Assembly: GCA_030447865.1 (NCBI GenBank)
Contig: JAUJOD010000002.1
Span: 317,881-381,880, forward strand
DNA length: 64,000 nt
Reading direction: 5' to 3'
DNA from: Nocardioidaceae bacterium
GTDB taxonomy: Bacteria; Actinomycetota; Actinomycetes; Propionibacteriales; Nocardioidaceae
The notes under the pieces are model-generated. The model was not told the origin of the DNA. It did not search any database and worked only from the letters and a program-made list of their open reading frames with translations. Both the position numbers and the translations under genes were made by a program. Shown here one piece after another: positions 1 to 64,000 of the stretch (positions are counted from its first letter, which is position 1; every line of letters starts with the position of its first letter).

Positions 1-1165
1 CGGCGGCGGGCGTACCGAGCACCTCCTTGGTCTGGCCCTCGAACTGAGGCTCGGCCAGCCGCACGGCGACCACGGCGGTCAGACCCTCCAGGACGTCGTC
101 CTTGATCACGTCAGCTTCGCCCGCCTTCAGCAGCCGGGTGGACCGGATGACGTCGTTGAAGGTCTTGGTGAGGGCCCGCTCGAACCCCACGACGTGGGTG
201 CCGCCCTTCGGAGTGGCAATGACATTGACGAACGACCGCAGCTCGGTGTCGTACCCGCTTCCCCAGCGCAACGCTACGTCGACGGCGAGTTCACGGTCTA
301 CGTCCTGCGGGCTCATCTGGCCGGCGGCGTCGAGCAGGGGGACGGTCTCGGTGAAGGACTCCGAGCCCTGAAGCCGCAGAACACTCGTGACCGGTTCATC
401 GACTGCCAGGTATTCGCAGAACTCGGCGATGCCGCCGTCATGGCGGAACCGCTCCTCGACCACCTCGTGGCCGCGCTCGTCGCGGACGGTGATGTCGAGT
501 CCCGGCACGATGAACGAGGTTTGCCGCGCCCGGGTCACGAGCTCGTCGTAGGCAAAGACTGCGTCACGGGTGAACACCTGTCGGTCGGGCCAGAACCGCA
601 CCCGGGTGCCGCTTACGCCCTTCTTCACCCGACCGCTCTTGGCCATGCCCGACTGCGGCCTGAACTCAGCGGTTGGGCCAACGCCGGCGAAGACACCCGG
701 AACGCCGCGCCGGAACGACATCGTCCAGGTGGCAGGACTCCGGTCGACCGCAACGTCGACGCGAGCGGAGAGCGCGTTGACCACCGATGCGCCGACACCG
801 TGCAGGCCGCCGGTGGCGACGTAGGACCCGCCACCGAACTTCCCCCCTGCGTGCAGCCTGGTGTAGACAACCTCGACACCGGACAGCCCTGTCTTCGGCT
901 CGGTGTCGACGGGGATGCCGCGCCCGTCGTCTCGCACCTCTGCTGAGCCATCGGAGTGCAAGATCACGACGATGTTGCGGCATTGTCCGGCCAACGCCTC
1001 GTCGACACTGTTGTCGATGATCTCCCACAGGCAGTGCATGAGCCCGCGGGTGTCGGTCGAGCCGATGTACATGCCGGGGCGCTTGCGGACCGCGTCGAGG
1101 CCTTCGAGCACCAGCAGGTGACGGGCGTTGTACGACGCATCGACGGCGGATCCGCGCGCTACCAC
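1..1165 (-). CDS. parE: DNA topoisomerase IV subunit B (ParE), C-terminus cut by window edge
   Basis: This is the ATPase subunit of a type IIA topoisomerase; about 388 codons are present and the C-terminal part lies outside the window. The N-terminus reads YNARHLLVLEGLDAVRKRPG, followed by MYIGSTDTRGLMHCLWEI and the GHKL ATP-binding residues in IDNSVDEALAG, DDGRGIP and GGLHGVGASVVNALS. The GLMHCLWEIIDN and EPKTGLSGVEVV wording matches actinobacterial ParE better than GyrB. The start is a GTG at 1165 preceded by AGGAGG at 1172-1177, six bases away. It is divergent from the gene at 1454. The ParE/GyrB split is from family knowledge; the C-terminal TOPRIM part cannot be checked here. Confidence 0.9.
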   Translation of the reverse strand, partial: MVARGSAVDASYNARHLLVLEGLDAVRKRPGMYIGSTDTRGLMHCLWEIIDNSVDEALAGQCRNIVVILHSDGSAEVRDDGRGIPVDTEPKTGLSGVEVVYTRLHAGGKFGGGSYVATGGLHGVGASVVNALSARVDVAVDRSPATWTMSFRRGVPGVFAGVGPTAEFRPQSGMAKSGRVKKGVSGTRVRFWPDRQVFTRDAVFAYDELVTRARQTSFIVPGLDITVRDERGHEVVEERFRHDGGIAEFCEYLAVDEPVTSVLRLQGSESFTETVPLLDAAGQMSPQDVDRELAVDVALRWGSGYDTELRSFVNVIATPKGGTHVVGFERALTKTFNDVIRSTRLLKAGEADVIKDDVLEGLTAVVAVRLAEPQFEGQTKEVLGTPAA

Positions 1166-1453
1166 CCGATGCCTCCTGACCTGCGGCTACGGCTCTCGTG
1201 CCCGGCCGTCCGTCTTTCGGCGAACGATACCTACCGCCGCCGACATGACCGCGGTGCCCACGCCGAGATGTTCGACACGCGCGATGCATTTGGATCGACG
1301 TCCAATGGATGGCACGGTGGAAGGACCACCATGCGTCGGAGGTGGCAGGAGCCGCAGCTCACGCGACTCCGCGCCCAGGCCGGGAATGTCGGTTCCCGGT
1401 TGGAGGTTGTATCAGCCGAGACGACGTTCGACACGTACGGGAAAGAGGTTCAG

Positions 1454-1684
1454 GTGACCACAGCAGTCGCACCTTCTCCGCAGTTCACCGCCCTGGACCG
1501 TTGTGACCGGTGCGGAGCCCAGGCCTACGTGCGCGTCGAGCTCGCCCGAGGCGGTGAGCTGCTCTTTTGTGCACACCACGCGCGGGAGCACGCTGACAAG
1601 CTGCAGCAGGTAGCCGCCGCCATCCAAGATGAGACCGGACGCCTCACGGCAACCCGCGCAACTGCGGGCAACGACGAGCCCTGA
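1454..1684 (+). CDS. DUF7455-type small zinc-ribbon-like protein
   Basis: A 76-residue protein of unknown role, common in actinomycetes. It begins VTTAVAPSPQFTALDRCDRC and carries a Cys-x2-Cys pair (DRCDRC) and a later Cys-x2-His (FCAHH), which suggests one zinc site. The last third is helical and charged. The GTG start at 1454 is preceded by AAAGAGG at 1442-1448. Longer readings start inside parE or lack a ribosome site. The 288 bases between parE and this gene hold no gene I can support and presumably carry the divergent promoters. The family name is from memory of the motif. Confidence 0.75.
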   Translation: MTTAVAPSPQFTALDRCDRCGAQAYVRVELARGGELLFCAHHAREHADKLQQVAAAIQDETGRLTATRATAGNDEP

Positions 1685-1773
1685 GGTCTCGGCTGCGCTT
1701 CACCGTCTAGCTTTCTTACCCGTGGCGGTCACCATGACGGTGGCCGCCATCGGCATCTCTACCCGGAGCGGTC

Positions 1774-2259
1774 GTGCCCCCGGCTGGTGAGGTGCTGGTT
1801 GGTGCCCTGATCGTCGTCGGGCTGTTTGGCATCCTCATCCCGGCCGTACCCGGCGCTTTGCTGGTGCTGGCGGCCATCTTCGTCTGGGCCTCTGAGGTCG
1901 CCTCCGCGACGAGCTGGTGGGTGTTCGGAGTAGCCGCTGGGTGCATCGCGGTGTCGCAGATCATCAAGTTCACCATCCCGGGGCGTCGGCTGGTGGACGC
2001 CGGAGTACCCCGCTGGTCGCTGCTTGCGGGCGCGCTGCTGGGTATCGTCGGCTTCTTTGTCATCCCGGTCGCTGGCCTGATCGTCGGTTTCGTGCTGGGG
2101 GTGTACGCCGCAGAGCGCCGTCGGCTGGGAAGCCGCCAGTCGGCCAGGTCGGCGACGCGGGCGGCCGTGCGCGCCGTCGGCCTGTCGATCCTCATCGAGC
2201 TGGGCGGCGCCTTGCTGGCCGCTACGGCGTGGCTGGTCGGGGTTCTATTCCTCGTCTGA
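1774..2259 (+). CDS. DUF456 family membrane protein
   Basis: A 161-residue integral membrane protein of unknown function. Hydrophobic segments lie near residues 5-35, 45-65, 85-112 and 138-160. The glycine-rich pattern (LIVVGLFGILIPAVPGALLV near the N-terminus and FVIPVAGLIVGFVLGVYAAE in the middle) is typical of DUF456. The start is a GTG; the ribosome site is weak (CCCGGAGCG upstream). It stands alone between the zinc-ribbon gene and the GGDEF-EAL gene, all on the plus strand. Confidence 0.75.
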   Translation: MPPAGEVLVGALIVVGLFGILIPAVPGALLVLAAIFVWASEVASATSWWVFGVAAGCIAVSQIIKFTIPGRRLVDAGVPRWSLLAGALLGIVGFFVIPVAGLIVGFVLGVYAAERRRLGSRQSARSATRAAVRAVGLSILIELGGALLAATAWLVGVLFLV

Positions 2260-2345
2260 GTCGGCAATTGCTGATCGCTCGATGCAGCCGCCGATTTCGA
2301 GCGGCCCGCTCAATCTGATCTAGTAGTTTAGGCTCAAGGGATGCA

Positions 2346-4727
2346 ATGGGGCATCGGATGAGAGCCTCGAGGTCGAGCCGATTCTTCGACCTGAGCGTCA
2401 CGTTAGCCGGGGCGGCGCTAGGCGCGGGGGCTTTGTTTGCGCTGGCGCGCAATCCGCAGACCTTTGAGCCGGAGTACCTCCTCGGCATTCCCGTCATCAT
2501 GGTGATGGGCTGGTTCCCGATGCTGGTCGGCCGCACCGGCGGTGGCATCGAGATCGCTTTCGATGCGTGCGTACTGATCTTCCTCGGCATCGAGGCCGAC
2601 CCTTTCCAGGCGCTCATAGTGTGGTCGGCCGGCCTGACGCTAGGGCAGATCCTCACCGGCAAGCGGCGAAGCGTGAAGGCTTTCAACAGTGGGCTGGGTG
2701 TGGTCGCCGGCGCCCTGGCGTTGTTCGTCATCCACACGATGCGCGGCTCGCAGGACGGCGCACTTCGAGAGATGGTCGCTGTCGGGCTCGGTGCAGCTGT
2801 GTACTTCCTTGTCGACTTCATCGTGTCGGCTGTGTCGCTCAGCCTGGAGGAACGCACAAGTATCCGCGAGGAGCTGGCCCCGACCGGTGTCTTGCCGTCG
2901 ATTGTCGCCTACGTGGCAACGGTCTCTCTTGGGTATCTCGGTGCGCTGGTCGTCCGTGAACTGTCCGAATGGTCGGCTGCCTTGCTCGCCGTACCGGTGG
3001 CGACGATCCTTGTCGCGTCGCGGGCGCAGTCTCGCGGCAGCGAGTACGCCCGCCGGCTGCGGGTCCTGCTCACCACGGCTATCCGCGTACAGACGGTCAG
3101 CACGACCCCGGAGATGTTGGAGGAGCTGCGGTCCGGCGCGAGCGACCTGCTGCGCGATCCGCGGGTCCGGTTGAGCACCGAGCCACCCGGAGCGCACGAG
3201 ATCGGTGTTGTCGTCAAAGGCGGCGGAGAGCGACTGTGGCTCGTCTCCCCGGCCCTCAATCGGGCCCGCTCGACGGCCAAGGACGACCAGCAAGGACTGG
3301 CCGCCTTGGTAGCACTGGCCGAGGATGCATTCGCCCGGCTGCGCCTCAGCGACGCCATGGCGCACCTGGCCTGGCACGACCCACTTACCGGGCTCGCGAA
3401 CCGCTCAGTGTTCCTCGACCGGGTGGAGCACGCGCTGGAGATGCAGACGCGTCGAGGTGGGCGGTTGGCTGTGCTGTTCTGCGACCTCGATGGCTTCAAG
3501 CGCGTCAACGACCTGTTCGGTCACGCGGCTGGGGACGAGCTGCTGATCGAGGTCGGCAGCCGTATCAAGTCAAGTGTGCGGCAGACCGACACCGTCGCCC
3601 GGCTCGGTGGTGATGAGTTCGCCGTCCTGCTCGAGGACGTCCACGACACGACGGAGGTCGACGCAGCCTGCCAGCGGATCCTTACGGCGTTGCAGGCCCG
3701 TTCATCGGTCCGCGGCGAGGACGTCTCCATCACCACGACCATCGGTGTCGCGATGTCGGGCACCGGTGCGTCAGCCGATGCGCTGCTCAGCCAGGCCGAC
3801 ATGGCGATGTACTACGGCAAAGCGCACGGCAAGAACCGCTACGAGATCTATCGCCTGTCCTTCGGCGACGAGCGCCTGCAGCGCATCGAGCTGGTCGAAA
3901 CGCTACGTCGTGCGGTGGAGACCAAGGATCTGGAGGTCTACTACCAGCCGGTGGTCGATCTGCGCACTCAGGACATCTTCGGCGTCGAGGCGTTGGTGCG
4001 CTGGCGGCGGCAGGGCGTACTGGTCCCTCCGGACCTCTTCATTCCCACGGCCGAAGAAAGCGGCCTGATTGTCGGCCTCGGCGATATCGTCCTGGAACAG
4101 GTGGCGTCACACGCTGATCGCCTGAGAACCGCAGCTGGGCGCACTTTGACTATCGGCGTCAACGTGTCGGCCCAACAGCTGCAAAGCGAGAACTTCGCGT
4201 CCCAGGTGCGCGCCGCGCGCTCGGTGATGGGGGACGTCCACCTCGTTCTCGAGGTCACCGAGCGCGACTTCGTGAACAACGACCCGCAGACGCTGGCTGC
4301 GATGACGGCGTTGAACGCCGCCGACGTGCGCTTCGCGATCGACGACTTCGGTGTCGGCTTCTCCTCGATCGGCTACCTGCAACGACTACCGGTGCGAATC
4401 CTCAAGATCGACAAGTCGTTCATCACCCGTATCGAGGATGACTCCCGCGCCTGCTCGCTGGTCCGCTCGATGGTCGTGATGGGACAGGCTTTGGGTCTTG
4501 ACGTCGTCATCGAAGGGGTCGAGCGGGCTGGCCAGGTCGACCACCTGATCGACCACTGTGGCGCCACGACGGGCCAGGGGTACCTGTTCAGCCACCCGGT
4601 CCCCCTCGACGACATGGTCCACCTGCTAGCTCGACGAGCGCCGTACCTCGGGCCACCGACAGCTGATGCCGCTGCCAATGGTGCCGCGGCGTCCGAGGTT
4701 AACGCCGGTCTTCCAGCCGCGCGTTGA
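2346..4727 (+). CDS. Membrane-bound GGDEF-EAL protein (cyclic-di-GMP turnover)
   Basis: A 793-residue protein likely to make and/or break cyclic di-GMP at the membrane. The first ~225 residues are a multi-helix membrane region; a soluble region follows to ~340. The GGDEF domain has an intact GGDEF signature at residues 421-425. An inhibitory-site RxxD (RQTD) lies five residues upstream of it. The EAL domain has EALVRW at ~548, the conserved DDFGVGFSSIGYL loop and VIEGVE, so both domains look catalytically competent. ATGs occur at 2346 and 2358; the first is used. No partner gene is adjacent. Net direction of activity cannot be told from sequence. Confidence 0.92.
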   Translation: MGHRMRASRSSRFFDLSVTLAGAALGAGALFALARNPQTFEPEYLLGIPVIMVMGWFPMLVGRTGGGIEIAFDACVLIFLGIEADPFQALIVWSAGLTLGQILTGKRRSVKAFNSGLGVVAGALALFVIHTMRGSQDGALREMVAVGLGAAVYFLVDFIVSAVSLSLEERTSIREELAPTGVLPSIVAYVATVSLGYLGALVVRELSEWSAALLAVPVATILVASRAQSRGSEYARRLRVLLTTAIRVQTVSTTPEMLEELRSGASDLLRDPRVRLSTEPPGAHEIGVVVKGGGERLWLVSPALNRARSTAKDDQQGLAALVALAEDAFARLRLSDAMAHLAWHDPLTGLANRSVFLDRVEHALEMQTRRGGRLAVLFCDLDGFKRVNDLFGHAAGDELLIEVGSRIKSSVRQTDTVARLGGDEFAVLLEDVHDTTEVDAACQRILTALQARSSVRGEDVSITTTIGVAMSGTGASADALLSQADMAMYYGKAHGKNRYEIYRLSFGDERLQRIELVETLRRAVETKDLEVYYQPVVDLRTQDIFGVEALVRWRRQGVLVPPDLFIPTAEESGLIVGLGDIVLEQVASHADRLRTAAGRTLTIGVNVSAQQLQSENFASQVRAARSVMGDVHLVLEVTERDFVNNDPQTLAAMTALNAADVRFAIDDFGVGFSSIGYLQRLPVRILKIDKSFITRIEDDSRACSLVRSMVVMGQALGLDVVIEGVERAGQVDHLIDHCGATTGQGYLFSHPVPLDDMVHLLARRAPYLGPPTADAAANGAAASEVNAGLPAAR

Positions 4728-4807
4728 CTCCTGCGGCCCTTGCAGGCGTATGCTGCGAGGCCAGCATCAGGGTGATGCGGTGATCCGGTCAGAGCATGGA
4801 GAAGAAC

Positions 4808-5101
4808 ATGAGGGTGAAGGAACTGATGATCGCCGCGGTCCTCGGCGGCGCAATCGTTACCGGCGTCACCGGGCCAGCGATGGCCGAGCGCGGTGGGAAT
4901 GAATCTTTACAGTTCTGCCGTAGTATCGCCCGGCACTATTCTCATCCACAGCAAGTCATCGGGCCGTGCACCAGTTACTTCCAGAGCCACAACTCTCGTG
5001 CGGTGGCCACGACCGCCTTCGCCTGCAAGCACTTCTTCGTGCCAGCGGGCGAATTCTCTTCCCGCGGAAAGTGTGTAAGCACGCTGCTCCACTCGCTGTG
5101 A
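4808..5101 (+). CDS. Small secreted protein with four cysteines, unknown function
   Basis: A 97-residue predicted exported protein. A basic N-terminus (MRVKELM) leads into a hydrophobic core and a likely signal-peptidase site after GPAMA, leaving a mature chain of about 70 residues. That chain has four cysteines (FCRS, GPCTS, ACKH, KCVS), enough for two disulfides. The ATG at 4808 is chosen because GGAGAAG sits just upstream; the in-frame ATG at 4796 is poorer. It is convergent with the metalloprotease at 5162 and shares its terminator. I do not recognise the family. Confidence 0.65.
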   Translation: MRVKELMIAAVLGGAIVTGVTGPAMAERGGNESLQFCRSIARHYSHPQQVIGPCTSYFQSHNSRAVATTAFACKHFFVPAGEFSSRGKCVSTLLHSL

Positions 5102-5113
5102 GACCACGGTGAG

Positions 5114-5156
5114 GCAAACCCCACGGCGGCAGGCTGTTGACCGCCGTGGGGTTTGC
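5114..5156. terminator. Bidirectional hairpin terminator
   Basis: A perfect 16-bp inverted repeat, GCAAACCCCACGGCGG (5114-5129) and its complement (5141-5156), around an 11-nt loop. It lies exactly between two convergent genes, as expected for a shared factor-independent terminator. There is no strong T-run, which is common in high-GC actinomycetes. Confidence 0.8.
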
Positions 5157-5161
5157 GACGC

Positions 5162-6115
5162 TCAGCTGGCTCGGTAGGCATCCCACGCCATGCGCATCCG
5201 CTCGTTCTGGCCGGGGGTGAAGTGGTTCATACACGAGTCGTACGTGTAGTCCATGAAGTTGTGGATGGGGTCGAGTCCGGGCGCCGCACAGCTGTCTCGT
5301 CCTTCGGGACAGCCAAACGCGGGCGCCGCCTCGTATGGTGTGTCCGCGACACGGTCGCCGGGCTCCTGGCAGCCGTTTGAGAAGGTGTGGTACAACGCCA
5401 GCCAGTGGCCGACCTCGTGGGTCGCGGTGTCGCCCTCGTTGTAGACGCTGAACGAGCCGCCGGGAAGGCTTCGGTAGTCAAGCACCACACCGTCATAGAA
5501 CCTTGGTAGCGCGTCGTCGCCGGTGAAGCTGGTGGGGTAGTAGGCCCAACCGAGAAGGAACTTCCCCAGCGCCGCAGTGTAGATATTCAGAGTCTGCGCA
5601 TCGCCTTGGTGCAGCGCCTTCTTCATCTGGATCTCTTTGTGGCTGCCGCGGTAGAACCGCGGGTCCCCACCCTGGGCGTAGAACATCTTGAACCAGCGCG
5701 GCGAGTCCGTCCGGGTCACGTTCACCAGGTCGAACTGGAAACCGGAGCCGTCGAATCCAGCGTTGAGGACGTCCATTTGCGCGTCGATCTGCGACCGCGG
5801 GACGTTCCCCTGAACGCCCTTGTGGATCACGTGGAAAGCGACAGGAATGGTCACAATCGCATCACCTTGAGCCGCCGCGCGCGCCTGCCGAGGATTATTG
5901 GCGATCCAACGCTTCAGTGGGTCCTTCCGGACCTGGTGCAGGTCGTCACGCGGAATGGCACCCTTCGGAGCCTGCGCCACCGGTCCGTACTCGATGCACG
6001 CCCCTCGTTCTACCGGCGTCATCGCGGCGGCCGAAGGCGCGGCCAGCGCCCCTGTGGCTGCCAAGGCGGTCGCTGCACAGCCCGCCACCCACCTGAGATC
6101 CTTCAGTCGTCGCAT
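5162..6115 (-). CDS. Secreted M43-type zinc metalloprotease
   Basis: A 317-residue predicted secreted peptidase. The N-terminus MRRLKDLRWVAGCAATALAA and an Ala-rich stretch form a signal peptide of ~31 residues. The zinc site is HEVGHWLALYH at residues 233-243 (HExxHxxxxxH, metzincin type), and a Met-turn NFMDY sits at ~286-290. Cysteines flanking the active site (SNGCQEPGD, FGCPEG, DSCAAPG, DSCMNHF) fit the M43B (pappalysin/cytophagalysin-like) pattern. The start at 6115 follows GAGGAG; an in-frame ATG at 6157 is less likely because it would put 14 polar residues before the signal peptide. It is convergent with the Cys-rich peptide gene. Confidence 0.88.
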   Translation of the reverse strand: MRRLKDLRWVAGCAATALAATGALAAPSAAAMTPVERGACIEYGPVAQAPKGAIPRDDLHQVRKDPLKRWIANNPRQARAAAQGDAIVTIPVAFHVIHKGVQGNVPRSQIDAQMDVLNAGFDGSGFQFDLVNVTRTDSPRWFKMFYAQGGDPRFYRGSHKEIQMKKALHQGDAQTLNIYTAALGKFLLGWAYYPTSFTGDDALPRFYDGVVLDYRSLPGGSFSVYNEGDTATHEVGHWLALYHTFSNGCQEPGDRVADTPYEAAPAFGCPEGRDSCAAPGLDPIHNFMDYTYDSCMNHFTPGQNERMRMAWDAYRAS

Positions 6116-6274
6116 GTCACTCCTCGGTTCGCCGCCGGTTGGTTTACGGGGGAACACTACTGCGCACGACCCCGTTGCGCGAGTGGCACACCGGTCGGCT
6201 CGGCCAGACTGTCGCCGCAGAAGTCACCAACAGCGCCTCTGACCAGCGCAGATGCCCTTGGTAGAGCGAAACCC

Positions 6275-7690
6275 TCAGTCGAGGTAGTCGCGCAGGACCT
6301 GTGAACGGGAGGGGTGGCGCAGCTTGGACATCGTCTTGGACTCGATCTGACGGATCCGCTCGCGGGTCACGCCGTACACCTTGCCGATCTCGTCGAGCGT
6401 CTTGGGTTGACCGTCAGTCAGGCCGAACCGCATCGACACTACGCCGGCCTCGCGCTCCGACAGCGTATCGAGCACTGCATGAAGCTGCTCCTGCAGCAAC
6501 GTGAACGACACGGCGTCGGCCGGGACGATCGCCTCGGAGTCCTCGATCAGATCTCCGAACTCCGAGTCGCCGTCCTCGCCGAGCGGCGTGTGCAGCGAGA
6601 TCGGCTCGCGACCGTACTTCTGCACCTCCACGACCTTCTCAGGGGTCATGTCGAGCTCCTTGGCGAGCTCCTCTGGTGTGGGCTCGCGCCCGAGGTCTTG
6701 CAACATCTGCCGCTGCACGCGGGCCAGCTTGTTGATGACCTCGACCATGTGCACCGGGATGCGGATCGTGCGGGCCTGGTCGGCCATCGCGCGGGTTATC
6801 GCCTGCCGGATCCACCAGGTGGCATACGTCGAGAACTTGTAGCCCTTGGTGTAGTCAAACTTCTCTACCGCCCGAATGAGCCCAAGGTTGCCTTCTTGAA
6901 TCAGGTCGAGGAACAACATTCCGCGGCCGGTGTAGCGCTTCGCCAGCGACACCACCAACCGTAGGTTCGCCTCTAGCAGATGGTTCTTAGCCCGACGCCC
7001 GTCCTCAGCGATCCACTCCAGCTCGTCGAGCAGTTTGACGGACACCTTGCTCTCGCGGGCGAGCTTCTCTTCGGAGAACAACCCAGCCTCAATGCGCTTG
7101 GCGAGCTCGACCTCCATCTCGGCGTTCAGCAGCGGCACTTTGCCGATCTGCTTGAGGTAGTCCTTGACTGGGTCGGCCGTGGCACCAGCCACCGTGACCG
7201 TCTGTTCCGGCTCGTCTGCCTCGTCGGCCTCGGAGAGGACGAACCCCTCCTTCTCCTCCTCCTTCAGCGTCGGGTCGGTGGCCAGGTCCTTCTCGAACAC
7301 CGCGTCATCAATGTCCTCGAGCTTCTTCTTCGCAACCTCAGCGGTGTCGGGCACCAGGATTGCCGAGTCTGGCTCGAGCAACGGCTCGCTCAGCGGAGCC
7401 GCGACAGTTGCCTTCTTTGCTGCGGGCTTTGCCACCCGCCCGCTGGGGGGCTTCTCTGCGGCAACACGATTCGCGGCCGTCGGGTCAGGAGCGGGCTTGA
7501 CCCGCGCCGACTTCGCCGCCGGGTTTGTGGTCGACCTAGCTGCCGGCTTCTCGGCCGGGGTGTTTTGGGAACGCGGCCTTGGTGACCTCTTCGCCGGAGC
7601 CTTGCCCGAGGGGGCGGGGGCAGACTGCCCGCTCCCCGTGTCATCGGTTACAACCACCGTGGATGCTCTGGGGGACGTGCTCGGCGACAC
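6275..7690 (-). CDS. sigA: Principal RNA polymerase sigma factor (RpoD/HrdB/SigA)
   Basis: A 471-residue primary sigma factor. Residues 1-170 are a low-complexity Ala/Pro/Lys-rich then acidic N-terminal extension typical of actinomycete HrdB. Region 1.2 starts near 173 ([19 protein letters not shown]). Region 2 covers ~241-310 with [31 protein letters not shown] and [16 protein letters not shown]. Region 3 follows, and region 4 (~400-465) ends with the helix-turn-helix [20 protein letters not shown]. The GTG start at 7690 follows GAGAGG. It is divergent from the PPOX gene. The extension length and exact region matches separate it from the second sigma factor at 21919. Confidence 0.95.
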
Positions 7691-7818
7691 GAAGAACCTC
7701 TCGTCGTCAGTTCGGGGCGCGGCGACACCCGGTCACGTCAAGACGCCGCGGCTCCATTGTGACACGCGCGCAGAGCCCCTCAAGCCACCAGCGGACGTGA
7801 CTCAGCAAAACTGTGTGC

Positions 7819-8550
7819 ATGGAGACCTCGATCAACGCGGCGCCAGAACCGACTGGCGCTGACCCAGCCACCGGCCGGCTTTCTCCCACGTCGCGCACCG
7901 AACTCGGTCGGCACCGCGAACGGGCGGCGGCCGACCGGGCCGCGTTGTTCGCGGTGCTCGACTCGGCGCTCATCTGCCACCTCGGTGTCAACGTCGAGGG
8001 CCACACACTCGTCGTCCCTACCGTCTTCGCGACCGACGCCGCCGGTCCCGACGAGGGCGGCACGCTCTACGTCCACGGATCGGTCGCCGCCACCTCCCTA
8101 CGGGCGGCTCCCGACCAAGACGTCTGCGTCACCTGCACGCACCTCGACGGCCTAGTGCTAGCTCGCTCCGCGTTCCATCACTCGATGAACTACCGCTCCG
8201 CCGTCGTCATCGGCCGCGGGCGGCTGGTGAGCGAGAATGCCGAGAAGCAGCACGCCCTGAACCTCATCGTCGACCATGTCGTACCAGGACGCGCCAGCAC
8301 CCTACGCGCGTCTACTCGCAAGGAACTGGCCGCCACCGCGGTGATAGCTGTCCCCTTGCATGAGGCATCTGTGAAGACTCGATCTGGCGACCCGGTAGAC
8401 GACGAGGCTGACATTGCAGCCGGCGTTTGGGCTGGTGTGCTGCCGCTCCAGTTGCGGGCTGAGTCCGTCCGGCTCGGCGCCAGATGGCGCCAACACGCCA
8501 GTGCCGGCTCATGTGCGGAGGCGAGCAGAAGCGCTGGGATGGCGAGGTAG
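7819..8550 (+). CDS. PPOX-type (pyridoxamine 5'-phosphate oxidase-like) flavin-binding protein
   Basis: A 243-residue protein with the split-barrel flavin-binding fold of the pyridoxamine-phosphate oxidase/NimA-like family. Visible signatures are LDSALICHLGVNVEGHTLVV, TLYVHGSVAA and FHHSMNYRSAVVIGRGRLV. The last helix has EADIAAGVWAGVLPLQ, also family-typical. Members reduce or bind flavins; the substrate is unknown. Start choice is uncertain: ATG 7819 or GTG 7813, neither with a clear ribosome site, so translation may be leaderless from the region shared with sigA. It ends one base before the truncated HhH-GPD copy on the other strand. Confidence 0.8.
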   Translation: METSINAAPEPTGADPATGRLSPTSRTELGRHRERAAADRAALFAVLDSALICHLGVNVEGHTLVVPTVFATDAAGPDEGGTLYVHGSVAATSLRAAPDQDVCVTCTHLDGLVLARSAFHHSMNYRSAVVIGRGRLVSENAEKQHALNLIVDHVVPGRASTLRASTRKELAATAVIAVPLHEASVKTRSGDPVDDEADIAAGVWAGVLPLQLRAESVRLGARWRQHASAGSCAEASRSAGMAR

Positions 8551-8790
8551 CTAGGTCTTGGCTGATGCCTTCTGCGCCTTCTTGAACGCCCTGACCTTCG
8601 CCAGCGACTGTCGGTCCTGGACGTCAGCCACCGAACGGAATGTGCCTTCCTCGGCGTAGCCGCCGGCGGCAGCCTCCCACCCCGGCGGCCTGACCCGGAG
8701 CTGCTTGGCCAGCAGCGCCACGAAGATCTGCGACTTCTGCTTCCCGAAACCGGGCAGTGCCGCTATCCGGTCCAGCAGATCTGCACCGCC
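8551..8790 (-). pseudogene. Truncated HhH-GPD DNA-repair-type gene (C-terminal third only)
   Basis: About 78 codons matching the C-terminal part of the intact HhH-GPD protein encoded at 10453-11016. Here one reads LPGFGKQKSQIFVALLAKQL and later RSVADVQD...LAKVRAFKKAQKAS; the intact copy has LPGFGKQKAQIFVALLAKQM and RSVADVVD...LQKVRDYKKQKKAA. Homology stops abruptly near 8790; upstream codons (to 8907) are unrelated and there is no credible start. The two copies are clearly diverged at the DNA level, so this is not a recent duplication. It is interpreted as a displaced or older gene end left beside a recombinase-associated insertion. Confidence 0.75.
8703..8732 (+). repeat. Imperfect direct repeat, left copy
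   Basis: A 30-nt stretch beginning GCTTGGCCAGCAGCGCCACG that recurs in the same orientation at 10402-10431 with 27 of 30 bases identical. It lies inside the truncated HhH-GPD gene. The two copies bound a 1.7 kb patch with a decayed serine recombinase, so they may be the remnants of an insertion's ends. Confidence 0.6.
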
Positions 8791-8842
8791 CCATCTGGCG
8801 CGGCTGCCCGGTGGTTCTCGGGGTGATACACGATGGGACGGC

Positions 8843-9100
8843 CTACCCGCGTCCGTAGGTGGGCAGCGGTTGTCCTGTGACGGCGACCCACAAGAAGAGA
8901 AGTCCAATGAATATCCAGCCGCACCCGATCACAGTCACCATCGGAACGCGGCCACTCAAGCCAGGCTTGAACGCCCACAGTCGCCCGACTGGTCCTGACG
9001 GACGGGGCACTGCCTTGACGAACTGTCGGTTGAAGATGACCAGCGCCACACCTATCAGCGCCACCCCGACACCCAGCACGCCGAACCAGAAGTGCGTCAT
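8843..9100 (-). CDS. Small membrane protein, two predicted helices, unknown function
   Basis: An 85-residue protein starting MTHFWFGVLGVGVALIGVAL. Hydrophobic segments lie at about residues 2-22 and 53-75, joined by a basic loop (NRQFVKAVPRPSG). The ATG at 9100 is chosen because the helix begins at once; an in-frame start at 9133 would add 11 basic residues. It lies inside the direct-repeat-bounded patch (8703-10431). No family is recognised. Confidence 0.5.
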   Translation of the reverse strand: MTHFWFGVLGVGVALIGVALVIFNRQFVKAVPRPSGPVGRLWAFKPGLSGRVPMVTVIGCGWIFIGLLFLWVAVTGQPLPTYGRG

Positions 9101-9130
9101 GCGAGTCACTGTAGAGCGGCGTCGCTGCTG

Positions 9131-9190
9131 CACACCGAGATGTCAGCGGCCCGTGCCGCACACGCCGAGATCCCGCACGTACGCGTGCGG
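9131..9190. repeat. Short direct repeat and hairpin upstream of the recombinase relic
   Basis: CACACCGAGAT at 9131-9141 recurs as CACGCCGAGAT at 9161-9171, exactly 30 nt later. It is followed by a hairpin CCGCACG (9173-9179), TACG loop, CGTGCGG (9184-9190). These lie in the gene-free segment 9101-9308 upstream of the recombinase relic. They might be remains of a recombination or operator site. Confidence 0.4.
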
Positions 9191-9308
9191 CTGTAGCTAC
9201 TGCCTGCCGCAGTCCAACTCGCCCGGCTAGCGTTCGGACGTGTTCGTCTACGTCAGGCGGAAACGAGCGACAGCGCTTTACGCCGCCCGACCAAGCGAGG
9301 AGAACACC

Positions 9309-9656
9309 ATGCACGTCATCGGATACCGACGCGTGAGCACCGAGGAGCAGGCGGGAACGGCCAAGGGCTCGACGCCCAGCGGCAGGCGATAGCCGAGTAC
9401 GCCGACCCCAAGGGTGGACGGTGGAGTGGAAGGAGACGAGGGACAGACCGGCAGCCGCATCAACCCCGGCCCGCGGAAGCTCTGGGCCTCCTCCGCACCA
9501 AGCAGGCCGACGCCCTCGTAGTGACGAAGGTGGACCGCCTGGCCCTTCGCCACCATCGACCGCGACCTGACTGACGACGGCATCCTGACTCCGACCGGTC
9601 GGCCGACGTGGGATGAGTCGGTGGTCTGTCGCGCGTACAAGGCTGCGGTCGCCTGA
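9309..9656 (+). pseudogene. Decayed, internally deleted serine recombinase/resolvase
   Basis: Pieces of a serine recombinase in changing frames. It opens with ATG after GAGGAGAA and encodes MHVIGYRRVSTEEQAG, holding the catalytic serine motif YxRVS. A one-base shift then gives LDAQRQAIAEYA. A third segment reads LGLLRTKQADALVVTKVDRLA, the conserved KVDRLxR block, again shifted. After a large internal loss, the end reads DGILTPTGRPTWDESVVCRA followed by a stop, matching the end of the Recombinase domain of large serine integrases. No intact reading frame remains, so it should be inactive. Confidence 0.85.
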
Positions 9657-9712
9657 GGCTGGTCGCGAACGCACTCTCATGCCGAGTGCGAAAGAAACCC
9701 CATCGGGAGTAA

Positions 9713-9991
<279 letters not shown>

Positions 9992-10033
9992 CTCAGACGC
10001 CAAGCAATGAGCTGTGCGCGAACTCGGCCGAAC

Positions 10034-10327
10034 TCAACCTTTTCGCCTTTGTCTCCAGTGGATGTAGTCCATGACTCGTGCCGCGATGAAGCCTGTGAAG
10101 AATCCGGCGAAGAACATGTCCCTTGGTGCGCCAAGACTCAACACATCGGCTGCTGTGGCGAGCACCAACACAGGCACAATCAGAAGACGGCTCGCCAAAG
10201 GCGGTGTCAGTGGCCATGGGTACTTCGATCGCACCCATCCCATGTACTGCTCAAGGAGTTGCACGACGGCGAATCCGGCCATGGCGCCTAGCAGCCCTAG
10301 GGCGAACAGGTAGAGCGGGTCACCCAC
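10034..10327 (-). CDS. Small membrane protein, unknown function
   Basis: A 97-residue protein with hydrophobic stretches at about 5-26 (YLFALGLLGAMAGFAVVQLL), 48-64 and 70-87, ending in a basic RQRRKG. The start is a GTG at 10327. It is convergent with the 89-residue gene. No family is recognised. It also falls inside the patch bounded by the direct repeats at 8703 and 10402. Confidence 0.5.
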   Translation of the reverse strand: MGDPLYLFALGLLGAMAGFAVVQLLEQYMGWVRSKYPWPLTPPLASRLLIVPVLVLATAADVLSLGAPRDMFFAGFFTGFIAARVMDYIHWRQRRKG

Positions 10328-10401
10328 GTGTGCGCTCCGGCATCACGCGGAGCATAGTCGTAGCCATTCGGTACGGTGCCTCGCGTGAGCGAGGACTGGG
10401 T

Positions 10402-10431
10402 GCTTGCCCAGCAACGCCACGGAGATCTGCG
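10402..10431 (+). repeat. Imperfect direct repeat, right copy (HhH-GPD relic)
   Basis: Read on the minus strand, this stretch encodes PQISVALLGKH, a recognisable fragment of the HhH-GPD motif QIFVALLAKQ. It is 27/30 identical to 8703-8732 in the truncated gene, but only about 23/30 identical to the matching site of the intact gene next to it (near 10605-10635). It therefore belongs with the truncated copy, not with its neighbour. It sits 22 bases beyond the stop of the intact gene. Confidence 0.6.
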
Positions 10432-10452
10432 GAGCACCGCCGGTCGCGGGCT

Positions 10453-11016
10453 TCAGCCCTGGGCTGCGGCCGCCTTCTTCTGCTTCTTGTAGTCGCGGAC
10501 TTTCTGTAGCGAGCCGGCATCGACTACGTCGGCGACCGACCGGTAGCCCTCCCGTGCGTAGTCGCCGGCGACCGCTTCCCATCCGTCCGGACGAACGTCC
10601 ATCTGCTTGGCGAGTAAGGCGACGAAGATCTGTGCCTTCTGCTTGCCGAAGCCGGGCAGCTGCTGGACCCGCTTGAACAGCTCCTGGCCCGTGGTTGCCT
10701 CAGTCCACAAGCGGGTCACGTCGCCTTCGTACTTCGACTCGACCAGAGCCGCGAGCTCCTGAAGTCGTGCCGCCATCGATCCCGGGAAGCGGTGGATTGC
10801 CGGTGGCTGGCTGCACAGTTCCTTGAACGCCTGGGGATCGGCGGCCGCGATCGCGGCCGGGTCCAGGGTGCCGAATCGGCTGAGGACCTTCCAGCCGCCC
10901 CGGAAGGCGTGTTCCATCCCGTACTGCTGGTCCAGCATCATCCCGACCACGACCGCGAAGGGATACTGGTCAAGGACTTCATCGGCTTCTGGCTGGCCAG
11001 TCATCTGGAACGACAT
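10453..11016 (-). CDS. HhH-GPD family base-excision-repair-type protein
   Basis: A 187-residue protein of the small actinobacterial HhH-GPD group (the uncharacterised TIGR03252-like family). It starts MSFQMTGQPEADEVL and has YPFAVVVGMMLDQQ (the N-terminal helix with the family's DQQ) and a helix-hairpin-helix loop LPGFGKQKAQIFVALLAKQM at the C-terminal side. The tail is Lys/Ala rich. Family members resemble DNA glycosylases, but the activity is not established. ATG 11016 follows GGGAGG eight bases upstream; the upstream ATG at 11037 is less likely. A truncated relative lies at 8551-8790. Confidence 0.8.
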   Translation of the reverse strand: MSFQMTGQPEADEVLDQYPFAVVVGMMLDQQYGMEHAFRGGWKVLSRFGTLDPAAIAAADPQAFKELCSQPPAIHRFPGSMAARLQELAALVESKYEGDVTRLWTEATTGQELFKRVQQLPGFGKQKAQIFVALLAKQMDVRPDGWEAVAGDYAREGYRSVADVVDAGSLQKVRDYKKQKKAAAAQG

Positions 11017-11173
11017 GACCTCATCCTCCCTCATCAAGGCGTCCCTGCTGATAGCCCGATGACCGACGTCACTACGCGTGGGTTGAGCGGGTGAACGTCG
11101 GCCATCCCGTACCGATCCTCAAGATCCGTCACGCTAAGCAGCAAGGCGGCTCGGCGTTGGCCACTAGGTTGGC

Positions 11174-12169
11174 GTGGTGGTGAGTGAGTCGGAGCAGGGC
11201 AGTCGCTGGTACCGCGGTGACTGTCACGTCCACTCGTCGTACTCGAACGGCGGGGAGATGAGCCCACAGCAACTCGCCGCCGAGGCTAGAGAACTCGGAC
11301 TCGACTTCTTGGCGGCCACCGAGCACAACACCGCCGATGCGCACGATGAATGGAAGGCGCTCGCTGACAACGACCTCTTGATCATTCTGGGTCAAGAAGT
11401 AACGACCCTCTCTGGTCACTGGCTGGCGCTCGGCCTCACCCCAGGGAGGGTTGTGGAGTGGCGGTACGACGCCAATGACGACGCCTACCGCGAGTGCGTC
11501 GAGTCCGTGCGAAGCGCGGGCGGGCTGTCCGTTGCGGCTCACCCTTTCGCCCCCTACCCGACCGGAAGGTTCGACTACCCGTACGAGGGCTTCGATCTTG
11601 TCGAGGTCTGGAATGGGCCGTGGGCGGGAGACCAGTCGTGGAACGCCGACAACGAAGCGGCTTTGCGAGAGTGGCGCCAGACGCTAGCTTCGGACGTCCC
11701 TGGCAAGTCATGGGGACCCGCAATCGGTAGTAGCGACGTCCATCTGAAAGGTCAGCTCGGTGTGCCGCACAGTGTCGTGCGAGCTGACGAGCTCACCGCC
11801 GAAGCTGTCCTCGCCGCTCTCCGTGTCGGGCACAGTTCGATGACATCGTCGGCAGGCATCGAGCTGGACTTCGTGGTTAGTGCCGGGAACAAAGCTGCCG
11901 GCATGGGCGACCGCTTGAGGTGTGCTGGTCAGCCGATCACGGTCTTGGCTGAGATCCGTGGAACACAGTCAGGGAGGGTCGCTCTCGTTACCCCACGTGG
12001 CGAGGTGCATCGGGCACCGCTGAGCTCTCAGGGAAGTACCCGTATCGAGTGGACGACAACCGCCGATGATTCAACGTACATATGTCTTGAGGTCCGTGAC
12101 GCACAGGGGTTTATGTTGGCGCTCTCGAACCCAGTTTTCATAGACCGAGGGTCACCCCGACCTTCATAG
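11174..12169 (+). CDS. PHP-domain / CehA-McbA family metallohydrolase
   Basis: A 331-residue predicted metal-dependent hydrolase. Metal ligands are visible: DCHVHSSYSNG (His18, His20), LAATEHNTAD, LGQEVTT, AAHPF and IGSSDVH, in the order of the PHP domain. The arrangement with a C-terminal beta-rich part fits the CehA/McbA group, known for hydrolysing carbamate or phosphoester bonds; the substrate is unknown here. Three tandem GTG codons at 11174, 11177 and 11180 could each be the start. It is divergent from the HhH-GPD gene. Confidence 0.85.
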   Translation: MVVSESEQGSRWYRGDCHVHSSYSNGGEMSPQQLAAEARELGLDFLAATEHNTADAHDEWKALADNDLLIILGQEVTTLSGHWLALGLTPGRVVEWRYDANDDAYRECVESVRSAGGLSVAAHPFAPYPTGRFDYPYEGFDLVEVWNGPWAGDQSWNADNEAALREWRQTLASDVPGKSWGPAIGSSDVHLKGQLGVPHSVVRADELTAEAVLAALRVGHSSMTSSAGIELDFVVSAGNKAAGMGDRLRCAGQPITVLAEIRGTQSGRVALVTPRGEVHRAPLSSQGSTRIEWTTTADDSTYICLEVRDAQGFMLALSNPVFIDRGSPRPS

Positions 12170-12234
12170 ACGGAGGCTCACCCGATTGGATCAAGCAGGT
12201 CATCCGGGCTCCCCAATGCTCCCCCTGCGAGACT

Positions 12235-12720
12235 TCACATGTCTGCGGATCGCCGCTTCTCGTACTCAATCAGCACCGGATGCGGCGGGTACGAGGTGCG
12301 CGACTCGCGCCCGGTGGATGACCATCCGAGCTTCTCCCAGAACCGCCGCCCCCGGTGGTTCTCCGCGAACACCCGCAACCAGATCCGGTCCACGCCGACT
12401 GGGTACGTCGCTACGAGTGCGTCGTACAGCTCCGCTGCCAATCCGGTCCCCCAGGTCTCGACTGCGGTCCCGAAGTGAAGTAACTCGTCTGCTCGCCGAG
12501 CCGCGAAGCCCGTGAGGGCCCCGTCTTTCTCGGTTGCTACGTACGCTGCGATTGCGGGATCCGCCAACTCGTCCCGCCATCTGGCTCGGATGGCTTCCCG
12601 AGGGAATGGATACGTCTCCTGCGGGAAGACCTTGGCCAGGCCCGCCACCGCGCTGCGCTCCTGGACAGTCAGCAGGTCGGGCAGGTCGGCCACCACCATC
12701 GGCCGGAACGACCACTCCAT
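12235..12720 (-). CDS. GNAT family N-acetyltransferase
   Basis: A 161-residue acyl-CoA N-acyltransferase. Motifs include the opening MEWSFRPMVVADLPDLLTVQ, the acetyl-CoA loop region GTGLAAELYDALVATYPVG, and the final LRVFAENHRGRRFWEKLGW typical of GNAT motif B. The acceptor substrate is unknown. Longer readings upstream run into the universal stress gene in another frame, so ATG 12720 is the start. It lies 22 bases downstream of the usp gene and may share its transcript. Confidence 0.88.
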   Translation of the reverse strand: MEWSFRPMVVADLPDLLTVQERSAVAGLAKVFPQETYPFPREAIRARWRDELADPAIAAYVATEKDGALTGFAARRADELLHFGTAVETWGTGLAAELYDALVATYPVGVDRIWLRVFAENHRGRRFWEKLGWSSTGRESRTSYPPHPVLIEYEKRRSADM

Positions 12721-12742
12721 GGTCAGCGAATGATCTGCGGCG

Positions 12743-13147
12743 TCAATCGGCGGCCTTGACCGCCAATACCGGGCACGGCGCATCAAGCAGAATTCGCTGC
12801 GCGTTGCTGCCCAAGATGAGCTTGCCGACCGGGGTACGCCGCCGCAGACCGATGACGATGAAGTCCGCAGCGACCTCAGCAGCGACGTTGATGAGGTCCT
12901 CAGCCGGGTCCAGGCCACGCACGAGCTGGCGGATTTCGTGTGGCACCCCTGCCGACGTGAGCTGCGACCGCACCTCGTCGAGCTGTTGCTCAGTGTCGAC
13001 CGCGTCGCCGGTGTCGAACTCACGCCCCCCTCGGTGCGAATTGACGACGACCAGGCTTGCGTCCCGAAGCTTGGCCTCTTCTGCCGCCAGGCGCAATGCG
13101 GCGCGCCCTTCGGGCTTGGGCACGTAGCCGACAACGATCACGCTCAC
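12743..13147 (-). CDS. Universal stress protein (UspA family)
   Basis: A 134-residue single-domain universal stress protein. It starts MSVIVVGYVPKPEGRAALRL. The ATP-binding signature G-x2-G-x9-G-(S/T) is represented by IGLRRRTPVGKLILGSNAQ near the C-terminus, followed by LLDAPCPVLAVK. Most family members bind ATP and are induced by stress. Start ATG 13147 has GGAGGACCC upstream. The acetyltransferase gene follows in the same direction. Confidence 0.92.
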   Translation of the reverse strand: MSVIVVGYVPKPEGRAALRLAAEEAKLRDASLVVVNSHRGGREFDTGDAVDTEQQLDEVRSQLTSAGVPHEIRQLVRGLDPAEDLINVAAEVAADFIVIGLRRRTPVGKLILGSNAQRILLDAPCPVLAVKAAD

Positions 13148-13218
13148 GATGGGTCCTCCTCTGCCTTACGTCGTGCCGAACGCTACCCGACGCAGCCCGG
13201 CGGCACCTGCGCAGCGGG

Positions 13219-14697
13219 CTAGCCCACCGGCCACTCATGGACCGGAAGATTGGCATGCATGTGCTCGGAGTACCGTCGCACCACCTCACGCAGGGCATCG
13301 AAGCGGTCAGTGGAGCCGGCGTCGAAGAGCTTATGGAACGTCTCGGTCTGCCAGACGGCGCCATTGCGCCCCGTCAAGCAACGTTGTTCGATGATCCCCA
13401 GCAGCCGGTCGCGCTGGCTCGGCTCCATCCCCCACTTGTCGAGCCCTTCGTAGGCGCGCGGCAACAACCGCCGCAGCACCAGTTCGGCAGCTGGCACGGT
13501 GCCTAGGCCGGGCCAGTAGACCTGCCCTTCGATGCCGTCGCGCGCGCCGGCGTGGAAGTTCTCTTGGGCGGCGCTGAAGGACATCTGCGACCAGAGCGGG
13601 CGCTCGTCGTCGGCCAGCGCCCGGACCAGGCCGAAGTAGAAGGCCGCGTTAGCCATCATGTCGACCACAGTGGGACCGGCCGGAAGCACCCGGTTCTCCA
13701 CCCGCAGGTGAGGAACGCCCCGCACGACGTCGTACACCGGACGGTTCCAGCGGTAGATCGTGCCGTTGTGGAGTCGAAGCTCCGCCAGGGAGGGCGTATC
13801 ACCGCCTTCGAGGACCTCAAGGGGGTTCTCTTCCTCGGTGATCGGCAGCAGCGCGGGGAAGTAGCGGACGTTCTCTTCGAACAGGTCGAAGATCGAGGTG
13901 ATCCACCGCTCCCCGAACCACACCCGCGGCCTGACCCCCTGCGCCTTGAGCTCCTCGCTTCGGGTGTCGGTGGCCTGCTCGAACAAGACGATGCGGGTCT
14001 CTGCCCAGAGCTCCTTGCCGAAGAGGAACGGTGAGTTCGAGCAGACGGCCAGCTGGATACCGGCGATCGCCTGGGATGCGTTCCAGTACCTCGAGAAGTT
14101 CTCCGGGCTGACCTGCAAGTGCAGCTGCATCGAGGTGCACGCCGCCTCCGGCATGATGCTGTCGGCGGTCACCCGCAACCGCTCCACGCCACGGATGGAG
14201 ATGTCGAGGTCCTCACCGCGGGCAGCGAAGATCTGGTCGTTGAGCAGGCGGTAGCGGGGGTTCGCTGAAAGCGTGTCCGGATGCATGTGGACGGTTTGCA
14301 GCGTCGGCAGGATGCCCACCATGACCATGTGCGCGCCGACCTGGCGCGCCTTTTCCTCTGCGGCGTTCAGGCTGTTGCGCACATCTTGTTCGAACGACGT
14401 GATGCCGCCGTCGGACAGCCGTCGTGGCGGCACGTTGATCTCGAGGTTGAACTGGCCGAGCTCGGTGACGAAGTCCGGGTCAGCGATGGCGTCGAGGACT
14501 TCGGCGTTCTTCATGGCAGGATCGCAGTTGCCGTCGACGAGGTTGAGCTCGACCTCGAGGCCCGTCATTGGTCGTTCGACGTCGAACCGTGACTCGCGAA
14601 GCATCCGGGCGAAGACGTCAAGGCACTGGCGAACCTTCTCGCGGTAGCGGGTGCGGTCCTCGCGGGTGAACTCGCGCCGGTCAACGTCTTGACCCAT
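13219..14697 (-). CDS. Glutamate-cysteine ligase family 2 (GCS2) protein
   Basis: A 492-residue protein of the GCS2 carboxylate-amine ligase family. Visible blocks include TGLEVELNLVD, ELGQFNLEINVPPRRL, AACTSMQLHLQVSPENFSRY and HLRVENRVLPAGPTVVDMMA, matching the actinobacterial 'glutamate-cysteine ligase' group related to YbdK. It probably joins an amino acid to a glutamate gamma-carboxyl using ATP, but the exact substrate is not certain because mycothiol-makers use other enzymes. ATG 14697 follows GGAGG by six bases; a TTG at 14703 is the only upstream alternative. Confidence 0.82.
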   Translation of the reverse strand: MGQDVDRREFTREDRTRYREKVRQCLDVFARMLRESRFDVERPMTGLEVELNLVDGNCDPAMKNAEVLDAIADPDFVTELGQFNLEINVPPRRLSDGGITSFEQDVRNSLNAAEEKARQVGAHMVMVGILPTLQTVHMHPDTLSANPRYRLLNDQIFAARGEDLDISIRGVERLRVTADSIMPEAACTSMQLHLQVSPENFSRYWNASQAIAGIQLAVCSNSPFLFGKELWAETRIVLFEQATDTRSEELKAQGVRPRVWFGERWITSIFDLFEENVRYFPALLPITEEENPLEVLEGGDTPSLAELRLHNGTIYRWNRPVYDVVRGVPHLRVENRVLPAGPTVVDMMANAAFYFGLVRALADDERPLWSQMSFSAAQENFHAGARDGIEGQVYWPGLGTVPAAELVLRRLLPRAYEGLDKWGMEPSQRDRLLGIIEQRCLTGRNGAVWQTETFHKLFDAGSTDRFDALREVVRRYSEHMHANLPVHEWPVG

Positions 14698-14853
14698 GCT
14701 CAACCTCCAGGCGGTTTGACAGCGCTAAGAGGACAGCCTGCCTTGCCCAGCCCCACGCCGCCACCCCGAGTCCTGCGCGGTCACTTTTCACTCTAAGTGC
14801 GCCGGGCCGCTCGACCCGCAGTGAGTAACGGCCGCGCTGGCTCAGAACCCTCG

Positions 14854-15858
14854 CTACCGGGCGGCGGATGCGGCGGAGCCAGCATGAAAGGCGTCCCACG
14901 TGCTCGGGTTGAGGCTGGCGCGCAGGGCGTCGACAACCAGCCGCGCCAGGGGGTAGTCGGAGTCGACAGTCAGGACGCGCTCGGCGGCGTGCGAGGCCAG
15001 GACGCCGTTGCCCGACAGCCAGGCGGCAAAGGCCGCCAAGCCTCCCACTGGCGGCAGCAGCGCATCGGGGACTGACTGCATCACCGCCCGCCACAGCTCG
15101 AGGTGGCGTGCTGCGTTGGACCGCGTCATCATCGACCACGCTGCATCACGGCCCACCACCCGTTGCACCGAAACCGCCAGCTCCGCGACCTCGTCGACGG
15201 TCAGAGCGTGCGGAGTCGCAAGGGCCGCCTCGACCAACGGCACCGGGTAGATGCCGCGCGGCACCTTTGACGCCGCCGCGGCGACTGCTGCGATGCGCGC
15301 ACCGTCGAGCGGCGCGAATTGGGCCCGTAACGACTCCCGGTCAGGAGCTCGCTGCATCCCCGCCAACACTGCCTCGGCGGCCACCCGCGATGTCTCGATG
15401 TCGTAGGGGGTGCCGGCCGGGTCGCAGCACAGCGGATTACGACACGTTGCCGACCACCACCGGAAGCCGTCGGCGCGGATGACGTCCAGGATGCCGACGC
15501 CCGCTTCGGAGAGTTTCGCCCGCACCGCGCTCAGTGCTGCGTCCGCCGCTTCAACGCGTGCGCTGAACGCGAAGACCATGACCGGGTCGAACCCATGGTG
15601 TTGGACCAGTGCCAGCACATAGTCAGCCTGATCTAAGACGGCTTCTGCGCCGCTGCCCAAGTCCATGCGGAAACAGGGACCGAAGCGTCGGCGCGGTCCT
15701 CGCAGGGCGATCACTACCAGGCTCTCGCTCGGTGTGAAGCCCAGCAGGTAGGGGATGATGGCGATCGCGTCGCCGGGCCCGTTGAGCTTTGTGACGGGAC
15801 GTGCGTCGGCGGTCAGCTCGGTGCGCGCGGCGCGCAGAATGCGGCTCTTCTTCGACAT
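14854..15858 (-). CDS. DUF4192 family protein
   Basis: A 334-residue cytoplasmic protein starting MSKKSRILRAARTEL. Near the N-terminus it has the family-defining block IPYLLGFTPSESLVVIALRG. It also has a Cys pair (CRNPLCCDPAGTPYD) and a long C-terminal helical region with LAAFAAWLSGNGVLA. DUF4192 is widespread in actinobacteria and has no assigned function. It is divergent from dinB across about 80 bases, an arrangement that might suggest a shared control region. Confidence 0.85.
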   Translation of the reverse strand: MSKKSRILRAARTELTADARPVTKLNGPGDAIAIIPYLLGFTPSESLVVIALRGPRRRFGPCFRMDLGSGAEAVLDQADYVLALVQHHGFDPVMVFAFSARVEAADAALSAVRAKLSEAGVGILDVIRADGFRWWSATCRNPLCCDPAGTPYDIETSRVAAEAVLAGMQRAPDRESLRAQFAPLDGARIAAVAAAASKVPRGIYPVPLVEAALATPHALTVDEVAELAVSVQRVVGRDAAWSMMTRSNAARHLELWRAVMQSVPDALLPPVGGLAAFAAWLSGNGVLASHAAERVLTVDSDYPLARLVVDALRASLNPSTWDAFHAGSAASAAR

Positions 15859-15938
15859 GCGACCAGCGTGGCCTTGCCACCTGAAGCGTGGGGTCCGCGC
15901 GGCACATCTGTGGACAAGCCGTCGGCCAGAATGGACCT

Positions 15939-17375
15939 GTGCGCAACCAGGCGTCGATCCTGCACGTCGACCTCGACGCGTTCTATGCGGCCGTCGAACA
16001 GCGAGACAAGCCGTCCCTGCGCGGAAAGCCAGTTGTGGTTGGCGGAACCGGCGGGCGCGGTGTCGTGGCAACCGCGTCCTACGAGGCCCGTCGGTTCGGT
16101 GTCCGCTCAGCGATGTCGACGGCGGAGGCTCGGGCACGCTGCCCACATGCTGCGTTCCTCGTCGGCCGATTCGACGCCTACCGGGCCACCAGCGCTGCCA
16201 TCATGACCACCCTCCGCAGTTTGTCGCTGCTGGTTGAACCGCTGTCGCTCGACGAGGCGTACGTCGACCTCAGCGCTGGTCGAGAGAAATCAGACCTCAC
16301 CTCGACAGAGCTTGTGGGCATTGGCCAAGAGTTGAAGCGTTCTGTGGAGCAGGTGACGGGAGGGCTCACCGCCTCTGTCGGTATCGGCAGCTCGAAGCTT
16401 GTCGCGAAGATCGCCAGTGAACTGCGCAAGCCCGACGGCCTGGTCGTCGTCGCGCCGGGTCAGGAGCAGGACCTGCTGCGGCCGATGCCGGTCGGCGTCC
16501 TGCCAGGAGTTGGGCCAGCCACCGCTGAGCGGCTGCGTCGCATCGGCGTGCATACGGTTGCACAGCTCGAGCAGGTCAGCGAGAAGGAGCTCATCCGCAC
16601 GGTTGGACAGGTCCATGGCGCCAGCCTGTACTCGCTGGCGCGGGCGCACGACCCCCGCCCGGTGGTCGCGGAACGGGAAGCCAAGTCGATCTCGGTGGAG
16701 GACACCTTCGAGCACGATCTCGTCGACCCCGTCCTGCTCGCCTCGATCGTCGACCGCCACGCCCGTAGCGTCTGCCAACGCCTCGCCAAGGCGAGGCTCT
16801 CCGGTCGGACAGTGACACTCAAGGTCCGCCAGCACGACTTCACTACGTCGACCAGGTCGGCTTCGCTTATCGGGCCAACCGACAAGGCAGCTGTCGTGAG
16901 TCGGATCGCCCGCGGGCTGCTCGAGGACATCGACACCTCCGGCGGGGTCCGGCTGCTCGGAGTGGGCGTCTCCGGCCTCGCCGACTGGATCCAGGACGAC
17001 CTCTTCAGCGACGACGAGCAGGACTATGCCGCCAGCCTCGAGGCCGCCGTACAGCACATCGCCGTGTCGCATCAGCACACCGGATCACACCGGACCCGAT
17101 GGGCGCCGGGGATGGATGTGGAGCATCGTGATTTCGGACCCGGCTGGGTATGGGGCTCCGGCGTCGGCCGGGTGACGGTTCGGTTCGAGACCGCAGCGAC
17201 TGGCCCGGGTCCGGTCCGCACCTTTGCCGCTGACGATCCCGATCTTGCCCGTCGGCCGACCGTCGGCGAGGAAGAGCCGGTGGTCACCGAGGGGATTCCG
17301 GGCGCCAGCGGCGGAACCGTACCCGGTCACCTGGCCGAGCCTGGGCACAAGTTGCCAGCCCCGCCGGGTCCATAA
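15939..17375 (+). CDS. dinB: DNA polymerase IV (DinB)
   Basis: A 478-residue Y-family translesion polymerase. Catalytic carboxylates are present: Asp11 in ILHVDLDAFYAAVE and Asp105-Glu106 in LSLDEAYVDLS. The palm/finger block RRFGVRSAMSTAEARARCP, the helix-hairpin-helix thumb LPGVGPATAERLRRIGV and the little-finger region with KVRQHDFTTSTRS follow. The last ~40 residues (after RTFAADDP) are not conserved and overlap pxpC on the other strand by 92 bases. The GTG start at 15939 is chosen from homology; the ribosome site is weak and no SOS box was evident. Confidence 0.93.
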   Translation: MRNQASILHVDLDAFYAAVEQRDKPSLRGKPVVVGGTGGRGVVATASYEARRFGVRSAMSTAEARARCPHAAFLVGRFDAYRATSAAIMTTLRSLSLLVEPLSLDEAYVDLSAGREKSDLTSTELVGIGQELKRSVEQVTGGLTASVGIGSSKLVAKIASELRKPDGLVVVAPGQEQDLLRPMPVGVLPGVGPATAERLRRIGVHTVAQLEQVSEKELIRTVGQVHGASLYSLARAHDPRPVVAEREAKSISVEDTFEHDLVDPVLLASIVDRHARSVCQRLAKARLSGRTVTLKVRQHDFTTSTRSASLIGPTDKAAVVSRIARGLLEDIDTSGGVRLLGVGVSGLADWIQDDLFSDDEQDYAASLEAAVQHIAVSHQHTGSHRTRWAPGMDVEHRDFGPGWVWGSGVGRVTVRFETAATGPGPVRTFAADDPDLARRPTVGEEEPVVTEGIPGASGGTVPGHLAEPGHKLPAPPGP

Positions 17376-18150
17376 CCGCGATCACGGGGTAACCCCCAGT
17401 AACAGGATGGTCCACCAGGAAGACGAGCGGTCGCCCGTTGTTGGCCACCTGGATGGAACCGGTCACCAGGCCCTCGCTCAACAGCTCCTCGTGACGTCTC
17501 CGGTCCAGCGTGACATCGCTGTCCAGGCGCACAGCCGTCCGGTTGGACGACGGGGAGACGACGTACTCGGTGCTGAAGAACGCCGTCAGAGCACGATCGG
17601 TGAACCAGTCGTCCCGCGGTCCGGTCACGACCTCCAATGTGACGACGTCCCGAGCGACAGAGGCCGTGGCTTCACCCGGAGGCTCCGCGGTCGATGCGTC
17701 CCCCGTTCGGAGGCGGTCACCCGCGCGGACCACCGGCGGGCCGAGCCCGGTGAGGGTGTCCGTCGACCTGCTGCCCAGGGTCTGCGGGGCTTCGATGCCG
17801 CCGCCGACGGCAAGCCACGCGCGCAGTCCCGCGCCGGGGAGCACCTCGAGAAGGTCGCCAGCACGGACCGATTGGGCAGTGCCCCACGGCCTAGCACGGC
17901 TGCCGATGCGCAAGTCGAGCAGGCCACCGGTCAGCGCCACCCGCATCGAGCGGTGCGCCCGCAGTCGCACCCCGCCGAGCAGCACCTCCAGCCCGGCCGC
18001 CGACTCCGGGTTGCCGACCAGCCTGTTGGCCAGCGCGAGAGCCGCTGGGTCCAGGGCTCCTGACGGAGGTACCCCGAGGTGAGCATGGCCAGGCCGACCC
18101 AGGTCCTGCACGAGTAGCAGCGTCCCGGAGTCCTCCACCAGCAGCGTCAC
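17284..18150 (-). CDS. pxpC: 5-oxoprolinase subunit C (PxpC/KipA, biotin-dependent-carboxylase-like)
   Basis: A 288-residue subunit of the ATP-dependent 5-oxoprolinase that opens pyroglutamate to glutamate. It begins MTLLVEDSGTLLLVQDLGRP and contains GVPPSGALDPAALALANRLVGN, WLAVGGGIEAPQTLGSRSTD and the final block DHPVTGGYPVIAVM, all typical of KipA/PxpC. It is the last gene of a pxpA-pxpB-pxpC set, and its start overlaps pxpB's stop by four bases. Its 3' end overlaps the 3' end of dinB head-to-head. Confidence 0.93.
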   Translation of the reverse strand: MTLLVEDSGTLLLVQDLGRPGHAHLGVPPSGALDPAALALANRLVGNPESAAGLEVLLGGVRLRAHRSMRVALTGGLLDLRIGSRARPWGTAQSVRAGDLLEVLPGAGLRAWLAVGGGIEAPQTLGSRSTDTLTGLGPPVVRAGDRLRTGDASTAEPPGEATASVARDVVTLEVVTGPRDDWFTDRALTAFFSTEYVVSPSSNRTAVRLDSDVTLDRRRHEELLSEGLVTGSIQVANNGRPLVFLVDHPVTGGYPVIAVMDPAGLATCAQARPGDRVRFRRWRPESPR

Positions 18151-18785
18151 GACAGCGCCTCGAAACGCACGCGGAGGCCCGGGCGCAGCAGCGCAGCCGG
18201 CTCACGGTCGCCGTCGAACAACACCAATGAGGTGGACCCGATCAGCTGCCAGCCACCCGGCATCGCCCGGGGGTAGACGCCGCTGTAGGCGCCGGCGAGC
18301 CCCACTGACCCTGCCGCCACCTCCGGGCGGGGGTCGTCCCGGCGCGGCACCTGCGGCTGCGGTGGATCGCTCACGCAGTACGCGAAGCCGGGTGCGAAGC
18401 CACAGAACGCGACGGTGTAGACAGCCGCCGAGTGCCGAGCGGCCACCTCTTCGACGCCGCACTTCCACGCGTCCGCTACCTCGGCAAGGTCTGGTCCGTC
18501 GTAGTGCACGGGGATCGTCACCTCGACCGCCGAGGCCGGCGGACCGCTGTCGCTGCGACGTTCGCTCGAGCTCTGCCTGGCTGCCGTCTCCAGGCGCGCC
18601 AGCCAACGGGCCGGCTCCGGTACGCCGTCCACCAGGATGGTCCGCGCAGCCGGTACGACGTCACGCGGCCGAGGCAGCAGACCTCGCTCGACAAGGACAC
18701 CGACGAGCTCGTACGTCGCCGCGACGTCGCTGTCGCTGTCGAGTTCGATGAGCAGGGCCCGTCGCCCCACCGGACGCCACCTCAC
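18147..18785 (-). CDS. pxpB: 5-oxoprolinase subunit B (PxpB/KipI)
   Basis: A 212-residue allophanate-hydrolase-subunit-1-like protein. It starts MRWRPVGRRALLIELDS; the conserved core is VTIPVHYDGPDLAEVADAW, FCGFAPGFAYC and VAAGSVGLAGAYSGVYPRAM with GGWQLIG. Together with PxpC it forms the catalytic partner of PxpA. The central segment (~residues 60-85) is a hydrophilic linker that varies in the family. It overlaps pxpA upstream and pxpC downstream by four bases each, indicating coupled translation. Confidence 0.93.
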   Translation of the reverse strand: MRWRPVGRRALLIELDSDSDVAATYELVGVLVERGLLPRPRDVVPAARTILVDGVPEPARWLARLETAARQSSSERRSDSGPPASAVEVTIPVHYDGPDLAEVADAWKCGVEEVAARHSAAVYTVAFCGFAPGFAYCVSDPPQPQVPRRDDPRPEVAAGSVGLAGAYSGVYPRAMPGGWQLIGSTSLVLFDGDREPAALLRPGLRVRFEALS

Positions 18786-19504
18786 CGCAGCGCCGGCCCG
18801 AGGGACCGTCGGACGACGTGCGCCAGCGTCAGTGCGTCCGGAGTGTCACCGTGAACGCAGACGCTGTCCACGTCCACCTCCAACACGGACCCGTCAATCG
18901 TGGTCACCGTGCCGTCGTCCACCAACTGGCGGACCCTGTCGGCGACGGCAACGGCGTCCGTGATCACGGCGCCCTCCTGTCCACGGGGCACAAGACCGCC
19001 GCGGGCGTCGTACGCACGATCGGCGAAGAACTCGCGCACGACCGTGCCACCGGCCGAGCTCAGGCGCCGCATTGCCACCGCTCCGGGCAGGCACATCAGC
19101 GGCAGTCGGTGGCTCAGGCAAACCTCCACAACGCCTGCCGCCTGCTGGGCGTCCCACCCGATCCGGTTGTACAGCGCGCCGTGCGGCTTGAGGTAGCCGA
19201 CGCTCACCCCGGCGGCGCTCGCGGCTTCGCGCAGCGCCTCGACCTGCTGGGTCAGGTCCGACACCAGCGTTTTGTGGTCCACCTCGAGGTCTCGACGGCC
19301 GAAACCCTCCCGGTCCGCGTACGACACTTGGGCGCCCACCGCCACTCCCCGATCGGCCGCGAGCCGGCAGATCCACCGCATCGTGGGTGCGTCGCCGGCG
19401 TGGAAGCCGCAAGCGACGTTCGCCTGGGTGACAACCTCCATCAGCGCTGCGTCGTAGGGAAAGCCTTCGCCGACGTCGGCGTTGAGGTCGAGCCGCCCAG
19501 CCAT
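18782..19504 (-). CDS. pxpA: 5-oxoprolinase subunit A (PxpA, LamB/YcsF family)
   Basis: A 240-residue LamB/YcsF protein. The signature N-terminus MAGRLDLNADVGEGFP is followed by ANVACGFHAGD, where family metal or substrate residues lie, and later VGYLKPHGALYN. It provides the third component of the bacterial 5-oxoprolinase. ATG 19504 is used; a GTG one codon earlier is possible. It is divergent from ptrB with only ~50 bases between them. Order A-B-C with ATGA-type overlaps indicates one operon. Confidence 0.93.
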   Translation of the reverse strand: MAGRLDLNADVGEGFPYDAALMEVVTQANVACGFHAGDAPTMRWICRLAADRGVAVGAQVSYADREGFGRRDLEVDHKTLVSDLTQQVEALREAASAAGVSVGYLKPHGALYNRIGWDAQQAAGVVEVCLSHRLPLMCLPGAVAMRRLSSAGGTVVREFFADRAYDARGGLVPRGQEGAVITDAVAVADRVRQLVDDGTVTTIDGSVLEVDVDSVCVHGDTPDALTLAHVVRRSLGPALR

Positions 19505-19556
19505 CACGCCATTGTCATCGGTGTTGTGTCGTCACGCAGCCGGTAACGTCGCGGTG

Positions 19557-21743
19557 GTGACGGACCCCTCCCACTCCCCCACCTCCACCGACCTCTCCCA
19601 GCCCGCTCCGCCGGTGGCCGACAGGCGACCCCGTGAGCGCTCGCACCACGGCGACGTGTTTCTCGACGACTACGAGTGGCTGCGCGACAAGGACGATCCG
19701 CGAACGCTCGCCTATCTCGAGGCGGAGAACACCTACACCGCAGCGCAGACCGCCCATCTTGCCGAGTTGCGCGAGACCATCTACGGCGAAATCAAGACCC
19801 GGACCCAGGAAACCGACCTGTCCGTGCCGAGCCGGACCGGGTGCTACTGGTACTACCGCCGGACCGCCGAGGGCCAGCAGTACCCGATTGTGTGCCGCTG
19901 CCCGGCGGCCTCCGCCGACGACTGGACGCCCCCGGATCTCCGGCCGGGTCACGCGGTCGACGGTGAGCAGGTGCTGCTTGACTGCAACGCTCTCGCGGAA
20001 GGTCACGACTTCTTCGCCCTCGGTGCCTTCTCAGTGTCATTGGATGAGCGGCTGCTGGCCTACTCCACCGACCTCACCGGTGCTGAGCGCTACCGAGTCC
20101 AAGTCAAGGATCTGAGCACCGGAGACCTGCTGTCGGACTCGATCGACAACACCTTGCACGGCGTCACCTGGTCGACCGACGGGTCGTACCTGTTCTACTC
20201 GACAGTCAACGAGGCGTGGCGCCCCAACAAGATCTGGCGCCACGCGCTCGGCAGCGACGGTTCGACCGACGTACTGGTCCACGAAGAGACCGACGAACGG
20301 TTCTGGACCTCGGTGACCCGGACGACGTCGGATCGTTTCCTGCTGATCTCGTCGGGCTCGAAGGTCACCAGCGAACACCGGCTGCTCGACGCCGCCGACC
20401 CCACCGGGGAGTTCCGTGTCGTCGTGCCCCGTGCCAACGGTGTGGAGTACGACGTCGACCACGCCGTCGTCGATGGCGAGGACTGCCTGGTCGTGTTGCA
20501 CAATCGCGACGCCGTCAACTTCACCCTCGGCATCGGTCCGGTGACGATGACGTCTCTTGCCGAGCTGCGGGCAGTCATCGCCCCGAGTGACACGGTGCGG
20601 CTCAGTGACGTGTCGGTCTCGGCGACCACCCTCGCGGTGAACCTCCGCGAGGGTGGTTTACCGCAGGTACGCACCTTCGCCCTGACCGGTGACGGTATCG
20701 GCGCCGGCACCAACATCGGCTTCGACGAGCCGATGTTCGATGCCTCCGCCATCGGGTTCTCCGACTGGCACGAGCCGTTCGTACGGCTGTCCTACTCGTC
20801 CTGGCTGACCCCCTCCACCGTTGTGGACTACGACCCGCGCACCGGCGAGCGACACGTCCGCAAACAGCAACCGGTGCTGGGCGGGTACGACCCGGCCGAC
20901 TATGTGCAGACCCGCGACTGGGTGACCGCACGGGACGGCGCCCAGGTGCCGATCTCGATCGTCCACCACGCGCAGGTGGCGCCGCGAAGCAACGCCCCCC
21001 TGCTCGTCTACGGCTACGGGTCTTACGAGACCTCGATCGACCCCTACCTGAGCATCGCCCGGCTGTCGCTGCTCGACCGCGGCATTGTCTTCGTACTCGC
21101 CCACGTCCGCGGTGGCGGTGAGATGGGGCGCCGATGGTATGAGCAAGGCAAGCTTCTCCAGAAGAAGAACACGTTCACGGACTTCATCGACACCGCCGAA
21201 CACCTGCTGCGGACCGGTTGGACAAGTCCCGACCGGATGCTCGCGTTGGGTGGCAGCGCTGGTGGGCTGCTCATGGGCGCAGTGGCCAACGCTGCGCCTG
21301 ACCTGTTCGCCGGCATCGTGGCACAAGTGCCGTTCGTCGACGCGCTGACGAGCATCCTCGACCCGTCGCTACCGCTGACGGTGATCGAATGGGATGAGTG
21401 GGGCGACCCGCTGCACGACCCGGAGACCTACGCCTACATCAAGTCCTACACGCCGTACGAGAACGTCGAGGCGAAGGCGTACCCCGCCATCTACTCCCTG
21501 ACCTCGATCCACGACACCCGGGTCCTCTACGTTGAACCAGCAAAGTGGACCGCCAAGCTGCGCGCCACCGCCACCGGAGACCGACCGATCCTGCTCAAGT
21601 GTGAGATGAGCGCCGGTCACGGTGGCATGAGCGGGCGGTACGACGCCTGGCGGGAGACGGCCGATTACCACGCCTGGATCATTGACACCTGCGGCGCACC
21701 GCAAAAGCCACGATGGCGGGAAGATCTGATCACTTCTGGGTAA
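19557..21743 (+). CDS. ptrB: Oligopeptidase B-type S9 prolyl oligopeptidase
   Basis: A 728-residue serine peptidase likely to cut short peptides after basic residues in the cytoplasm. The N-terminal propeller domain starts at RERSHHGDVFLDDYEWLRDK. The C-terminal alpha/beta hydrolase domain carries the triad Ser567 (ALGGSAGGLLMG), Asp653 (SIHDTRVLY) and His688 (SAGHGGMSGR). ANAAPDLFAGIVAQVPFVD is also family-typical. GTG codons at 19554 and 19557 are the plausible starts. Length matches oligopeptidase B (about 690-730 residues). Confidence 0.92.
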   Translation: MTDPSHSPTSTDLSQPAPPVADRRPRERSHHGDVFLDDYEWLRDKDDPRTLAYLEAENTYTAAQTAHLAELRETIYGEIKTRTQETDLSVPSRTGCYWYYRRTAEGQQYPIVCRCPAASADDWTPPDLRPGHAVDGEQVLLDCNALAEGHDFFALGAFSVSLDERLLAYSTDLTGAERYRVQVKDLSTGDLLSDSIDNTLHGVTWSTDGSYLFYSTVNEAWRPNKIWRHALGSDGSTDVLVHEETDERFWTSVTRTTSDRFLLISSGSKVTSEHRLLDAADPTGEFRVVVPRANGVEYDVDHAVVDGEDCLVVLHNRDAVNFTLGIGPVTMTSLAELRAVIAPSDTVRLSDVSVSATTLAVNLREGGLPQVRTFALTGDGIGAGTNIGFDEPMFDASAIGFSDWHEPFVRLSYSSWLTPSTVVDYDPRTGERHVRKQQPVLGGYDPADYVQTRDWVTARDGAQVPISIVHHAQVAPRSNAPLLVYGYGSYETSIDPYLSIARLSLLDRGIVFVLAHVRGGGEMGRRWYEQGKLLQKKNTFTDFIDTAEHLLRTGWTSPDRMLALGGSAGGLLMGAVANAAPDLFAGIVAQVPFVDALTSILDPSLPLTVIEWDEWGDPLHDPETYAYIKSYTPYENVEAKAYPAIYSLTSIHDTRVLYVEPAKWTAKLRATATGDRPILLKCEMSAGHGGMSGRYDAWRETADYHAWIIDTCGAPQKPRWREDLITSG

Positions 21744-21782
21744 CGCCGCGGTAAGAACATGCTGAGAAGGGCAACGCAGCGG

Positions 21783-21829
21783 CAAGGATTCAGCGTCAAT
21801 CCTTGTACGTCCATTTCGTGGACAGTACA
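21783..21829. promoter_or_regulatory. Two successive inverted repeats upstream of sigB
   Basis: CAAGGATT (21783-21790) and AATCCTTG (21798-21805) form a perfect 8-bp inverted repeat with a 7-nt spacer. Overlapping it, TGTACGTCCA (21804-21813) pairs with TGGACAGTACA (21819-21829), with one bulged base and a TTTCG loop. They sit between the ptrB stop and the likely sigB start. They could be a terminator for ptrB, an mRNA leader structure or protein-binding operators; sequence alone does not decide. Confidence 0.45.
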
Positions 21830-21918
21830 ACCCCATGACAGATACGGCAGGAATGCCTGGCTCGCCCCCCGCGTTGCACAAGGTGTCGGGTGAGCACCGC
21901 TACAAGGAGAAGGACCCC

Positions 21919-22884
21919 GTGACGACACGCCGTACAACCCCATCGCACTCTCGCGACGGGTCCATCGAGGGCCGCGACAGTGTGGGCCTCTACCTGGACG
22001 AAATCGCCCGCACTCCGCTGCTTGACGCTGCAACCGAGGTAGAGCTCTCCAAGGCCATCGAAGCAGGCCTTTTTGCGAGGTACCTGCTCGACACGGGCAA
22101 GGTGGGCAACCGCGGGAACGGGGCATCGCGCGGAGCTCGGCGCGAAGAGCTTGAGTGGCTGGCCGAAGACGGTGAGCGGGCCACCCGCCAGTTCATCCAG
22201 GCCAACCTGCGACTTGTCGTCTCGATCGCTCGCAAGTACGGCCGCTCCGCCATGCCGATGCTCGACCTGGTGCAGGAGGGCAACACCGGCCTGATCCGCG
22301 CCGTCGAGAAGTTCGACTACGCCAAGGGCTTCAAGTTCTCGACCTACGCCACCTGGTGGGTCCGCCAGGCCATCACTCGCGGCATCGCCCAGCAGGCCCG
22401 CGTCGTGCGGCTTCCCGTCCACGTGGTCGAGGAGCTCAACCAGATCGGCTCCGCTCGCCGTACCTTGGAGCGCCAGCTCGGCCACGATCCGGAGCCGGAG
22501 GAGATCGCCGCCGAGCTCGGAATGACCGTCGAGCGGGTGCTCGACCTGATGAGCTGGGGACGCGACCACGTCAGTCTCGACACGCCGGTAGACGACGACG
22601 GAGACACCTCGCTCGGCGACCTGGTGGCTCGGGAGACCACCCCAGGGCCTGACTCGGCGTTTCTCGACGTGGAGTCGCGGCAGCGTCTTGACGACTTGGT
22701 GGAGCTGCTCGACGAGCGCTCCGCCGACGTGATCAGGTCGCGGTACGGACTCGTCGACGGCCGGCAGGAGAAGCTGGCCGATATCGGCGCCCGGCACGGC
22801 GTATCAGCGGAGCGGGTCCGCCAGCTCGAGCGGGAGGCACTCGCCCAGCTGCGCAAGCTTGCCGACCCCGACCTCGCCGCCTGA
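21919..22884 (+). CDS. sigB: Group 2 sigma-70 factor (SigB/HrdD-like)
   Basis: A 321-residue non-essential-type relative of the primary sigma factor. It lacks the long N-terminal extension of sigA but keeps region 1.2 (SVGLYLDEIARTPLL), region 2 ([47 protein letters not shown]) and region 4 (KLADIGARHGVSAERVRQLE). GTG 21919 has AAGGAG nine bases upstream; an earlier in-frame ATG at 21835 lacks a ribosome site and lies on the leader hairpins, so it is less likely. In actinomycetes such factors serve stress or stationary-phase genes. Confidence 0.92.
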   Translation: MTTRRTTPSHSRDGSIEGRDSVGLYLDEIARTPLLDAATEVELSKAIEAGLFARYLLDTGKVGNRGNGASRGARREELEWLAEDGERATRQFIQANLRLVVSIARKYGRSAMPMLDLVQEGNTGLIRAVEKFDYAKGFKFSTYATWWVRQAITRGIAQQARVVRLPVHVVEELNQIGSARRTLERQLGHDPEPEEIAAELGMTVERVLDLMSWGRDHVSLDTPVDDDGDTSLGDLVARETTPGPDSAFLDVESRQRLDDLVELLDERSADVIRSRYGLVDGRQEKLADIGARHGVSAERVRQLEREALAQLRKLADPDLAA

Positions 22885-22907
22885 CGCACACCCCTACCGG
22901 CGAACGG

Positions 22908-23513
22908 TCACCCCCGTACCCCCGAATGGTCGTTGAGGGCCGTCCACAACTGGTCGACCACAGTTCGTAACTGTTCGAGCGAGCCGGAGTTGTCGACGAC
23001 ATGGTCCGCGAGGGCAAGGCGGTCCTCTCGGGAAGCCTGAGCGGCTATCCGAGCCTCCGCCGCTGAACGGCTCATGCCGCGCTGCCTGGTCAGCCGCTCC
23101 ACCTGTACGTCGGGGGGGCAGTCGACCACGACGACCGCGTCAAAGCGATCGCCCTGCCCGGTCTCGACAAGCAGCGGGATGTCGTGTACGACCACGGCGT
23201 CGGCCGCCGCCTGCGACTCGATCTCGGCAGCCCGGGCGCGCACCCGCGGATGGATGATCGCCTCCAGCTGCTGCCGGGCGGCGGGATCGTCGAAGACCCG
23301 CTGCGCCATGGCGGCGCGGTCGAGGCTACCGTCGTCGCCGATGACTCCTGGACCGAAGGCAACCAGGATGTCTGCAAGGCCGGGCGTTCCTGGTGCAACA
23401 ACTTTGCGGGCCAGCCCGTCGGCGTCGATAACCAAGGCGCCGCGGTCGGCCAGGATCGCACTCACGCTGGACTTTCCTGACCCGATCCCGCCAGTGAGGC
23501 CGACCCGAAGCAT
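22908..23513 (-). CDS. coaE: Dephospho-CoA kinase (CoaE)
   Basis: A 201-residue enzyme for the last step of coenzyme A synthesis, phosphorylating dephospho-CoA with ATP. The P-loop is GGIGSGKS at residues 8-15, followed by VIDADGLARKVV, the CoA-binding block IIHPRVRARAAE and DIPLLVETG. Actinobacterial enzymes often carry a C-terminal extension, which is absent here. ATG 23513 begins exactly at MLRVGLTGG; an upstream start at 23531 is possible but has no homology. It is convergent with sigB, 23 bases apart. Confidence 0.95.
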   Translation of the reverse strand: MLRVGLTGGIGSGKSSVSAILADRGALVIDADGLARKVVAPGTPGLADILVAFGPGVIGDDGSLDRAAMAQRVFDDPAARQQLEAIIHPRVRARAAEIESQAAADAVVVHDIPLLVETGQGDRFDAVVVVDCPPDVQVERLTRQRGMSRSAAEARIAAQASREDRLALADHVVDNSGSLEQLRTVVDQLWTALNDHSGVRG

Positions 23514-23549
23514 GGGGACACCCTGGCACACGATCGGACCCGGCCGGTC

Positions 23550-24521
23550 TCAAGCGGGCGAGCTACGGTCGCTGGGTCGGTGGAAGTTGCGGCGATAACG
23601 CTGTGGGCTGGTCCCCCTCAACCGGGCGAAGTGATGCCGGAAGGCCGTGGCGTTGCCAAAGCCGGAGCGCGAAGCGATTCTTTCGATCGTCTCGTCTGTC
23701 TCCTCGAGCATCCGCTCAGCCAGCATGACCCGCTGGTTCGTTATCCAGTGGTACGGCGTTGTGCCGGTCTCTGCTTTGAATCGCCTTGCGAAGGTGCGAG
23801 GTGACATCAAGGCCCTCGCTGCCAGGTCTTCAACGCTGAGGTCCTGACTGACGTGGGCGCCCATCCACTCAAGAACTGGCTGCAAGGTGTCAGCCGTGGT
23901 CTCCGCGATCGGTGAGTCAATGAACTGTGCCTGTCCGCCGTCTCGGTGCGGCGCGACCACCATCCGGCGAGCCACCGTGGCAGCGATCCCGGCTCCGAAC
24001 TCTTTGCGGAGAAGGTGCAGACACGCGTCAAGCCCCGCCGCGGATCCTGCAGACGTCACGATCGGACCGTCCTCGACATACAGAACGTCACATGTGACCT
24101 GTGCCTTCGGGAATCGCTGCTGCAACACGTCGACGTGGCACCAGTGGGTGGTGCATGCCCGTCCGTCCAGCAGCCCAGCCTCGCCTAGCACGAAGGCCCC
24201 AGAGCAGACGGACAACAACCGCGCACCACGATCGTGGGCGGCCCGCAGCGCCATGAGGACCTTGGCCGGCACTGGCTGGTCCAATGGCATTGCTGGCAGA
24301 CACACCAGGTCAGCCTGGGCGGCAGCGCTGAGGTCCGCGCTTACGTCGAGGTCGACGCCCCCCAGGGAGGTTGAGACCCGACCAGGCACGGGAGTGCAGA
24401 TCGTGAAGTCGATCGAGGGAACTCCGGAGTCTCGGCGGTCCACGCCCCACGCCTCACACAGCACCCCAAGCTCGAATGGCTCGACGCCGTCGTACACGAC
24501 AACTGCCACTGTCTTCAGCAC
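23550..24521 (-). CDS. FtrA-type regulator: DJ-1/PfpI-like domain plus AraC helix-turn-helix
   Basis: A 323-residue transcription regulator. Residues ~1-190 form a glutamine-amidotransferase-1-like (DJ-1/PfpI) sensor domain with LLSVCSGAFVLGEAGLLDGR around the nucleophile-elbow cysteine. Residues ~215-310 form the AraC-type DNA-binding domain: DLSVEDLAARALMSPRTFAR, then GTTPYHWITNQRV and SGFGNATAFRHHFARLRGTS. Family members (GlxA/FtrA) usually activate adjacent genes. The upstream region contains three CTGCCACTG-type sites, one inside its own first codons. It is divergent from the 61-residue membrane protein gene. Confidence 0.9.
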   Translation of the reverse strand: MLKTVAVVVYDGVEPFELGVLCEAWGVDRRDSGVPSIDFTICTPVPGRVSTSLGGVDLDVSADLSAAAQADLVCLPAMPLDQPVPAKVLMALRAAHDRGARLLSVCSGAFVLGEAGLLDGRACTTHWCHVDVLQQRFPKAQVTCDVLYVEDGPIVTSAGSAAGLDACLHLLRKEFGAGIAATVARRMVVAPHRDGGQAQFIDSPIAETTADTLQPVLEWMGAHVSQDLSVEDLAARALMSPRTFARRFKAETGTTPYHWITNQRVMLAERMLEETDETIERIASRSGFGNATAFRHHFARLRGTSPQRYRRNFHRPSDRSSPA

Positions 24522-24582
24522 GGCGCCAAGTATGACATGCCAGTGGCAGAAAAACGATCATAGTTGGCTTCCCTGCCACTGG
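24503..24582. promoter_or_regulatory. Three CTGCCACTG-type operator candidates
   Basis: CTGCCACTG occurs at 24503-24511, its complement CAGTGGCAG at 24541-24549, and CTGCCACTGG at 24573-24582. The last two form a perfect 10-bp inverted repeat (24540-24549 / 24573-24582). Centres are about 38 and 32 bases apart. They span the start of the FtrA-type regulator and the divergent promoter of the gene at 24616. The most direct reading is binding sites of that regulator. Confidence 0.55.
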
Positions 24583-24615
24583 TGACACGATTCCACGCAT
24601 CGCAGGATTACTGCC

Positions 24616-24801
24616 ATGAGCATTCTTGTTGTGGTTATCTCTTGGCTAGCCGTGGCAGCGCTGATGGCGTGGGTCGGCCAACGGCTGGCTAACGCGGTCA
24701 AGGCCGATGGCTACGGATCGCGCACTGCCGCTGACCCACTTAGGGACTGGGCGTCTTCGCAGCTACCCAGTAGGCCTTACTCGATGACACCGCCGCGGTG
24801 A
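24616..24801 (+). CDS. 61-residue single-pass membrane protein, paralogue A
   Basis: A 61-residue protein with one N-terminal membrane helix (MSILVVVISWLAVAALMAWV) and a hydrophilic tail containing KADGYG, RDW and LPSRPYS. It aligns without gaps to the 61-residue protein at 26179, with about 26 identical residues including every residue of K-A-D-G-Y-G-x-R, R-D-W and L-P-S-x-P-Y-S. No known family is recognised. It is divergent from the FtrA-type regulator and faces its operator-like sites, so it may be a target of that regulator. Confidence 0.7.
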   Translation: MSILVVVISWLAVAALMAWVGQRLANAVKADGYGSRTAADPLRDWASSQLPSRPYSMTPPR

Positions 24802-24861
24802 CCCTGCGGTCCGCACACAGGTCTTCTAGTGTGCCCCGGGTCGCAGTTTCGGATTCGCCAA

Positions 24862-24900
24862 CGAGCCCCGGTGCCGCTGACCAGCAGGCACCGGGGCTCG
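24862..24900. terminator. Hairpin terminator
   Basis: A perfect 14-bp inverted repeat, CGAGCCCCGGTGCC (24862-24875) and its complement (24887-24900), around an 11-nt loop. It lies 10 bases past the stop of the convergent subtilase gene and 60 bases past the 61-residue gene, so it probably ends both transcripts. Confidence 0.8.
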
Positions 24901-24910
24901 GACGGGTGTG

Positions 24911-25975
24911 TCAGTAGCGCACCGCGGCGGCCGCGTCGACGATGCCGTAACCGTACGCCGGCGTGTAGACCCCACGCAGGCCGCTGACGGGCTGGCGGGA
25001 CGTCTTCAGCAGCGACGCCTCGACGCCTGCCACCGAGCGGCCTTGGCCGAACAGCAGCGCGGCGACGCCCGCGACGTGCGGGGTTGCCATCGACGTACCC
25101 GCGTAGGCGTCGTAGTTGGCCAGGCGGCAGCCGGCGGAGCCAGTGCCTGACGGCACCGTCGACCAGATGTCGTCGTCGCAGCCGACCAGTCCAGCACCAC
25201 CCGGCGCGGCCACCGCCTTCAGGTCGGGCTTGACCGGAAGCTCTGAGTACCAGCTCTTGACCTCTCGGCGGTCAGTTGCGGCCACGCAGATCACGTTCTT
25301 GCTGGTGAACGCCGGGTCACTGCACAGTGGAGTCGCACTGTTGCCGGCAGCTGCGACTGCGAGGACACCCTTCGAGCGGGCATAGGCCAGCGCGTTCGTG
25401 ACTCTCGACTCGAGGCCGGTGATGGCGAGCGCCTGGGTGCCGGGCAGGCCACCAAGGCTGAGGTTAACAACGTCGGCACCGTGATCAGCAGCCCACCGGA
25501 TGCCGTCGGCGATGTCGCCGTAGCTGCCGGAGCCGTTCTCGAGGACCTTGATCGGCATCAGCTTGGCGCCGGGGGCCACGCCGGCGATGCCGACACCGTT
25601 GTTGGTCGCGGCGGCAACGATTCCCGCCACGTGGGTGCCATGCTCGTCACCGTTGTTCTGCCCGTCGGGTCCACGGAAGTCACCGTTGCCACACGGGCGC
25701 GCTACCTTGCCACACCCGGTGAAGGTCGCGCCCGACACCAGTTGCCCGGCGAGGTCGGGGTGCTGAAGGTCGACACCGGTGTCGACGATCGCGACCACGG
25801 CGCCCACGCCGGTCGAGGTCGACCACGCCTGCTCAGCGCGTACCTGGTCGAGACCCCACTGCTTGGTGCGCAGCGGGTCGTTGGTGCCGGCGGAGGCTGG
25901 GAGGGTGCCGGCTAGCAGCAGGGCGGTCGCGCTGATCGCGGCAACTGCTGATGCACGCGGGGCATGGAAGCGCAT
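24911..25975 (-). CDS. Secreted subtilisin-like serine peptidase (S8), no propeptide
   Basis: A 354-residue secreted subtilase. A signal peptide (MRFHAPRASAVAAISATALL to about residue 29, ending ASA) is followed directly by NDPLRTKQWGLDQV, the N-terminus of thermitase-type mature enzymes. The triad is Asp65 (VAIVDTGVD), His112 (EHGTHVAG) and Ser295 (GTSMATPHVAG), with the oxyanion Asn212 (AAAGNSA). There is no room for an I9-type propeptide, unlike classical subtilisins. Six Cys suggest disulfides. ATG 25975 with GAAAGG upstream is chosen; a GTG 15 codons earlier is possible. Confidence 0.9.
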   Translation of the reverse strand: MRFHAPRASAVAAISATALLLAGTLPASAGTNDPLRTKQWGLDQVRAEQAWSTSTGVGAVVAIVDTGVDLQHPDLAGQLVSGATFTGCGKVARPCGNGDFRGPDGQNNGDEHGTHVAGIVAAATNNGVGIAGVAPGAKLMPIKVLENGSGSYGDIADGIRWAADHGADVVNLSLGGLPGTQALAITGLESRVTNALAYARSKGVLAVAAAGNSATPLCSDPAFTSKNVICVAATDRREVKSWYSELPVKPDLKAVAAPGGAGLVGCDDDIWSTVPSGTGSAGCRLANYDAYAGTSMATPHVAGVAALLFGQGRSVAGVEASLLKTSRQPVSGLRGVYTPAYGYGIVDAAAAVRY

Positions 25976-26178
25976 AGACGGGGCCTTTCGGTGGCGGGCT
26001 TCGCGGTTCAACGTCCGCACGGGTCAAAAGTCACGGTCTGTCCGACATTGTTGCTAGCAGTGCAGACAATTGCAACTACGCGCCATGCTCGTTGCCGGAC
26101 TGGCGACGTAGACAAGGGCGACCGCCGTGGTGGACTCCCCAGCGCCGAGGAGTAGCCTGCTAAGAGCGAGGTGAACTC

Positions 26179-26364
26179 ATGGACCTGTTACAGATGCTCA
26201 TCCTTTTCCTCATCGTCTCTGCTGTCAGTTCCTGGTTCAGCTGGCGGCTCACGATGATGATCAAGGCCGACGGCTACGGTTTCCGGTCATCGTCCGGGCT
26301 GCCCCGAGACTGGTCCCCCGCAGAGCTGCCGAGCACGCCGTACTCGGTCAAACCTCATCAGTGA
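26179..26364 (+). CDS. 61-residue single-pass membrane protein, paralogue B
   Basis: A 61-residue protein, MDLLQMLILFLIVSAVSSWF then a hydrophilic tail with IKADGYGFR, LPRDW and ELPSTPYSV. It has the same length and layout as the protein at 24616, with about 26/61 identities in an ungapped alignment. AGGTGA lies six bases before the ATG. Its gene is divergent from the subtilase, while paralogue A lies on the subtilase's other side. The conserved tail probably faces the cytoplasm, given the positively charged residues just after the helix. The function is unknown. Confidence 0.7.
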   Translation: MDLLQMLILFLIVSAVSSWFSWRLTMMIKADGYGFRSSSGLPRDWSPAELPSTPYSVKPHQ

Positions 26365-26372
26365 AGCGCGCG

Positions 26373-27617
26373 TCAGCGCAGCGACATGACCGGTTCACCG
26401 CCACGCAGCCCGGCGCCGGCGATCACACAGCGGCTGACCCGGCGGCTCGCCGCGCGGAGCGCCTGGCGGACGCATGACCGCTCGGCCAGCATTCCGAAGT
26501 AGCCCGGGTGCACGGACCCCTGCACCTGCCACGGAAACCAGCCGGTGGTGAGTTTGCTGACCCATTCCAGCCGGTTGACTGCGGCCGGGTCACGCCATGA
26601 CGAAAGGCCCACCTCCTCCAGCTGCCCTACGCCACGTTCGCAGAGCCGGTGCCCGTCGAACGCCCGGCTCATGTCCAAGAGGCTGGCGTTGGGCGCGCCG
26701 CTTCGACGTACTCCGCGGCTCACCGCCGCGTTGATCGCCTGGAGTGCGGTGCCGGCCCAGGTTGCGTCGGCGTCGAAGAGGGGGCACCCGCCGAGGACGT
26801 AGCGGGCGTGGAGGGTCTCTGGGTAGCGGATCTCCGGTCCAGGAGGCACCGGGGCCGGATAGGTCAACACGATGAGGCGGTAGACCTGGTGGCGGTAGCC
26901 GGCTTGCGACATGGCGGTGGACACCCGGTCGAGAGCCGCGGCGATCTCGGCGGCCACCGCCTGCACTCGGTCACTGGTGAAGCGGCTCGTCACGTCGAGC
27001 TCATCGGAGCAGTACTGCGGCTGGGAACCCGCGGTCAGCACGAAGCTGCTCACGCACCTGGCCAGTACCGGCCCGAACCCGAAGTCGTTGCCACCGATGG
27101 AGACCACGACAGCTGTCACGTCATGGGACTGCGCGAACCGCCGTAGCTCGGCCACCTGTCCGCGATGCCCGTTGCCGTCGGAGTAGCTGTCCAACCCGGG
27201 CTTGAACACCCCGTCGTGCCACTGCGACCGGGTGGTCGCCCCAGAGCAGGCCAGGTTCTTGCCGCGTACGGCTGCGTAGTCAAGCTCAGCGATCGACTCC
27301 TCGGCCCGGTGGCATCCGGGCTCGCGTTCCTTCTCGTCCCGTACGTCGAGATAGGCGTCGGCACCGAGTGCGTCGACCCGCTTCCACGCTTTGCTGGTGT
27401 TCCCCGCCCAGCGCGCACCCTCACCGGAGATGTAGCTGTCGCCGAGGGTGACCACCCACTGGGTTGGCGCCGGCGCACCCTGCCCCGCGGTGGTGGACGC
27501 TGTGACCGGCCCCTGCTCGGCGGACGTCTCGCTGCGCTGCCCTGCGGTGCAACCCGCCAGCAGCGCAGCGACAACGAGCAGCGGCAGAAATGATGCGTAC
27601 GGCGACCTGATCGGCAC
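26373..27617 (-). CDS. SGNH/GDSL-type hydrolase lipoprotein
   Basis: A 414-residue predicted lipoprotein esterase. The start VPIRSPYASFLPLLVVAALL leads to the lipobox LLAGC. A Thr/Ala-rich linker precedes the SGNH fold: block I VTLGDSYISGEGARW (catalytic Ser), block III SIGGNDFGFG, and a C-terminal VHPGYFG containing the likely catalytic His. Cysteines (PGCHR, NLACSG, ARCVSS) match actinobacterial SGNH lipases. GTG 27617 is chosen because an upstream ATG at 27692 would overlap rpsA and precede the signal peptide with 25 basic residues. The substrate is unknown. Confidence 0.82.
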   Translation of the reverse strand: MPIRSPYASFLPLLVVAALLAGCTAGQRSETSAEQGPVTASTTAGQGAPAPTQWVVTLGDSYISGEGARWAGNTSKAWKRVDALGADAYLDVRDEKEREPGCHRAEESIAELDYAAVRGKNLACSGATTRSQWHDGVFKPGLDSYSDGNGHRGQVAELRRFAQSHDVTAVVVSIGGNDFGFGPVLARCVSSFVLTAGSQPQYCSDELDVTSRFTSDRVQAVAAEIAAALDRVSTAMSQAGYRHQVYRLIVLTYPAPVPPGPEIRYPETLHARYVLGGCPLFDADATWAGTALQAINAAVSRGVRRSGAPNASLLDMSRAFDGHRLCERGVGQLEEVGLSSWRDPAAVNRLEWVSKLTTGWFPWQVQGSVHPGYFGMLAERSCVRQALRAASRRVSRCVIAGAGLRGGEPVMSLR

Positions 27618-27645
27618 TGCGCCACCCAACCGGCAGCTACGGCGA

Positions 27646-29148
27646 CTACTGGCCGCCGGTGAGCTTCTCGCGAAGAGCCTGCAGCGCCTCATCAGAGGCC
27701 AGCGCTCCCTCGGCAGGGGTCGCCGTAGCCGGTGTCGGAGCCGCCACGGTGGTCAGCGGGTCTGTGTCATCGGATGAGTAGTCCGACACCTCACCCGCAT
27801 CGACATCATCCTTCTGGGCGTCCTCGATCTGCTTCTTGTGAGCTTCCCAACGGCTGTGCGCCTCGGCGTACTGCCGTTCCCACGTGGCCTTCTGTGTGTC
27901 GTACCCCTCGAGCCACTCGCCGCTCTCCGCGTCGAAGCCCTCCGGATAGAGGTAGTTGCCGGCCTCGTCGTAGTTGGCCGCCATGCCGTAAAGCGCCGGG
28001 TCGAAGTCGTCCGACGTCGCGTCGACGCCCTCGTTCGCCTGCTTCAGCGACAAGGAGATGCGGCGCCGGTCAAGGTCGATGTCGATGATCTTGACCATCG
28101 CATCGTCGCCGACCTGGACGACCTGCTCGGGGATCTCGACGTGCCGCTCGGCGAGCTCGGAGATGTGCACGAGGCCCTCGATGCCCTCCTCGACGCGGAC
28201 GAACGCGCCGAACGGCACCAGCTTGGTGACCTTGCCCGGCACGATCTGGCCCATCTGGTGCATCCGGGCGAACTGCTGCCAGGGGTCTTCCTGCGTCGCC
28301 TTCAGTGACAGCGAGACCCGCTCGCGGTCCATGTCGACGTCGAGCACCTCGACGGTGACCTCCTGGCCCACCTCGACGACCTCGCTCGGATGGTCGATGT
28401 GCTTCCACGACAGCTCCGACACGTGCACGAGGCCGTCGACGCCACCAAGGTCGACGAACGCACCGAAGTTGACGATCGACGACACCACACCGGGCCGGAC
28501 CTGCCCCTTCTGCAGCTGCGTGAGGAAGTTCTGCCGGACCTCGGACTGGGTCTGTTCGAGCCACGCCCGCCTCGACAGCACGACGTTGTTGCGGTTCTTG
28601 TCGAGCTCGATGATCTTCGCCTCGAGCTCGCGGCCGACGTAGGGCTGCAGGTCGCGCACGCGGCGCATCTCGACAAGCGACGCGGGCAAGAAGCCGCGCA
28701 AGCCGATGTCGATGATCAGACCGCCCTTGACCACCTCGATGACGGTGCCCGTGACGATGCCGTCCTCTTCCTTGACCTTCTCGATCGTGCCCCAGGCGCG
28801 CTCGTACTGGGCGCGCTTCTTGGACAGGATCAGTCGCCCCTCTTTGTCTTCCTTCTGCAGCACCAGCGCTTCGACCTTGTCGCCGACCGACACGACGTCA
28901 CTGGGGTCGACGTCGTGCTTGATCGACAGCTCACGAGACGGGATGACGCCCTCGGTCTTGTAGCCGATGTCGAGGAGGACCTCGTCGCGGTCGACCTTGA
29001 CGATCGTGCCCTCGACGATGTCGCCGTCGTTGAAGTACTTGATGGTCGCGTCGATCGCGGCGAGGAAGTCCTCCGCCGTGCCGATGTCGTTGATCGCGAT
29101 CTGGGGGTTCTCCGGAGGGGCTGGAGGGGCCTGGACGCTACTCGTCAT
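27646..29148 (-). CDS. rpsA: 30S ribosomal protein S1
   Basis: A 500-residue ribosomal protein that binds mRNA on the small subunit. Four S1 RNA-binding domains are visible, e.g. GDIVEGTIVKVDRDEVLLDI, DGIVTGTVIEVVKGGLIIDI, VRPGVVSSIVNFGAFVDLGG and IVPGKVTKLVPFGAFVRVEE, followed by an acidic, Asp/Glu-rich C-terminus. Start MTSSVQAPP is the actinobacterial form. No close Shine-Dalgarno is seen (GGAG lies 12 bases upstream), which recalls the known atypical initiation of S1 mRNA in other bacteria. The SGNH gene follows in the same direction. Confidence 0.96.
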   Translation of the reverse strand: MTSSVQAPPAPPENPQIAINDIGTAEDFLAAIDATIKYFNDGDIVEGTIVKVDRDEVLLDIGYKTEGVIPSRELSIKHDVDPSDVVSVGDKVEALVLQKEDKEGRLILSKKRAQYERAWGTIEKVKEEDGIVTGTVIEVVKGGLIIDIGLRGFLPASLVEMRRVRDLQPYVGRELEAKIIELDKNRNNVVLSRRAWLEQTQSEVRQNFLTQLQKGQVRPGVVSSIVNFGAFVDLGGVDGLVHVSELSWKHIDHPSEVVEVGQEVTVEVLDVDMDRERVSLSLKATQEDPWQQFARMHQMGQIVPGKVTKLVPFGAFVRVEEGIEGLVHISELAERHVEIPEQVVQVGDDAMVKIIDIDLDRRRISLSLKQANEGVDATSDDFDPALYGMAANYDEAGNYLYPEGFDAESGEWLEGYDTQKATWERQYAEAHSRWEAHKKQIEDAQKDDVDAGEVSDYSSDDTDPLTTVAAPTPATATPAEGALASDEALQALREKLTGGQ

Positions 29149-29309
29149 AGGGGTGTGGAACTCCGTTGGATGGATGGTGGTCGTGCGTGCACGCCGAAGG
29201 CCCTCTGATCGCGGTCCCACCGAGTGTTCCGGGCCGCAGCAGGCCTGGGATGAGAAGTACGAGCACGAGCCTGCTCGGTCTGAGGTCGCACAAGCCCAAA
29301 GCGCACCCA

Positions 29310-30248
29310 CTAGGGTACGGCGTCCGCTCCCGCGGGGTCAACGCGAGCAGCGTCCCACGGCCACGCCCACAGGCTTTGCTCGCGCGCCTGCGCAAGCAGC
29401 AGCTGCGCCGCCAGTTCCCGTACGGCGTTGGAGGGAGTGCCGCCAGCCAGCTCGATTAGGGCCCAGAGATCCATCGCCCGCCCGTGCTCAAATGGCCCTC
29501 TGATGTGTCCAGGTGCCCAGTCGACGAAGCCCTCGATCATGGGGTCGACCAACCGGTCGTCGCGCTCGAACCGGGTGAAGTTGCCGAAGTCGGTGTGGAT
29601 GGAGCCGGCGTGGGCGAACTCCCAGTCGAGCACTCCGACGATGCCGCAGTCGGTCGGGTCGATCAAGATGTTCTTCGGGTTGAAGTCGCTGTGCGCGAGC
29701 ACGACGCGGGCATCGTTGTGGCGATCGTCCAAGGTGCGCTCCGCGATGTCGATCAAGGCCTGCAAGTCCTGCCAGTCCTGCTCCGCCCAGGCGGCGAGGC
29801 GGCCGGTATCGCGGAAGTGCTGTGCCCACGCCGCGAGGTCGGTGGGCGCGCCGTCTCTGGCGATGGTCAGATCGGCGTCAGCGAACATGCCGAAGCGCAG
29901 GAATGGGATGCTCGACAGCGAACCCAGCACCCAGCCCAAGTTGTAGCCAAGGGTCTCCCAGTCCAGGCCCGGCGGGTCGGCACGCAGCACCTGGTCGAGC
30001 GGAGTGCCGTCGAGGTGCTCAGTGACCAAGACCGCCGGCAGGTCGGCTGTCGCCGGACGCACCTCGAGGACGGCTGGAACGGGAAGGATCGCGCGCACCA
30101 ACCGCATCAGGCTGGCGTCGATCGCGGCACGCTGAGGGAGGCGGCGGTAGATCCGGACGACCACCCGGTCCCCACCGGCTTCCGCGAGGAACGTCTCGCC
30201 GCTGTAGCCGCCGGCGAGCGGCGTCATCGCCGTACCGTGCCAGTCCAT
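29310..30248 (-). CDS. Aminoglycoside/choline-kinase-like phosphotransferase
   Basis: A 312-residue APH-fold kinase. The glycine loop is LAGGYSGETFLAE. The ATP-anchoring region is RVVVRIYRR, where a Lys is more usual. The catalytic loop is LAHSDFNPKN (residues 184-193), and DWE at 208-210 is the metal-binding motif. A small-molecule or amino-sugar substrate is likely, but none can be assigned. ATG 30248 has GAGGAG four bases upstream. Readings extending to 30368 cross a repeated 14-mer and are not conserved. Confidence 0.83.
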   Translation of the reverse strand: MDWHGTAMTPLAGGYSGETFLAEAGGDRVVVRIYRRLPQRAAIDASLMRLVRAILPVPAVLEVRPATADLPAVLVTEHLDGTPLDQVLRADPPGLDWETLGYNLGWVLGSLSSIPFLRFGMFADADLTIARDGAPTDLAAWAQHFRDTGRLAAWAEQDWQDLQALIDIAERTLDDRHNDARVVLAHSDFNPKNILIDPTDCGIVGVLDWEFAHAGSIHTDFGNFTRFERDDRLVDPMIEGFVDWAPGHIRGPFEHGRAMDLWALIELAGGTPSNAVRELAAQLLLAQAREQSLWAWPWDAARVDPAGADAVP

Positions 30249-30262
30249 TCTGCTCCTCGAGT

Positions 30263-30276
30263 TGGTACGTTCTTGC
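30263..30276 (+). repeat. 14-mer shared with the inverted repeat at 48.6 kb
   Basis: TGGTACGTTCTTGC here is identical to 48604-48617, one arm of the long inverted repeat there. It lies 15 bases upstream of the phosphotransferase start. A 14-base exact match is not expected by chance in 64 kb, so it may be a fragment of a dispersed palindromic element. Confidence 0.45.
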
Positions 30277-30339
30277 TGTCGTACTGCCTTCCGCAGTGCA
30301 ACGGCGCTCCGCTTTGGGTTGTGTGCCGGCTGCTCCCCA

Positions 30340-30870
30340 TCAAGGCTCGAGGCGCTGGTAGCGGCCACGCCGGTGGATAAGCGGCGCTGACTCCTCGCCG
30401 ATCTCGATGTGCTCGACCACCGTGTCGACGAGGACCGACCAGCCCACGGTGGGTGGCTGCCCCTCGGTCAGCCGTACGCCGACCCAGGCGCTGACGCCGA
30501 GAAGCACCGGCCCCCAGGCAGAGTCGGTCCACTCCCCCAGCCGGAATGCCCCGCCAGGCGCCGGAGCGAGCCCGGCGAAGGCCTCCGCGAGGTTGCGGTG
30601 CTGCCACTGCAGCAGCTGTACGACGGCGACCCGGGCCTGCAGCAGCCGCTCCGCCAGCCCTGAGTCCGGGTCGAGCAGCGCCACGACATGCGCCGGCTCC
30701 CCGGGCGAAACGAGTAGCGACGAGACGGGCAGCCCGGCGCGTGCGCCGGGCTCGTCGCCAGCGCCGCTTGTCCACAACGACACTGCGCCACCCAGCCGCC
30801 CGCGGAAGCGACGTACGGGCTCCCGTTCGGACTCCGGGGGGAGAAAGGGATGCCCGGAATGGATGGTCAC
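30340..30870 (-). CDS. Flavin reductase-like (FMN-binding split barrel) protein
   Basis: A 176-residue protein of the flavin-reductase-like group. It starts MTIHSGHPFLPPESEREPVR; core strands include AGLPVSSLLVSPGEPAHVVA, LLDPDSGLAERLL and a Trp-rich middle. The C-terminus TVVEHIEIGEESAPLIHRRG with a final RYQRL is family-typical. It probably binds FMN; a partner is unknown. It lies 91 bases upstream of the phosphotransferase in the same direction and is divergent from the sigma-PASTA fusion gene. Confidence 0.75.
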   Translation of the reverse strand: MTIHSGHPFLPPESEREPVRRFRGRLGGAVSLWTSGAGDEPGARAGLPVSSLLVSPGEPAHVVALLDPDSGLAERLLQARVAVVQLLQWQHRNLAEAFAGLAPAPGGAFRLGEWTDSAWGPVLLGVSAWVGVRLTEGQPPTVGWSVLVDTVVEHIEIGEESAPLIHRRGRYQRLEP

Positions 30871-30989
30871 CGAATCAGCGTAAAGTCACCACGCCGACAT
30901 CGCCCTCGCCGGTCACGACCACCGCGCCGGGTCGCAACTGCCGGTGAGCAGACGCCCCCCGACCTAGGTAGGACACCTAGGCTGTCGGT

Positions 30990-32384
30990 GTGCCGGCACC
31001 GGACGACTTCCTCCACTTCGCCGCAGGCCATGCTCACGAGCTGGTGCGGGTTGGTCACGCAGCGACGGGTGAGCTGGCTGTCGGGGAGCGGCTGGCCGAA
31101 GACGCTCTCGTGGAGGTCTTCCGCTCGTGGCCGCTGTTGCCCGCCGATGACCGGCTGCCGGCCGCCCGTCGAGCGCTCGCGACGGCCGCACGTCAGGGCA
31201 GGCGGCTGGCGGCCGCGCCCAGGTTCAGCGGCGGCCTGGAACTTCGAGACTTCCGCGCGGTTGACAACGAGGAGGTGCCGCCTAGTGGTGACCTCGATAA
31301 CGGTGCGGTCCTCTGGGAGGCGCTGGACAACCTCAGCGCGCCGCAGCGGCTGACCGTTGCCCTGCTCTACGCCGGCGACCTCACCGTCGACGAGGCGGCG
31401 CGGGTCCTTCGGCGGCCGGTCGCGGCGGTACGCCGCACGCAATGTCGGGCGCTGAACGAGCTCCGGCTGGCTGCAGACCTCGAGCCGGCCGTGGTTACGG
31501 AGCGAGGGGGTGAGACTGGGGGCGAGGACTATCTCGAGCGGAGGGTCCGAGAGGCACTGCACTCGCACATCGACGTACCTCTCGACGTCGCTCCGCTGCT
31601 ACACCGGGTGGCGGACCGCACCGCCGATGCCCGTCAGCGGTCTCATCGTAGTTTCGCGCTCGCGGGTGCGGCCGGAGTGCTGGTCGTCGGTACTGTGTGC
31701 GCTCTGGTCTGGAGCCTGCTCGGCAGTGCTGCGCCTCAGCGCCCAGACGCGCTGACCCCACCGCCGTTACCGCCGGGAACCCAGCTGGTCGGCTATCGCA
31801 CGATCGCGGCCGTCGTACCGGCGGACTGGACGCTCGCCGAGTTGCGCTGCGGCCGCATCGTCGCGGATGGCACGGCCTACCGGGACTGGGCGACGAGCGG
31901 CCAGTGCACCGCCGCCGGTCGAGCGCCGAGCGTCACCTTCGCCGACGCGCCGATCAACTTCGCACCGATGTCCGCACCGCCCGAGCGGACGAGCCACGTT
32001 GCCGGCTACGTATCGATGCGCTCGTTGCTGACGCGGATCAAGGGCGTCTATCAACAGACGGTGTTCGTCTTCGCGGCTAGGTTCATGATGACGGTGCGCT
32101 CACCCGACCTGAAGGTCGTAGACGCCATCATCTCCTCGATTCGCGCGGTACCCGACGGGTTCACCGTCGTTCCGGCATGTGAGCGGCTCCCGATGCGAAA
32201 GGCCGTCGCCGCGTTGTCCGACGCTGGCCTGACCGCAAACCTCTTGTTCACGACGTCACTGGCGATCGGGCCAGCCTTACCGCCGAGCCGGTACGGCGGC
32301 CCACTGGTGACGCTTCAGGACCGGGCGTCGGGCTCGGTCGTCCGTGCCGGAACCGCTGTGGCGCTGACCATTCCCGGTTATTGA
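30990..32384 (+). CDS. Sigma-factor-like / transmembrane / PASTA-like fusion protein
   Basis: A 464-residue protein made of parts that are separate genes 2.6 kb away. Residues ~5-75 resemble a degenerate sigma region 2 (DDFLHFAAGHAHELVRVGHA). Residues 105-160 resemble region 4 (LWEALDNLSAPQRLTVALLY ... RALNELR). Residues 183-215 match the cytoplasmic stretch of the membrane protein at 35549. A helix follows at ~221-245. The outside part has two Cys (ELRCG, SGQCT) and a C-terminal PASTA-like unit (~390-464). It may be a membrane-tethered sigma factor or a dead regulator; DNA binding is unproven. No family is known to me. Confidence 0.75.
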   Translation: MPAPDDFLHFAAGHAHELVRVGHAATGELAVGERLAEDALVEVFRSWPLLPADDRLPAARRALATAARQGRRLAAAPRFSGGLELRDFRAVDNEEVPPSGDLDNGAVLWEALDNLSAPQRLTVALLYAGDLTVDEAARVLRRPVAAVRRTQCRALNELRLAADLEPAVVTERGGETGGEDYLERRVREALHSHIDVPLDVAPLLHRVADRTADARQRSHRSFALAGAAGVLVVGTVCALVWSLLGSAAPQRPDALTPPPLPPGTQLVGYRTIAAVVPADWTLAELRCGRIVADGTAYRDWATSGQCTAAGRAPSVTFADAPINFAPMSAPPERTSHVAGYVSMRSLLTRIKGVYQQTVFVFAARFMMTVRSPDLKVVDAIISSIRAVPDGFTVVPACERLPMRKAVAALSDAGLTANLLFTTSLAIGPALPPSRYGGPLVTLQDRASGSVVRAGTAVALTIPGY

Positions 32385-32447
32385 CGCTGTCGACGCCTGG
32401 GGTAAGCACCCGGCGGATTGTCGGTGGTCTGCTCTATTGTCGTATGC

Positions 32448-33775
32448 ATGTTCGACATCGACTTTACCGCTCTGGACGCCGATGCCACGTTGGCGACAGC
32501 GGGCAGTGCGCGGGCGGTGGCGGAGCGGGCCGAGGTGGTTGTGCTGCAAGCCGCGGCGCATTGGGCTGATCTGCACGGCAATCTCGGCGTCGACCCGGAC
32601 AGCCACGCGTTGCCGGGGATGGAGCAACTTGTTCAGCTGGGCGGTGACGGCACACCGGAGGTGGCGGAGTTCGCGCCGGCTGAGCTGGGTGCTGAGCTGG
32701 CCATGTCACCATTCGCGGCCCGGCAGCTGATCGCGGATGCGTTGGATCTGCGACACCGCCTCCCCCGGCTGTGGGGCCGGGTGCTGGCCGGTGAGGTGAA
32801 GCCGTGGATCGGCCGCAAGACCGCCGACGCGACCCGGGCCGTCCCCGCCGAGGTCGCCGCAGAAGTGGACCGGCGGGTGACGAAGTGGGCGCACGCACTG
32901 TCGTGGGGCCGGTTGGAGCACATCATCGCCGCTACCGTCATCGCCGCCGACCCCGCCGCCGCGCAGCAGCAGGCACGCCAAGCGCAGCAGCAGCAGGGCG
33001 TATGGGTTGGTCAGTCCAGCGACCACGGCATCAAGGACATCTTCATCCGCACCGAGACACCGAACGCGATCTGGTTCGACGCCTCCATCGACCGCATCGC
33101 CGACAGCCTCAGCTTGCTCGGCGACACCGACAGCAAAGACAACCGCCGCGCACGCGCGGTCGGAGTGCTAGCCCAACCACAACAAGCACTCGACCTCTTC
33201 GCCACCACCGCCCGGCTGGCCGCCGGTGGCGCCACCGCGACCCCCGCCGTCGGAACAAGCGGGATTGACCCGCGGCCACCGGCGACCCTGTACATCCACC
33301 TCGACCAGGACTCCTTAACCCGCGACAGCGACGGGGTGGCCCGGTTCGAAGGGTCGGCCCGGTCACCATCGACCAGGTTAAGACGTGGCTCAGGCACTGC
33401 CAGGTGACGGTCAAACCGGTGATCGACCTGGCCAACCAGGCACCCGTCGACGGCTACGAAGTCCCCGACCGGCTACGGGAAGCGATGCACCTGCGCAGCC
33501 CGGTCGACGTGTTCCCCTACGCCACCAACACCACCCGCACCAAACAAGCCGACCATTCCGACCCGTACATGGACCCCGGTGACGGCGGGCCACCAGGCCA
33601 AACCCGGCTGGACAACCTCGCCCCCATGGTCACGTTCCATCACCGGATCAAGACCCACGGCCGATGGCAGGTCAGACACGTGTTCAACGGGGTCTTCGTC
33701 TGGCGATCACCCCACGGGCGACTATTCCTCGTCGACTCCACCGGCACCCACCGCATCACCACCACCGCCGCCTGA
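32448..33775 (+). pseudogene. DUF222 / 13E12-type HNH endonuclease gene, frameshifted
   Basis: Two frames of one gene. The first (to ~33350) starts MFDIDFTALDADATLATAGS and holds the DUF222 core MSPFAARQLIADALDLRHRL with KPWIGRKTADATRAVP. At about 33349 a single-base loss shifts the frame. The continuation in the next frame reads GPVTIDQVKTWLRHCQVTV and ends with the HNH part TRLDNLAPMVTFHHRIKTHG and WRSPHGR. As written, the first frame stops at 33407. It is either a true pseudogene or a sequencing error. The family is repeated many times in actinomycete genomes and is probably mobile. Confidence 0.8.
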
Positions 33776-33788
33776 GAGCCTTGCCGGC

Positions 33789-34778
33789 TCAACTGGTGAG
33801 AGCGGGCAGCACCTCGCGCCCGAACACGTCCATCCACTCGACCTGGTTGCGACCGACGTTGTGCAGGTAGATCTGCGTGATGCCGAGGTCGAGAAACTTC
33901 TGGATCTCGGCCCGGTGCGCATCAGGGTCTGAGGAGATCACCATGCGGCCGGTGAAGTCCTCGGGCCGCACCAGTGCAGCCATCGCGGCGAAGTCGTGAG
34001 GTGACCGCACGTCCTGCTTCGCGAACTTCATGCCCCCGTTGGGCCACTCGGTCATTGCGTTGGCGAGGGCCTCCTCGTCGGTGGGTGCCCACGACAGGTG
34101 CAGCTGTAACAGCTTCGGCATCGCGGCGGGATCCTTGCCGGCCGAACGTGCGCCCTCCGCAAACTTGGCCAGCACCCCCGCCACCTTGTCGACCGTCGCG
34201 CCCGGCGTGATGATGCCGTCGCAGCGGGCACCGGTCTTCTTGGCGGTCACCGGACCGGCGGTGGCGACCAGGATGGCTGGCGGCAGCTGCGGCATCGTCC
34301 AGAGCCGAGTCGCGTGGAGCTTGAAGTAGTCGCCGGAATGCTTGACGTCCTTGCCGGAGAACAGCTTCTGGATCACCTCGATCGCCTCGAACATCATCGT
34401 GATGCGCTCCGGCGCCTCAGGCCAGTAGCGGGCAACGACGTGCTCGTTCAGCGCCTCCCCCGACCCCAGCCCCAGCCAGGTCCGGCCGGGGTAGAGCTCC
34501 TCCAGCGTCGCCGCGGCCTGCGCCACGATGGCGGGGTGGTACCGGAAGCTCGGACAGGTCACGCCCGGTCCGAGGTCGCCTGTCGTCCGCTGACCCACCG
34601 CACTCAAGACGTTCCAGACGTACGCCGCGTGGCCCTGCTGTGGCACCCACGGTTGGAAGTGGTCGGCCGCCATCACGCCCGTGAAGCCGTGCCGCTCTGC
34701 TGTCTCGCACAGGTCGACGATCTCTCGGGGCCCGAACTGCTCCAGCGCTGCGGCGTACCCGACCTTGGCTTGGCTCAT
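33789..34778 (-). CDS. F420-dependent LLM-class oxidoreductase (TIGR03557-like)
   Basis: A 329-residue luciferase-like-fold enzyme of the F420-dependent glucose-6-phosphate-dehydrogenase-like group. It starts MSQAKVGYAAALEQFGPREI; conserved blocks are GVMAADHFQPWVPQQGHAAY, GPGVTCPSFRYHPAIVAQAA and the phosphate-binding WLGLGSGEALNEHV. It is likely a hydride-transfer enzyme using coenzyme F420; the substrate is unknown. The stop lies 13 bases from the end of the HNH pseudogene, with which it is convergent. Confidence 0.88.
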   Translation of the reverse strand: MSQAKVGYAAALEQFGPREIVDLCETAERHGFTGVMAADHFQPWVPQQGHAAYVWNVLSAVGQRTTGDLGPGVTCPSFRYHPAIVAQAAATLEELYPGRTWLGLGSGEALNEHVVARYWPEAPERITMMFEAIEVIQKLFSGKDVKHSGDYFKLHATRLWTMPQLPPAILVATAGPVTAKKTGARCDGIITPGATVDKVAGVLAKFAEGARSAGKDPAAMPKLLQLHLSWAPTDEEALANAMTEWPNGGMKFAKQDVRSPHDFAAMAALVRPEDFTGRMVISSDPDAHRAEIQKFLDLGITQIYLHNVGRNQVEWMDVFGREVLPALTS

Positions 34779-34961
34779 CGGCCCTCTCCTCTCCTGCCGA
34801 CAGCCGCCGGCTCACTGCGTTGTCGCCTGCCCCGAGAGCGTACCTATCACATGGGCGTGGACCTGACCGGGAAGAAAGTTGCGGATCGGCCGCAGCGTCT
34901 GAGGCCCTACCGGCATCTTGGGTTGTAGAGGAGTGACGCTGCATGACGGAGACTGAGAGCC

Positions 34962-35552
34962 GTGGCTGACGACCCGGTGAGCGACTTCGACGCGTTCGCC
35001 GTGTCGTTCGCCGGCAACTTATACAACCTCGCCTACCTGCTGACCGGCCATCGGCAGGCAGCCGAAGACCTGACCCAGGACGCGTTATTGGCGATCTACC
35101 GGCACTGGTCGAGGGTCCGCGCCGTCGACCGCCCCGATGCCTACGCCAAACGGGTGCTCACCAACTGCCATCTCGGCCGGCACAGACGTCGACGAGTCAC
35201 CGAAGTGGGTGGAATCGACCTCGTCGACGTGGAAGCGAGGGGTCTTGACCATGACCCCATCGCAGCATTCGCCGAACGCGACGAGATGTGGGAAGCGCTG
35301 TCGACGCTGTCAGACCGCCAGCGAGCCGTACTGGTCTTGCGCTACTACGAGGGCATGACCGACCGAGAGATCGCCGCCACGTTGCGGTGGCGGGCAGCAA
35401 GCGTGCGCAGTACGGCGGCGCGAGCCCTCTCCCGATTGCGGACGGCGTCTGGCCTCGTCGCCTCCCCGCCCGGTACTGCAAGCGTCGACACCGCCGCTCG
35501 TCGCGCCGCCGATCGCACTTCGGTCACCGAATCCAACCCGAGGAAGCCATGA
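34962..35552 (+). CDS. SigE-family ECF-type RNA polymerase sigma factor
   Basis: A 196-residue extracytoplasmic-function-like sigma factor of the actinobacterial SigE family. Region 2 covers ~8-78 (LAYLLTGHRQAAEDLTQDAL, RPDAYAKRVLTNCHLGRHRR) and region 4 covers ~107-160 (TLSDRQRAVLVLRYYEGMTD, REIAATLRWRAASVRSTAAR). The GTG start at 34962 follows GGAGACTGAGAGCC. Its stop overlaps the start of the next gene by four bases (ATGA), so the membrane protein is probably its coupled partner and candidate anti-sigma factor. It shows end-to-end similarity to residues 5-160 of the fusion at 30990. Confidence 0.9.
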   Translation: MADDPVSDFDAFAVSFAGNLYNLAYLLTGHRQAAEDLTQDALLAIYRHWSRVRAVDRPDAYAKRVLTNCHLGRHRRRRVTEVGGIDLVDVEARGLDHDPIAAFAERDEMWEALSTLSDRQRAVLVLRYYEGMTDREIAATLRWRAASVRSTAARALSRLRTASGLVASPPGTASVDTAARRAADRTSVTESNPRKP

Positions 35553-36436
35553 CGTCAACCGAGGATCTTCTCCGCGAGACCCTGCACCGCCACGAGGCCG
35601 ACGACTACGACGTCACAGACCTGCTCACAAGGGTCCGTCAAGAGATCGGCCAGGCAGACGCAAACACCAGTGCGCGGCCATCACGGCTGACCGCTGCCGC
35701 ACTGGCTCTAACAGCAGTCGTCGTGGCGGTGGCCGCAGTGGGCTGGTGGGTGCAGTCCCTGCCGGGCACCGACCATCCCGAGCGGGACAACGCTGCGGTG
35801 GGCACAACTCCCCTACCGACGAAGAGCGGCGCTGCGAGTGCGGCGGTACCGCCGCCCGGGATGAAGTTCGTCGGCTTCCGCGGCCTCATGCTCACCGTCC
35901 CCGAGTCGTGGGGCCAGACGACGTCGTGTCATCTGTTCCAGTCCGGCGCAGTCCACTATGCCGACTTCGGCCCAGACGAACTCTGCCCGGGGCCGCTGCC
36001 AGCGGGTCTGGTGGCGTTCAACGAGTCGATCGTGGGCCCGCCGTCGCTGCTGGGCCGGACGATTCCTTGGGGCAAGATCGGCGGCCGACAACTCCTGATC
36101 ACGGCTCTGCGGGAGCAAGGCGATCACTACAGCCAGGCGCTCGCGCTCCCAACCGAGCAGTTCTACGTCCGGGTGCTGGCAAGCCACCGCCCAACGGTCG
36201 CGCAGATCGTGCAGTCGGCTGCGCCGATACCCCGTGGATACACGGTGGTGCCGACCGTTGAGTCAATGACGCCCGGCGTCGCCAAGTCTGCTCTGACCGA
36301 TGCTGGCCTGCGCACGACGCGACGTCCCGTCAATATGGGGTTCGACCCACAGCGCGTCGTGCGAGTGCGCACACAACTGCCGGCCGTGGGCAGCGTCGTA
36401 CCGGCCGGCTCGCGAGTGCAGATCGTCACCTACTGA
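35549..36436 (+). CDS. Single-pass membrane protein with two-Cys extracellular domain and PASTA-like end
   Basis: A 295-residue predicted partner of the upstream sigma factor. The ~45-residue cytoplasmic part (LLRETLHRHEADDYDVTDLL) is followed by a helix at ~46-68. The extracellular domain starts at PPPGMKFVGFRGLMLTVPES and has two Cys (TSCHL, ELCPG). The C-terminus GYTVVPTVESMTPGVAKSAL ... VVPAGSRVQIV resembles a PASTA repeat, a fold known to bind cell-wall muropeptides in other proteins. It is homologous to residues 183-464 of the fusion protein at 30990. It has no zinc-finger anti-sigma motif. Confidence 0.8.
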   Translation: MTSTEDLLRETLHRHEADDYDVTDLLTRVRQEIGQADANTSARPSRLTAAALALTAVVVAVAAVGWWVQSLPGTDHPERDNAAVGTTPLPTKSGAASAAVPPPGMKFVGFRGLMLTVPESWGQTTSCHLFQSGAVHYADFGPDELCPGPLPAGLVAFNESIVGPPSLLGRTIPWGKIGGRQLLITALREQGDHYSQALALPTEQFYVRVLASHRPTVAQIVQSAAPIPRGYTVVPTVESMTPGVAKSALTDAGLRTTRRPVNMGFDPQRVVRVRTQLPAVGSVVPAGSRVQIVTY

Positions 36437-36517
36437 CGACCTCGGCCCGCCGGGTCTCTGACCTGAGCGCAAACTTCGCCAGCCGACCGCGTGATCCGAA
36501 ACCCGCCGGTATTGTCG

Positions 36518-37420
36518 ATGGCCATGAGCGTGACGCAGTCGCACGGTCGGTCGCTCGCCACCCGGGTCTCGGCGATCCACCCTGCCAGCGCGTACGTCGA
36601 CCTCGAGCCCGCCAGTTTGGACGACCTTCGAGGCTTCGTCGACCGCTCAGCGCGGTTGTTCGTCGTGACGGGGGCCGGTTGCAGCACCGAGTCGGGGATC
36701 CCCGACTACCGCGGCGTCGACGGAGAGTGGAAGCGCAAGAAGCCGGTCGAGTACCAACCGTTCATGCGCGACGAGCTGACCCGCGCTCGCTATTGGGCTC
36801 GAAGCCTCATTGGGTGGCGGAGCTTCCGTGGTGCGGTCCCCAATGCCGCGCACGACGCGCTGGCGAGGCTGGAGACACTCGGCCGGATCGGCCTGCTGGT
36901 GACCCAGAACGTCGACGGGTTGCACCAGGCAGCCGGCTCCCGCCGCGTCATCGACCTGCACGGGCGCCTCGACCGCGTCATTTGCATGTCGTGCCGCAAC
37001 ACCGGTTCGCGAACCGGTTGGCAGGCCCGGCTCGAGGCGGTCAACGCGTCATGGCGCGGCCTCGACGCACCGATCGCTCCTGACGGCGACGCCGACCTGG
37101 ACGGCTTGGACTTCGCGACGTTCCAGGTGCCCGGCTGCCCAGCGTGCGGCGGCGTCGTGAAGCCCGACGTGGTGTTCTTCGGCGAGAGCATCCCGCCATG
37201 GCGGCATGCCCAGGCAACCGCCGCGCTGGCGAAGTCCGATGCGGTGCTGGTCGTGGGGTCGTCGTTGATGGTGCACTCCGGTTACCGGTACGCGCTCGCC
37301 GCCGCGCGCCTCGGCAAGCCGGTCGCTGCCGTGAACCTCGGTCGGACCCGCGCTGATCATCTGCTCACGCTCAAGCTCACCGCACCCGCCGGGCCAACGC
37401 TGCAGGCCCTTGTCGCCTGA
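36518..37420 (+). CDS. Sirtuin (SIR2-family NAD-dependent protein deacylase)
   Basis: A ~300-residue sirtuin. NAD-binding motifs are VTGAGCSTESGIPDYRG and VTQNVDGLHQAAGS; the catalytic His is in DLHGRLDRV. A four-Cys zinc site is formed by CMSC and CPAC, and GGVVKPDVVFFGE is conserved. ATG 36518 or 36524 is the likely start; an upstream GTG at 36491 is possible. No clear ribosome site is seen, so it may be leaderless. The Ser in GAGCSTES replaces the usual Ala-Gly-Ile pattern of classical sirtuins and fits a divergent class. Confidence 0.9.
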   Translation: MAMSVTQSHGRSLATRVSAIHPASAYVDLEPASLDDLRGFVDRSARLFVVTGAGCSTESGIPDYRGVDGEWKRKKPVEYQPFMRDELTRARYWARSLIGWRSFRGAVPNAAHDALARLETLGRIGLLVTQNVDGLHQAAGSRRVIDLHGRLDRVICMSCRNTGSRTGWQARLEAVNASWRGLDAPIAPDGDADLDGLDFATFQVPGCPACGGVVKPDVVFFGESIPPWRHAQATAALAKSDAVLVVGSSLMVHSGYRYALAAARLGKPVAAVNLGRTRADHLLTLKLTAPAGPTLQALVA

Positions 37421-37439
37421 AGCGGTTATCGTCGCGGGC

Positions 37440-38261
37440 ATGACGAGCGGCGACCCAGCAGCGCCGCAGCCAGCCGATGCCGGCTTTCGCCCCGTCACGG
37501 CCATCGAGACCCAGCGCGCGAACCGCCGCGACTGGGACGCCGAGGCCGACCATTACCAGCGAGAGCACGGGGAGTTCCTCGGCGACGTCGGGTTCGTCTG
37601 GTGTCCCGAGGGGCTCACCGAGGCCGACGCGAGGTTGCTAGGCGACGTCCGGGGCAAGCGGGTGCTCGAGGTGGGGTGCGGGGCAGGCCAGTGCGCTCGG
37701 TGGCTGCGCTCGGGCGGCGCCGAGGTCGTCGGAGTCGACCTGTCGCTGCGGCAGCTGCAGCACAGCCGCCGGATCGACGCGGCGACTCAGGTCGCCGTAC
37801 CCGTCGCCTGCGCGACAGCAACCGCGCTACCGCTGCGAGACGCGTGCGTTGACGTGGCGTGCTCCGCGTTCGGCGCGTTGCCGTTCCTGCTCGACATCGA
37901 GACCGCGCTAGCCGAGGTGCGCCGGGTGCTGCGACCCGGTGGCGCGTTCGTGTTCTCGGTGGTGCACCCCGTACGTCGGATGCTTCCCGACGATCCCAGC
38001 CTGGAAGGGTTGACCGTGGTGAGGTCGTACTTCGACCGCACGCCGTACGTCGAGGTCGCAGCCGAAGGCCAACCGTCGTACGTCGAACCGCACCACACGC
38101 TGGCCGACTGGGTGAGCGCGATCATCGGTGTCGGAATGGTCCTGGAGCGGCTGGTGGAGCCGGAGTGGCCCGCCGGACACACCCGCACCTGGGGCGGCTG
38201 GGGACCGGCGCGTGGGGCGCTGGTGCCGGGAACCGCGATCTTCGTCACTCGCCGCGGCTAG
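37440..38261 (+). CDS. SAM-dependent methyltransferase, class I
   Basis: A 273-residue methyltransferase. Motif I is VLEVGCGAGQCARWL; motif II follows at VVGVDLSLRQLQHS; a later block, LAEVRRVLRPGGAFVFSVVH, matches motif III of the UbiE-like group. The N-terminal RANRRDWDAEADHYQREHGE is common in actinobacterial methyltransferases of this type. The substrate is unknown. It starts 20 bases after the sirtuin stop in the same direction. Confidence 0.88.
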   Translation: MTSGDPAAPQPADAGFRPVTAIETQRANRRDWDAEADHYQREHGEFLGDVGFVWCPEGLTEADARLLGDVRGKRVLEVGCGAGQCARWLRSGGAEVVGVDLSLRQLQHSRRIDAATQVAVPVACATATALPLRDACVDVACSAFGALPFLLDIETALAEVRRVLRPGGAFVFSVVHPVRRMLPDDPSLEGLTVVRSYFDRTPYVEVAAEGQPSYVEPHHTLADWVSAIIGVGMVLERLVEPEWPAGHTRTWGGWGPARGALVPGTAIFVTRRG

Positions 38262-38300
38262 CGTCCCGCCAGTCCACCGGAGGAAACTGGGGCCTAACGT

Positions 38301-41012
38301 CTAGTGGCCAGCCTCATGCCAGCTGCGCCCGACGCCGACCGAGACGTCGAGTGGCACAGCCAGCTCCTCAGCTGCCGCCATCTCAGCGCGCACCAGCGAC
38401 TCCAGCGGGTCGAGCTCACCCGGGGCCACTTCAAACACCAGCTCGTCGTGGACCTGCAGCAGCATCCGCGAGGATAGATCGGCCTCCTGCAGCGCTCGGT
38501 CGACGCGGAGCATGGCTACCTTGATGATGTCGGCCGCGGATCCTTGGATCGGCGCGTTCAGCGCCATCCGCTCCGCCATTTCGCGCCGCTGCCGGTTGTC
38601 GCTGGTGAGGTCGGCGAGGTAGCGGCGCCGGCCGAGCAGAGTCTCGGTGAAGCCGGTGCGCCGGGCCTCGGCGACCACACCACGCAGGTAGTCGCGCACC
38701 CCGCCGAACCGTTCGAAGTACTCGTCCATCAGCGACCGGGCCTCGCTGGGTTCGATCCCGAGCTGTTGGCCGAGGCCGTACGCCGACAGGCCGTACGCAA
38801 GCCCGTAGTTCATCGCCTTGATCTTCGACCGCTGCGCCGGTGTCACGCCGGCAGGGTCGACCTCGAAGACCCTCGCGGCCATGACCGAGTGGAAGTCCTC
38901 GCCGGAGTTGAAGGCAGCTATCAGCCCCGCGTCGTCGGAGACGTGCGCCATGATCCGCATCTCGATCTGGCTGTAGTCGGCGGTCAGCAGCAGCTCAAAG
39001 CCGCTGCCCACCATGAACGCCTGCCGGATGCGCCGACCGTCTTCGGTGCGGATCGGGATGTTCTGCAGGTTCGGCTCGGTCGAGCTGAGCCTGCCAGTAG
39101 CGGCGATGAGCTGGTTGAAGCTGGTGTGGATACGCCCGTCGTCGGCAACGGACTTCAGCAAGCCTTCGACCGTCTGCCGAAGCCGGGTCGCGTCGCGGTG
39201 CCGGAGCAGGTGCTGCAGGAACGGGTGCCCGGTCTTCTCATACAGCCCGGCCAGCGCGTCAGCGTCGGTGGTGTACCCGGTCTTGGTGCGCTTGGTCTTG
39301 GGCATGCCCAGCTCGTCGAACAGCACCGTCTGCAGCTGCTTTGGCGACCCGAGGTTGATCTGCTTGCCGATCACCTCGTACGCCTCATCGGCTGCCCGCT
39401 TGACCTGTCCGGCGAACTGCGCCTCGAGTGACGTCAAGTGGTCGACGTCGACGCCGATGCCGGCTCGCTCCATCCGGGCGAGCACCCCGACCAGCGGCAG
39501 CTCGACCTCCGCCAACAGCTGAGACCCGCCGCGAGTGGTGAGCTCGGTCTGCAGTGCCTCGGCCAGGTCGACGACCGCGTGGGCGCGCAGCATCGCCTCA
39601 GACGACGCGGCAGAGTCACCGTCGAGCTGGAAGCTGAGTTGGTCGGTCGCTGCCTCCTCGCCCGTCAGCTCGCGGTGCAGGTAGCGCAAGGCCAGATCGG
39701 CCAGGTCGTAGGACCGCTGGTCCGGATGGGAGAGGTACGCCGACAGCGCGGTGTCGGCGACCAGCCCCCCAAGCGGCCACCCCCGCGCCTCCAGAGCAAG
39801 CAGCGGGCCCTTCGCGTCGTGCAGCGCCTTACGGCGGTCGGGGTCGCCGAGCCACCGGACGAGCGCGGTTTCGTCGACTGGGTCGATGTCGACAGCGTCA
39901 ATCCACGCCGCCGCCCCACTGCACACCGCCAGCGCGACCGCGGCGAGCTGTCCAGTGCCGCTTCCCCACTGTCCCTGGACGTGGACGCCGGTCAGCGTGT
40001 CGCCAGCAGTGTGCTCGGCAAGCCAACCTGCTACCTCTCCAGCGCCCAAGCGGTGGCCGTCGATCTGCGCGCTGGGCGCGATCTCCGGCTCGTCAACCGA
40101 CAGCGTGGAGAACAGCCGGTCACGCAGTACCCGGAACTCCAGGCCGTCGAAGATGCGATGCACCTCGGTGCGGTCCCACGGCCGAACCACGACATCAGCA
40201 GGCCCAAGGGGTAGGTCAAGGTCTCGCACCAACTCGTTGATGCGTCGGTTGCGAATCACGTCGGCGAGGTGGTTCCGCAGCGAGTCCCCGGCCTTTCCGG
40301 GGATCTCGTCGACGCGAGCCACCACCTCGTCGAGCGACCCGAACTGCAAAATCCACTTGGCCGCAGTCTTTGGTCCCACGCCTGGCACCCCGGGCAGGTT
40401 GTCGCTGCTCTCGCCGACCAGCGCCGCCACGTCGGGGTAGTGATGCGGTGGCACGCCGTACCTGTCCTCGACTGCCGGCGGGGTCATCCGCGCCAGGTCG
40501 GAGACGCCTTTGCGGGGGTACAGCACGGTGACGGAGTCGGAGACCAGCTGGAACGCGTCGCGGTCACCGGTGCAGATCAGCACGTCGTACCCAGCGGCCT
40601 GCGCCTGCGTTGCCAACGTGGCGATCACGTCGTCGGCCTCGTAGCCCTCCTTCTCGACCATCGGCACCCGTAGTGCCGTGAGAACCTCTTTGACCAGCGA
40701 CACCTGACCGTTGAACTCGGTCGGGCTCGCGGAGCGGTTGGCCTTGTAAGCGGCGTACTCCGCAGCCCGGAAGGTCTGCCGGGACACGTCGAAGGCGACG
40801 GCCAGATGGGTCGGTGCCTCGTCGCGCAGGACGTTGATGAGCATCGAGGTGAAGCCATAGACCGCGTTGGTCGGCTGGCCGGTGGTGGTGGAGAAGTTCT
40901 CGACGGGAAGCGCGAAGAACGCCCGGTAGGCCAGCGAATGACCGTCGAGCAGCAACAACCGGGGACGTTGCCCGGCAGCCGCGCCAGCGGAGACGTCCGT
41001 CGTCGTGACCAC
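38301..41012 (-). CDS. polA: DNA polymerase I
   Basis: A 903-residue family A polymerase. Residues ~10-300 are the 5'-3' exonuclease domain (LLLDGHSLAYRAFFALP, EGYEADDVIATLA, VGESSDNLPGVPGVGPKTA). The middle domain lacks the proofreading DxE motif, as is usual for actinobacterial PolI. The polymerase domain has motif A DYSQIEMRIMAHVS near 680, motif B KIKAMNYGLAYGLS near 730 and motif C VHDELVFE near 855. It serves repair and Okazaki-fragment processing. It is convergent with the methyltransferase gene. Confidence 0.97.
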   Translation of the reverse strand: MVTTTDVSAGAAAGQRPRLLLLDGHSLAYRAFFALPVENFSTTTGQPTNAVYGFTSMLINVLRDEAPTHLAVAFDVSRQTFRAAEYAAYKANRSASPTEFNGQVSLVKEVLTALRVPMVEKEGYEADDVIATLATQAQAAGYDVLICTGDRDAFQLVSDSVTVLYPRKGVSDLARMTPPAVEDRYGVPPHHYPDVAALVGESSDNLPGVPGVGPKTAAKWILQFGSLDEVVARVDEIPGKAGDSLRNHLADVIRNRRINELVRDLDLPLGPADVVVRPWDRTEVHRIFDGLEFRVLRDRLFSTLSVDEPEIAPSAQIDGHRLGAGEVAGWLAEHTAGDTLTGVHVQGQWGSGTGQLAAVALAVCSGAAAWIDAVDIDPVDETALVRWLGDPDRRKALHDAKGPLLALEARGWPLGGLVADTALSAYLSHPDQRSYDLADLALRYLHRELTGEEAATDQLSFQLDGDSAASSEAMLRAHAVVDLAEALQTELTTRGGSQLLAEVELPLVGVLARMERAGIGVDVDHLTSLEAQFAGQVKRAADEAYEVIGKQINLGSPKQLQTVLFDELGMPKTKRTKTGYTTDADALAGLYEKTGHPFLQHLLRHRDATRLRQTVEGLLKSVADDGRIHTSFNQLIAATGRLSSTEPNLQNIPIRTEDGRRIRQAFMVGSGFELLLTADYSQIEMRIMAHVSDDAGLIAAFNSGEDFHSVMAARVFEVDPAGVTPAQRSKIKAMNYGLAYGLSAYGLGQQLGIEPSEARSLMDEYFERFGGVRDYLRGVVAEARRTGFTETLLGRRRYLADLTSDNRQRREMAERMALNAPIQGSAADIIKVAMLRVDRALQEADLSSRMLLQVHDELVFEVAPGELDPLESLVRAEMAAAEELAVPLDVSVGVGRSWHEAGH

Positions 41013-41066
41013 AGGCGAACTTTAGCCGCGGGTTCCGACAAGGTCAGTGCCGGACAGCCGAGCCGG

Positions 41067-41633
41067 CTATGAGGCGCTGCGTGCCCGCCGCATCAGCCGT
41101 CGAGCCGCCACCACGTTGCTCGATCCTGGTTTGACCGCGAGCGCGGTGCCGAGCTTCGCCTGCAGGCTCGCCACCGTGGTAGCGCGCACCACGGCGACCT
41201 GAGTCAGACCCAACCGCGCCAAGAACCGGTTGGAGTCTCGGGCGTTGGCGGCGACCGTCGCCATGATGTGCTTGGTGTCCTTCTCGTCGGCCCAATCGGC
41301 TGCCGTTTCGAGCAAGGACTTCCCGACCCCGCGGCGCCGGTGCCCGGTGAGGACGTGCAGGTACCCGACGTGGACGGCGTCCTCGTCGTGGATGGGCGAT
41401 ATAGCGGCACGCCGCAGATGAGCGACTCCGACCGGCACTTCGTCGACGATCGCCACGACGAGCCGCTCGCACGGGTCGGTCTGCAGGCGGCGGACCGCCC
41501 GCCGTACGTGCTCTTTCGGAACCGCCTGGCGGGTACGTCGATCGACATCCGACGTGAAATCGCTCCAGATGGCGCGCAAGGCGTCGGCGTCCTCGGGAAC
41601 GGCGTCCCGGACGACCACGGCGGCTCGGCTCAT
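41067..41633 (-). CDS. GNAT family N-acetyltransferase
   Basis: A 188-residue acetyltransferase. It starts MSRAAVVVRDAVPEDADALR and carries the acetyl-CoA loop LTGHRRRGVGKSLLETAADW and HVGYLHVL before it. The C-terminal ~40 residues are basic and variable. ATG 41633 has GGAGG four bases upstream, which rules out the longer reading to 41723. The acceptor is unknown. It lies 54 bases upstream of polA in the same direction. Confidence 0.87.
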   Translation of the reverse strand: MSRAAVVVRDAVPEDADALRAIWSDFTSDVDRRTRQAVPKEHVRRAVRRLQTDPCERLVVAIVDEVPVGVAHLRRAAISPIHDEDAVHVGYLHVLTGHRRRGVGKSLLETAADWADEKDTKHIMATVAANARDSNRFLARLGLTQVAVVRATTVASLQAKLGTALAVKPGSSNVVAARRLMRRARSAS

Positions 41634-41811
41634 GTGCCCTCCACAACTCTGCGAATACAGCAAGCGGCAACGAACGCCTCGGCCGGTGCGGTTAGGCTCC
41701 GAACCGAGGTTCACCGTCACCATACGACTGTCGTTTCACCGAAGACCAGCCCAGGCGCGAATCTCACGGTGCGTAGCGCATTGCTCACATCGGAACGGAG
41801 TGCGAGCGCAA

Positions 41812-42558
41812 ATGTTTCGTGGAGCCGGAACGGTGGTGAACGTCGCGACGGTGCTCGTCGGTTCCGGCCTCGGTGTGCTGCTTAGTCAGCGGCTGCCGCA
41901 GCGCACGCGCGACGTCGTCACCGACGCACTCGGCCTAGTGACGCTGCTGGTCGCCGCCTTATCTGCTCTTACGGTCACCGACCCCTCGCTGGCAGCGGCG
42001 GTCGGGTCTTCAGCGCCGGTGCTCATCGTCCTCGGCTCGCTGCTGGTCGGAGGTATCGCCGGATCAATGCTGCGCATCGAAGCTCGGCTGGAGGGCCTCG
42101 GCGGTAGGCTGCAGCGGCGAATGGCCAGCTCCACCGACTCTGTCGAACGACGACGCTTCATCGAAGGTTTTCTGGCCGCCTCGCTGCTGTTCTGCGTGGG
42201 TCCGCTGACCGTATTGGGATCGCTGTCCGACGGGCTCGGCAACGGCGCTGACCTGTTGATCTTGAAAGCCACCCTCGATGGGTTCGCGGCGATCGCGTTC
42301 GCCTCGTCGTTCGGTTGGGGGGTTGCCGCCTCAGCTCTGACGGTCGCTTCGGTGCAGGGATCGCTGACGCTGCTTGGTGGCCTGCTCGGAGAGTTGCTGC
42401 CCGAGCCGCATCTCATCGCGTTGACGGCAACCGGAGGCCTGTTGCTGGTCGGGGTCGCGCTGCGGCTGCTGCAGCTCAAGCCCGTGCCGGTCGGTGACTT
42501 GCTTCCCGCTCTGCTGGCCGCTCCGATACTGACCCAAGTTGCGACGATGTTGCGCTGA
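41812..42558 (+). CDS. DUF554 family membrane protein
   Basis: A 248-residue integral membrane protein with about seven hydrophobic segments. Family signatures are GAGTVVNVATVLVGSGLGVL at the N-terminus, FIEGFLAASLLFCVGPLTVL and LKATLDGFAAIAFASSFGWG. DUF554 proteins (YdfK-like) are possible transporters without a defined substrate. ATG 41812 is preceded by GGAG (41798 region). It is divergent from the acetyltransferase gene. Confidence 0.85.
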   Translation: MFRGAGTVVNVATVLVGSGLGVLLSQRLPQRTRDVVTDALGLVTLLVAALSALTVTDPSLAAAVGSSAPVLIVLGSLLVGGIAGSMLRIEARLEGLGGRLQRRMASSTDSVERRRFIEGFLAASLLFCVGPLTVLGSLSDGLGNGADLLILKATLDGFAAIAFASSFGWGVAASALTVASVQGSLTLLGGLLGELLPEPHLIALTATGGLLLVGVALRLLQLKPVPVGDLLPALLAAPILTQVATMLR

Positions 42559-42680
42559 CCCCGGTGCTCGCGCGACCTCAGCAGGGCATCATGGGTATGC
42601 TCCGGCGTACGGTGCGCCCGGCGTGAGTGCGTCGTACGCTTCTGCACACCGGCAGTCACGGTTGACCAAGGAGTGACCTC

Positions 42681-44045
42681 GTGCGAAGACGCATGGCTAG
42701 TGTCGTGGCGTTTCTGTGGACGACGTTGCTGCTCTGCTGCCTCGCGGACTCCGCTTCGGCGACGACGCATTCGCCACGCCCTCCCCTCAACGAGGCGGCG
42801 CTCAACGGCGACAGCATCAGCATCAAGGGCAAGCTGGTCGACACTCGAGACAGCCCGCCTACGCCAGTCGAAGGCGTCCAGATCACTGTCTTGGACGAGT
42901 CTGGCAAAGTCGTCGGTGAAGACGTCAGTGACGCCAAGGGAACGTTCGCGATCAGGCTTCCCGGAGCCACGATCGATGTCCTGGGCCAGACCTTCACCAC
43001 CCGGATAGATGTCGAGACACTGCCCGAGGGCACCGTGCTACGGAACCCGAACCAGGTAGAGCTCACCAAAGAGATCCAGACCGACCAGGACCAGTTCGTC
43101 ACCTTCCCGATCGGTCCCAACCCCAACCCGCCGGTCTCAACGGGAACGCAGGCTCTGCAGTTGCTCGTCGGCGGGATCGTGTTCTCCCTGCTGCTCGCAA
43201 TGGCGTCGCTTGGCCTCTCGATGATCTTCGGCACCACCGGGTTGACGAACTTCGCCCATGGCGAACTGATCACGTTTGGTGCTCTGGCGGCGTACGGGAT
43301 CGACACCCTTCCCGGTGACATCGAGATCGGTGGGCGCAACGTCACGTTGGCGGCTGCGGTGCTGGCGGCGTTACTGCTGTCGGCGTTGTTCGGCTGGTTG
43401 CAGGACCGCGGACTGTGGCGACCACTGCGTGACCGCGGTACTGGCCTCATCGCCATGATGATCGTGAGCATCGGCCTGTCGATCTTCTTGCGCAACCTCT
43501 ACCAGTACCTCGCGGGCGCCGACAACCACAACTACTCGCAGTACGCGACACCCGAGCCGTGGTCGATCGGACCGATCCTGATCACGCCCAAGGAGATCGT
43601 GGTGGCGATCATCGCCGCCTTGGTGCTGGTCGGGGTCTCGATCGCTCTGCAACGCACCCGGCTCGGCAAGGCAACCCGGGCGGTCGCGGATAACCCTGCG
43701 TTGGCCGCCTCGTCCGGCATCAACGTCGACCGGGTGATCTCGGTTGTCTGGATCGGAGGGGCGGCCCTGGCTGGCTTGTCCGGTGTACTGCTAGGGGTGA
43801 CTCAGGGCTTCGACTACCAGGTGGGCTTCAAGATCTTGCTGCTCGTCTTCGCGGCGGTGGTGTTAGGCGGTCTTGGCACGATCTGGGGCGCGATGCTCGG
43901 AGCCTTCATCCTCGGCACTTTCATCGAGATCTCCACTTTGGTGGTGCCTGCTGAACTGAAGTTCGTGGGAGCGCTCGCCGTGCTGATCGTCGTCATGCTC
44001 TTTCGACCACAAGGACTGCTCGGCCGCGCCGAGCGGGTCGGCTAA
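42681..44045 (+). CDS. livH: Branched-chain amino-acid ABC transporter permease LivH with extracellular N-terminal domain
   Basis: A 454-residue permease subunit. Unusually, the membrane part (about residue 155 onward) is preceded by a signal-like helix (MASVVAFLWTTLLLCCLADS) and a ~120-residue soluble domain with a beta-sandwich look (SIKGKLVDTRDSPPTPVEGV ... DAKGTFAIRLPG), resembling carboxypeptidase-regulatory/Cna-B-like folds. The permease region has MIFGTTGLTNFAHGELITFG and GGLGTIWGAMLGAFILG, typical of LivH. GTG 42681 follows AAGGAG. First gene of livHMGF. Confidence 0.9.
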   Translation: MRRRMASVVAFLWTTLLLCCLADSASATTHSPRPPLNEAALNGDSISIKGKLVDTRDSPPTPVEGVQITVLDESGKVVGEDVSDAKGTFAIRLPGATIDVLGQTFTTRIDVETLPEGTVLRNPNQVELTKEIQTDQDQFVTFPIGPNPNPPVSTGTQALQLLVGGIVFSLLLAMASLGLSMIFGTTGLTNFAHGELITFGALAAYGIDTLPGDIEIGGRNVTLAAAVLAALLLSALFGWLQDRGLWRPLRDRGTGLIAMMIVSIGLSIFLRNLYQYLAGADNHNYSQYATPEPWSIGPILITPKEIVVAIIAALVLVGVSIALQRTRLGKATRAVADNPALAASSGINVDRVISVVWIGGAALAGLSGVLLGVTQGFDYQVGFKILLLVFAAVVLGGLGTIWGAMLGAFILGTFIEISTLVVPAELKFVGALAVLIVVMLFRPQGLLGRAERVG

Positions 44046-44060
44046 GGCGAGGAGAACGCC

Positions 44061-45056
44061 ATGGAATGGGGAGGCATCCTCGAGGGGGCCCTGCAACAGG
44101 GGCTTGGTCCGGCCGCGATCGTGTACTGTCTTGCCGCTATCGGGCTGAACGTCCACTTCGGCTACACCGGCCTGCTGAACTTCGGACAGGCGGGGTTCAT
44201 GGCGGTCGCGGGTTACGCCTTGGCGTCGATCGTCGCGACGTGGGGGCTGTCGTTCTGGTTGGGGCTCGTCGTGGGACTCGCCTTGAGCGTCGTCCTTGCC
44301 TTGCTCCTCGGTGTGCCGACGCTGCGCCTGCGGGCCGACTACCTCGCGATCGTCACGATCGCAGCCGCTGAGATCATCCGCCAGACGGTCGGATCGGTGA
44401 GCTTGCTTGAATACTTCGGCGGCCAGGACGGTCTCCAGCAGTTCGTCGACACGTTCGCCGGCCTGAACCCCTTCACCACCCCGATGGGTCTCGGCCCGGT
44501 CAGTTGGCGCCCGTATGACTTCTTCCTGCTCTGTGTGGGGTGGACGGTGGTTGCGCTGTGCTGCCTGATCGTCTATCTGCTCATGCGCAGTCCGTGGGGC
44601 AGAGTCTTGAAGGGAATCCGAGAGGACGAGGACGCCGTACGTAGCCTCGGCAAGAATGTCTATGCGTACAAGATGCAGTCACTGATCATCGGCGGGCTCT
44701 TCGGTGCCCTGGCCGGTTTCATGACCGCCCTGCAGCACGCGGCCATCAACCCGTCCTTCTTCGCTACTGACACGACGTTCTTTGCCTACACCGTGCTGTT
44801 GCTCGGGGGCGCCGCCAGGGTGCTCGGGCCTGTCGTCGGAGCGATCACGTTCTGGTTCTTGATCAACGTGCTCGACCTTTTCTTTGACCAGGCCACAGTG
44901 GGCCCAAACCCGCTGATCTCGGCCTCGATTATGACCCACCAGCAGGCGAGCCTGATGCGGTTGATCTTCTTGGGGCTCGCCCTCATGCTGCTGATGATCT
45001 TCCGACCGCAGGGAATCTTCGGCGACCGAAGGGAGCTGGCGATCGATGGTCGCTGA
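44061..45056 (+). CDS. livM: Branched-chain amino-acid ABC transporter permease LivM
   Basis: A 331-residue inner-membrane permease with about eight or nine hydrophobic segments. Typical blocks are GLNVHFGYTGLLNFGQAGFM, LPTLRLRADYLAIVTIA-type text (VPTLRLRADYLAIVTIAAAE) and RVLKGIREDEDAVRSLGKNV, the coupling helix region. GAGGAG precedes the ATG. It lies 15 bases after livH and its end overlaps livG by 11 bases. Together with LivH it forms the membrane channel. Confidence 0.93.
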   Translation: MEWGGILEGALQQGLGPAAIVYCLAAIGLNVHFGYTGLLNFGQAGFMAVAGYALASIVATWGLSFWLGLVVGLALSVVLALLLGVPTLRLRADYLAIVTIAAAEIIRQTVGSVSLLEYFGGQDGLQQFVDTFAGLNPFTTPMGLGPVSWRPYDFFLLCVGWTVVALCCLIVYLLMRSPWGRVLKGIREDEDAVRSLGKNVYAYKMQSLIIGGLFGALAGFMTALQHAAINPSFFATDTTFFAYTVLLLGGAARVLGPVVGAITFWFLINVLDLFFDQATVGPNPLISASIMTHQQASLMRLIFLGLALMLLMIFRPQGIFGDRRELAIDGR

Positions 45057-45969
45057 CAGAATCGAGACTCGTGACGTCGATCCACCGCTTCGCGACGATC
45101 AGTCAGAAGCCGCTCGTGCCTCGCTGAGCGGAGTGCCACACGAGCCCGGCGCTCCCAAGCCCGACCCCATCGTCGTCGCCGACAACATCGTGCGCAAATT
45201 CGGCGGGCTCACCGCGGTCGACGTAGAGCACCTTGAGATCCAGCGCAATGTGATCACCGCGCTGATCGGACCGAACGGTGCTGGCAAGACCACGTTCTTC
45301 AACCTGCTCACCGGGTTCGACAAGCCGGATGAGGGGCGCTGGTCCTTCGAGGGTCACAACCTGAACGGTATGTCGGCGTACCGAGTTGCCCGGTTGGGCA
45401 TGGTGCGGACGTTCCAGCTGACGAAGGTGCTGTCGCGACTCAGCGTGATGGAGAACATGCGCCTAGGGGCAACCGGGCAATCCGGTGAGAACCTCTGGCA
45501 GGCGATGTTCGCGCCGTTCTGGAGGAGCCAGGAGAAGGCGAACTCAAGCCGTGCCGTGGCCCTGCTGGAGCGGTTCAGTCTCGAGCCGAAGAAGGACGAC
45601 TTCGCCGGCTCGCTGTCAGGCGGGCAGCGCAAGCTGCTTGAGATGGCCCGCGCGTTGATGGTGGAACCAGCCCTGGTGATGCTCGACGAGCCCATGGCCG
45701 GGGTGAACCCAGCGCTGAAGCAGTCATTGCTCGGCCATGTGAAGTCGCTCCGCGAGGACGGCATGACCGTGCTCTTCGTCGAGCACGACATGGACATGGT
45801 TCGTGACATCTCCGACTGGGTCATCGTGATGGCCCAAGGACGCATCATCGCTGAGGGACCGCCTGAGGCGGTGATGTCGGACCCCAAGGTGATCGACGCC
45901 TATCTCGGCGCCCACCACGACGCGGAACTCGATCTGGACGAGAGTCAGAGCGGAGACCGCAATGGCTGA
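45046..45969 (+). CDS. livG: Branched-chain amino-acid ABC transporter ATP-binding protein LivG
   Basis: A 307-residue ATPase subunit. Walker A is GPNGAGKTT, the signature is LSGGQRKLLEMARAL, and Walker B is ALVMLDEPMAGV followed by the H-loop FVEHDMDMV. An N-terminal extension of ~45 residues (DRIETRDVDPPLRDDQSEAA) precedes the usual start of the domain. The ATG at 45046 overlaps livM; the GTG at 45071 is not in frame and was not used. The stop overlaps livF's start. Confidence 0.93.
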   Translation: MVADRIETRDVDPPLRDDQSEAARASLSGVPHEPGAPKPDPIVVADNIVRKFGGLTAVDVEHLEIQRNVITALIGPNGAGKTTFFNLLTGFDKPDEGRWSFEGHNLNGMSAYRVARLGMVRTFQLTKVLSRLSVMENMRLGATGQSGENLWQAMFAPFWRSQEKANSSRAVALLERFSLEPKKDDFAGSLSGGQRKLLEMARALMVEPALVMLDEPMAGVNPALKQSLLGHVKSLREDGMTVLFVEHDMDMVRDISDWVIVMAQGRIIAEGPPEAVMSDPKVIDAYLGAHHDAELDLDESQSGDRNG

Positions 45970-46735
45970 GTCGACCACCACGGCAGAGCGCGATGTGCAC
46001 CTGGCTGCTGCCGAGGGAGCGGTACTGCGAGCGGACAACGTTGTCGCCGGCTACCTGCCTGGTGTGAACATCCTCAACGGAACCGACCTGTACTGCCAGG
46101 CTGGTGAGTTGGTCGGCATCATCGGCCCGAACGGCGCCGGCAAGTCTACCCTGCTCAAAGCACTTTTCGGGCTCGTGAAGATCCGCTCTGGCAGCGTGCA
46201 GCTCAACGGCAAGGACGTCACCAACCAACGGGCCGACCTCTTGGTATGCGCCGGCATCGGTTTCGTCCCGCAGAGCAACAACGTCTTCCCCACCCTGACG
46301 ATCCAAGAGAACCTCGAGATGGGCCTATATCAGGCACCCAAGCGCTTCACCGAGCGCTTCGACTTCGTCGCGTCGCTGTTCCCGACGCTGCGGGACCGCC
46401 GCAGCCAGCGCGCCGGGTCGCTGTCAGGCGGTGAGCGTCAGATGGTCGCGATGGGCCGTGCGCTGATGATGGAACCGTCTGTGCTGCTGCTCGACGAGCC
46501 GTCCGCCGGCCTCTCCCCGGTGATGCAGGACGAGGTCTTCGTGCAAACCCGGAAGATCAACCGGGCGGGTGTGTCGGTAGTCATGGTGGAGCAGAACGCC
46601 CGGCGCTGCCTGCAGATCTGCGATCGTGGCTATGTGCTTGACCAGGGACGCAACGCCTACACCGCCAGTGGACGAGAGCTGAGCAACGATCCCAAGGTCA
46701 TCGAGCTCTACCTCGGGACGCTCGCCAAGGCGTGA
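45962..46735 (+). CDS. livF: Branched-chain amino-acid ABC transporter ATP-binding protein LivF
   Basis: A 257-residue ATPase subunit pairing with LivG. Walker A is GPNGAGKST, the Q-loop region is FVPQSNNVFPTLTIQENLEM, the signature is LSGGERQMVAMGRALM, and Walker B is VLLLDEPSAGLSP. It starts within the last codons of livG (8-base overlap). It is followed by a strong hairpin terminator shared with livK, which is convergent. Confidence 0.94.
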   Translation: MAESTTTAERDVHLAAAEGAVLRADNVVAGYLPGVNILNGTDLYCQAGELVGIIGPNGAGKSTLLKALFGLVKIRSGSVQLNGKDVTNQRADLLVCAGIGFVPQSNNVFPTLTIQENLEMGLYQAPKRFTERFDFVASLFPTLRDRRSQRAGSLSGGERQMVAMGRALMMEPSVLLLDEPSAGLSPVMQDEVFVQTRKINRAGVSVVMVEQNARRCLQICDRGYVLDQGRNAYTASGRELSNDPKVIELYLGTLAKA

Positions 46736-46761
46736 GACGCGCTCGCTAGCGGAGTCAAAAA

Positions 46762-46796
46762 GGAAAGGGGCCCGGCCAATTGGCCGAGCCCCTTCC
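46762..46796. terminator. Bidirectional hairpin terminator between livF and livK
   Basis: GGAAAGGGGCCCGGCCAA (46762-46779) pairs with TTGGCCGAGCCCCTTCC (46780-46796) with little loop and one mismatch or bulge. AAAAA lies just upstream on the plus strand, which would be a T-run for the minus-strand livK transcript. It sits between two convergent genes. Confidence 0.82.
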
Positions 46797-46821
46797 GATG
46801 AGAGCCACTATCAAGCAGTGA

Positions 46822-48147
46822 TCAGATCACGCCGATGACGTACTCCAGCGGCTCGTAGGTGTTGTCCGGGCCGTACTGGAAGATACCGATCGTCGCCTTT
46901 GAGGGGCTGCCTGTCTCGTTGAGGTCAACCGGACCCGAGACCCCGTCGTAGTCGATGTCCTCACCGTCCTCGAGCAGACCGACGCACTCGGAGTACTCCG
47001 TGCACTTGGTGCCGCCCTCGGAGATCTCGACCAGCTTGGACGCAATCGCCTCGCCCGAGTCGTCCCCCGAAGCGGTCGCAGCCAGCGCCGACATGATCGT
47101 TGCGTCGTACGACTCGGGACCATAGGTGAAGTCCTTGAGCTTTGGGTCTGTCTCCAGCATCCGCTCACGGAAGTCACCGGTCAGCTCCGCACCGGGGAAC
47201 GTCGCCTTGACGCCGTCGAGAGTGCCGGGATCGAAATCGGCGGAGTAGTCAGCGGTGTTGCCGTCGACGAAGTACGTCTGCACGTCCTGCGGCCCGACTC
47301 CATTGGCGATGAGCTCCGGGATGATCTTCGTCGTCTCGTTGAACGCGATGAGCACGATGGCGTCGGGGCGGGTAGCGGCGACAGCGTTGGCCTCGGCCGT
47401 GAAGTTGGTGGCGTCGGCGGAGTACAGCTTCTTGGTGGCGACGGTGGCGCCGGCCTTCTCGATGCCCTTGGCGACCTGGTTCGCGAGCGCCACGCCGTAG
47501 GAGTCCTGACGGGCCAGGATCGCGATGTTGGAGTAGCCGTCCTCGACAACTGTGTTGGCCATCACGGCGCCCTGCAGAACGTCAGAGGGAGCAGTGCGGA
47601 AGTACAGCCCCTTGTCGTCATAGGTGTCGAAGGCGGTAGAGGTGTTGGCTGGGGAGAACTGAACCACACCGGCGTTGACGATCTTGTCGATGACGCTGAG
47701 GGAGACGCTCGAGGACGCCGCACCGATGATCACGTCAGCATTTGCGTCGAGCAGCTTGTCGACGCCCGCACCAGCGATGTCTGGCGTGCCATCACCGGAG
47801 TCGGCCTGCTTCTCGACGACATCCTCGCCAAGCACGCCGCCAGCTTCGTTGATGTCGTTGACAGCCAGTTCGACACCAGCGAACTCTGGGGGACCGAGGA
47901 AGCCTAGGTCACCGGTCACCGGGAGCAGTGAGCCGACAACCAACTGGCCATCACCTTTGCCCTCGGGGGCCGGGGTCGACTCGGTCTCGTCGGTGGGGCT
48001 GGCTTCGGTGGTCGTTTCAGTAGTCGTTTCGGTCTCTTCGGTGGCGCCAGCGTTGTTGCCGCCGGTGTCTTGGGCGCACGAGGCGAGTACAAGGGCCGCT
48101 GTGGCGGACACCGTCGCCAGTCGCGCTGTACGTGTGAGGCGGATCAT
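46822..48147 (-). CDS. livK: Branched-chain amino-acid ABC transporter substrate-binding lipoprotein
   Basis: A 441-residue extracellular binding lipoprotein. The signal MIRLTRTARLATVSATAALV ends in the lipobox LASC. A Thr/Glu/Pro-rich linker of ~40 residues (TEETETTTETTTEAS) spans the wall side. The type 1 periplasmic-binding fold starts at LVVGSLLPVTGDLGFLGPPE. It delivers branched-chain amino acids or related compounds to LivHMGF. ATG 48147 has GGAGG four bases upstream. It is encoded convergently to livHMGF, not in the same operon. Confidence 0.92.
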   Translation of the reverse strand: MIRLTRTARLATVSATAALVLASCAQDTGGNNAGATEETETTTETTTEASPTDETESTPAPEGKGDGQLVVGSLLPVTGDLGFLGPPEFAGVELAVNDINEAGGVLGEDVVEKQADSGDGTPDIAGAGVDKLLDANADVIIGAASSSVSLSVIDKIVNAGVVQFSPANTSTAFDTYDDKGLYFRTAPSDVLQGAVMANTVVEDGYSNIAILARQDSYGVALANQVAKGIEKAGATVATKKLYSADATNFTAEANAVAATRPDAIVLIAFNETTKIIPELIANGVGPQDVQTYFVDGNTADYSADFDPGTLDGVKATFPGAELTGDFRERMLETDPKLKDFTYGPESYDATIMSALAATASGDDSGEAIASKLVEISEGGTKCTEYSECVGLLEDGEDIDYDGVSGPVDLNETGSPSKATIGIFQYGPDNTYEPLEYVIGVI

Positions 48148-48317
48148 GGACCCTCCGTTGTCAAAGGTGGTGGGGCGGCCGCGTTGCGCGGCCACGAATG
48201 CTGTTGGAGTGCAACCTAGCGCGATAATCCAGCCTCGTCACACCTCGCAGGGCCATCGCTGCCGCGTCGTTGCCATTTCGTGACATCGACGCCGTTTCGG
48301 ACGGCCCCTCGGGCGAC

Positions 48318-48341
48318 CCCTGCCTATGGGCCTAGGCAGGG
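48318..48341. repeat. Perfect 9-bp hairpin in the livK-tRNA intergenic region
   Basis: CCCTGCCTA (48318-48326), TGGGCC loop, TAGGCAGGG (48333-48341). It lies about 170 bases upstream of livK and 80 bases before the tRNA-like gene. It could be a terminator or an operator. Between 48148 and 48747 no protein gene is supported; the segment contains this hairpin, the tRNA-like gene and the inverted repeat at 48600. Confidence 0.5.
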
Positions 48342-48420
48342 CTATGCGACTGTCAGCGACCTGCGGGGGAACGAGAGAGGTTTGTCTCGGTCCCTCGGGC
48401 CGATACCGTATGAGCCGGGC

Positions 48421-48494
48421 GCCCTGGTATTCCAACCGGCAGAGAAAGCGGATTCAAAACCCGTACAGTGTGGGTTCGACTCCCACCCAGGGCA
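48421..48494 (+). tRNA. Class-I tRNA-like gene, anticodon CAA (nominal Leu)
   Basis: A 74-nt cloverleaf can be drawn. Acceptor GCCCTGG pairs perfectly with CCAGGGC, with A as discriminator and CCA not encoded. The T-arm is GTGGG-TTCGACT-CCCAC, perfect. The anticodon arm is GCGGA-TTCAAAA-CCCGT, with three good pairs, one G-T and one A-C. The D-arm is TTCC/AGAA with three pairs and GG in the loop. The variable region is only ~5 nt, so it lacks the long arm expected for leucine tRNAs reading UUG. It may be a degenerate or noncanonical tRNA. Confidence 0.65.
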
Positions 48495-48599
48495 CTCATG
48501 CGGAAAGTGTCGGCTCTCTGGCGGGCCATTCGCGAGCAAGTGAGGACGCGAGGCCGAGGTAGCGGCGGCCCTTCGATCCATACATCGTGTTGTTTGGCC

Positions 48600-48656
48600 A
48601 AACTGGTACGTTCTTGCGCCCTTATCCCCGTTTTGAGTGCAAGAACGTGCCAGTTT
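48600..48656. repeat. Long inverted repeat, 18-bp arms
   Basis: AAACTGGTACGTTCTTGC (48600-48617) pairs with GCAAGAACGTGCCAGTTT (48639-48656), 17 of 18 bases matching, around a 21-nt spacer. It begins inside a smaller palindrome TTTGGCCAAA. The left arm shares a 14-mer with 30263-30276. It lies ~105 bases after the tRNA-like gene; it may be its terminator or a dispersed palindromic element. Confidence 0.7.
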
Positions 48657-48747
48657 GCGACGGCCTGTCTGTACGGCGGCCCCACCGCGTGTGTGGGAAC
48701 TAAGGCGTGAAGCGGCCGGCGACCCACCTCGCCAGTGGTGATGCGAG

Positions 48748-48954
48748 CTAACTGGCCGGGTTCGGGGGGTCGGTACGCGAGCCCTCAGTGACCCGCTCGG
48801 CGTCGGACAGGGAGCTTGGCCCGTCGTCGTCAGGACGTCGGCTGGCGATCGCCTCGGCGTCTTCTGCGTCCATGCCGTCAGTCTGACGGTCGTCGTATCC
48901 GCCTTCGGCGTAGGAACTGGGGTTCTCGACGGGTTCCGGTGGGTTGCTAGTCAT
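48748..48954 (-). CDS. Small acidic hydrophilic protein, unknown function
   Basis: A 68-residue protein, MTSNPPEPVENPSSYAEGGY onward, rich in Asp, Glu, Ser and Pro, with no hydrophobic segment and probably disordered. ATG 48954 is chosen; a longer start at 48996 adds a basic, unrelated stretch. The ribosome site is weak. Similar short acidic proteins are common in actinomycete annotations. No function can be assigned. Confidence 0.5.
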   Translation of the reverse strand: MTSNPPEPVENPSSYAEGGYDDRQTDGMDAEDAEAIASRRPDDDGPSSLSDAERVTEGSRTDPPNPAS

Positions 48955-49011
48955 GGGTGCGCTGTACCCCCTCGGGACCGCAGTGATGCGTCGCACTGCG
49001 AGCAGTGGCCG

Positions 49012-50280
49012 TCAGCAGGTCGGCAGGCTGGCATCGGCGGCGTACAGGCCGAGCCGCTGCTTGAGGCGCAGGATGCGCTCTACCGAGCGGTTGATCCGCG
49101 CCTCGGTGATGCGGCCGTTGCGCACGGCGGCCAAGACCCCACGAACCGCCTCACCGGGCTGGGGCGGCATCAGCAGCACGTCCACCCCCGCGCCAATCGC
49201 CCGCACAGCGATCTGGCGGACACTGCCCCATGAGGTGATGCCGCCCATGTTGAGCGCGTCGGTGATCACCACGCCGTCGAACCCCAGCCGCTGGCGCAGC
49301 AGCCCCCGGGTGAGCGGCCCCGAGATCGTGGCCGGCCGACCCGTCCGGTCGACGGCCGGGAAGGCGAGGTGTCCGAGCATGACCACGTCGACGTGGTTGC
49401 GCACTGCCGCCTCGAACGGCGGCCGGTCGCGGCGTCGCCAGGTCGAGGCGTTGTCGGCGATCACGGCAGTTGAGGCGTGGCTGTCGGTCGTCGTCGACCC
49501 GTGGCCGGGAAAGTGCTTGGCCGTGGGAGCGACCCCGCCGGCGTGGTATCCGCACACCTGCGCCCGCACCAGGTGCGCAGCCACATCAGGGTCGGCGGAG
49601 AACGAGCGCGATCCGATCACTCCACCGCTGCCGGCGGTGTTGACGTCGGCGACCGGAGCAAGGTCGACGTTGACACCCAGCCGGTGCAGCAGCTCGCCGG
49701 TGCTGCGCGCCGTACGGCGTGCCCACCTCGCGTCCCCCCCGAAGTCTGCTCCAGCCGGCACCTCCTCGGTGCCCGGTATCCGGGTGACGACCCCGCCCTC
49801 CTGGTCGGTCATGACCAGCAGCGGCTCCCCGACTCGCCGCGACAAGCGCTGCGCCTGCTGCGACATGGCCCGGATCTGGTCCCTCGACTGCACATTCCCA
49901 CTGAAGTAGATCAGCCCGCCCGGGTGCAGGTTGCGGATCGTCTCGGTGGGCGCCGACGTACCCGAGAAGGCGACGACGACAAGCTGGCGTACCTTGTCGC
50001 GCAGCGACATCGACCTGATCCGGAGCAGGACCGGGTCGACATGGGGGGCGGCGGTGGGCTCAGCTGACCCGACCGTGGGCTCCGGTGACTCGTCGAAGCC
50101 GGTCGAAGGCGACCGAAGCTCCGCGGTGACCGAGGTCACCGCAGCCAGGGGGGTACGACGATCCGCCTGCGGGTCGTCGGACGACCGTTGCGGCGAGCCG
50201 CCGCAGGATGGCAGCACGACGGCTAGCGCCAGCCAGGTTGCGCCAACGGCGCGTCGACGCCGAAAGCCCCCGTCGGTCAC
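49012..50280 (-). CDS. nagZ: Glycoside hydrolase family 3 beta-N-acetylhexosaminidase lipoprotein (NagZ-like)
   Basis: A 422-residue secreted lipoprotein likely to remove N-acetylglucosamine from wall fragments. The signal ends in a lipobox-like VLPSC. A Ser/Pro/Thr linker to ~85 precedes the GH3 barrel: LLVMTDQEGGVVTRIPG, LGVNVDLAPVADVNT, the NagZ-defining KHFPGHGSTTTDSHAS, and VITDALNMGGI with the nucleophile Asp. ATG/GTG start at 50280 overlaps the pyk stop by four bases, so it is probably cotranscribed after pyk. Confidence 0.9.
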   Translation of the reverse strand: MTDGGFRRRRAVGATWLALAVVLPSCGGSPQRSSDDPQADRRTPLAAVTSVTAELRSPSTGFDESPEPTVGSAEPTAAPHVDPVLLRIRSMSLRDKVRQLVVVAFSGTSAPTETIRNLHPGGLIYFSGNVQSRDQIRAMSQQAQRLSRRVGEPLLVMTDQEGGVVTRIPGTEEVPAGADFGGDARWARRTARSTGELLHRLGVNVDLAPVADVNTAGSGGVIGSRSFSADPDVAAHLVRAQVCGYHAGGVAPTAKHFPGHGSTTTDSHASTAVIADNASTWRRRDRPPFEAAVRNHVDVVMLGHLAFPAVDRTGRPATISGPLTRGLLRQRLGFDGVVITDALNMGGITSWGSVRQIAVRAIGAGVDVLLMPPQPGEAVRGVLAAVRNGRITEARINRSVERILRLKQRLGLYAADASLPTC

Positions 50281-51737
50281 GGGGTGGCCAGCGCCGAAGA
50301 ACGGTAGGCGGGAGCCACGCCGTTCCTCGCATCACCCATGCGGTGCACGCGCATGGCGTTGGTGGAACCCGGGATACCCGGGGGGCTGCCGGCGACGATG
50401 ACCACCGTGTCGCCCTCGTGCAGACGCACGATGTCGAGCAGCGCCTTGTCGACCTGCATCGCCATCTCGTCAGTGTGCTCGACCTTGGCGACGAGGAACG
50501 TCTCGATCCCCCACGTCAGCGCGAGCTGTGAGCGCACCGCCGGCTCCGGGGTGAAGGCGAGCACCGGCACGTCCGAACGGTAACGAGCCAACCGCCGGGC
50601 CGTGTCGCCTGATTGGGTGAACGCGATCAGGTACCTGGCTCGCAGCTCCTGCGCCACCTGAACAGCCGCCTTGGCGATGACGCCGCCGCGGGTGCGGGTC
50701 GGCATCGAGGTTGCGGCCATCCGGTACAGGCCGTGGTCCTCGGTGGACTCGATGATCCGGGCCATCGTCTCCACGGACTCGACCGGGTACCTGCCGATAC
50801 TCGTCTCTCCCGACAGCATGACCGCATCGGCACCGTCGAGAACGGCGTTGGCGACGTCGGAGGCCTCGGCGCGCGTGGGCCGAGCAGCTGAGATCATCGA
50901 CTCGAGCATCTGGGTCGCAACGACGACCGGCTTAGCAGAACGCCGAGCCAGCTCGGTGACGTGCTTTTGCAGCAGCGGCACCTCCTCCAGCGGCATCTCG
51001 ACACCGAGGTCGCCCCGCGCCACCATTACGCCGTCGAACTCCTCGAGGATCTCCTCTATCGCCTCGATGGCCTGCGGCTTCTCGATCTTGGCTATCACCG
51101 GCAGCCACACGCCCTCCTCGTCCATGATCTTGCGGACGTCGGCTGCGTCGGCGGCGGATCGGACGAACGACAGCGCCACCATGTCGGCCCGCAGGTGCAG
51201 CGCCCACCGGAGATCCTCGATGTCCTTGTCGCTCAGCGCCGGCACGCTGACCCGCACCCCAGGCAGGTTGATGCCCTTGTTGTCGCTCAGCACCCCGCCT
51301 ACCTCGACAGTGGTCGCCACGTCGGTGGCCGACACACCCGTGACCCGGAGCCTGACCCGACCGTCGTCGACCAGGATGGTGGCGCCGGTGTGCACGTCGG
51401 TCGGCAGCCCGGCGTACGTCGTCGAGCAGATCTCGCGGGTGCCCTCGACGTCCCTGGTCGTGATCGTGAACCTGTCGCCCGCCGCCACCGTCACCGGCCC
51501 GGCGGCGAACCGGCCGAGCCGGATCTTCGGGCCCTGTAGGTCGACCAGGACGCCGACGGCTCGACCGGCCGCGTCGGAGGCTTCCCTGACCCTGCGGTAG
51601 TACGTCTCGTGGTGGCGGTAATCGCCATGGCTGAGGTTGAGCCGGGCAACGTTCATGCCGGCGTCGACGAGCTGCCCGATCTTCTCCGGGGTGGAGGTTG
51701 CCGGCCCGAGCGTGCAGACGATCTTTGCGCTTCGCAC
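50277..51737 (-). CDS. pyk: Pyruvate kinase
   Basis: A 486-residue glycolytic enzyme making pyruvate and ATP from phosphoenolpyruvate. Motifs: MRSAKIVCTLGPATSTPEKI at the start, NVARLNLSHGDYRHH, IAKIEKPQAIEAIEEIL with the active-site Lys, MVARGDLGVEMPLEEVPLLQ and KPVVVATQMLESM. The C-terminal regulatory domain ends with GSPPGIPGSTNAMRVHRMGD. The start is a GTG. It overlaps nagZ at its 3' end by four bases. Confidence 0.96.
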   Translation of the reverse strand: MRSAKIVCTLGPATSTPEKIGQLVDAGMNVARLNLSHGDYRHHETYYRRVREASDAAGRAVGVLVDLQGPKIRLGRFAAGPVTVAAGDRFTITTRDVEGTREICSTTYAGLPTDVHTGATILVDDGRVRLRVTGVSATDVATTVEVGGVLSDNKGINLPGVRVSVPALSDKDIEDLRWALHLRADMVALSFVRSAADAADVRKIMDEEGVWLPVIAKIEKPQAIEAIEEILEEFDGVMVARGDLGVEMPLEEVPLLQKHVTELARRSAKPVVVATQMLESMISAARPTRAEASDVANAVLDGADAVMLSGETSIGRYPVESVETMARIIESTEDHGLYRMAATSMPTRTRGGVIAKAAVQVAQELRARYLIAFTQSGDTARRLARYRSDVPVLAFTPEPAVRSQLALTWGIETFLVAKVEHTDEMAMQVDKALLDIVRLHEGDTVVIVAGSPPGIPGSTNAMRVHRMGDARNGVAPAYRSSALATP

Positions 51738-51819
51738 TCACCGAGCGTACCCGCGCTCAGCCGCCGGCTCCCGCAACCGGACGCAGGGCAGGACCGACAA
51801 CGTTGCGGGTCGAGGAGCC

Positions 51820-52215
51820 TCAGCCCGCCAGCGCCAGCAGGGCACGGGCGTAGGCCCGCTCGGCGTCCACGTCGATGTGCCGTTGCTGCTCCCCGTGCTG
51901 TGACACGACGGCGATGAAGCCCCCCGGCGTCGCCTCCAGCCGGACGAACCGGTCACCGAGCAGGTGACGGAGTTGGTCTTCGCGCGGAAGCCAGACCACC
52001 TCGCGCTCCTCGACGCTGTCCAGCGCCCACTCGGTCGTGCCGTTGAAACGCAGGATCCGGCCGGTCGGCACGTCGTGTGCCTCGACCACCATGTCGCTGA
52101 TCAGGAAGACGTCGGAGTCCATGCCCCGGTCGGGCACCATGAACCGGTCCCCCACCACTGGCTCCCACTCGACTCCGGCGGCACGCAACCGCTGGGCGAG
52201 GTCGAGAGTGATCAT
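51820..52215 (-). CDS. Conserved actinobacterial protein, unknown function
   Basis: A 131-residue soluble protein, MITLDLAQRLRAAGVEWEPV onward. Distinctive conserved-looking blocks are VGDRFMVPDRGMDSDVFLIS, FNGTTEWALDSVEE and WLPREDQLRHLLGDRFV. I recall close relatives in many actinomycetes, some labelled 'pilus assembly CpaE' without evidence; no function is assigned here. It lies 82 bases upstream of pyk in the same direction and is divergent from the DUF2277 gene. Confidence 0.7.
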   Translation of the reverse strand: MITLDLAQRLRAAGVEWEPVVGDRFMVPDRGMDSDVFLISDMVVEAHDVPTGRILRFNGTTEWALDSVEEREVVWLPREDQLRHLLGDRFVRLEATPGGFIAVVSQHGEQQRHIDVDAERAYARALLALAG

Positions 52216-52265
52216 CGTCCTAGTGTGCCTGCCCAGCGGAAACTCTGCCGTCGTAGTCTGACGTC

Positions 52266-52490
52266 ATGTGCCGCAGTATCAAGACCCTGCGTCCGCCGTA
52301 CGAGGAGGACGTGACAGACGACGACGTGCGCGCCGCGGCGCTGCAGTACGTCCGGAAGGTGAGCGGCTTCCGGTCACCGGCCGCCCGCAACGCCGCGGCC
52401 TTCGACGACGCGGTCGACGCCATCACCGCCACCACGCGCAACCTGCTCGACAGGCTGGAGGTCAAGGCTCCTCGAGCCACTGCGCGCTGA
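52266..52490 (+). CDS. DUF2277 family protein
   Basis: A 74-residue protein starting MCRSIKTLRPPYEEDVTDDD, the hallmark N-terminus of DUF2277 (MCRxIxxLRxxxxxxT). The rest is helical: AAALQYVRKVSGFRSPAARN and AFDDAVDAITATTRNLLDRL. The function is unknown; the family is associated with DNA-related roles only by name in databases. It is divergent from the 131-residue gene and convergent with the VIT gene. Confidence 0.88.
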   Translation: MCRSIKTLRPPYEEDVTDDDVRAAALQYVRKVSGFRSPAARNAAAFDDAVDAITATTRNLLDRLEVKAPRATAR

Positions 52491-52512
52491 CCCACCGCCG
52501 CGGGCAGCTCGG

Positions 52513-53271
52513 CTAGCCGATCGCGGTACCGACCAGGTCGCCGATGAGGAAGGTCAGGCCGGCCGCCGCTGCACCGAGGATCAGCTGGCGCAGGCCGCCG
52601 TACCACCACGATCGAGTGGTGATCGACGTGACGACAGCGCCGCAGGCGAAGAGTGCCGTCAGGCTCACGACCAGCGCTGGAAGCACGTTGGTGGCGCCGA
52701 GGAGGTACGGCAGGACGGGGAGGAAGGCGCCTAGCGCGAACGACACGAACGACGAGACGGCGGCAACGACCGGAGATGGCAGGTTCTCCGGGTCGACGCC
52801 CAGCTCCTCGCGCACGTGTACGGCGACCGCCAGGTCGGGATCCTCGTGCACCTGTTCGGCGATCGCGGCGGCGAGACCAGGGTCGATGCCCCGACCGACG
52901 TACATGGCGGCGAGCTCGTCCTGCTCGGCTCGCGCGTTGTCACGGATCTCGCGCCGTTCGACCTCGATCTCCTTGTGCGTGTGCTCCGCCTGGCTGGCGA
53001 CCGAGGTGTACTCCCCCGCCGCCATCGAGAAGGCACCGGCCGCGAGCCCGGCGAGACCCGCCAACACGACCTCGGACGAGTGGTCACCCTTCGTCCCACC
53101 GACGACCCCGGCGATCAGGGCGAAGTTGGACACCAGCCCGTCCATCGCGCCGAACACGGCCGGCCGCAGCCAGCCACTCGTCACGTTGGCGTGCTCATGA
53201 CCGATGCCAATGTCGGCCGGCAGACCCGCCGGGTCGGGGCCGCTCGGGCGCTGCGCTGTCGGGTCAGTCAT
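52513..53271 (-). CDS. VIT1/CCC1-family metal transporter-like membrane protein
   Basis: A 252-residue membrane protein with five predicted helices. It has GWLRPAVFGAMDGLVSNFAL, the family's first-helix signature, then MAAGEYTSVASQAE, a charged cytoplasmic metal-binding region (EIEVERREIRDNARAEQDEL), and helices near the C-terminus. Family members move Fe2+ or Mn2+. Its start overlaps the lgt stop by four bases, so it is coupled to lgt at the end of the trp-lgt run. No iron box was seen. Confidence 0.87.
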   Translation of the reverse strand: MTDPTAQRPSGPDPAGLPADIGIGHEHANVTSGWLRPAVFGAMDGLVSNFALIAGVVGGTKGDHSSEVVLAGLAGLAAGAFSMAAGEYTSVASQAEHTHKEIEVERREIRDNARAEQDELAAMYVGRGIDPGLAAAIAEQVHEDPDLAVAVHVREELGVDPENLPSPVVAAVSSFVSFALGAFLPVLPYLLGATNVLPALVVSLTALFACGAVVTSITTRSWWYGGLRQLILGAAAAGLTFLIGDLVGTAIG

Positions 53272-54221
53272 GTGCGCAGCGGTTCAGGTCGGTCCGGCTT
53301 CGCGTCGGTCTCTTCGTCGTCAGGTGCATCGTCCGCTTCGTCGTCACCCGCCGGGTCCCGTTCGTCGTCGGGCTCGTGGTCAGGTGCACTGTCGTCGACG
53401 GGCGCGGGTTGCACGTCGGTCTCGCGGCCGGGGTGCCGCTTGGCCGACACGACGAAATACGCCGCAGCCGCCAAGAACACCACGATCGACGTCCACACGT
53501 TGAGTCGGACCCCGAAGATGTCGTTCACCGGGTCGACCCGCAGGTACTCGATCCACACCCGGCCCGAGGTGTACGCCATGACGTACAGCGCGAACGCCCG
53601 GCCGTAGCCGAGCCGGAACCGCCGGTCCGCCCAGATGACGAGCCCGGCGGTTCCGAGGTTCCACAGCGACTCGTAGAGGAACGTGGGGTGGAAGGTCTCG
53701 TACTGCTGCAGGTCGCCTCGGTGCTCCGGGTCGATCTCCAGCGCCCAGGGCAGCGTGGTCGGCTTGCCGTACAGCTCCTGGTTGAACCAGTTGCCCCACC
53801 GACCGATCGCTTGGGCGAGCACGATGGCCGGCGCAACGGCGTCGGCGAACGCCCGGAACTTCATGCCGCGCCGCCGGCAGCCGATGTAGGCGCCAACCGC
53901 TCCGAGGGCGACCGCGCCCCAGATGCCGAGTCCGCCCCGCCAGATGTAAAGCGCTGTGATCGGGTCCTCACCCGCGGCGAAGTAGTACTGGGGATCGGTG
54001 ATCACGTGGTAGAGCCGGCCCCCGACCAAGCCGAACGGCACCGCCCAGACGGCGACGTCCCCGACCGCCCCCGGCTGACCGCCGCGCGCCACCCAGCGCC
54101 GCTCACCGAGCCAGACCGCGGCGATGACGCCGAGGATGATGCACAGCGCGTAGCCGCGGATCGGCAGCGGCCCCAGGTACCAAACGCCCTGTTCGGGGCT
54201 GGGGATGGTGGCGAGGGTCAT
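53268..54221 (-). CDS. lgt: Prolipoprotein diacylglyceryl transferase
   Basis: A 317-residue membrane enzyme that adds diacylglycerol to lipobox cysteines. Signatures: YALCIILGVIAAVWLGERRW near the start and the Lgt motif RWGNWFNQELYGKPT. The family's conserved Arg-containing region is LPIRGYAL and later YTSGRVWIEYLRVDPVN. The C-terminal ~55 residues are an acidic Asp/Glu-rich tail often seen in actinobacterial Lgt. It follows the SCO gene by 39 bases and precedes the VIT gene. Confidence 0.93.
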   Translation of the reverse strand: MTLATIPSPEQGVWYLGPLPIRGYALCIILGVIAAVWLGERRWVARGGQPGAVGDVAVWAVPFGLVGGRLYHVITDPQYYFAAGEDPITALYIWRGGLGIWGAVALGAVGAYIGCRRRGMKFRAFADAVAPAIVLAQAIGRWGNWFNQELYGKPTTLPWALEIDPEHRGDLQQYETFHPTFLYESLWNLGTAGLVIWADRRFRLGYGRAFALYVMAYTSGRVWIEYLRVDPVNDIFGVRLNVWTSIVVFLAAAAYFVVSAKRHPGRETDVQPAPVDDSAPDHEPDDERDPAGDDEADDAPDDEETDAKPDRPEPLRT

Positions 54222-54260
54222 GGCGGCACCAAACTTACCCGCAGCGCAGGGGGCGGTGTC

Positions 54261-54935
54261 TCACAACTCCGCGAGCGTCGTGATGTCAGCGGCCAGGTCG
54301 TCCACCGGCGTGCCCTGGGTCCAGACCACGGGCGCCTTGTCACCGCGAAACCCGATGACCTGGGCGCCGTGGCTCACGTCGTACCCTCCGCTGGGGAGCC
54401 GGGTAGTGCCGGCGATGGGGACGCCCATGGCCTTGGCAGCCGTCACGATCTCGGCGCGGTCGCCGGTCAGGCCAACGAAGTCGTCGCTGTAGCGGTCGAG
54501 GTAGCGGCGCAGCGCCTGGGGTGTGTCGCGGGCGGGGTCGGTCGTGACGAAGAGGAGCTGGGTTTGGTCGCGGACGTCCGCCGGCAGCCGCAGCACCGCC
54601 GCGGTGAGGTCGCTCATCACCAACGGGCACACGTCGGGGCAGTGCGTGTAGCCGAAGAACACCACGGTCACCGGCTTGGTGGTGTCGGCCACCAGGTCGA
54701 ACGGTCGCCCATCGGTGGCGGTGAGGGTGATATCGGGCATGGCGTACGGCGACGAGAGCTCCGCCCCACGGTAGGGCGAGCTGGGGTCGGGCTCCGACAC
54801 CACAACGCCGGCGGGTCCTGTGGAAACGGCTTCTTGGGTCGGCGGCGCGAACCCGCACCCGGCCAGCACGGCAACCAGCCCGGCCAGCACCAGGCACCTC
54901 CTGACCCGGCTTCGGGACAGAGAGAACGACGTCAC
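54261..54935 (-). CDS. SCO1/SenC family copper-binding lipoprotein
   Basis: A 224-residue exported thioredoxin-fold protein. The lipobox is VLAGC. The copper-binding CxxxC lies in YTHCPDVCPLVMSDL, and a distal His is in VSHGAQVIGF. It probably delivers copper to cytochrome oxidase or acts as a thiol oxidoreductase. Its start overlaps trpA's stop by four bases, placing it inside the trp-lgt run. Confidence 0.9.
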   Translation of the reverse strand: MTSFSLSRSRVRRCLVLAGLVAVLAGCGFAPPTQEAVSTGPAGVVVSEPDPSSPYRGAELSSPYAMPDITLTATDGRPFDLVADTTKPVTVVFFGYTHCPDVCPLVMSDLTAAVLRLPADVRDQTQLLFVTTDPARDTPQALRRYLDRYSDDFVGLTGDRAEIVTAAKAMGVPIAGTTRLPSGGYDVSHGAQVIGFRGDKAPVVWTQGTPVDDLAADITTLAEL

Positions 54936-55770
54936 GACGGTGCGCTCCTCAGGCCGGCTCGGACACCGTGCGCCAGGTCGGCCGTCAGCTCAGCGACCGC
55001 CGACAGGGCGGCGGACTCATCGCCTGCCTCGAGCACACTGCGGACGAACGCGCTGCCGACGATGACGGCGTCGGCGTACGCCGCGACCTCCGCGGCCTGC
55101 CTGCCGTTGGACACGCCCAACCCGACGCCGACCGGCTTGTCGGTGACGGCACGCACCCGCTTGACCAGGTCGGGCGCCACGAGACTTGTCTGTTCGCGAG
55201 CACCGGTTACCCCCATCACGGCCGCGGCGTAGATGAACCCGCGGCACGCATCGCTGGCCAGCCCCAACCGCTGCTCGGTTGACGATGGAGCGACGAGGAA
55301 CACCTTGTCGAGACCGTGTCGGTCGGCCGCCGACACCCACTCGGCCGCCTCGTCGGGGATGAGGTCGGGGGTGATCAAGCCTGCGCCGCCTGCCGAGGCG
55401 AGGTCTGCGGCGAACCGGTCGACGCCGTACCGCTCGACGGGGTTCCAGTAGGTCATCACCAGCGTCGGCGCCAGCTCAGCGGCAGCCGCCACGACGGCGA
55501 AGACGTCGGCGGTGCGGGTGCCCGCTGCCAGCGCCTGCTGGGCGGCGGCCTGGATCGTCGGGCCGTCCATGACGGGGTCGGAGTACGGAAGCCCGACCTC
55601 GAGGACGTCGGCACCTGACCGCACCATCTCGCGGAGCAGACCGATGGAGGCGTCCACGGTAGGGAAGCCGGCGGGGAGGTAGCCGACCAGCGCGCTCCGC
55701 CCCGCTTCGCGGGCCGCCTCCAGCGTCGGCCGGACTGTCCGCCCGGCTCGGCTCACTGTGGGGCTCCCAC

Positions 55771-55774
<4 letters not shown>
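54932..55774 (-). CDS. trpA: Tryptophan synthase alpha chain
   Basis: A 280-residue TIM-barrel subunit that releases indole from indole-3-glycerol phosphate. Active-site regions: [20 protein letters not shown] (with Glu in LEVG and Asp in YSDP), [14 protein letters not shown] and [14 protein letters not shown] 55774 overlaps the trpB stop (GTGA) and lies on the 15-nt repeats at the end of trpB. An in-frame GTG a few codons later is an alternative. Confidence 0.95.
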
Positions 55775-57048
<1,274 letters not shown>

Positions 57049-57052
57049 CACG

Positions 57053-57859
57053 TCAGGGTCGCTGCCGGGCCGCAGGGTGCGCCCCGGCCGCAACCATGTC
57101 GGACACGGCAGTGCGTGGGTCCTTCCCCGTCACCAGCGTCTCACCCACGAGCACGACGTCGGCGCCCTTGCGGGCGTACTCGAGCACGTCGCGCGGACCG
57201 CGTACACCGGACTCCGCCACCCGCACCACCGTGTCGGGGATCCGGGGAGCAAGCCGGGCGAACGTGTCGCGGTCGACCTCGAGCGTCGTGAGGTCGCGCG
57301 CGTTGATCCCGATGAGGTCGGCGCCGGCGTCCAGCGCCCGTGTCACCTCGTCCTCGGTGTGCACCTCGACCAGCGGTGTGAGCCCGATCGAGCGAGCCCG
57401 GTCGACCAGCCCTTCGAGCTCGTTGTCGGTGAGCGCCGCCACGATCAGCAGCACCAGGTCGGCGCCGGCTGCTCGTGCCTCCCACAACTGGTAGGCCGTC
57501 ACGATGAAGTCCTTGCGTAGCACCGGCACGCTCACCGCCACGCGGACCGCGCGCAGGTCGGCGAGGGTGCCACCGAAGCGACGCTGCTCGGTCAGCACGC
57601 TGATCGTCGCCGCTCCCCCGGCCTCGTACTCCGCCGCGAGAGCCGCTGGGTCGTCGATGTCGGCCAGCGTGCCCTTGCTCGGGCTCGACCGCTTGACCTC
57701 CGCGATCACGCATATCCCTGGCGCCCGGTACGTCGGCATGGGGTCGATCGCGGGATCTTGGCGCGCAGCCACCTGCTTGAGCGAGTCGATGCTGACGCAC
57801 GCCTGGCGGTCAGCGAGATCGACGCGGACGTCGGCGATGATCTCATCGAGGACAGACAT
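57053..57859 (-). CDS. trpC: Indole-3-glycerol-phosphate synthase
   Basis: A 268-residue TIM-barrel enzyme for ring closure of the anthranilate-derived ribulotide. Motifs: [20 protein letters not shown] (catalytic Lys and Ser-Pro-Ser-Lys), [20 protein letters not shown], and [20 protein letters not shown] with the phosphate-binding end [11 protein letters not shown] 57859 begins [20 protein letters not shown]. It starts only two bases after the HGxxPAAW gene. No trpF is seen in this cluster. Confidence 0.95.
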
Positions 57860-57861
57860 CG

Positions 57862-58047
57862 TCAGCGCGTGCCCAGGCCCATGAGCGAAAGCACCTTGCC
57901 GGCAACCGGCGAGACGACGAGGAGCCCGGCACCCACCCAGAAGACCACCCAGTTGTCCATGATCAGCCCGGCCCCTCCGACAAGGAAGGCCACCAGGGCG
58001 AGGATGACGGCGGTCCACGCGGCCGGGGTTGACCCATGGGCTGGCAT
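57862..58047 (-). CDS. HGxxPAAW-family small membrane protein
   Basis: A 61-residue membrane protein whose N-terminus [11 protein letters not shown] gives the family its name. Two hydrophobic segments ([18 protein letters not shown] and [15 protein letters not shown]) follow. These genes are regularly found beside trp genes in actinomycetes; the function is unknown. GAGAGGAG precedes the ATG by nine bases. Its 5' leader carries a 16-17-nt tandem repeat. Confidence 0.88.
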
Positions 58048-58073
58048 GGCTGCGGTCTCCTCTCAGTGCGCCG

Positions 58074-58120
58074 AGCTGCTTGCGGCGCCCAGCTGCTTGG
58101 GGCGCCAGCTGGTTGGGGCG
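58074..58120. repeat. Three tandem 16-17-nt repeats in the leader of the HGxxPAAW-trpCBA genes
   Basis: AGCTGCTTGCGGCGCCC (58074-58090), AGCTGCTTGGGGCGCC (58091-58106) and AGCTGGTTGGGGCG (58107-58120). Each unit contains or abuts GGCGCC and CAGCTG palindromes, so it can pair with itself. They lie in the 97-base gap between TIGR02234 and the HGxxPAAW gene, upstream of its start. They may be a leader structure or a slippage-prone repeat. Confidence 0.65.
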
Positions 58121-58144
58121 AGCGTCCATTGTGTCGTGCGGCAC

Positions 58145-58783
58145 TCAGGTGCGTTCCGTGGGGTCGCGTCCTTGGTCAAGGGCCCGCCAAAGGTCTTCGG
58201 ATGACGCGCTGCCGTCGGCTTCTGCGCCACGGTCGTCGCCGCCTGCTGTCGAGCCCGGGACAGGGTCGGGGGCGTCGTACCGTTGGCCCATCGTCGGCCA
58301 CCGCGCACCGAACCACGCGACGGCGGCGCCCGCGGTGATGCACCCCACGGCCCCGAACAGCGACAGCCAGCGCCAGGCCGTCACGGCCGTCTCGTAGTGC
58401 CCACCCGACCAGCCCCGGGCGGACAACCGCTCACGCAGTAGCTGGCCGGTGTCACCGGGATCGACCACAGCGACAAGTACGGCGACCGCGGCTGCCACGA
58501 TCAGCAGCCCCAGCCCGCGCCGCAGCCAGCCACGGGTCGCGAGCACCGCCCCGAACGCCGCCAGCAGCACCACCCCGAGCGCCCCGGCCAGCGGCACCAG
58601 GTCGGCACCGGTCGCGACGGCCGCCAGCTCTGGCAGCACCGTCGACGTCGCGCTGGCTTCGTACCACGGCCGGGCGACGCCCAGCGTGACCGCGGCGGCG
58701 GACAGCAGCCCCGTGAGCAAGGCGGCAGCGTATCCGCGGCGGCTGGCGCCTCGACTCGGCGGCACGGTGGACCCGCCGGTCAT
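58145..58783 (-). CDS. Trp-operon-associated membrane protein (TIGR02234-like)
   Basis: A 212-residue membrane protein with four helices ([60 protein letters not shown] and a fourth near residue 150) and an acidic, Asp/Ser-rich cytoplasmic tail ending DPTERT. The pattern matches the actinobacterial 'Trp biosynthesis-associated' family. Its start overlaps the hisI stop by four bases. Elsewhere this family commonly follows trpE; here hisI takes that place. Confidence 0.85.
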
Positions 58784-59157
58784 CGTGGTAGCTGCTCTCC
58801 CGCGCTCGGCTGCTGGTCGAAACAGGTGGAGGCACCGGTGTGGCAGGCCGGACCCTGCTGGTCGACCAGCAACAGCAACGTGTCGCCGTCGCAGTCTGAG
58901 CGCACCTCGCGGACCGCCTGGGTGTTCCCGGACGTCTCGCCCTTGACCCAGTACGCCCGGCGGCTGCGGCTCCAGTACGTCGCTCGCCGGCTCGTCACCG
59001 TCCGCCGCAACGCCTCGTCGTCCATCCAGGCCAGCATCAGCACCGACCTGCTGCTCGCCTCCTGCACGATCACGGGAACCAGGCCCTGCTCGTTCGGCCG
59101 CAGGCGTCCCCACACGTCATCGGCGGTCTCGTGCTGCACGACCTCATTGTCCGTCAC
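58780..59157 (-). CDS. hisI: Phosphoribosyl-AMP cyclohydrolase
   Basis: A 125-residue enzyme of histidine synthesis that opens the adenine ring of PR-AMP. Motifs: [40 protein letters not shown], and the metal-binding region [20 protein letters not shown] with Cys in DCD and in [14 protein letters not shown] 59157 is chosen from homology; a longer reading to 59337 overlaps the divergent gene. The 40-base gap to the gene at 59198 must hold the divergent promoters. Confidence 0.95.
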
Positions 59158-59197
59158 CGTCGACCGGCTGCCGCACCACCCGACGTACGATCGCTGA

Positions 59198-59872
59198 GTG
59201 AGCTCCGGTGCGGCCCCCGAGGACGAGCCAGCCGAGTCGACTGCGGCGACGGTGGCGCAAGCCGAGCGCGCCGAGCTGTGCGACCTGCTCGACGATGTCG
59301 GCCCGCACGCGCCTACCTTGTCAGGGGACTGGGACACCCATCACCTGGCGGCTCACCTCTCGCTGCGCGAGAGCAACCCCGTCCAGCTCGTCAGGTTCCT
59401 GCTACCAGGCGGGGCGAAGCAGGCCGTCGACGACCTTGTCGCCGCTTCGGACTACCACCAGCTGGTCGAGCAGGTGCGCAGCGGGCCGCCATCGGGTTCG
59501 CTGTTCAGCGTCCCGCAGATCGACAGCAACGCCAACGTCTTGGAGTTCTTCGTGCACCACGAAGACGTGCGAAGAGCTCAGCCCGACTGGGCGGCGCGGA
59601 AGCTGTCGCCAGCGGTCGAGGACGAGCTGTGGGCCCGGATCCGCCTGGTCGCCAGGGTGCTGGCGCGCCGGTCGCCGGTGGGCGTCGAGCTCGCCCGCAC
59701 GGACGCGACGGACTCCGCGCGGGTGTCGAAGAAGTCCGACCTGGTCGTGGTTCGTGGCCTGCCGAGCGAGCTGACGTTGTTCGCGTTCGGCCGCTCAGCG
59801 GTGGCCGCGGTCGAGCTCGCCGGGTCGCCGCGCGCCGTCTCGGCAGTCCAGGCTGCCAACTTCGGGATGTAA
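59198..59872 (+). CDS. TIGR03085-like (DinB/maleylpyruvate-isomerase-fold) protein
   Basis: A 224-residue protein of the mycothiol-dependent maleylpyruvate isomerase/DinB-fold superfamily. Markers are [19 protein letters not shown] with a metal-binding His (THHLAAH) and [16 protein letters not shown] with HHE, the expected metal ligands. TIGR03085 proteins are typical of actinomycetes; the reaction is unknown. The GTG start at 59198 is used. It is divergent from hisI and convergent with hisF. Confidence 0.85.
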
Positions 59873-59948
59873 CCGCCGCCGCGGCCCGCGCCGCCGCGGC
59901 CAGCGCCGCCGCGGGCGCTGCCGGGCGGGCAGCCGCACGGGCAGCCAC
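59873..59948. other. GC-only low-complexity convergent intergenic region
   Basis: About 75 bases of nearly pure GC with iterated GCCGCGGC and GCCGCCGCG units between the stops of the TIGR03085-like gene and hisF. Several self-complementary pieces could form hairpins and act as a bidirectional terminator. No gene is present. Confidence 0.55.
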
Positions 59949-60710
59949 TCAGCGGACCGGATGACCGGCCGCGCCGAGCGCCTGCTTGACCGCCCGGATC
60001 GTCACGGTGTCGAAGTGGAACACGCTGGCCGCCAGTACGGCGTCTGCGCCCGACTCCACAGCTGGCGCGAAGTGCTCGACGGCGCCAGCGCCCCCGCTCG
60101 CGACCACCGGAACCGACACTGCTTGGCGCACTGCCCGGATCAGCTCGGTGTCGAAGCCGGCTCGGGTTCCGTCGGCATCCATCGCGTTCAGCAAGATCTC
60201 CCCCGCGCCGAGGCCGACCGCCGTACGCGCCCATTCGACCGCGTCGCGGTTCGTGCCCTGGTGACCGCCGTGGGTGGTCACCTCGAATCCTGACGACAAC
60301 CCGGGCGCCCGTCGGGCGTCGAGGCTGAGCACCAGCACCTGGCGGCCGAAGCGGTTGGCGATCACCGACACGACGTCCGGGCGGTCGACCGCCGCGGTGT
60401 TGATCGACACCTTGTCAGCCCCGGCCCGGAGCAGTACGTCGACGTCTGTCGCGGTGCGCACCCCGCCCCCGACTGTCAGCGGGATGAACACCTGCTCTGC
60501 GGTACGCCGCACGACGTCGAGCACGGTGTCGCGTCGGTCCCGCGACGCGGTGATGTCGAGGAAGGTCAGCTCGTCAGCGCCCTCGGCGTCGTAGCGGCGG
60601 GCCATCGCGACCGGATCACCCACATCGCGCAGGCCTGCAAAGTTGACCCCCTTCACGACCCGACCGTCGTCGACGTCGAGGCACGGGATCACCCTGATCG
60701 CTACGGTCAT
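59949..60710 (-). CDS. hisF: Imidazole glycerol phosphate synthase, cyclase subunit
   Basis: A 253-residue TIM barrel that joins ammonia from HisH to the ribulosyl intermediate. The start [20 protein letters not shown] holds the first catalytic Asp; the second lies in ALDARRAPG-type text ([12 protein letters not shown]). [15 protein letters not shown] and [13 protein letters not shown] are phosphate-binding loops. It overlaps hisA by four bases and is the last gene of the his run. Confidence 0.97.
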
Positions 60711-61471
60711 CGGGGTAGGTCGGTCTGGCCGTTGCGCTGGGTCGCCCCGACGGCGTGCAGGGCGTCGGTGAGGGAGAAGGCGCCGGTGTAGAGCGCGGTG
60801 CCGATGATCGCCCCCTCCACCCCCCGCGGCACAAGGCGGGCGAGGGTGACGATGTCGTCAAGAGTGGACACGCCGCCGGAGGCCACCACCGCAGCGTTGG
60901 TGCGGGCGCAGACGTCTTGTAGCAGTGAGACGTTGGGCCCCTGCAGCATGCCGTCCTTGTTGACGTCGGTGACGACGTAGCGTGCACACCCCTCGCGGTC
61001 GAGCCTGCTCAACACCTCCCAGAGATCGCCTCCGTCGCGGGTCCACCCACGGGCAGCCAGCGTCGTACCCCGCACATCGAGACCGACCGCGATGCGGTCA
61101 CCGTGCCGGGCCACCACCGAGGCACACCACGCCGGGTCCTCCAGGGCAGCGGTGCCGATCACCACCCGTCGGCAGCCGCTAGCCAGCGCCGCGGAGAGGC
61201 TATCGTCGTCGCGGATGCCGCCGGACATCTCGACGTCGATGTCGAGGGAGGCGACGACCTCGCGCAACACCTCGCGGTTGGAGCCGCTGCCGAAGGCCGC
61301 GTCGAGGTCGACGAGGTGAACCCACTCCGCTCCCGCGGCCTGCCAGCGCAGCGCTGCCTCGACCGGGTCACCGAAGACCCGGGCAGATTCCGCCACCCCT
61401 TGCACGAGCTGTACGGCGCGGCCCCCGGACACGTCCACAGCTGGCAGCAGTTGGAGGAGCCCTGAGGTCAT
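60707..61471 (-). CDS. hisA: Phosphoribosyl isomerase HisA (probable bifunctional PriA)
   Basis: A 254-residue TIM barrel. It starts [20 protein letters not shown] with the catalytic Asp11-type residue, and has [16 protein letters not shown] and [20 protein letters not shown] with the second Asp, followed by [11 protein letters not shown]. In actinobacteria this protein usually also does the TrpF reaction (PriA), and no trpF is present near trpCBA here. Dual function is inferred, not shown. It overlaps the lipoprotein gene upstream by four bases. Confidence 0.94.
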
Positions 61472-61908
61472 GGGAGGCGGTCGAGCAGCCGGTCGAAGGC
61501 GGGCGGCTGGTCGTCCCCGGAGAAAGCCTTGTAGGTGCGCGAGGTGCCGTCGGCCCAGCTGATCGTCACGGCATAGAGGTAGAAGTCGCAGCACTGGTCC
61601 TCCGGTAGCGGCGGCATCGCCACGGTGCGGAGGGCCGGGTCAGACGCCGCCAGCAGGGCTGCCTTGGCGTCGAACCGGCTGTAACCCGCAGGCGGCGGCT
61701 TGCCCCGTGCGAAGCGGTACCTCTTGTCGAGGGACTCCTCGCCGCCCGTCTGCCGGTATGTCACCGCGACAGCGCGCGAGCTGGTCGGGTTGGCGGTCGC
61801 CGGCTGCGCCGAAGGTGGCGGCTCGCCCCCTGTGCCAACGACAGAGGCGGCCGAGGCACAGCCGGTTACCGGCATCAGCAACAGGCCAGTCAGCACAAGT
61901 CTCGTCAT
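61468..61908 (-). CDS. Small lipoprotein encoded inside the his operon
   Basis: A 146-residue predicted lipoprotein. The N-terminus [20 protein letters not shown] has a lipobox VTGC. A Pro/Thr-rich linker and a small domain follow: [20 protein letters not shown], a Cys pair in [19 protein letters not shown] and a final FDRLLDRLP. It overlaps hisH and hisA by four bases on each side, so it is made together with the His enzymes. I do not recognise the family; a role in histidine synthesis is not suggested by its location outside the cell. Confidence 0.7.
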
Positions 61909-62537
61909 AGTTGTTTGACCCAGTTACTCAGCAGAACCGCTCCCGCGTCGCCGGATTTTTCTGGGTGGAACTGGGTCGCCCACAGCGGCCCGTTCTCAAC
62001 GGCGGCGACGAACCTATCGGTCTCATGTGTCGCCCAGCTCACCAGCGGCGGCCTGGTGCGTCCGTTGGTGACCAGCTCCCATCGACGTACGCCGTAGGAG
62101 TGCACGAAGTAGAAGCGCTCGTGCTCGACGCCGGCGAACATCTGCGAGCGGGGGGCTGGCTCGACGGTGTTCCACCCGTTGTGCGGTAGCACACCGGCCG
62201 ACAGCTGCTCCACCGTGCCCGGCCATTCTGCGCAGCCGGCCGTCTCGGTGCCGTGCTCCAAGCCGCGCTCGAAGAGCACCTGGTGCCCGACGCAGATGCC
62301 CAGAACCGGTCGCCCACCGGCCAGCCGGCGACCGATGATCTCGGGTCCGCGGACGCGGTGCAGTCCGTCCATGCACGCCGCGAAAGCGCCGACGCCGGGG
62401 ACGACGAGGCCGTCGGCGGCGAGCGCCTGCTCGGGCGCAGCGGTCACGGTGACGTCGGCGCCGGCGCGGGTGAGAGCGCGCTCAGCAGACCGGAGGTTGC
62501 CCGACCCGTAGTCGAGCAGCACCACCCGAGAGCTCAC
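61905..62537 (-). CDS. hisH: Imidazole glycerol phosphate synthase, glutaminase subunit
   Basis: A 210-residue class I glutamine amidotransferase that supplies ammonia to HisF. The start is [20 protein letters not shown]; the nucleophile Cys is in [14 protein letters not shown], and the His-Glu pair in [22 protein letters not shown] and [12 protein letters not shown] are typical. It overlaps hisB and the lipoprotein gene by four bases. Confidence 0.96.
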
Positions 62538-63136
62538 AGGCTGCCTTTGGTGCTGGGCACACCGGCTTCGCGGGCGTCGATGGCCACGGCGTCTCGCAGC
62601 GCCCGAGCAACCGCCTTGAACTGCGCCTCGACCAGGTGGTGCGGGTCGCGGCCGGCCAGCACCCGCACGTGCAGAGCGACCGAGGCGGCGGCGCTGATCG
62701 ACTCGAAGACATGCCGGGTGAGCGATCCGACGTAGGTGCCGCCGATGACGACGTACGCCTGACCGTCGGGCTCACCGGAATGCACACAGTACGGCCGCCC
62801 GGAGACGTCGACAGCACACTGGACGAGGGCTTCGTCGAGCGGTACCAGTGAGTCGCCGAAGCGCCGGATGCCGACCTTGTCGCCTAGGGCTTCGCGCAGC
62901 GCCTGACCAAGGACGATGGCGACGTCCTCGACGGTGTGGTGCGCGTCGACGTGCACGTCACCGGCTGCATGCACGGTGAGGTCGAACAGTGCGTGTCGCG
63001 CCAACGAGGCGAGCATGTGGTCGTAGAAGCCGACACCGGTGTGGACATCTGCGCGGCCGGTGCCGTCGAGGCCGAGCTCCACCAGCACCTTGGCCTCGTT
63101 CGTCGCCCGCTCGATGCGGGCCGTTCGGGGCGTCAT
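62534..63136 (-). CDS. hisB: Imidazoleglycerol-phosphate dehydratase
   Basis: A 200-residue Mn-dependent dehydratase. Metal-binding motifs are [40 protein letters not shown] and [20 protein letters not shown]-type text ([14 protein letters not shown]). The start [20 protein letters not shown] is the normal one. It is a single-domain enzyme with no HisB phosphatase part. It overlaps hisC and hisH by four bases. Confidence 0.96.
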
Positions 63137-64000
63137 CGTCGGATCTCCTGGAGCACCTCGGTCAGCGCCTGCCGGAACAGGCTCATCTCGGCCGGCGTGC
63201 CCACCGACACGCGCAGCCAGCCCGGCGGCCCGGTCTCTCGGATCAGCACGCCGCGCTCGAGCAGACCCTGCCAGACCAGCTCCCGGTCGGCGAACCGGCC
63301 GAACAGTACGAAGTTGGCGTCGGAGTCGGCCGCCCGCAATCCCATCGCACGCAGCCACGACACCGTGGCGTCCCGCTCCCGCCGCAGCTCGTCGACCCGG
63401 CTGAGGAGCTCGAGGGCGTGCGAGAGCGCCACCCTGGCGACGACCTGCGTGAGCGTCGAGAGGTGGTAGGGCAGCCGTACCAACCGCAGGGCGTCGATCA
63501 CCTCGGCGGTGGCCGCGAGGTAACCGAGCCGCCCGCCGGCGAACCCGAAGGCCTTCGACATGGTCCGGGTCACGACCAGGCGCGGGTGGGCGTCCAGCAA
63601 GGTCAACGCGGTCGCCGTACCCGCTCGCCGGAACTCGGCGTACGCCTCGTCGACGACGACGATCCCCGGCGCAAGCGCGAGCAGTCGCTCCACGACGGGC
63701 GGCGGCAACGCGGTGCCGGTGGGGTTGTTCGGCGACGCGGCAAAGACCACGCTCGGCTGCTCGGCTGCGATCAGCTCGGCGGCCTCGTCCAGGTTGACCT
63801 GGAAGCTGTCGGTACGCCGACCCGTCACCCACCGCGTTGAGGTCACCCGGGCGTACTCGGGATACATCGAGTACGTCGGCGCGAACGAGAGCGCGGTACG
63901 ACCGGGCCCGGCGAAAGCCTGCAGCAGCTGCACCATGACCTCGTTGGAGCCGTTGGCCGCCCAGACTCGGTCAGCTGTCAGCCCATGGCCGAGATAGGCC
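63133..64000 (-). CDS. hisC: Histidinol-phosphate aminotransferase, N-terminus cut by window edge
   Basis: About 289 codons of a class I/II PLP aminotransferase that converts imidazole-acetol phosphate to histidinol phosphate. The frame is open to the right edge, with [20 protein letters not shown] before [14 protein letters not shown]. Motifs are [23 protein letters not shown] and the PLP lysine in [18 protein letters not shown]. The ATG at 63936 is internal, not the start. It overlaps hisB by four bases and is the first his gene visible here. Confidence 0.95.

Follow-up and report, generated by a model that had tools for sequence, protein, structure and literature searches.

A probable pseudo-sigma domain in a conserved sigma/anti-sigma fusion that probably arose once

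What becomes of a sigma factor when it is covalently joined to the protein that inhibits it? The question is raised by a 64,000-nucleotide stretch of DNA from a Nocardioidaceae bacterium (the window; contig JAUJOD010000002.1, positions 317,881 to 381,880), which holds both a split and a fused version of one sigma/membrane-protein module and so serves as a natural before/after pair. An earlier note on this DNA had described the fused version as a single 464-residue frame and had left its role between a sigma factor released by proteolysis and a degenerate decoy. We find that the gene is a conserved sigma/anti-sigma fusion that probably arose once and carries a probable pseudo-sigma domain. In the eight copies analysed the sigma fold stays, and the residues that contact polymerase and promoter are gone.

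Results

One frame joins a sigma-like half to a membrane sensor

The module order proposed earlier (sigma-like, transmembrane, outer and PASTA-like) is correct, and the 464-residue frame is present as one open reading frame that recurs in frame elsewhere (Table 1). An AF2 model of the whole chain (464 residues, 53-row alignment) had a mean pLDDT of 83.5 and a pTM of 0.51, and recovered an ECF fold. It places three helices in the sigma-2-like domain, four within residues 104–161, one at 177–194 and a long one at 201–245, followed by a beta-rich outer part; the linker between the sigma-2-like and sigma-4-like domains is of low confidence. The long helix spans the membrane segment, in line with the single membrane helix of the earlier note. 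The cytoplasmic segment before the membrane comprises the 177–194 helix and the start of the long helix and is without a Pfam match. By direct reading there is no cysteine within residues 162–221, and a Pfam scan of the window protein, read up to an E value of 10, matched neither a zinc-finger anti-sigma domain nor a receiver domain.

Table 1. Features of the fused gene, its upstream region and the unfused pair (window coordinates)
Feature	Coordinates	Strand	Details
Direct repeat ACCTAGG-TAGGAC-ACCTAGG running into -10-like TAGGCT	30962..30983	+	Promoter/operator candidate
Fused gene: pseudo-sigma (probable), TM, PsbP-like domain (suggestive), PASTA; 464 aa	30990..32384	+	GTG start, one frame
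Sigma-2-like domain, residues 1–80	30990..31229	+	Helices H4-26, H29-45, H52-74
Sigma-4-like HTH, residues 104–165	31299..31484	+	Helices H104-113 to H144-161; Pfam PF08281, model
Short cytoplasmic segment, residues 177–224	31518..31661	+	Aligns with the cytoplasmic N terminus of split membrane proteins
Membrane helix, about residues 222–245	31653..31724	+	Model helix H201-245, hydrophobic stretch
First domain of the outer part, residues 257–385; fold suggestive of PsbP	31758..32144	+	C287 and C306
PASTA domain, residues 386–464	32145..32381	+	C397 near its start
Split sister pair, sigma gene: canonical SigE-family ECF sigma, 196 aa	34962..35552	+	Intact AEDLTQ, Y, N
Split sister pair, membrane-protein gene	35549..36436	+	Same extracellular domain and PASTA

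The earlier note had made its reading depend on sigma similarity within residues 1–165, and this similarity is present. The SigE-family profile TIGR02983 matched the N-terminal part with an E value of 1.1e-17 and the whole window protein with 1.3e-16, and similarity was above chance over residues 5–162. The scores (60.9–64.4 bits) lie below the curated cut-off of 141.55, as does, by one bit, that of the canonical sigma of the neighbouring split pair (140.6 bits). Pfam Sigma70_r4_2 matched the window protein exactly at its gathering score (25.7 bits), and no Pfam sigma region 2 was detected in it up to an E value of 10. The sigma part of the window protein alone found nothing in the PDB better than an E value of 0.08, and a four-member profile matched Mtb SigE there at 1.6e-5 over residues 11–152. 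TIGR02983 matched all seven fused members scanned at E≤0.001, and at E≤0.1 Pfam detected region 4 in five of the seven and region 2 in two. Against a canonical profile, four fused loci, one of them cut at its 5' end, scored 68–100 bits as opposed to 185.7–200.9 for 19 split-pair sigmas in the same table.

The modelled sigma half superimposes on SigW bound to RsiW (Z 16.4, 3.5 Å over 144–145 residues), on RpoE bound to NepR (Z 15.8) and on PhyR/NepR (Z 13.1). This match to closed forms weighs little for mechanism, since an isolated ECF sigma may be expected to be modelled in the same way. A search of the window's own genome with Pfam PhyR_sigma2 (PF22029) at E≤0.001 gave six matches, none at the fused gene; four of them are places already found by the sigma query. 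Mimics are not separated from sigmas by this profile.

The fusion recurs in several genomes

The family scan showed the fusion as a full-length or near-full-length single frame in six genomes from three genera, at no fewer than seven loci: the window (G000), G001, G003, G108, two loci in G107, and G002, where the contig cuts off the 5' end. The survey proposed in the earlier note thus returned the same arrangement elsewhere. Contig-cut pieces on G002 contig 28 and G027 contig 27 probably belong to the fused group as well, although the junction itself is not visible in them. Family, order and class scans scored the best four candidates per genome, and some genomes of the family scan recur in the samples of the order and the class; among the matches listed from 391 genomes of the order and 394 of the class there was no single-frame fusion beyond the window's own. 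The order-level matches in G371 and G393 contain two stops each.

That two genes had been joined by a sequencing or assembly error, a danger named in the earlier note, is refuted to the point of being practically impossible. All six genomes are multi-contig assemblies, which would leave room for such an artefact, but the same in-frame fusion occurs at seven or more independent loci in six genomes, at identities down to 31% and in a common synteny. The fused gene is divergent from a flavin reductase gene and adjoins a block of luciferase-like, Sir2 and methyltransferase genes, from which a DUF222 gene separates it in genus g1. The second fused copy of G107 (L078:2039-3409) lies off the conserved locus and adjoins an aldo/keto-reductase-like gene. 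The DUF222 gene of the window (32418–33775) occupies two overlapping frames (329 and 123 aa), and its G001 counterpart is one 464-aa frame (L041:8016-9410).

Ten flavin reductase regions were inspected for the ancestral locus. One of them, in G025, kept the luciferase-like gene alongside, the two being direct neighbours with nothing between; the other nine had no luciferase-like neighbour and are uninformative (L116 ends 0.8 kb past the gene). The window's split pair sits between luciferase-like and Sir2 genes, and no split pair was found at that place in the four relatives with contig coverage (G001, G002, G027 and G025).

The fusion derives from a two-gene pair

The source of the fusion is explained by the unfused pair 2.6 kb downstream of the fused gene, to which the earlier note makes no reference and in which the sigma gene and the membrane-protein gene overlap by ATGA. 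With the best six candidates per genome scored, the membrane protein of this pair was matched in at least 75 of 341 family genomes at E≤1e-8, in some over the PASTA part only. At 21 of the 23 loci fetched outside genera g1–g3, a sigma gene stands immediately upstream of the membrane protein (19 of these sigmas score as canonical, L136 is assembly-gapped and L137 degenerate); none was found upstream at L142 and L146. Two separate genes are therefore the ordinary state at these loci, and the fusion is derived. An 818-aa frame at L136 was considered as a second fusion in another genus and rejected, an NN gap standing where sigma-4 belongs.

In a tree of membrane halves (36 rows), the eight fused sequences form one clade (support 98/93), and the window's split pair is sister to it (97/94). 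On this sequence evidence the membrane half has a single origin. A quick tree of sigma halves (50 rows) groups the fused copies weakly (79) and on very long branches; here too, the unfused sequence closest to the window copy is the sigma of the window's split pair. Fusion of the sigma with its membrane partner most likely took place once, in an ancestor of three related genera.

Among the split pairs, the membrane protein at L141:1480-3120 (G169) has two tandem outer-domain matches in one frame. Repeated, partly masked sequence lies directly upstream of another split sigma/TM pair in the same genome as the window (L046, about 3400–4000), and similar repeated sequence precedes the homologue of that pair in G001 (L048).

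Core-contact and promoter-melting residues are lost from the sigma half

Eight fused sigma halves (the seven loci and the contig-cut G002 piece) were compared with 75 unfused SigE-family sigmas, which were picked by similarity to canonical sigmas, so that degenerate unfused ones may be under-counted. The 75 were drawn from 85 non-redundant stretches, nine from fused loci and L137 being set apart. The Asp of region 2.2 is present in 74 of the 75 unfused sigmas and in none of the fused, where its place is taken by R, R, E, Q, R, R, S and Q. The Gln of region 2.2 and the Tyr of region 2.3 are each found in 75/75 unfused and 0/8 fused sequences, and the Asn of region 2.4 in 62/75 and 0/8. A Ser in the recognition helix of region 4 (67/75 unfused) is likewise missing from every fused copy, all eight having Arg. 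The equivalent residues of the window protein are R34 for Asp, E37 for Gln, A58 for Tyr, T65 for Asn and R149 for Ser, R149 being invariant in 7/7 fused proteins. A slip of the alignment is excluded, since region 2.2 aligns without gaps up to a conserved Trp. The recognition helix is altered further in G003 (V to P, K to G) and in G107b (V to L, K to D).

The DxxDxxQE motif of region 2.2 makes direct contact with core RNA polymerase (PMC13147305); primary and ECF sigmas share the residues that touch the beta' coiled coil, and N88 of SigH acts as a wedge that opens the promoter (PMC6411747). Judging by the R-I-x-x-N pattern in our alignment, the lost Asn would be the equivalent of SigH N88. We infer from these substitutions that the sigma half no longer initiates transcription.

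The same five residues (D, Q, Y, N and S) are all lost from the sigma of one unfused split pair (L137:941-1453, G189). Decay is therefore not strictly tied to fusion, and pseudo-sigmas may arise without it.

Constraint on the two halves is inverted after fusion

Of 325 pairwise comparisons among 26 split pairs (L137 included), 316 show the sigma as better conserved than the membrane protein it is paired with. For the sigma half of fused proteins (seven loci) the figure is 2 of 21, the comparisons being non-independent in both sets. At membrane-half identities of 0.30–0.50, sigma identity is 0.33–0.70 in split pairs (median 0.54, 257 comparisons) and 0.27–0.38 in fused proteins (median 0.32, 17 comparisons). 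Constraint is thus inverted after fusion: the sigma half is now the less conserved half, and most invariant columns of the fused family fall in the outer part.

Substitution rates indicate that the fused sigma half is still under selection and not freely drifting. Three g2 comparisons gave dN/dS of 0.19–0.34 for the sigma half and 0.20–0.29 for the outer domains, values on which pseudogene decay was rejected as the sole account, and the reading frame is open across the sigma part in all eight fused copies. The two G002 copies (dN/dS 0.59, bootstrap 0.28–1.37) are compatible with relaxed selection but too noisy to decide, as is the G000–G001 comparison over residues 1–130 (0.157, bootstrap 0–0.64).

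Divergence between G000 and G001 is uneven along the locus. Flanking genes mostly have a dS of about 0.10–0.18 (0.28 for a subtilase gene), and the neighbouring DUF222 gene has 0.50. Within the fused protein, dS is 0.07 for residues 1–130 and 0.58–0.78 for residues 301–464, where dN is 0.14–0.28. The patch of raised divergence extends over 31380–33400 (dS 0.28–0.78), taking in parts of the fused gene and of DUF222, with a break at about residues 246–300. The outer domain may have been exchanged through recombination.

The outer part combines a PASTA domain and a possible PsbP-like domain with an odd cysteine

The earlier note's two-cysteine extracellular domain holds as far as C287 and C306 are concerned, which all 28 aligned outer parts share; a third cysteine, C397, has to be added. 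C397 occurs in 8/8 fused and 0/20 split proteins. Within the aligned stretch the number of cysteines is even (2 to 8) in all 20 split proteins and exactly three in all eight fused ones, so one outer cysteine of the fused proteins is probably unpaired. This count hints at a dimer held together by a disulfide, or at a thiol switch.

Scanning the window protein with Pfam gave no match at the PASTA-like C terminus of the earlier note; this domain is supported instead by its relatives, by a profile and by modelling. Pfam PASTA matches at E≤0.1 were obtained for 6 of 7 fused proteins and for 27 of 28 related outer parts, and the family profile matches the PASTA of PknB at 6e-6. Modelled alone with 28 relatives, the outer part reached a pLDDT of 87, and the C-terminal domain model superimposes on PBP1 PASTA with a Z score of 10.8 (1.6 Å over 60 residues). 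The best match of the first outer domain is PsbP (Z 7.9, 3.6 Å over 104 residues), suggestive of a PsbP-like fold.

A repeat upstream of the fused gene

The TAGGCT element into which the upstream repeat runs ends 6 bp before the GTG. The repeat is the only site in the genome within three mismatches and is kept in G001, while the sequence further 5' differs. A scan for sigma-70 consensus promoters and terminators returned nothing at the repeat. The repeat is a possible operator with a leaderless promoter.

Discussion

The explanation we lean towards, which we judge slightly more probable than its contrary, is that of a membrane-tethered pseudo-sigma acting by protein binding, either held in cis or capturing anti-sigma segments, rather than a releasable sigma factor. 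A two-gene module, consisting of a SigE-family ECF sigma and a single-pass PsbP-like/PASTA partner, merged into one gene, and its sigma half lost core-contact and melting residues and retained its shape. In cis, the pseudo-sigma would be clamped by the anti-sigma-like helix of the same chain and let go when the outer domains change state. Alternatively, it would act in trans, capturing anti-sigma helices that belong to other membrane partners, in the way that PhyR captures NepR. The outer domains would set the state, perhaps as a dimer linked by a C397 disulfide. No further protein with the same outer domain was found in G003, G027, G107 or G108 (best six candidates per genome, assemblies 77–93% complete), so that capture in trans is not evident in all hosts. 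The tethered pseudo-sigma reading is also weakened by the sigma-4 HTH, which is detectable in five of seven fused proteins; DNA binding may persist. Between the two options of the earlier note, a degenerate decoy is better supported than a sigma released by proteolysis, because core-contact and melting-helix residues are lost in 8/8 fused copies and the fold is retained.

A functional ECF sigma kept at the membrane and freed by regulated proteolysis, as has been suggested for ECF48/52/53 and demonstrated for IutY, is an improbable account, even though the overall domain order equals that of the ECF52 protein SCO4117 (PMC5826349, PMC8999054) and TIGR02983 recognizes every fused member scanned. 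ECF43 sigmas without the region 2.2 charges still work, via phosphorylation (PMC13147305). A sigma restored in this manner is disfavoured here, as Asp is replaced by Arg in four of the eight fused copies, and phosphorylation cannot make good such a reversal of charge; Gln, Tyr and Asn are lost from all eight, and canonical-profile scores are far below those of the split-pair sigmas. Equally improbable is a vestigial sigma half, in which the outer PsbP-like/PASTA sensor works and the cytoplasmic part is merely an anchor or spacer. The mostly outer location of invariant columns, the lower conservation of the sigma half and the dN/dS between the two G002 copies are in its favour, but it fits poorly with sigma-half dN/dS similar to that of the outer domains in the three g2 comparisons, with the confident fold of the model and with open frames in 8/8 copies.

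ToxR and CadC are one-component membrane regulators, and the fused protein could resemble them, binding DNA through the sigma-4 HTH and dimerizing outside through C397. The HTH at the Pfam gathering score, the Arg at position 149 in 7/7 fused proteins where unfused sigmas mostly have Ser, and the odd outer cysteine in 8/8 are consistent with such a regulator. Against this, G003 and G107b have a broken or altered recognition helix and region 4 is undetected in two of seven members. We consider this explanation improbable, to about the same degree as the two before it. Unlikely, if less so than these three, is a transmembrane analogue of PhyR, a disulfide-dimerizing wall receptor whose pseudo-sigma would bind anti-sigma segments and free SigE-family sigmas by partner switching. 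That judgement applies to the proposal as a whole, in which the protein was born when a sigma factor became joined to its cognate anti-sigma factor.

How, then, does the fused protein compare with known systems? Its closest relatives are the split sigma and TM/PsbP-like/PASTA pairs of the same bacterial family, which are direct homologues; these differ in being two genes, in having a canonical sigma in nearly all cases and in their even number of outer cysteines (20/20). The earlier statement that no described family has this order of modules was too strong in outline. ECF48, ECF52 and ECF53 of Actinobacteria are sigma–TM–extracellular fusions (PMC8999054), and SCO4117 is a membrane-fused sigma of ECF52 (PMC5826349). 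Like them, the fused protein has sigma-2 and sigma-4, then a TM helix and then an extracellular domain in one chain. Unlike them, it has no zinc-finger anti-sigma domain between sigma-4 and the membrane, and it ends in PsbP-like and PASTA domains where ECF52 has a proline-rich/carbohydrate-binding end. It also lacks core-contact and melting residues, which may be a further difference from ECF48/52/53. Membrane-fused ECFs and sigma mimics are each known; a PASTA/PsbP-like sensor end joined to a worn sigma half was not found described in the literature searched, a search that had the main ECF classification (Casas-Pastor 2021) outside its scope and does not establish absence from print.

IutY (ECF243) is a sigma fused to its own membrane anti-sigma that becomes active after proteolysis in iron-starvation cell-surface signalling (PMC8999054). 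The fused protein shares with it the joining of a sigma to its own membrane anti-sigma partner, but IutY is active and the sigma half here is degenerate. In its short, predicted two-helix cytoplasmic segment before a single TM helix, it may resemble class II anti-sigmas of the CnrY type; CnrY wraps its sigma with two short helices, of which one lies on sigma-4 and the other on sigma-2 (PMC7406223). By analogy, a CnrY-like clamp geometry is possible in cis in the fused protein.

PhyR, a response regulator, has a receiver domain (PMC4598750), keeps the ECF fold with degenerate polymerase- and promoter-contact regions (PMC8103513) and captures NepR (PMC8103513, PMC4598750). The fused protein is unlike PhyR in being a transmembrane protein with an outer sensor, without a receiver domain and without a PhyR_sigma2 match. 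It is like PhyR in combining an ECF-like fold with degenerate polymerase and promoter surfaces. If it is indeed a mimic, the annotation of such genes as sigma factors would be wrong, and sigma mimicry would extend from the alphaproteobacterial PhyR to an actinobacterial membrane receptor.
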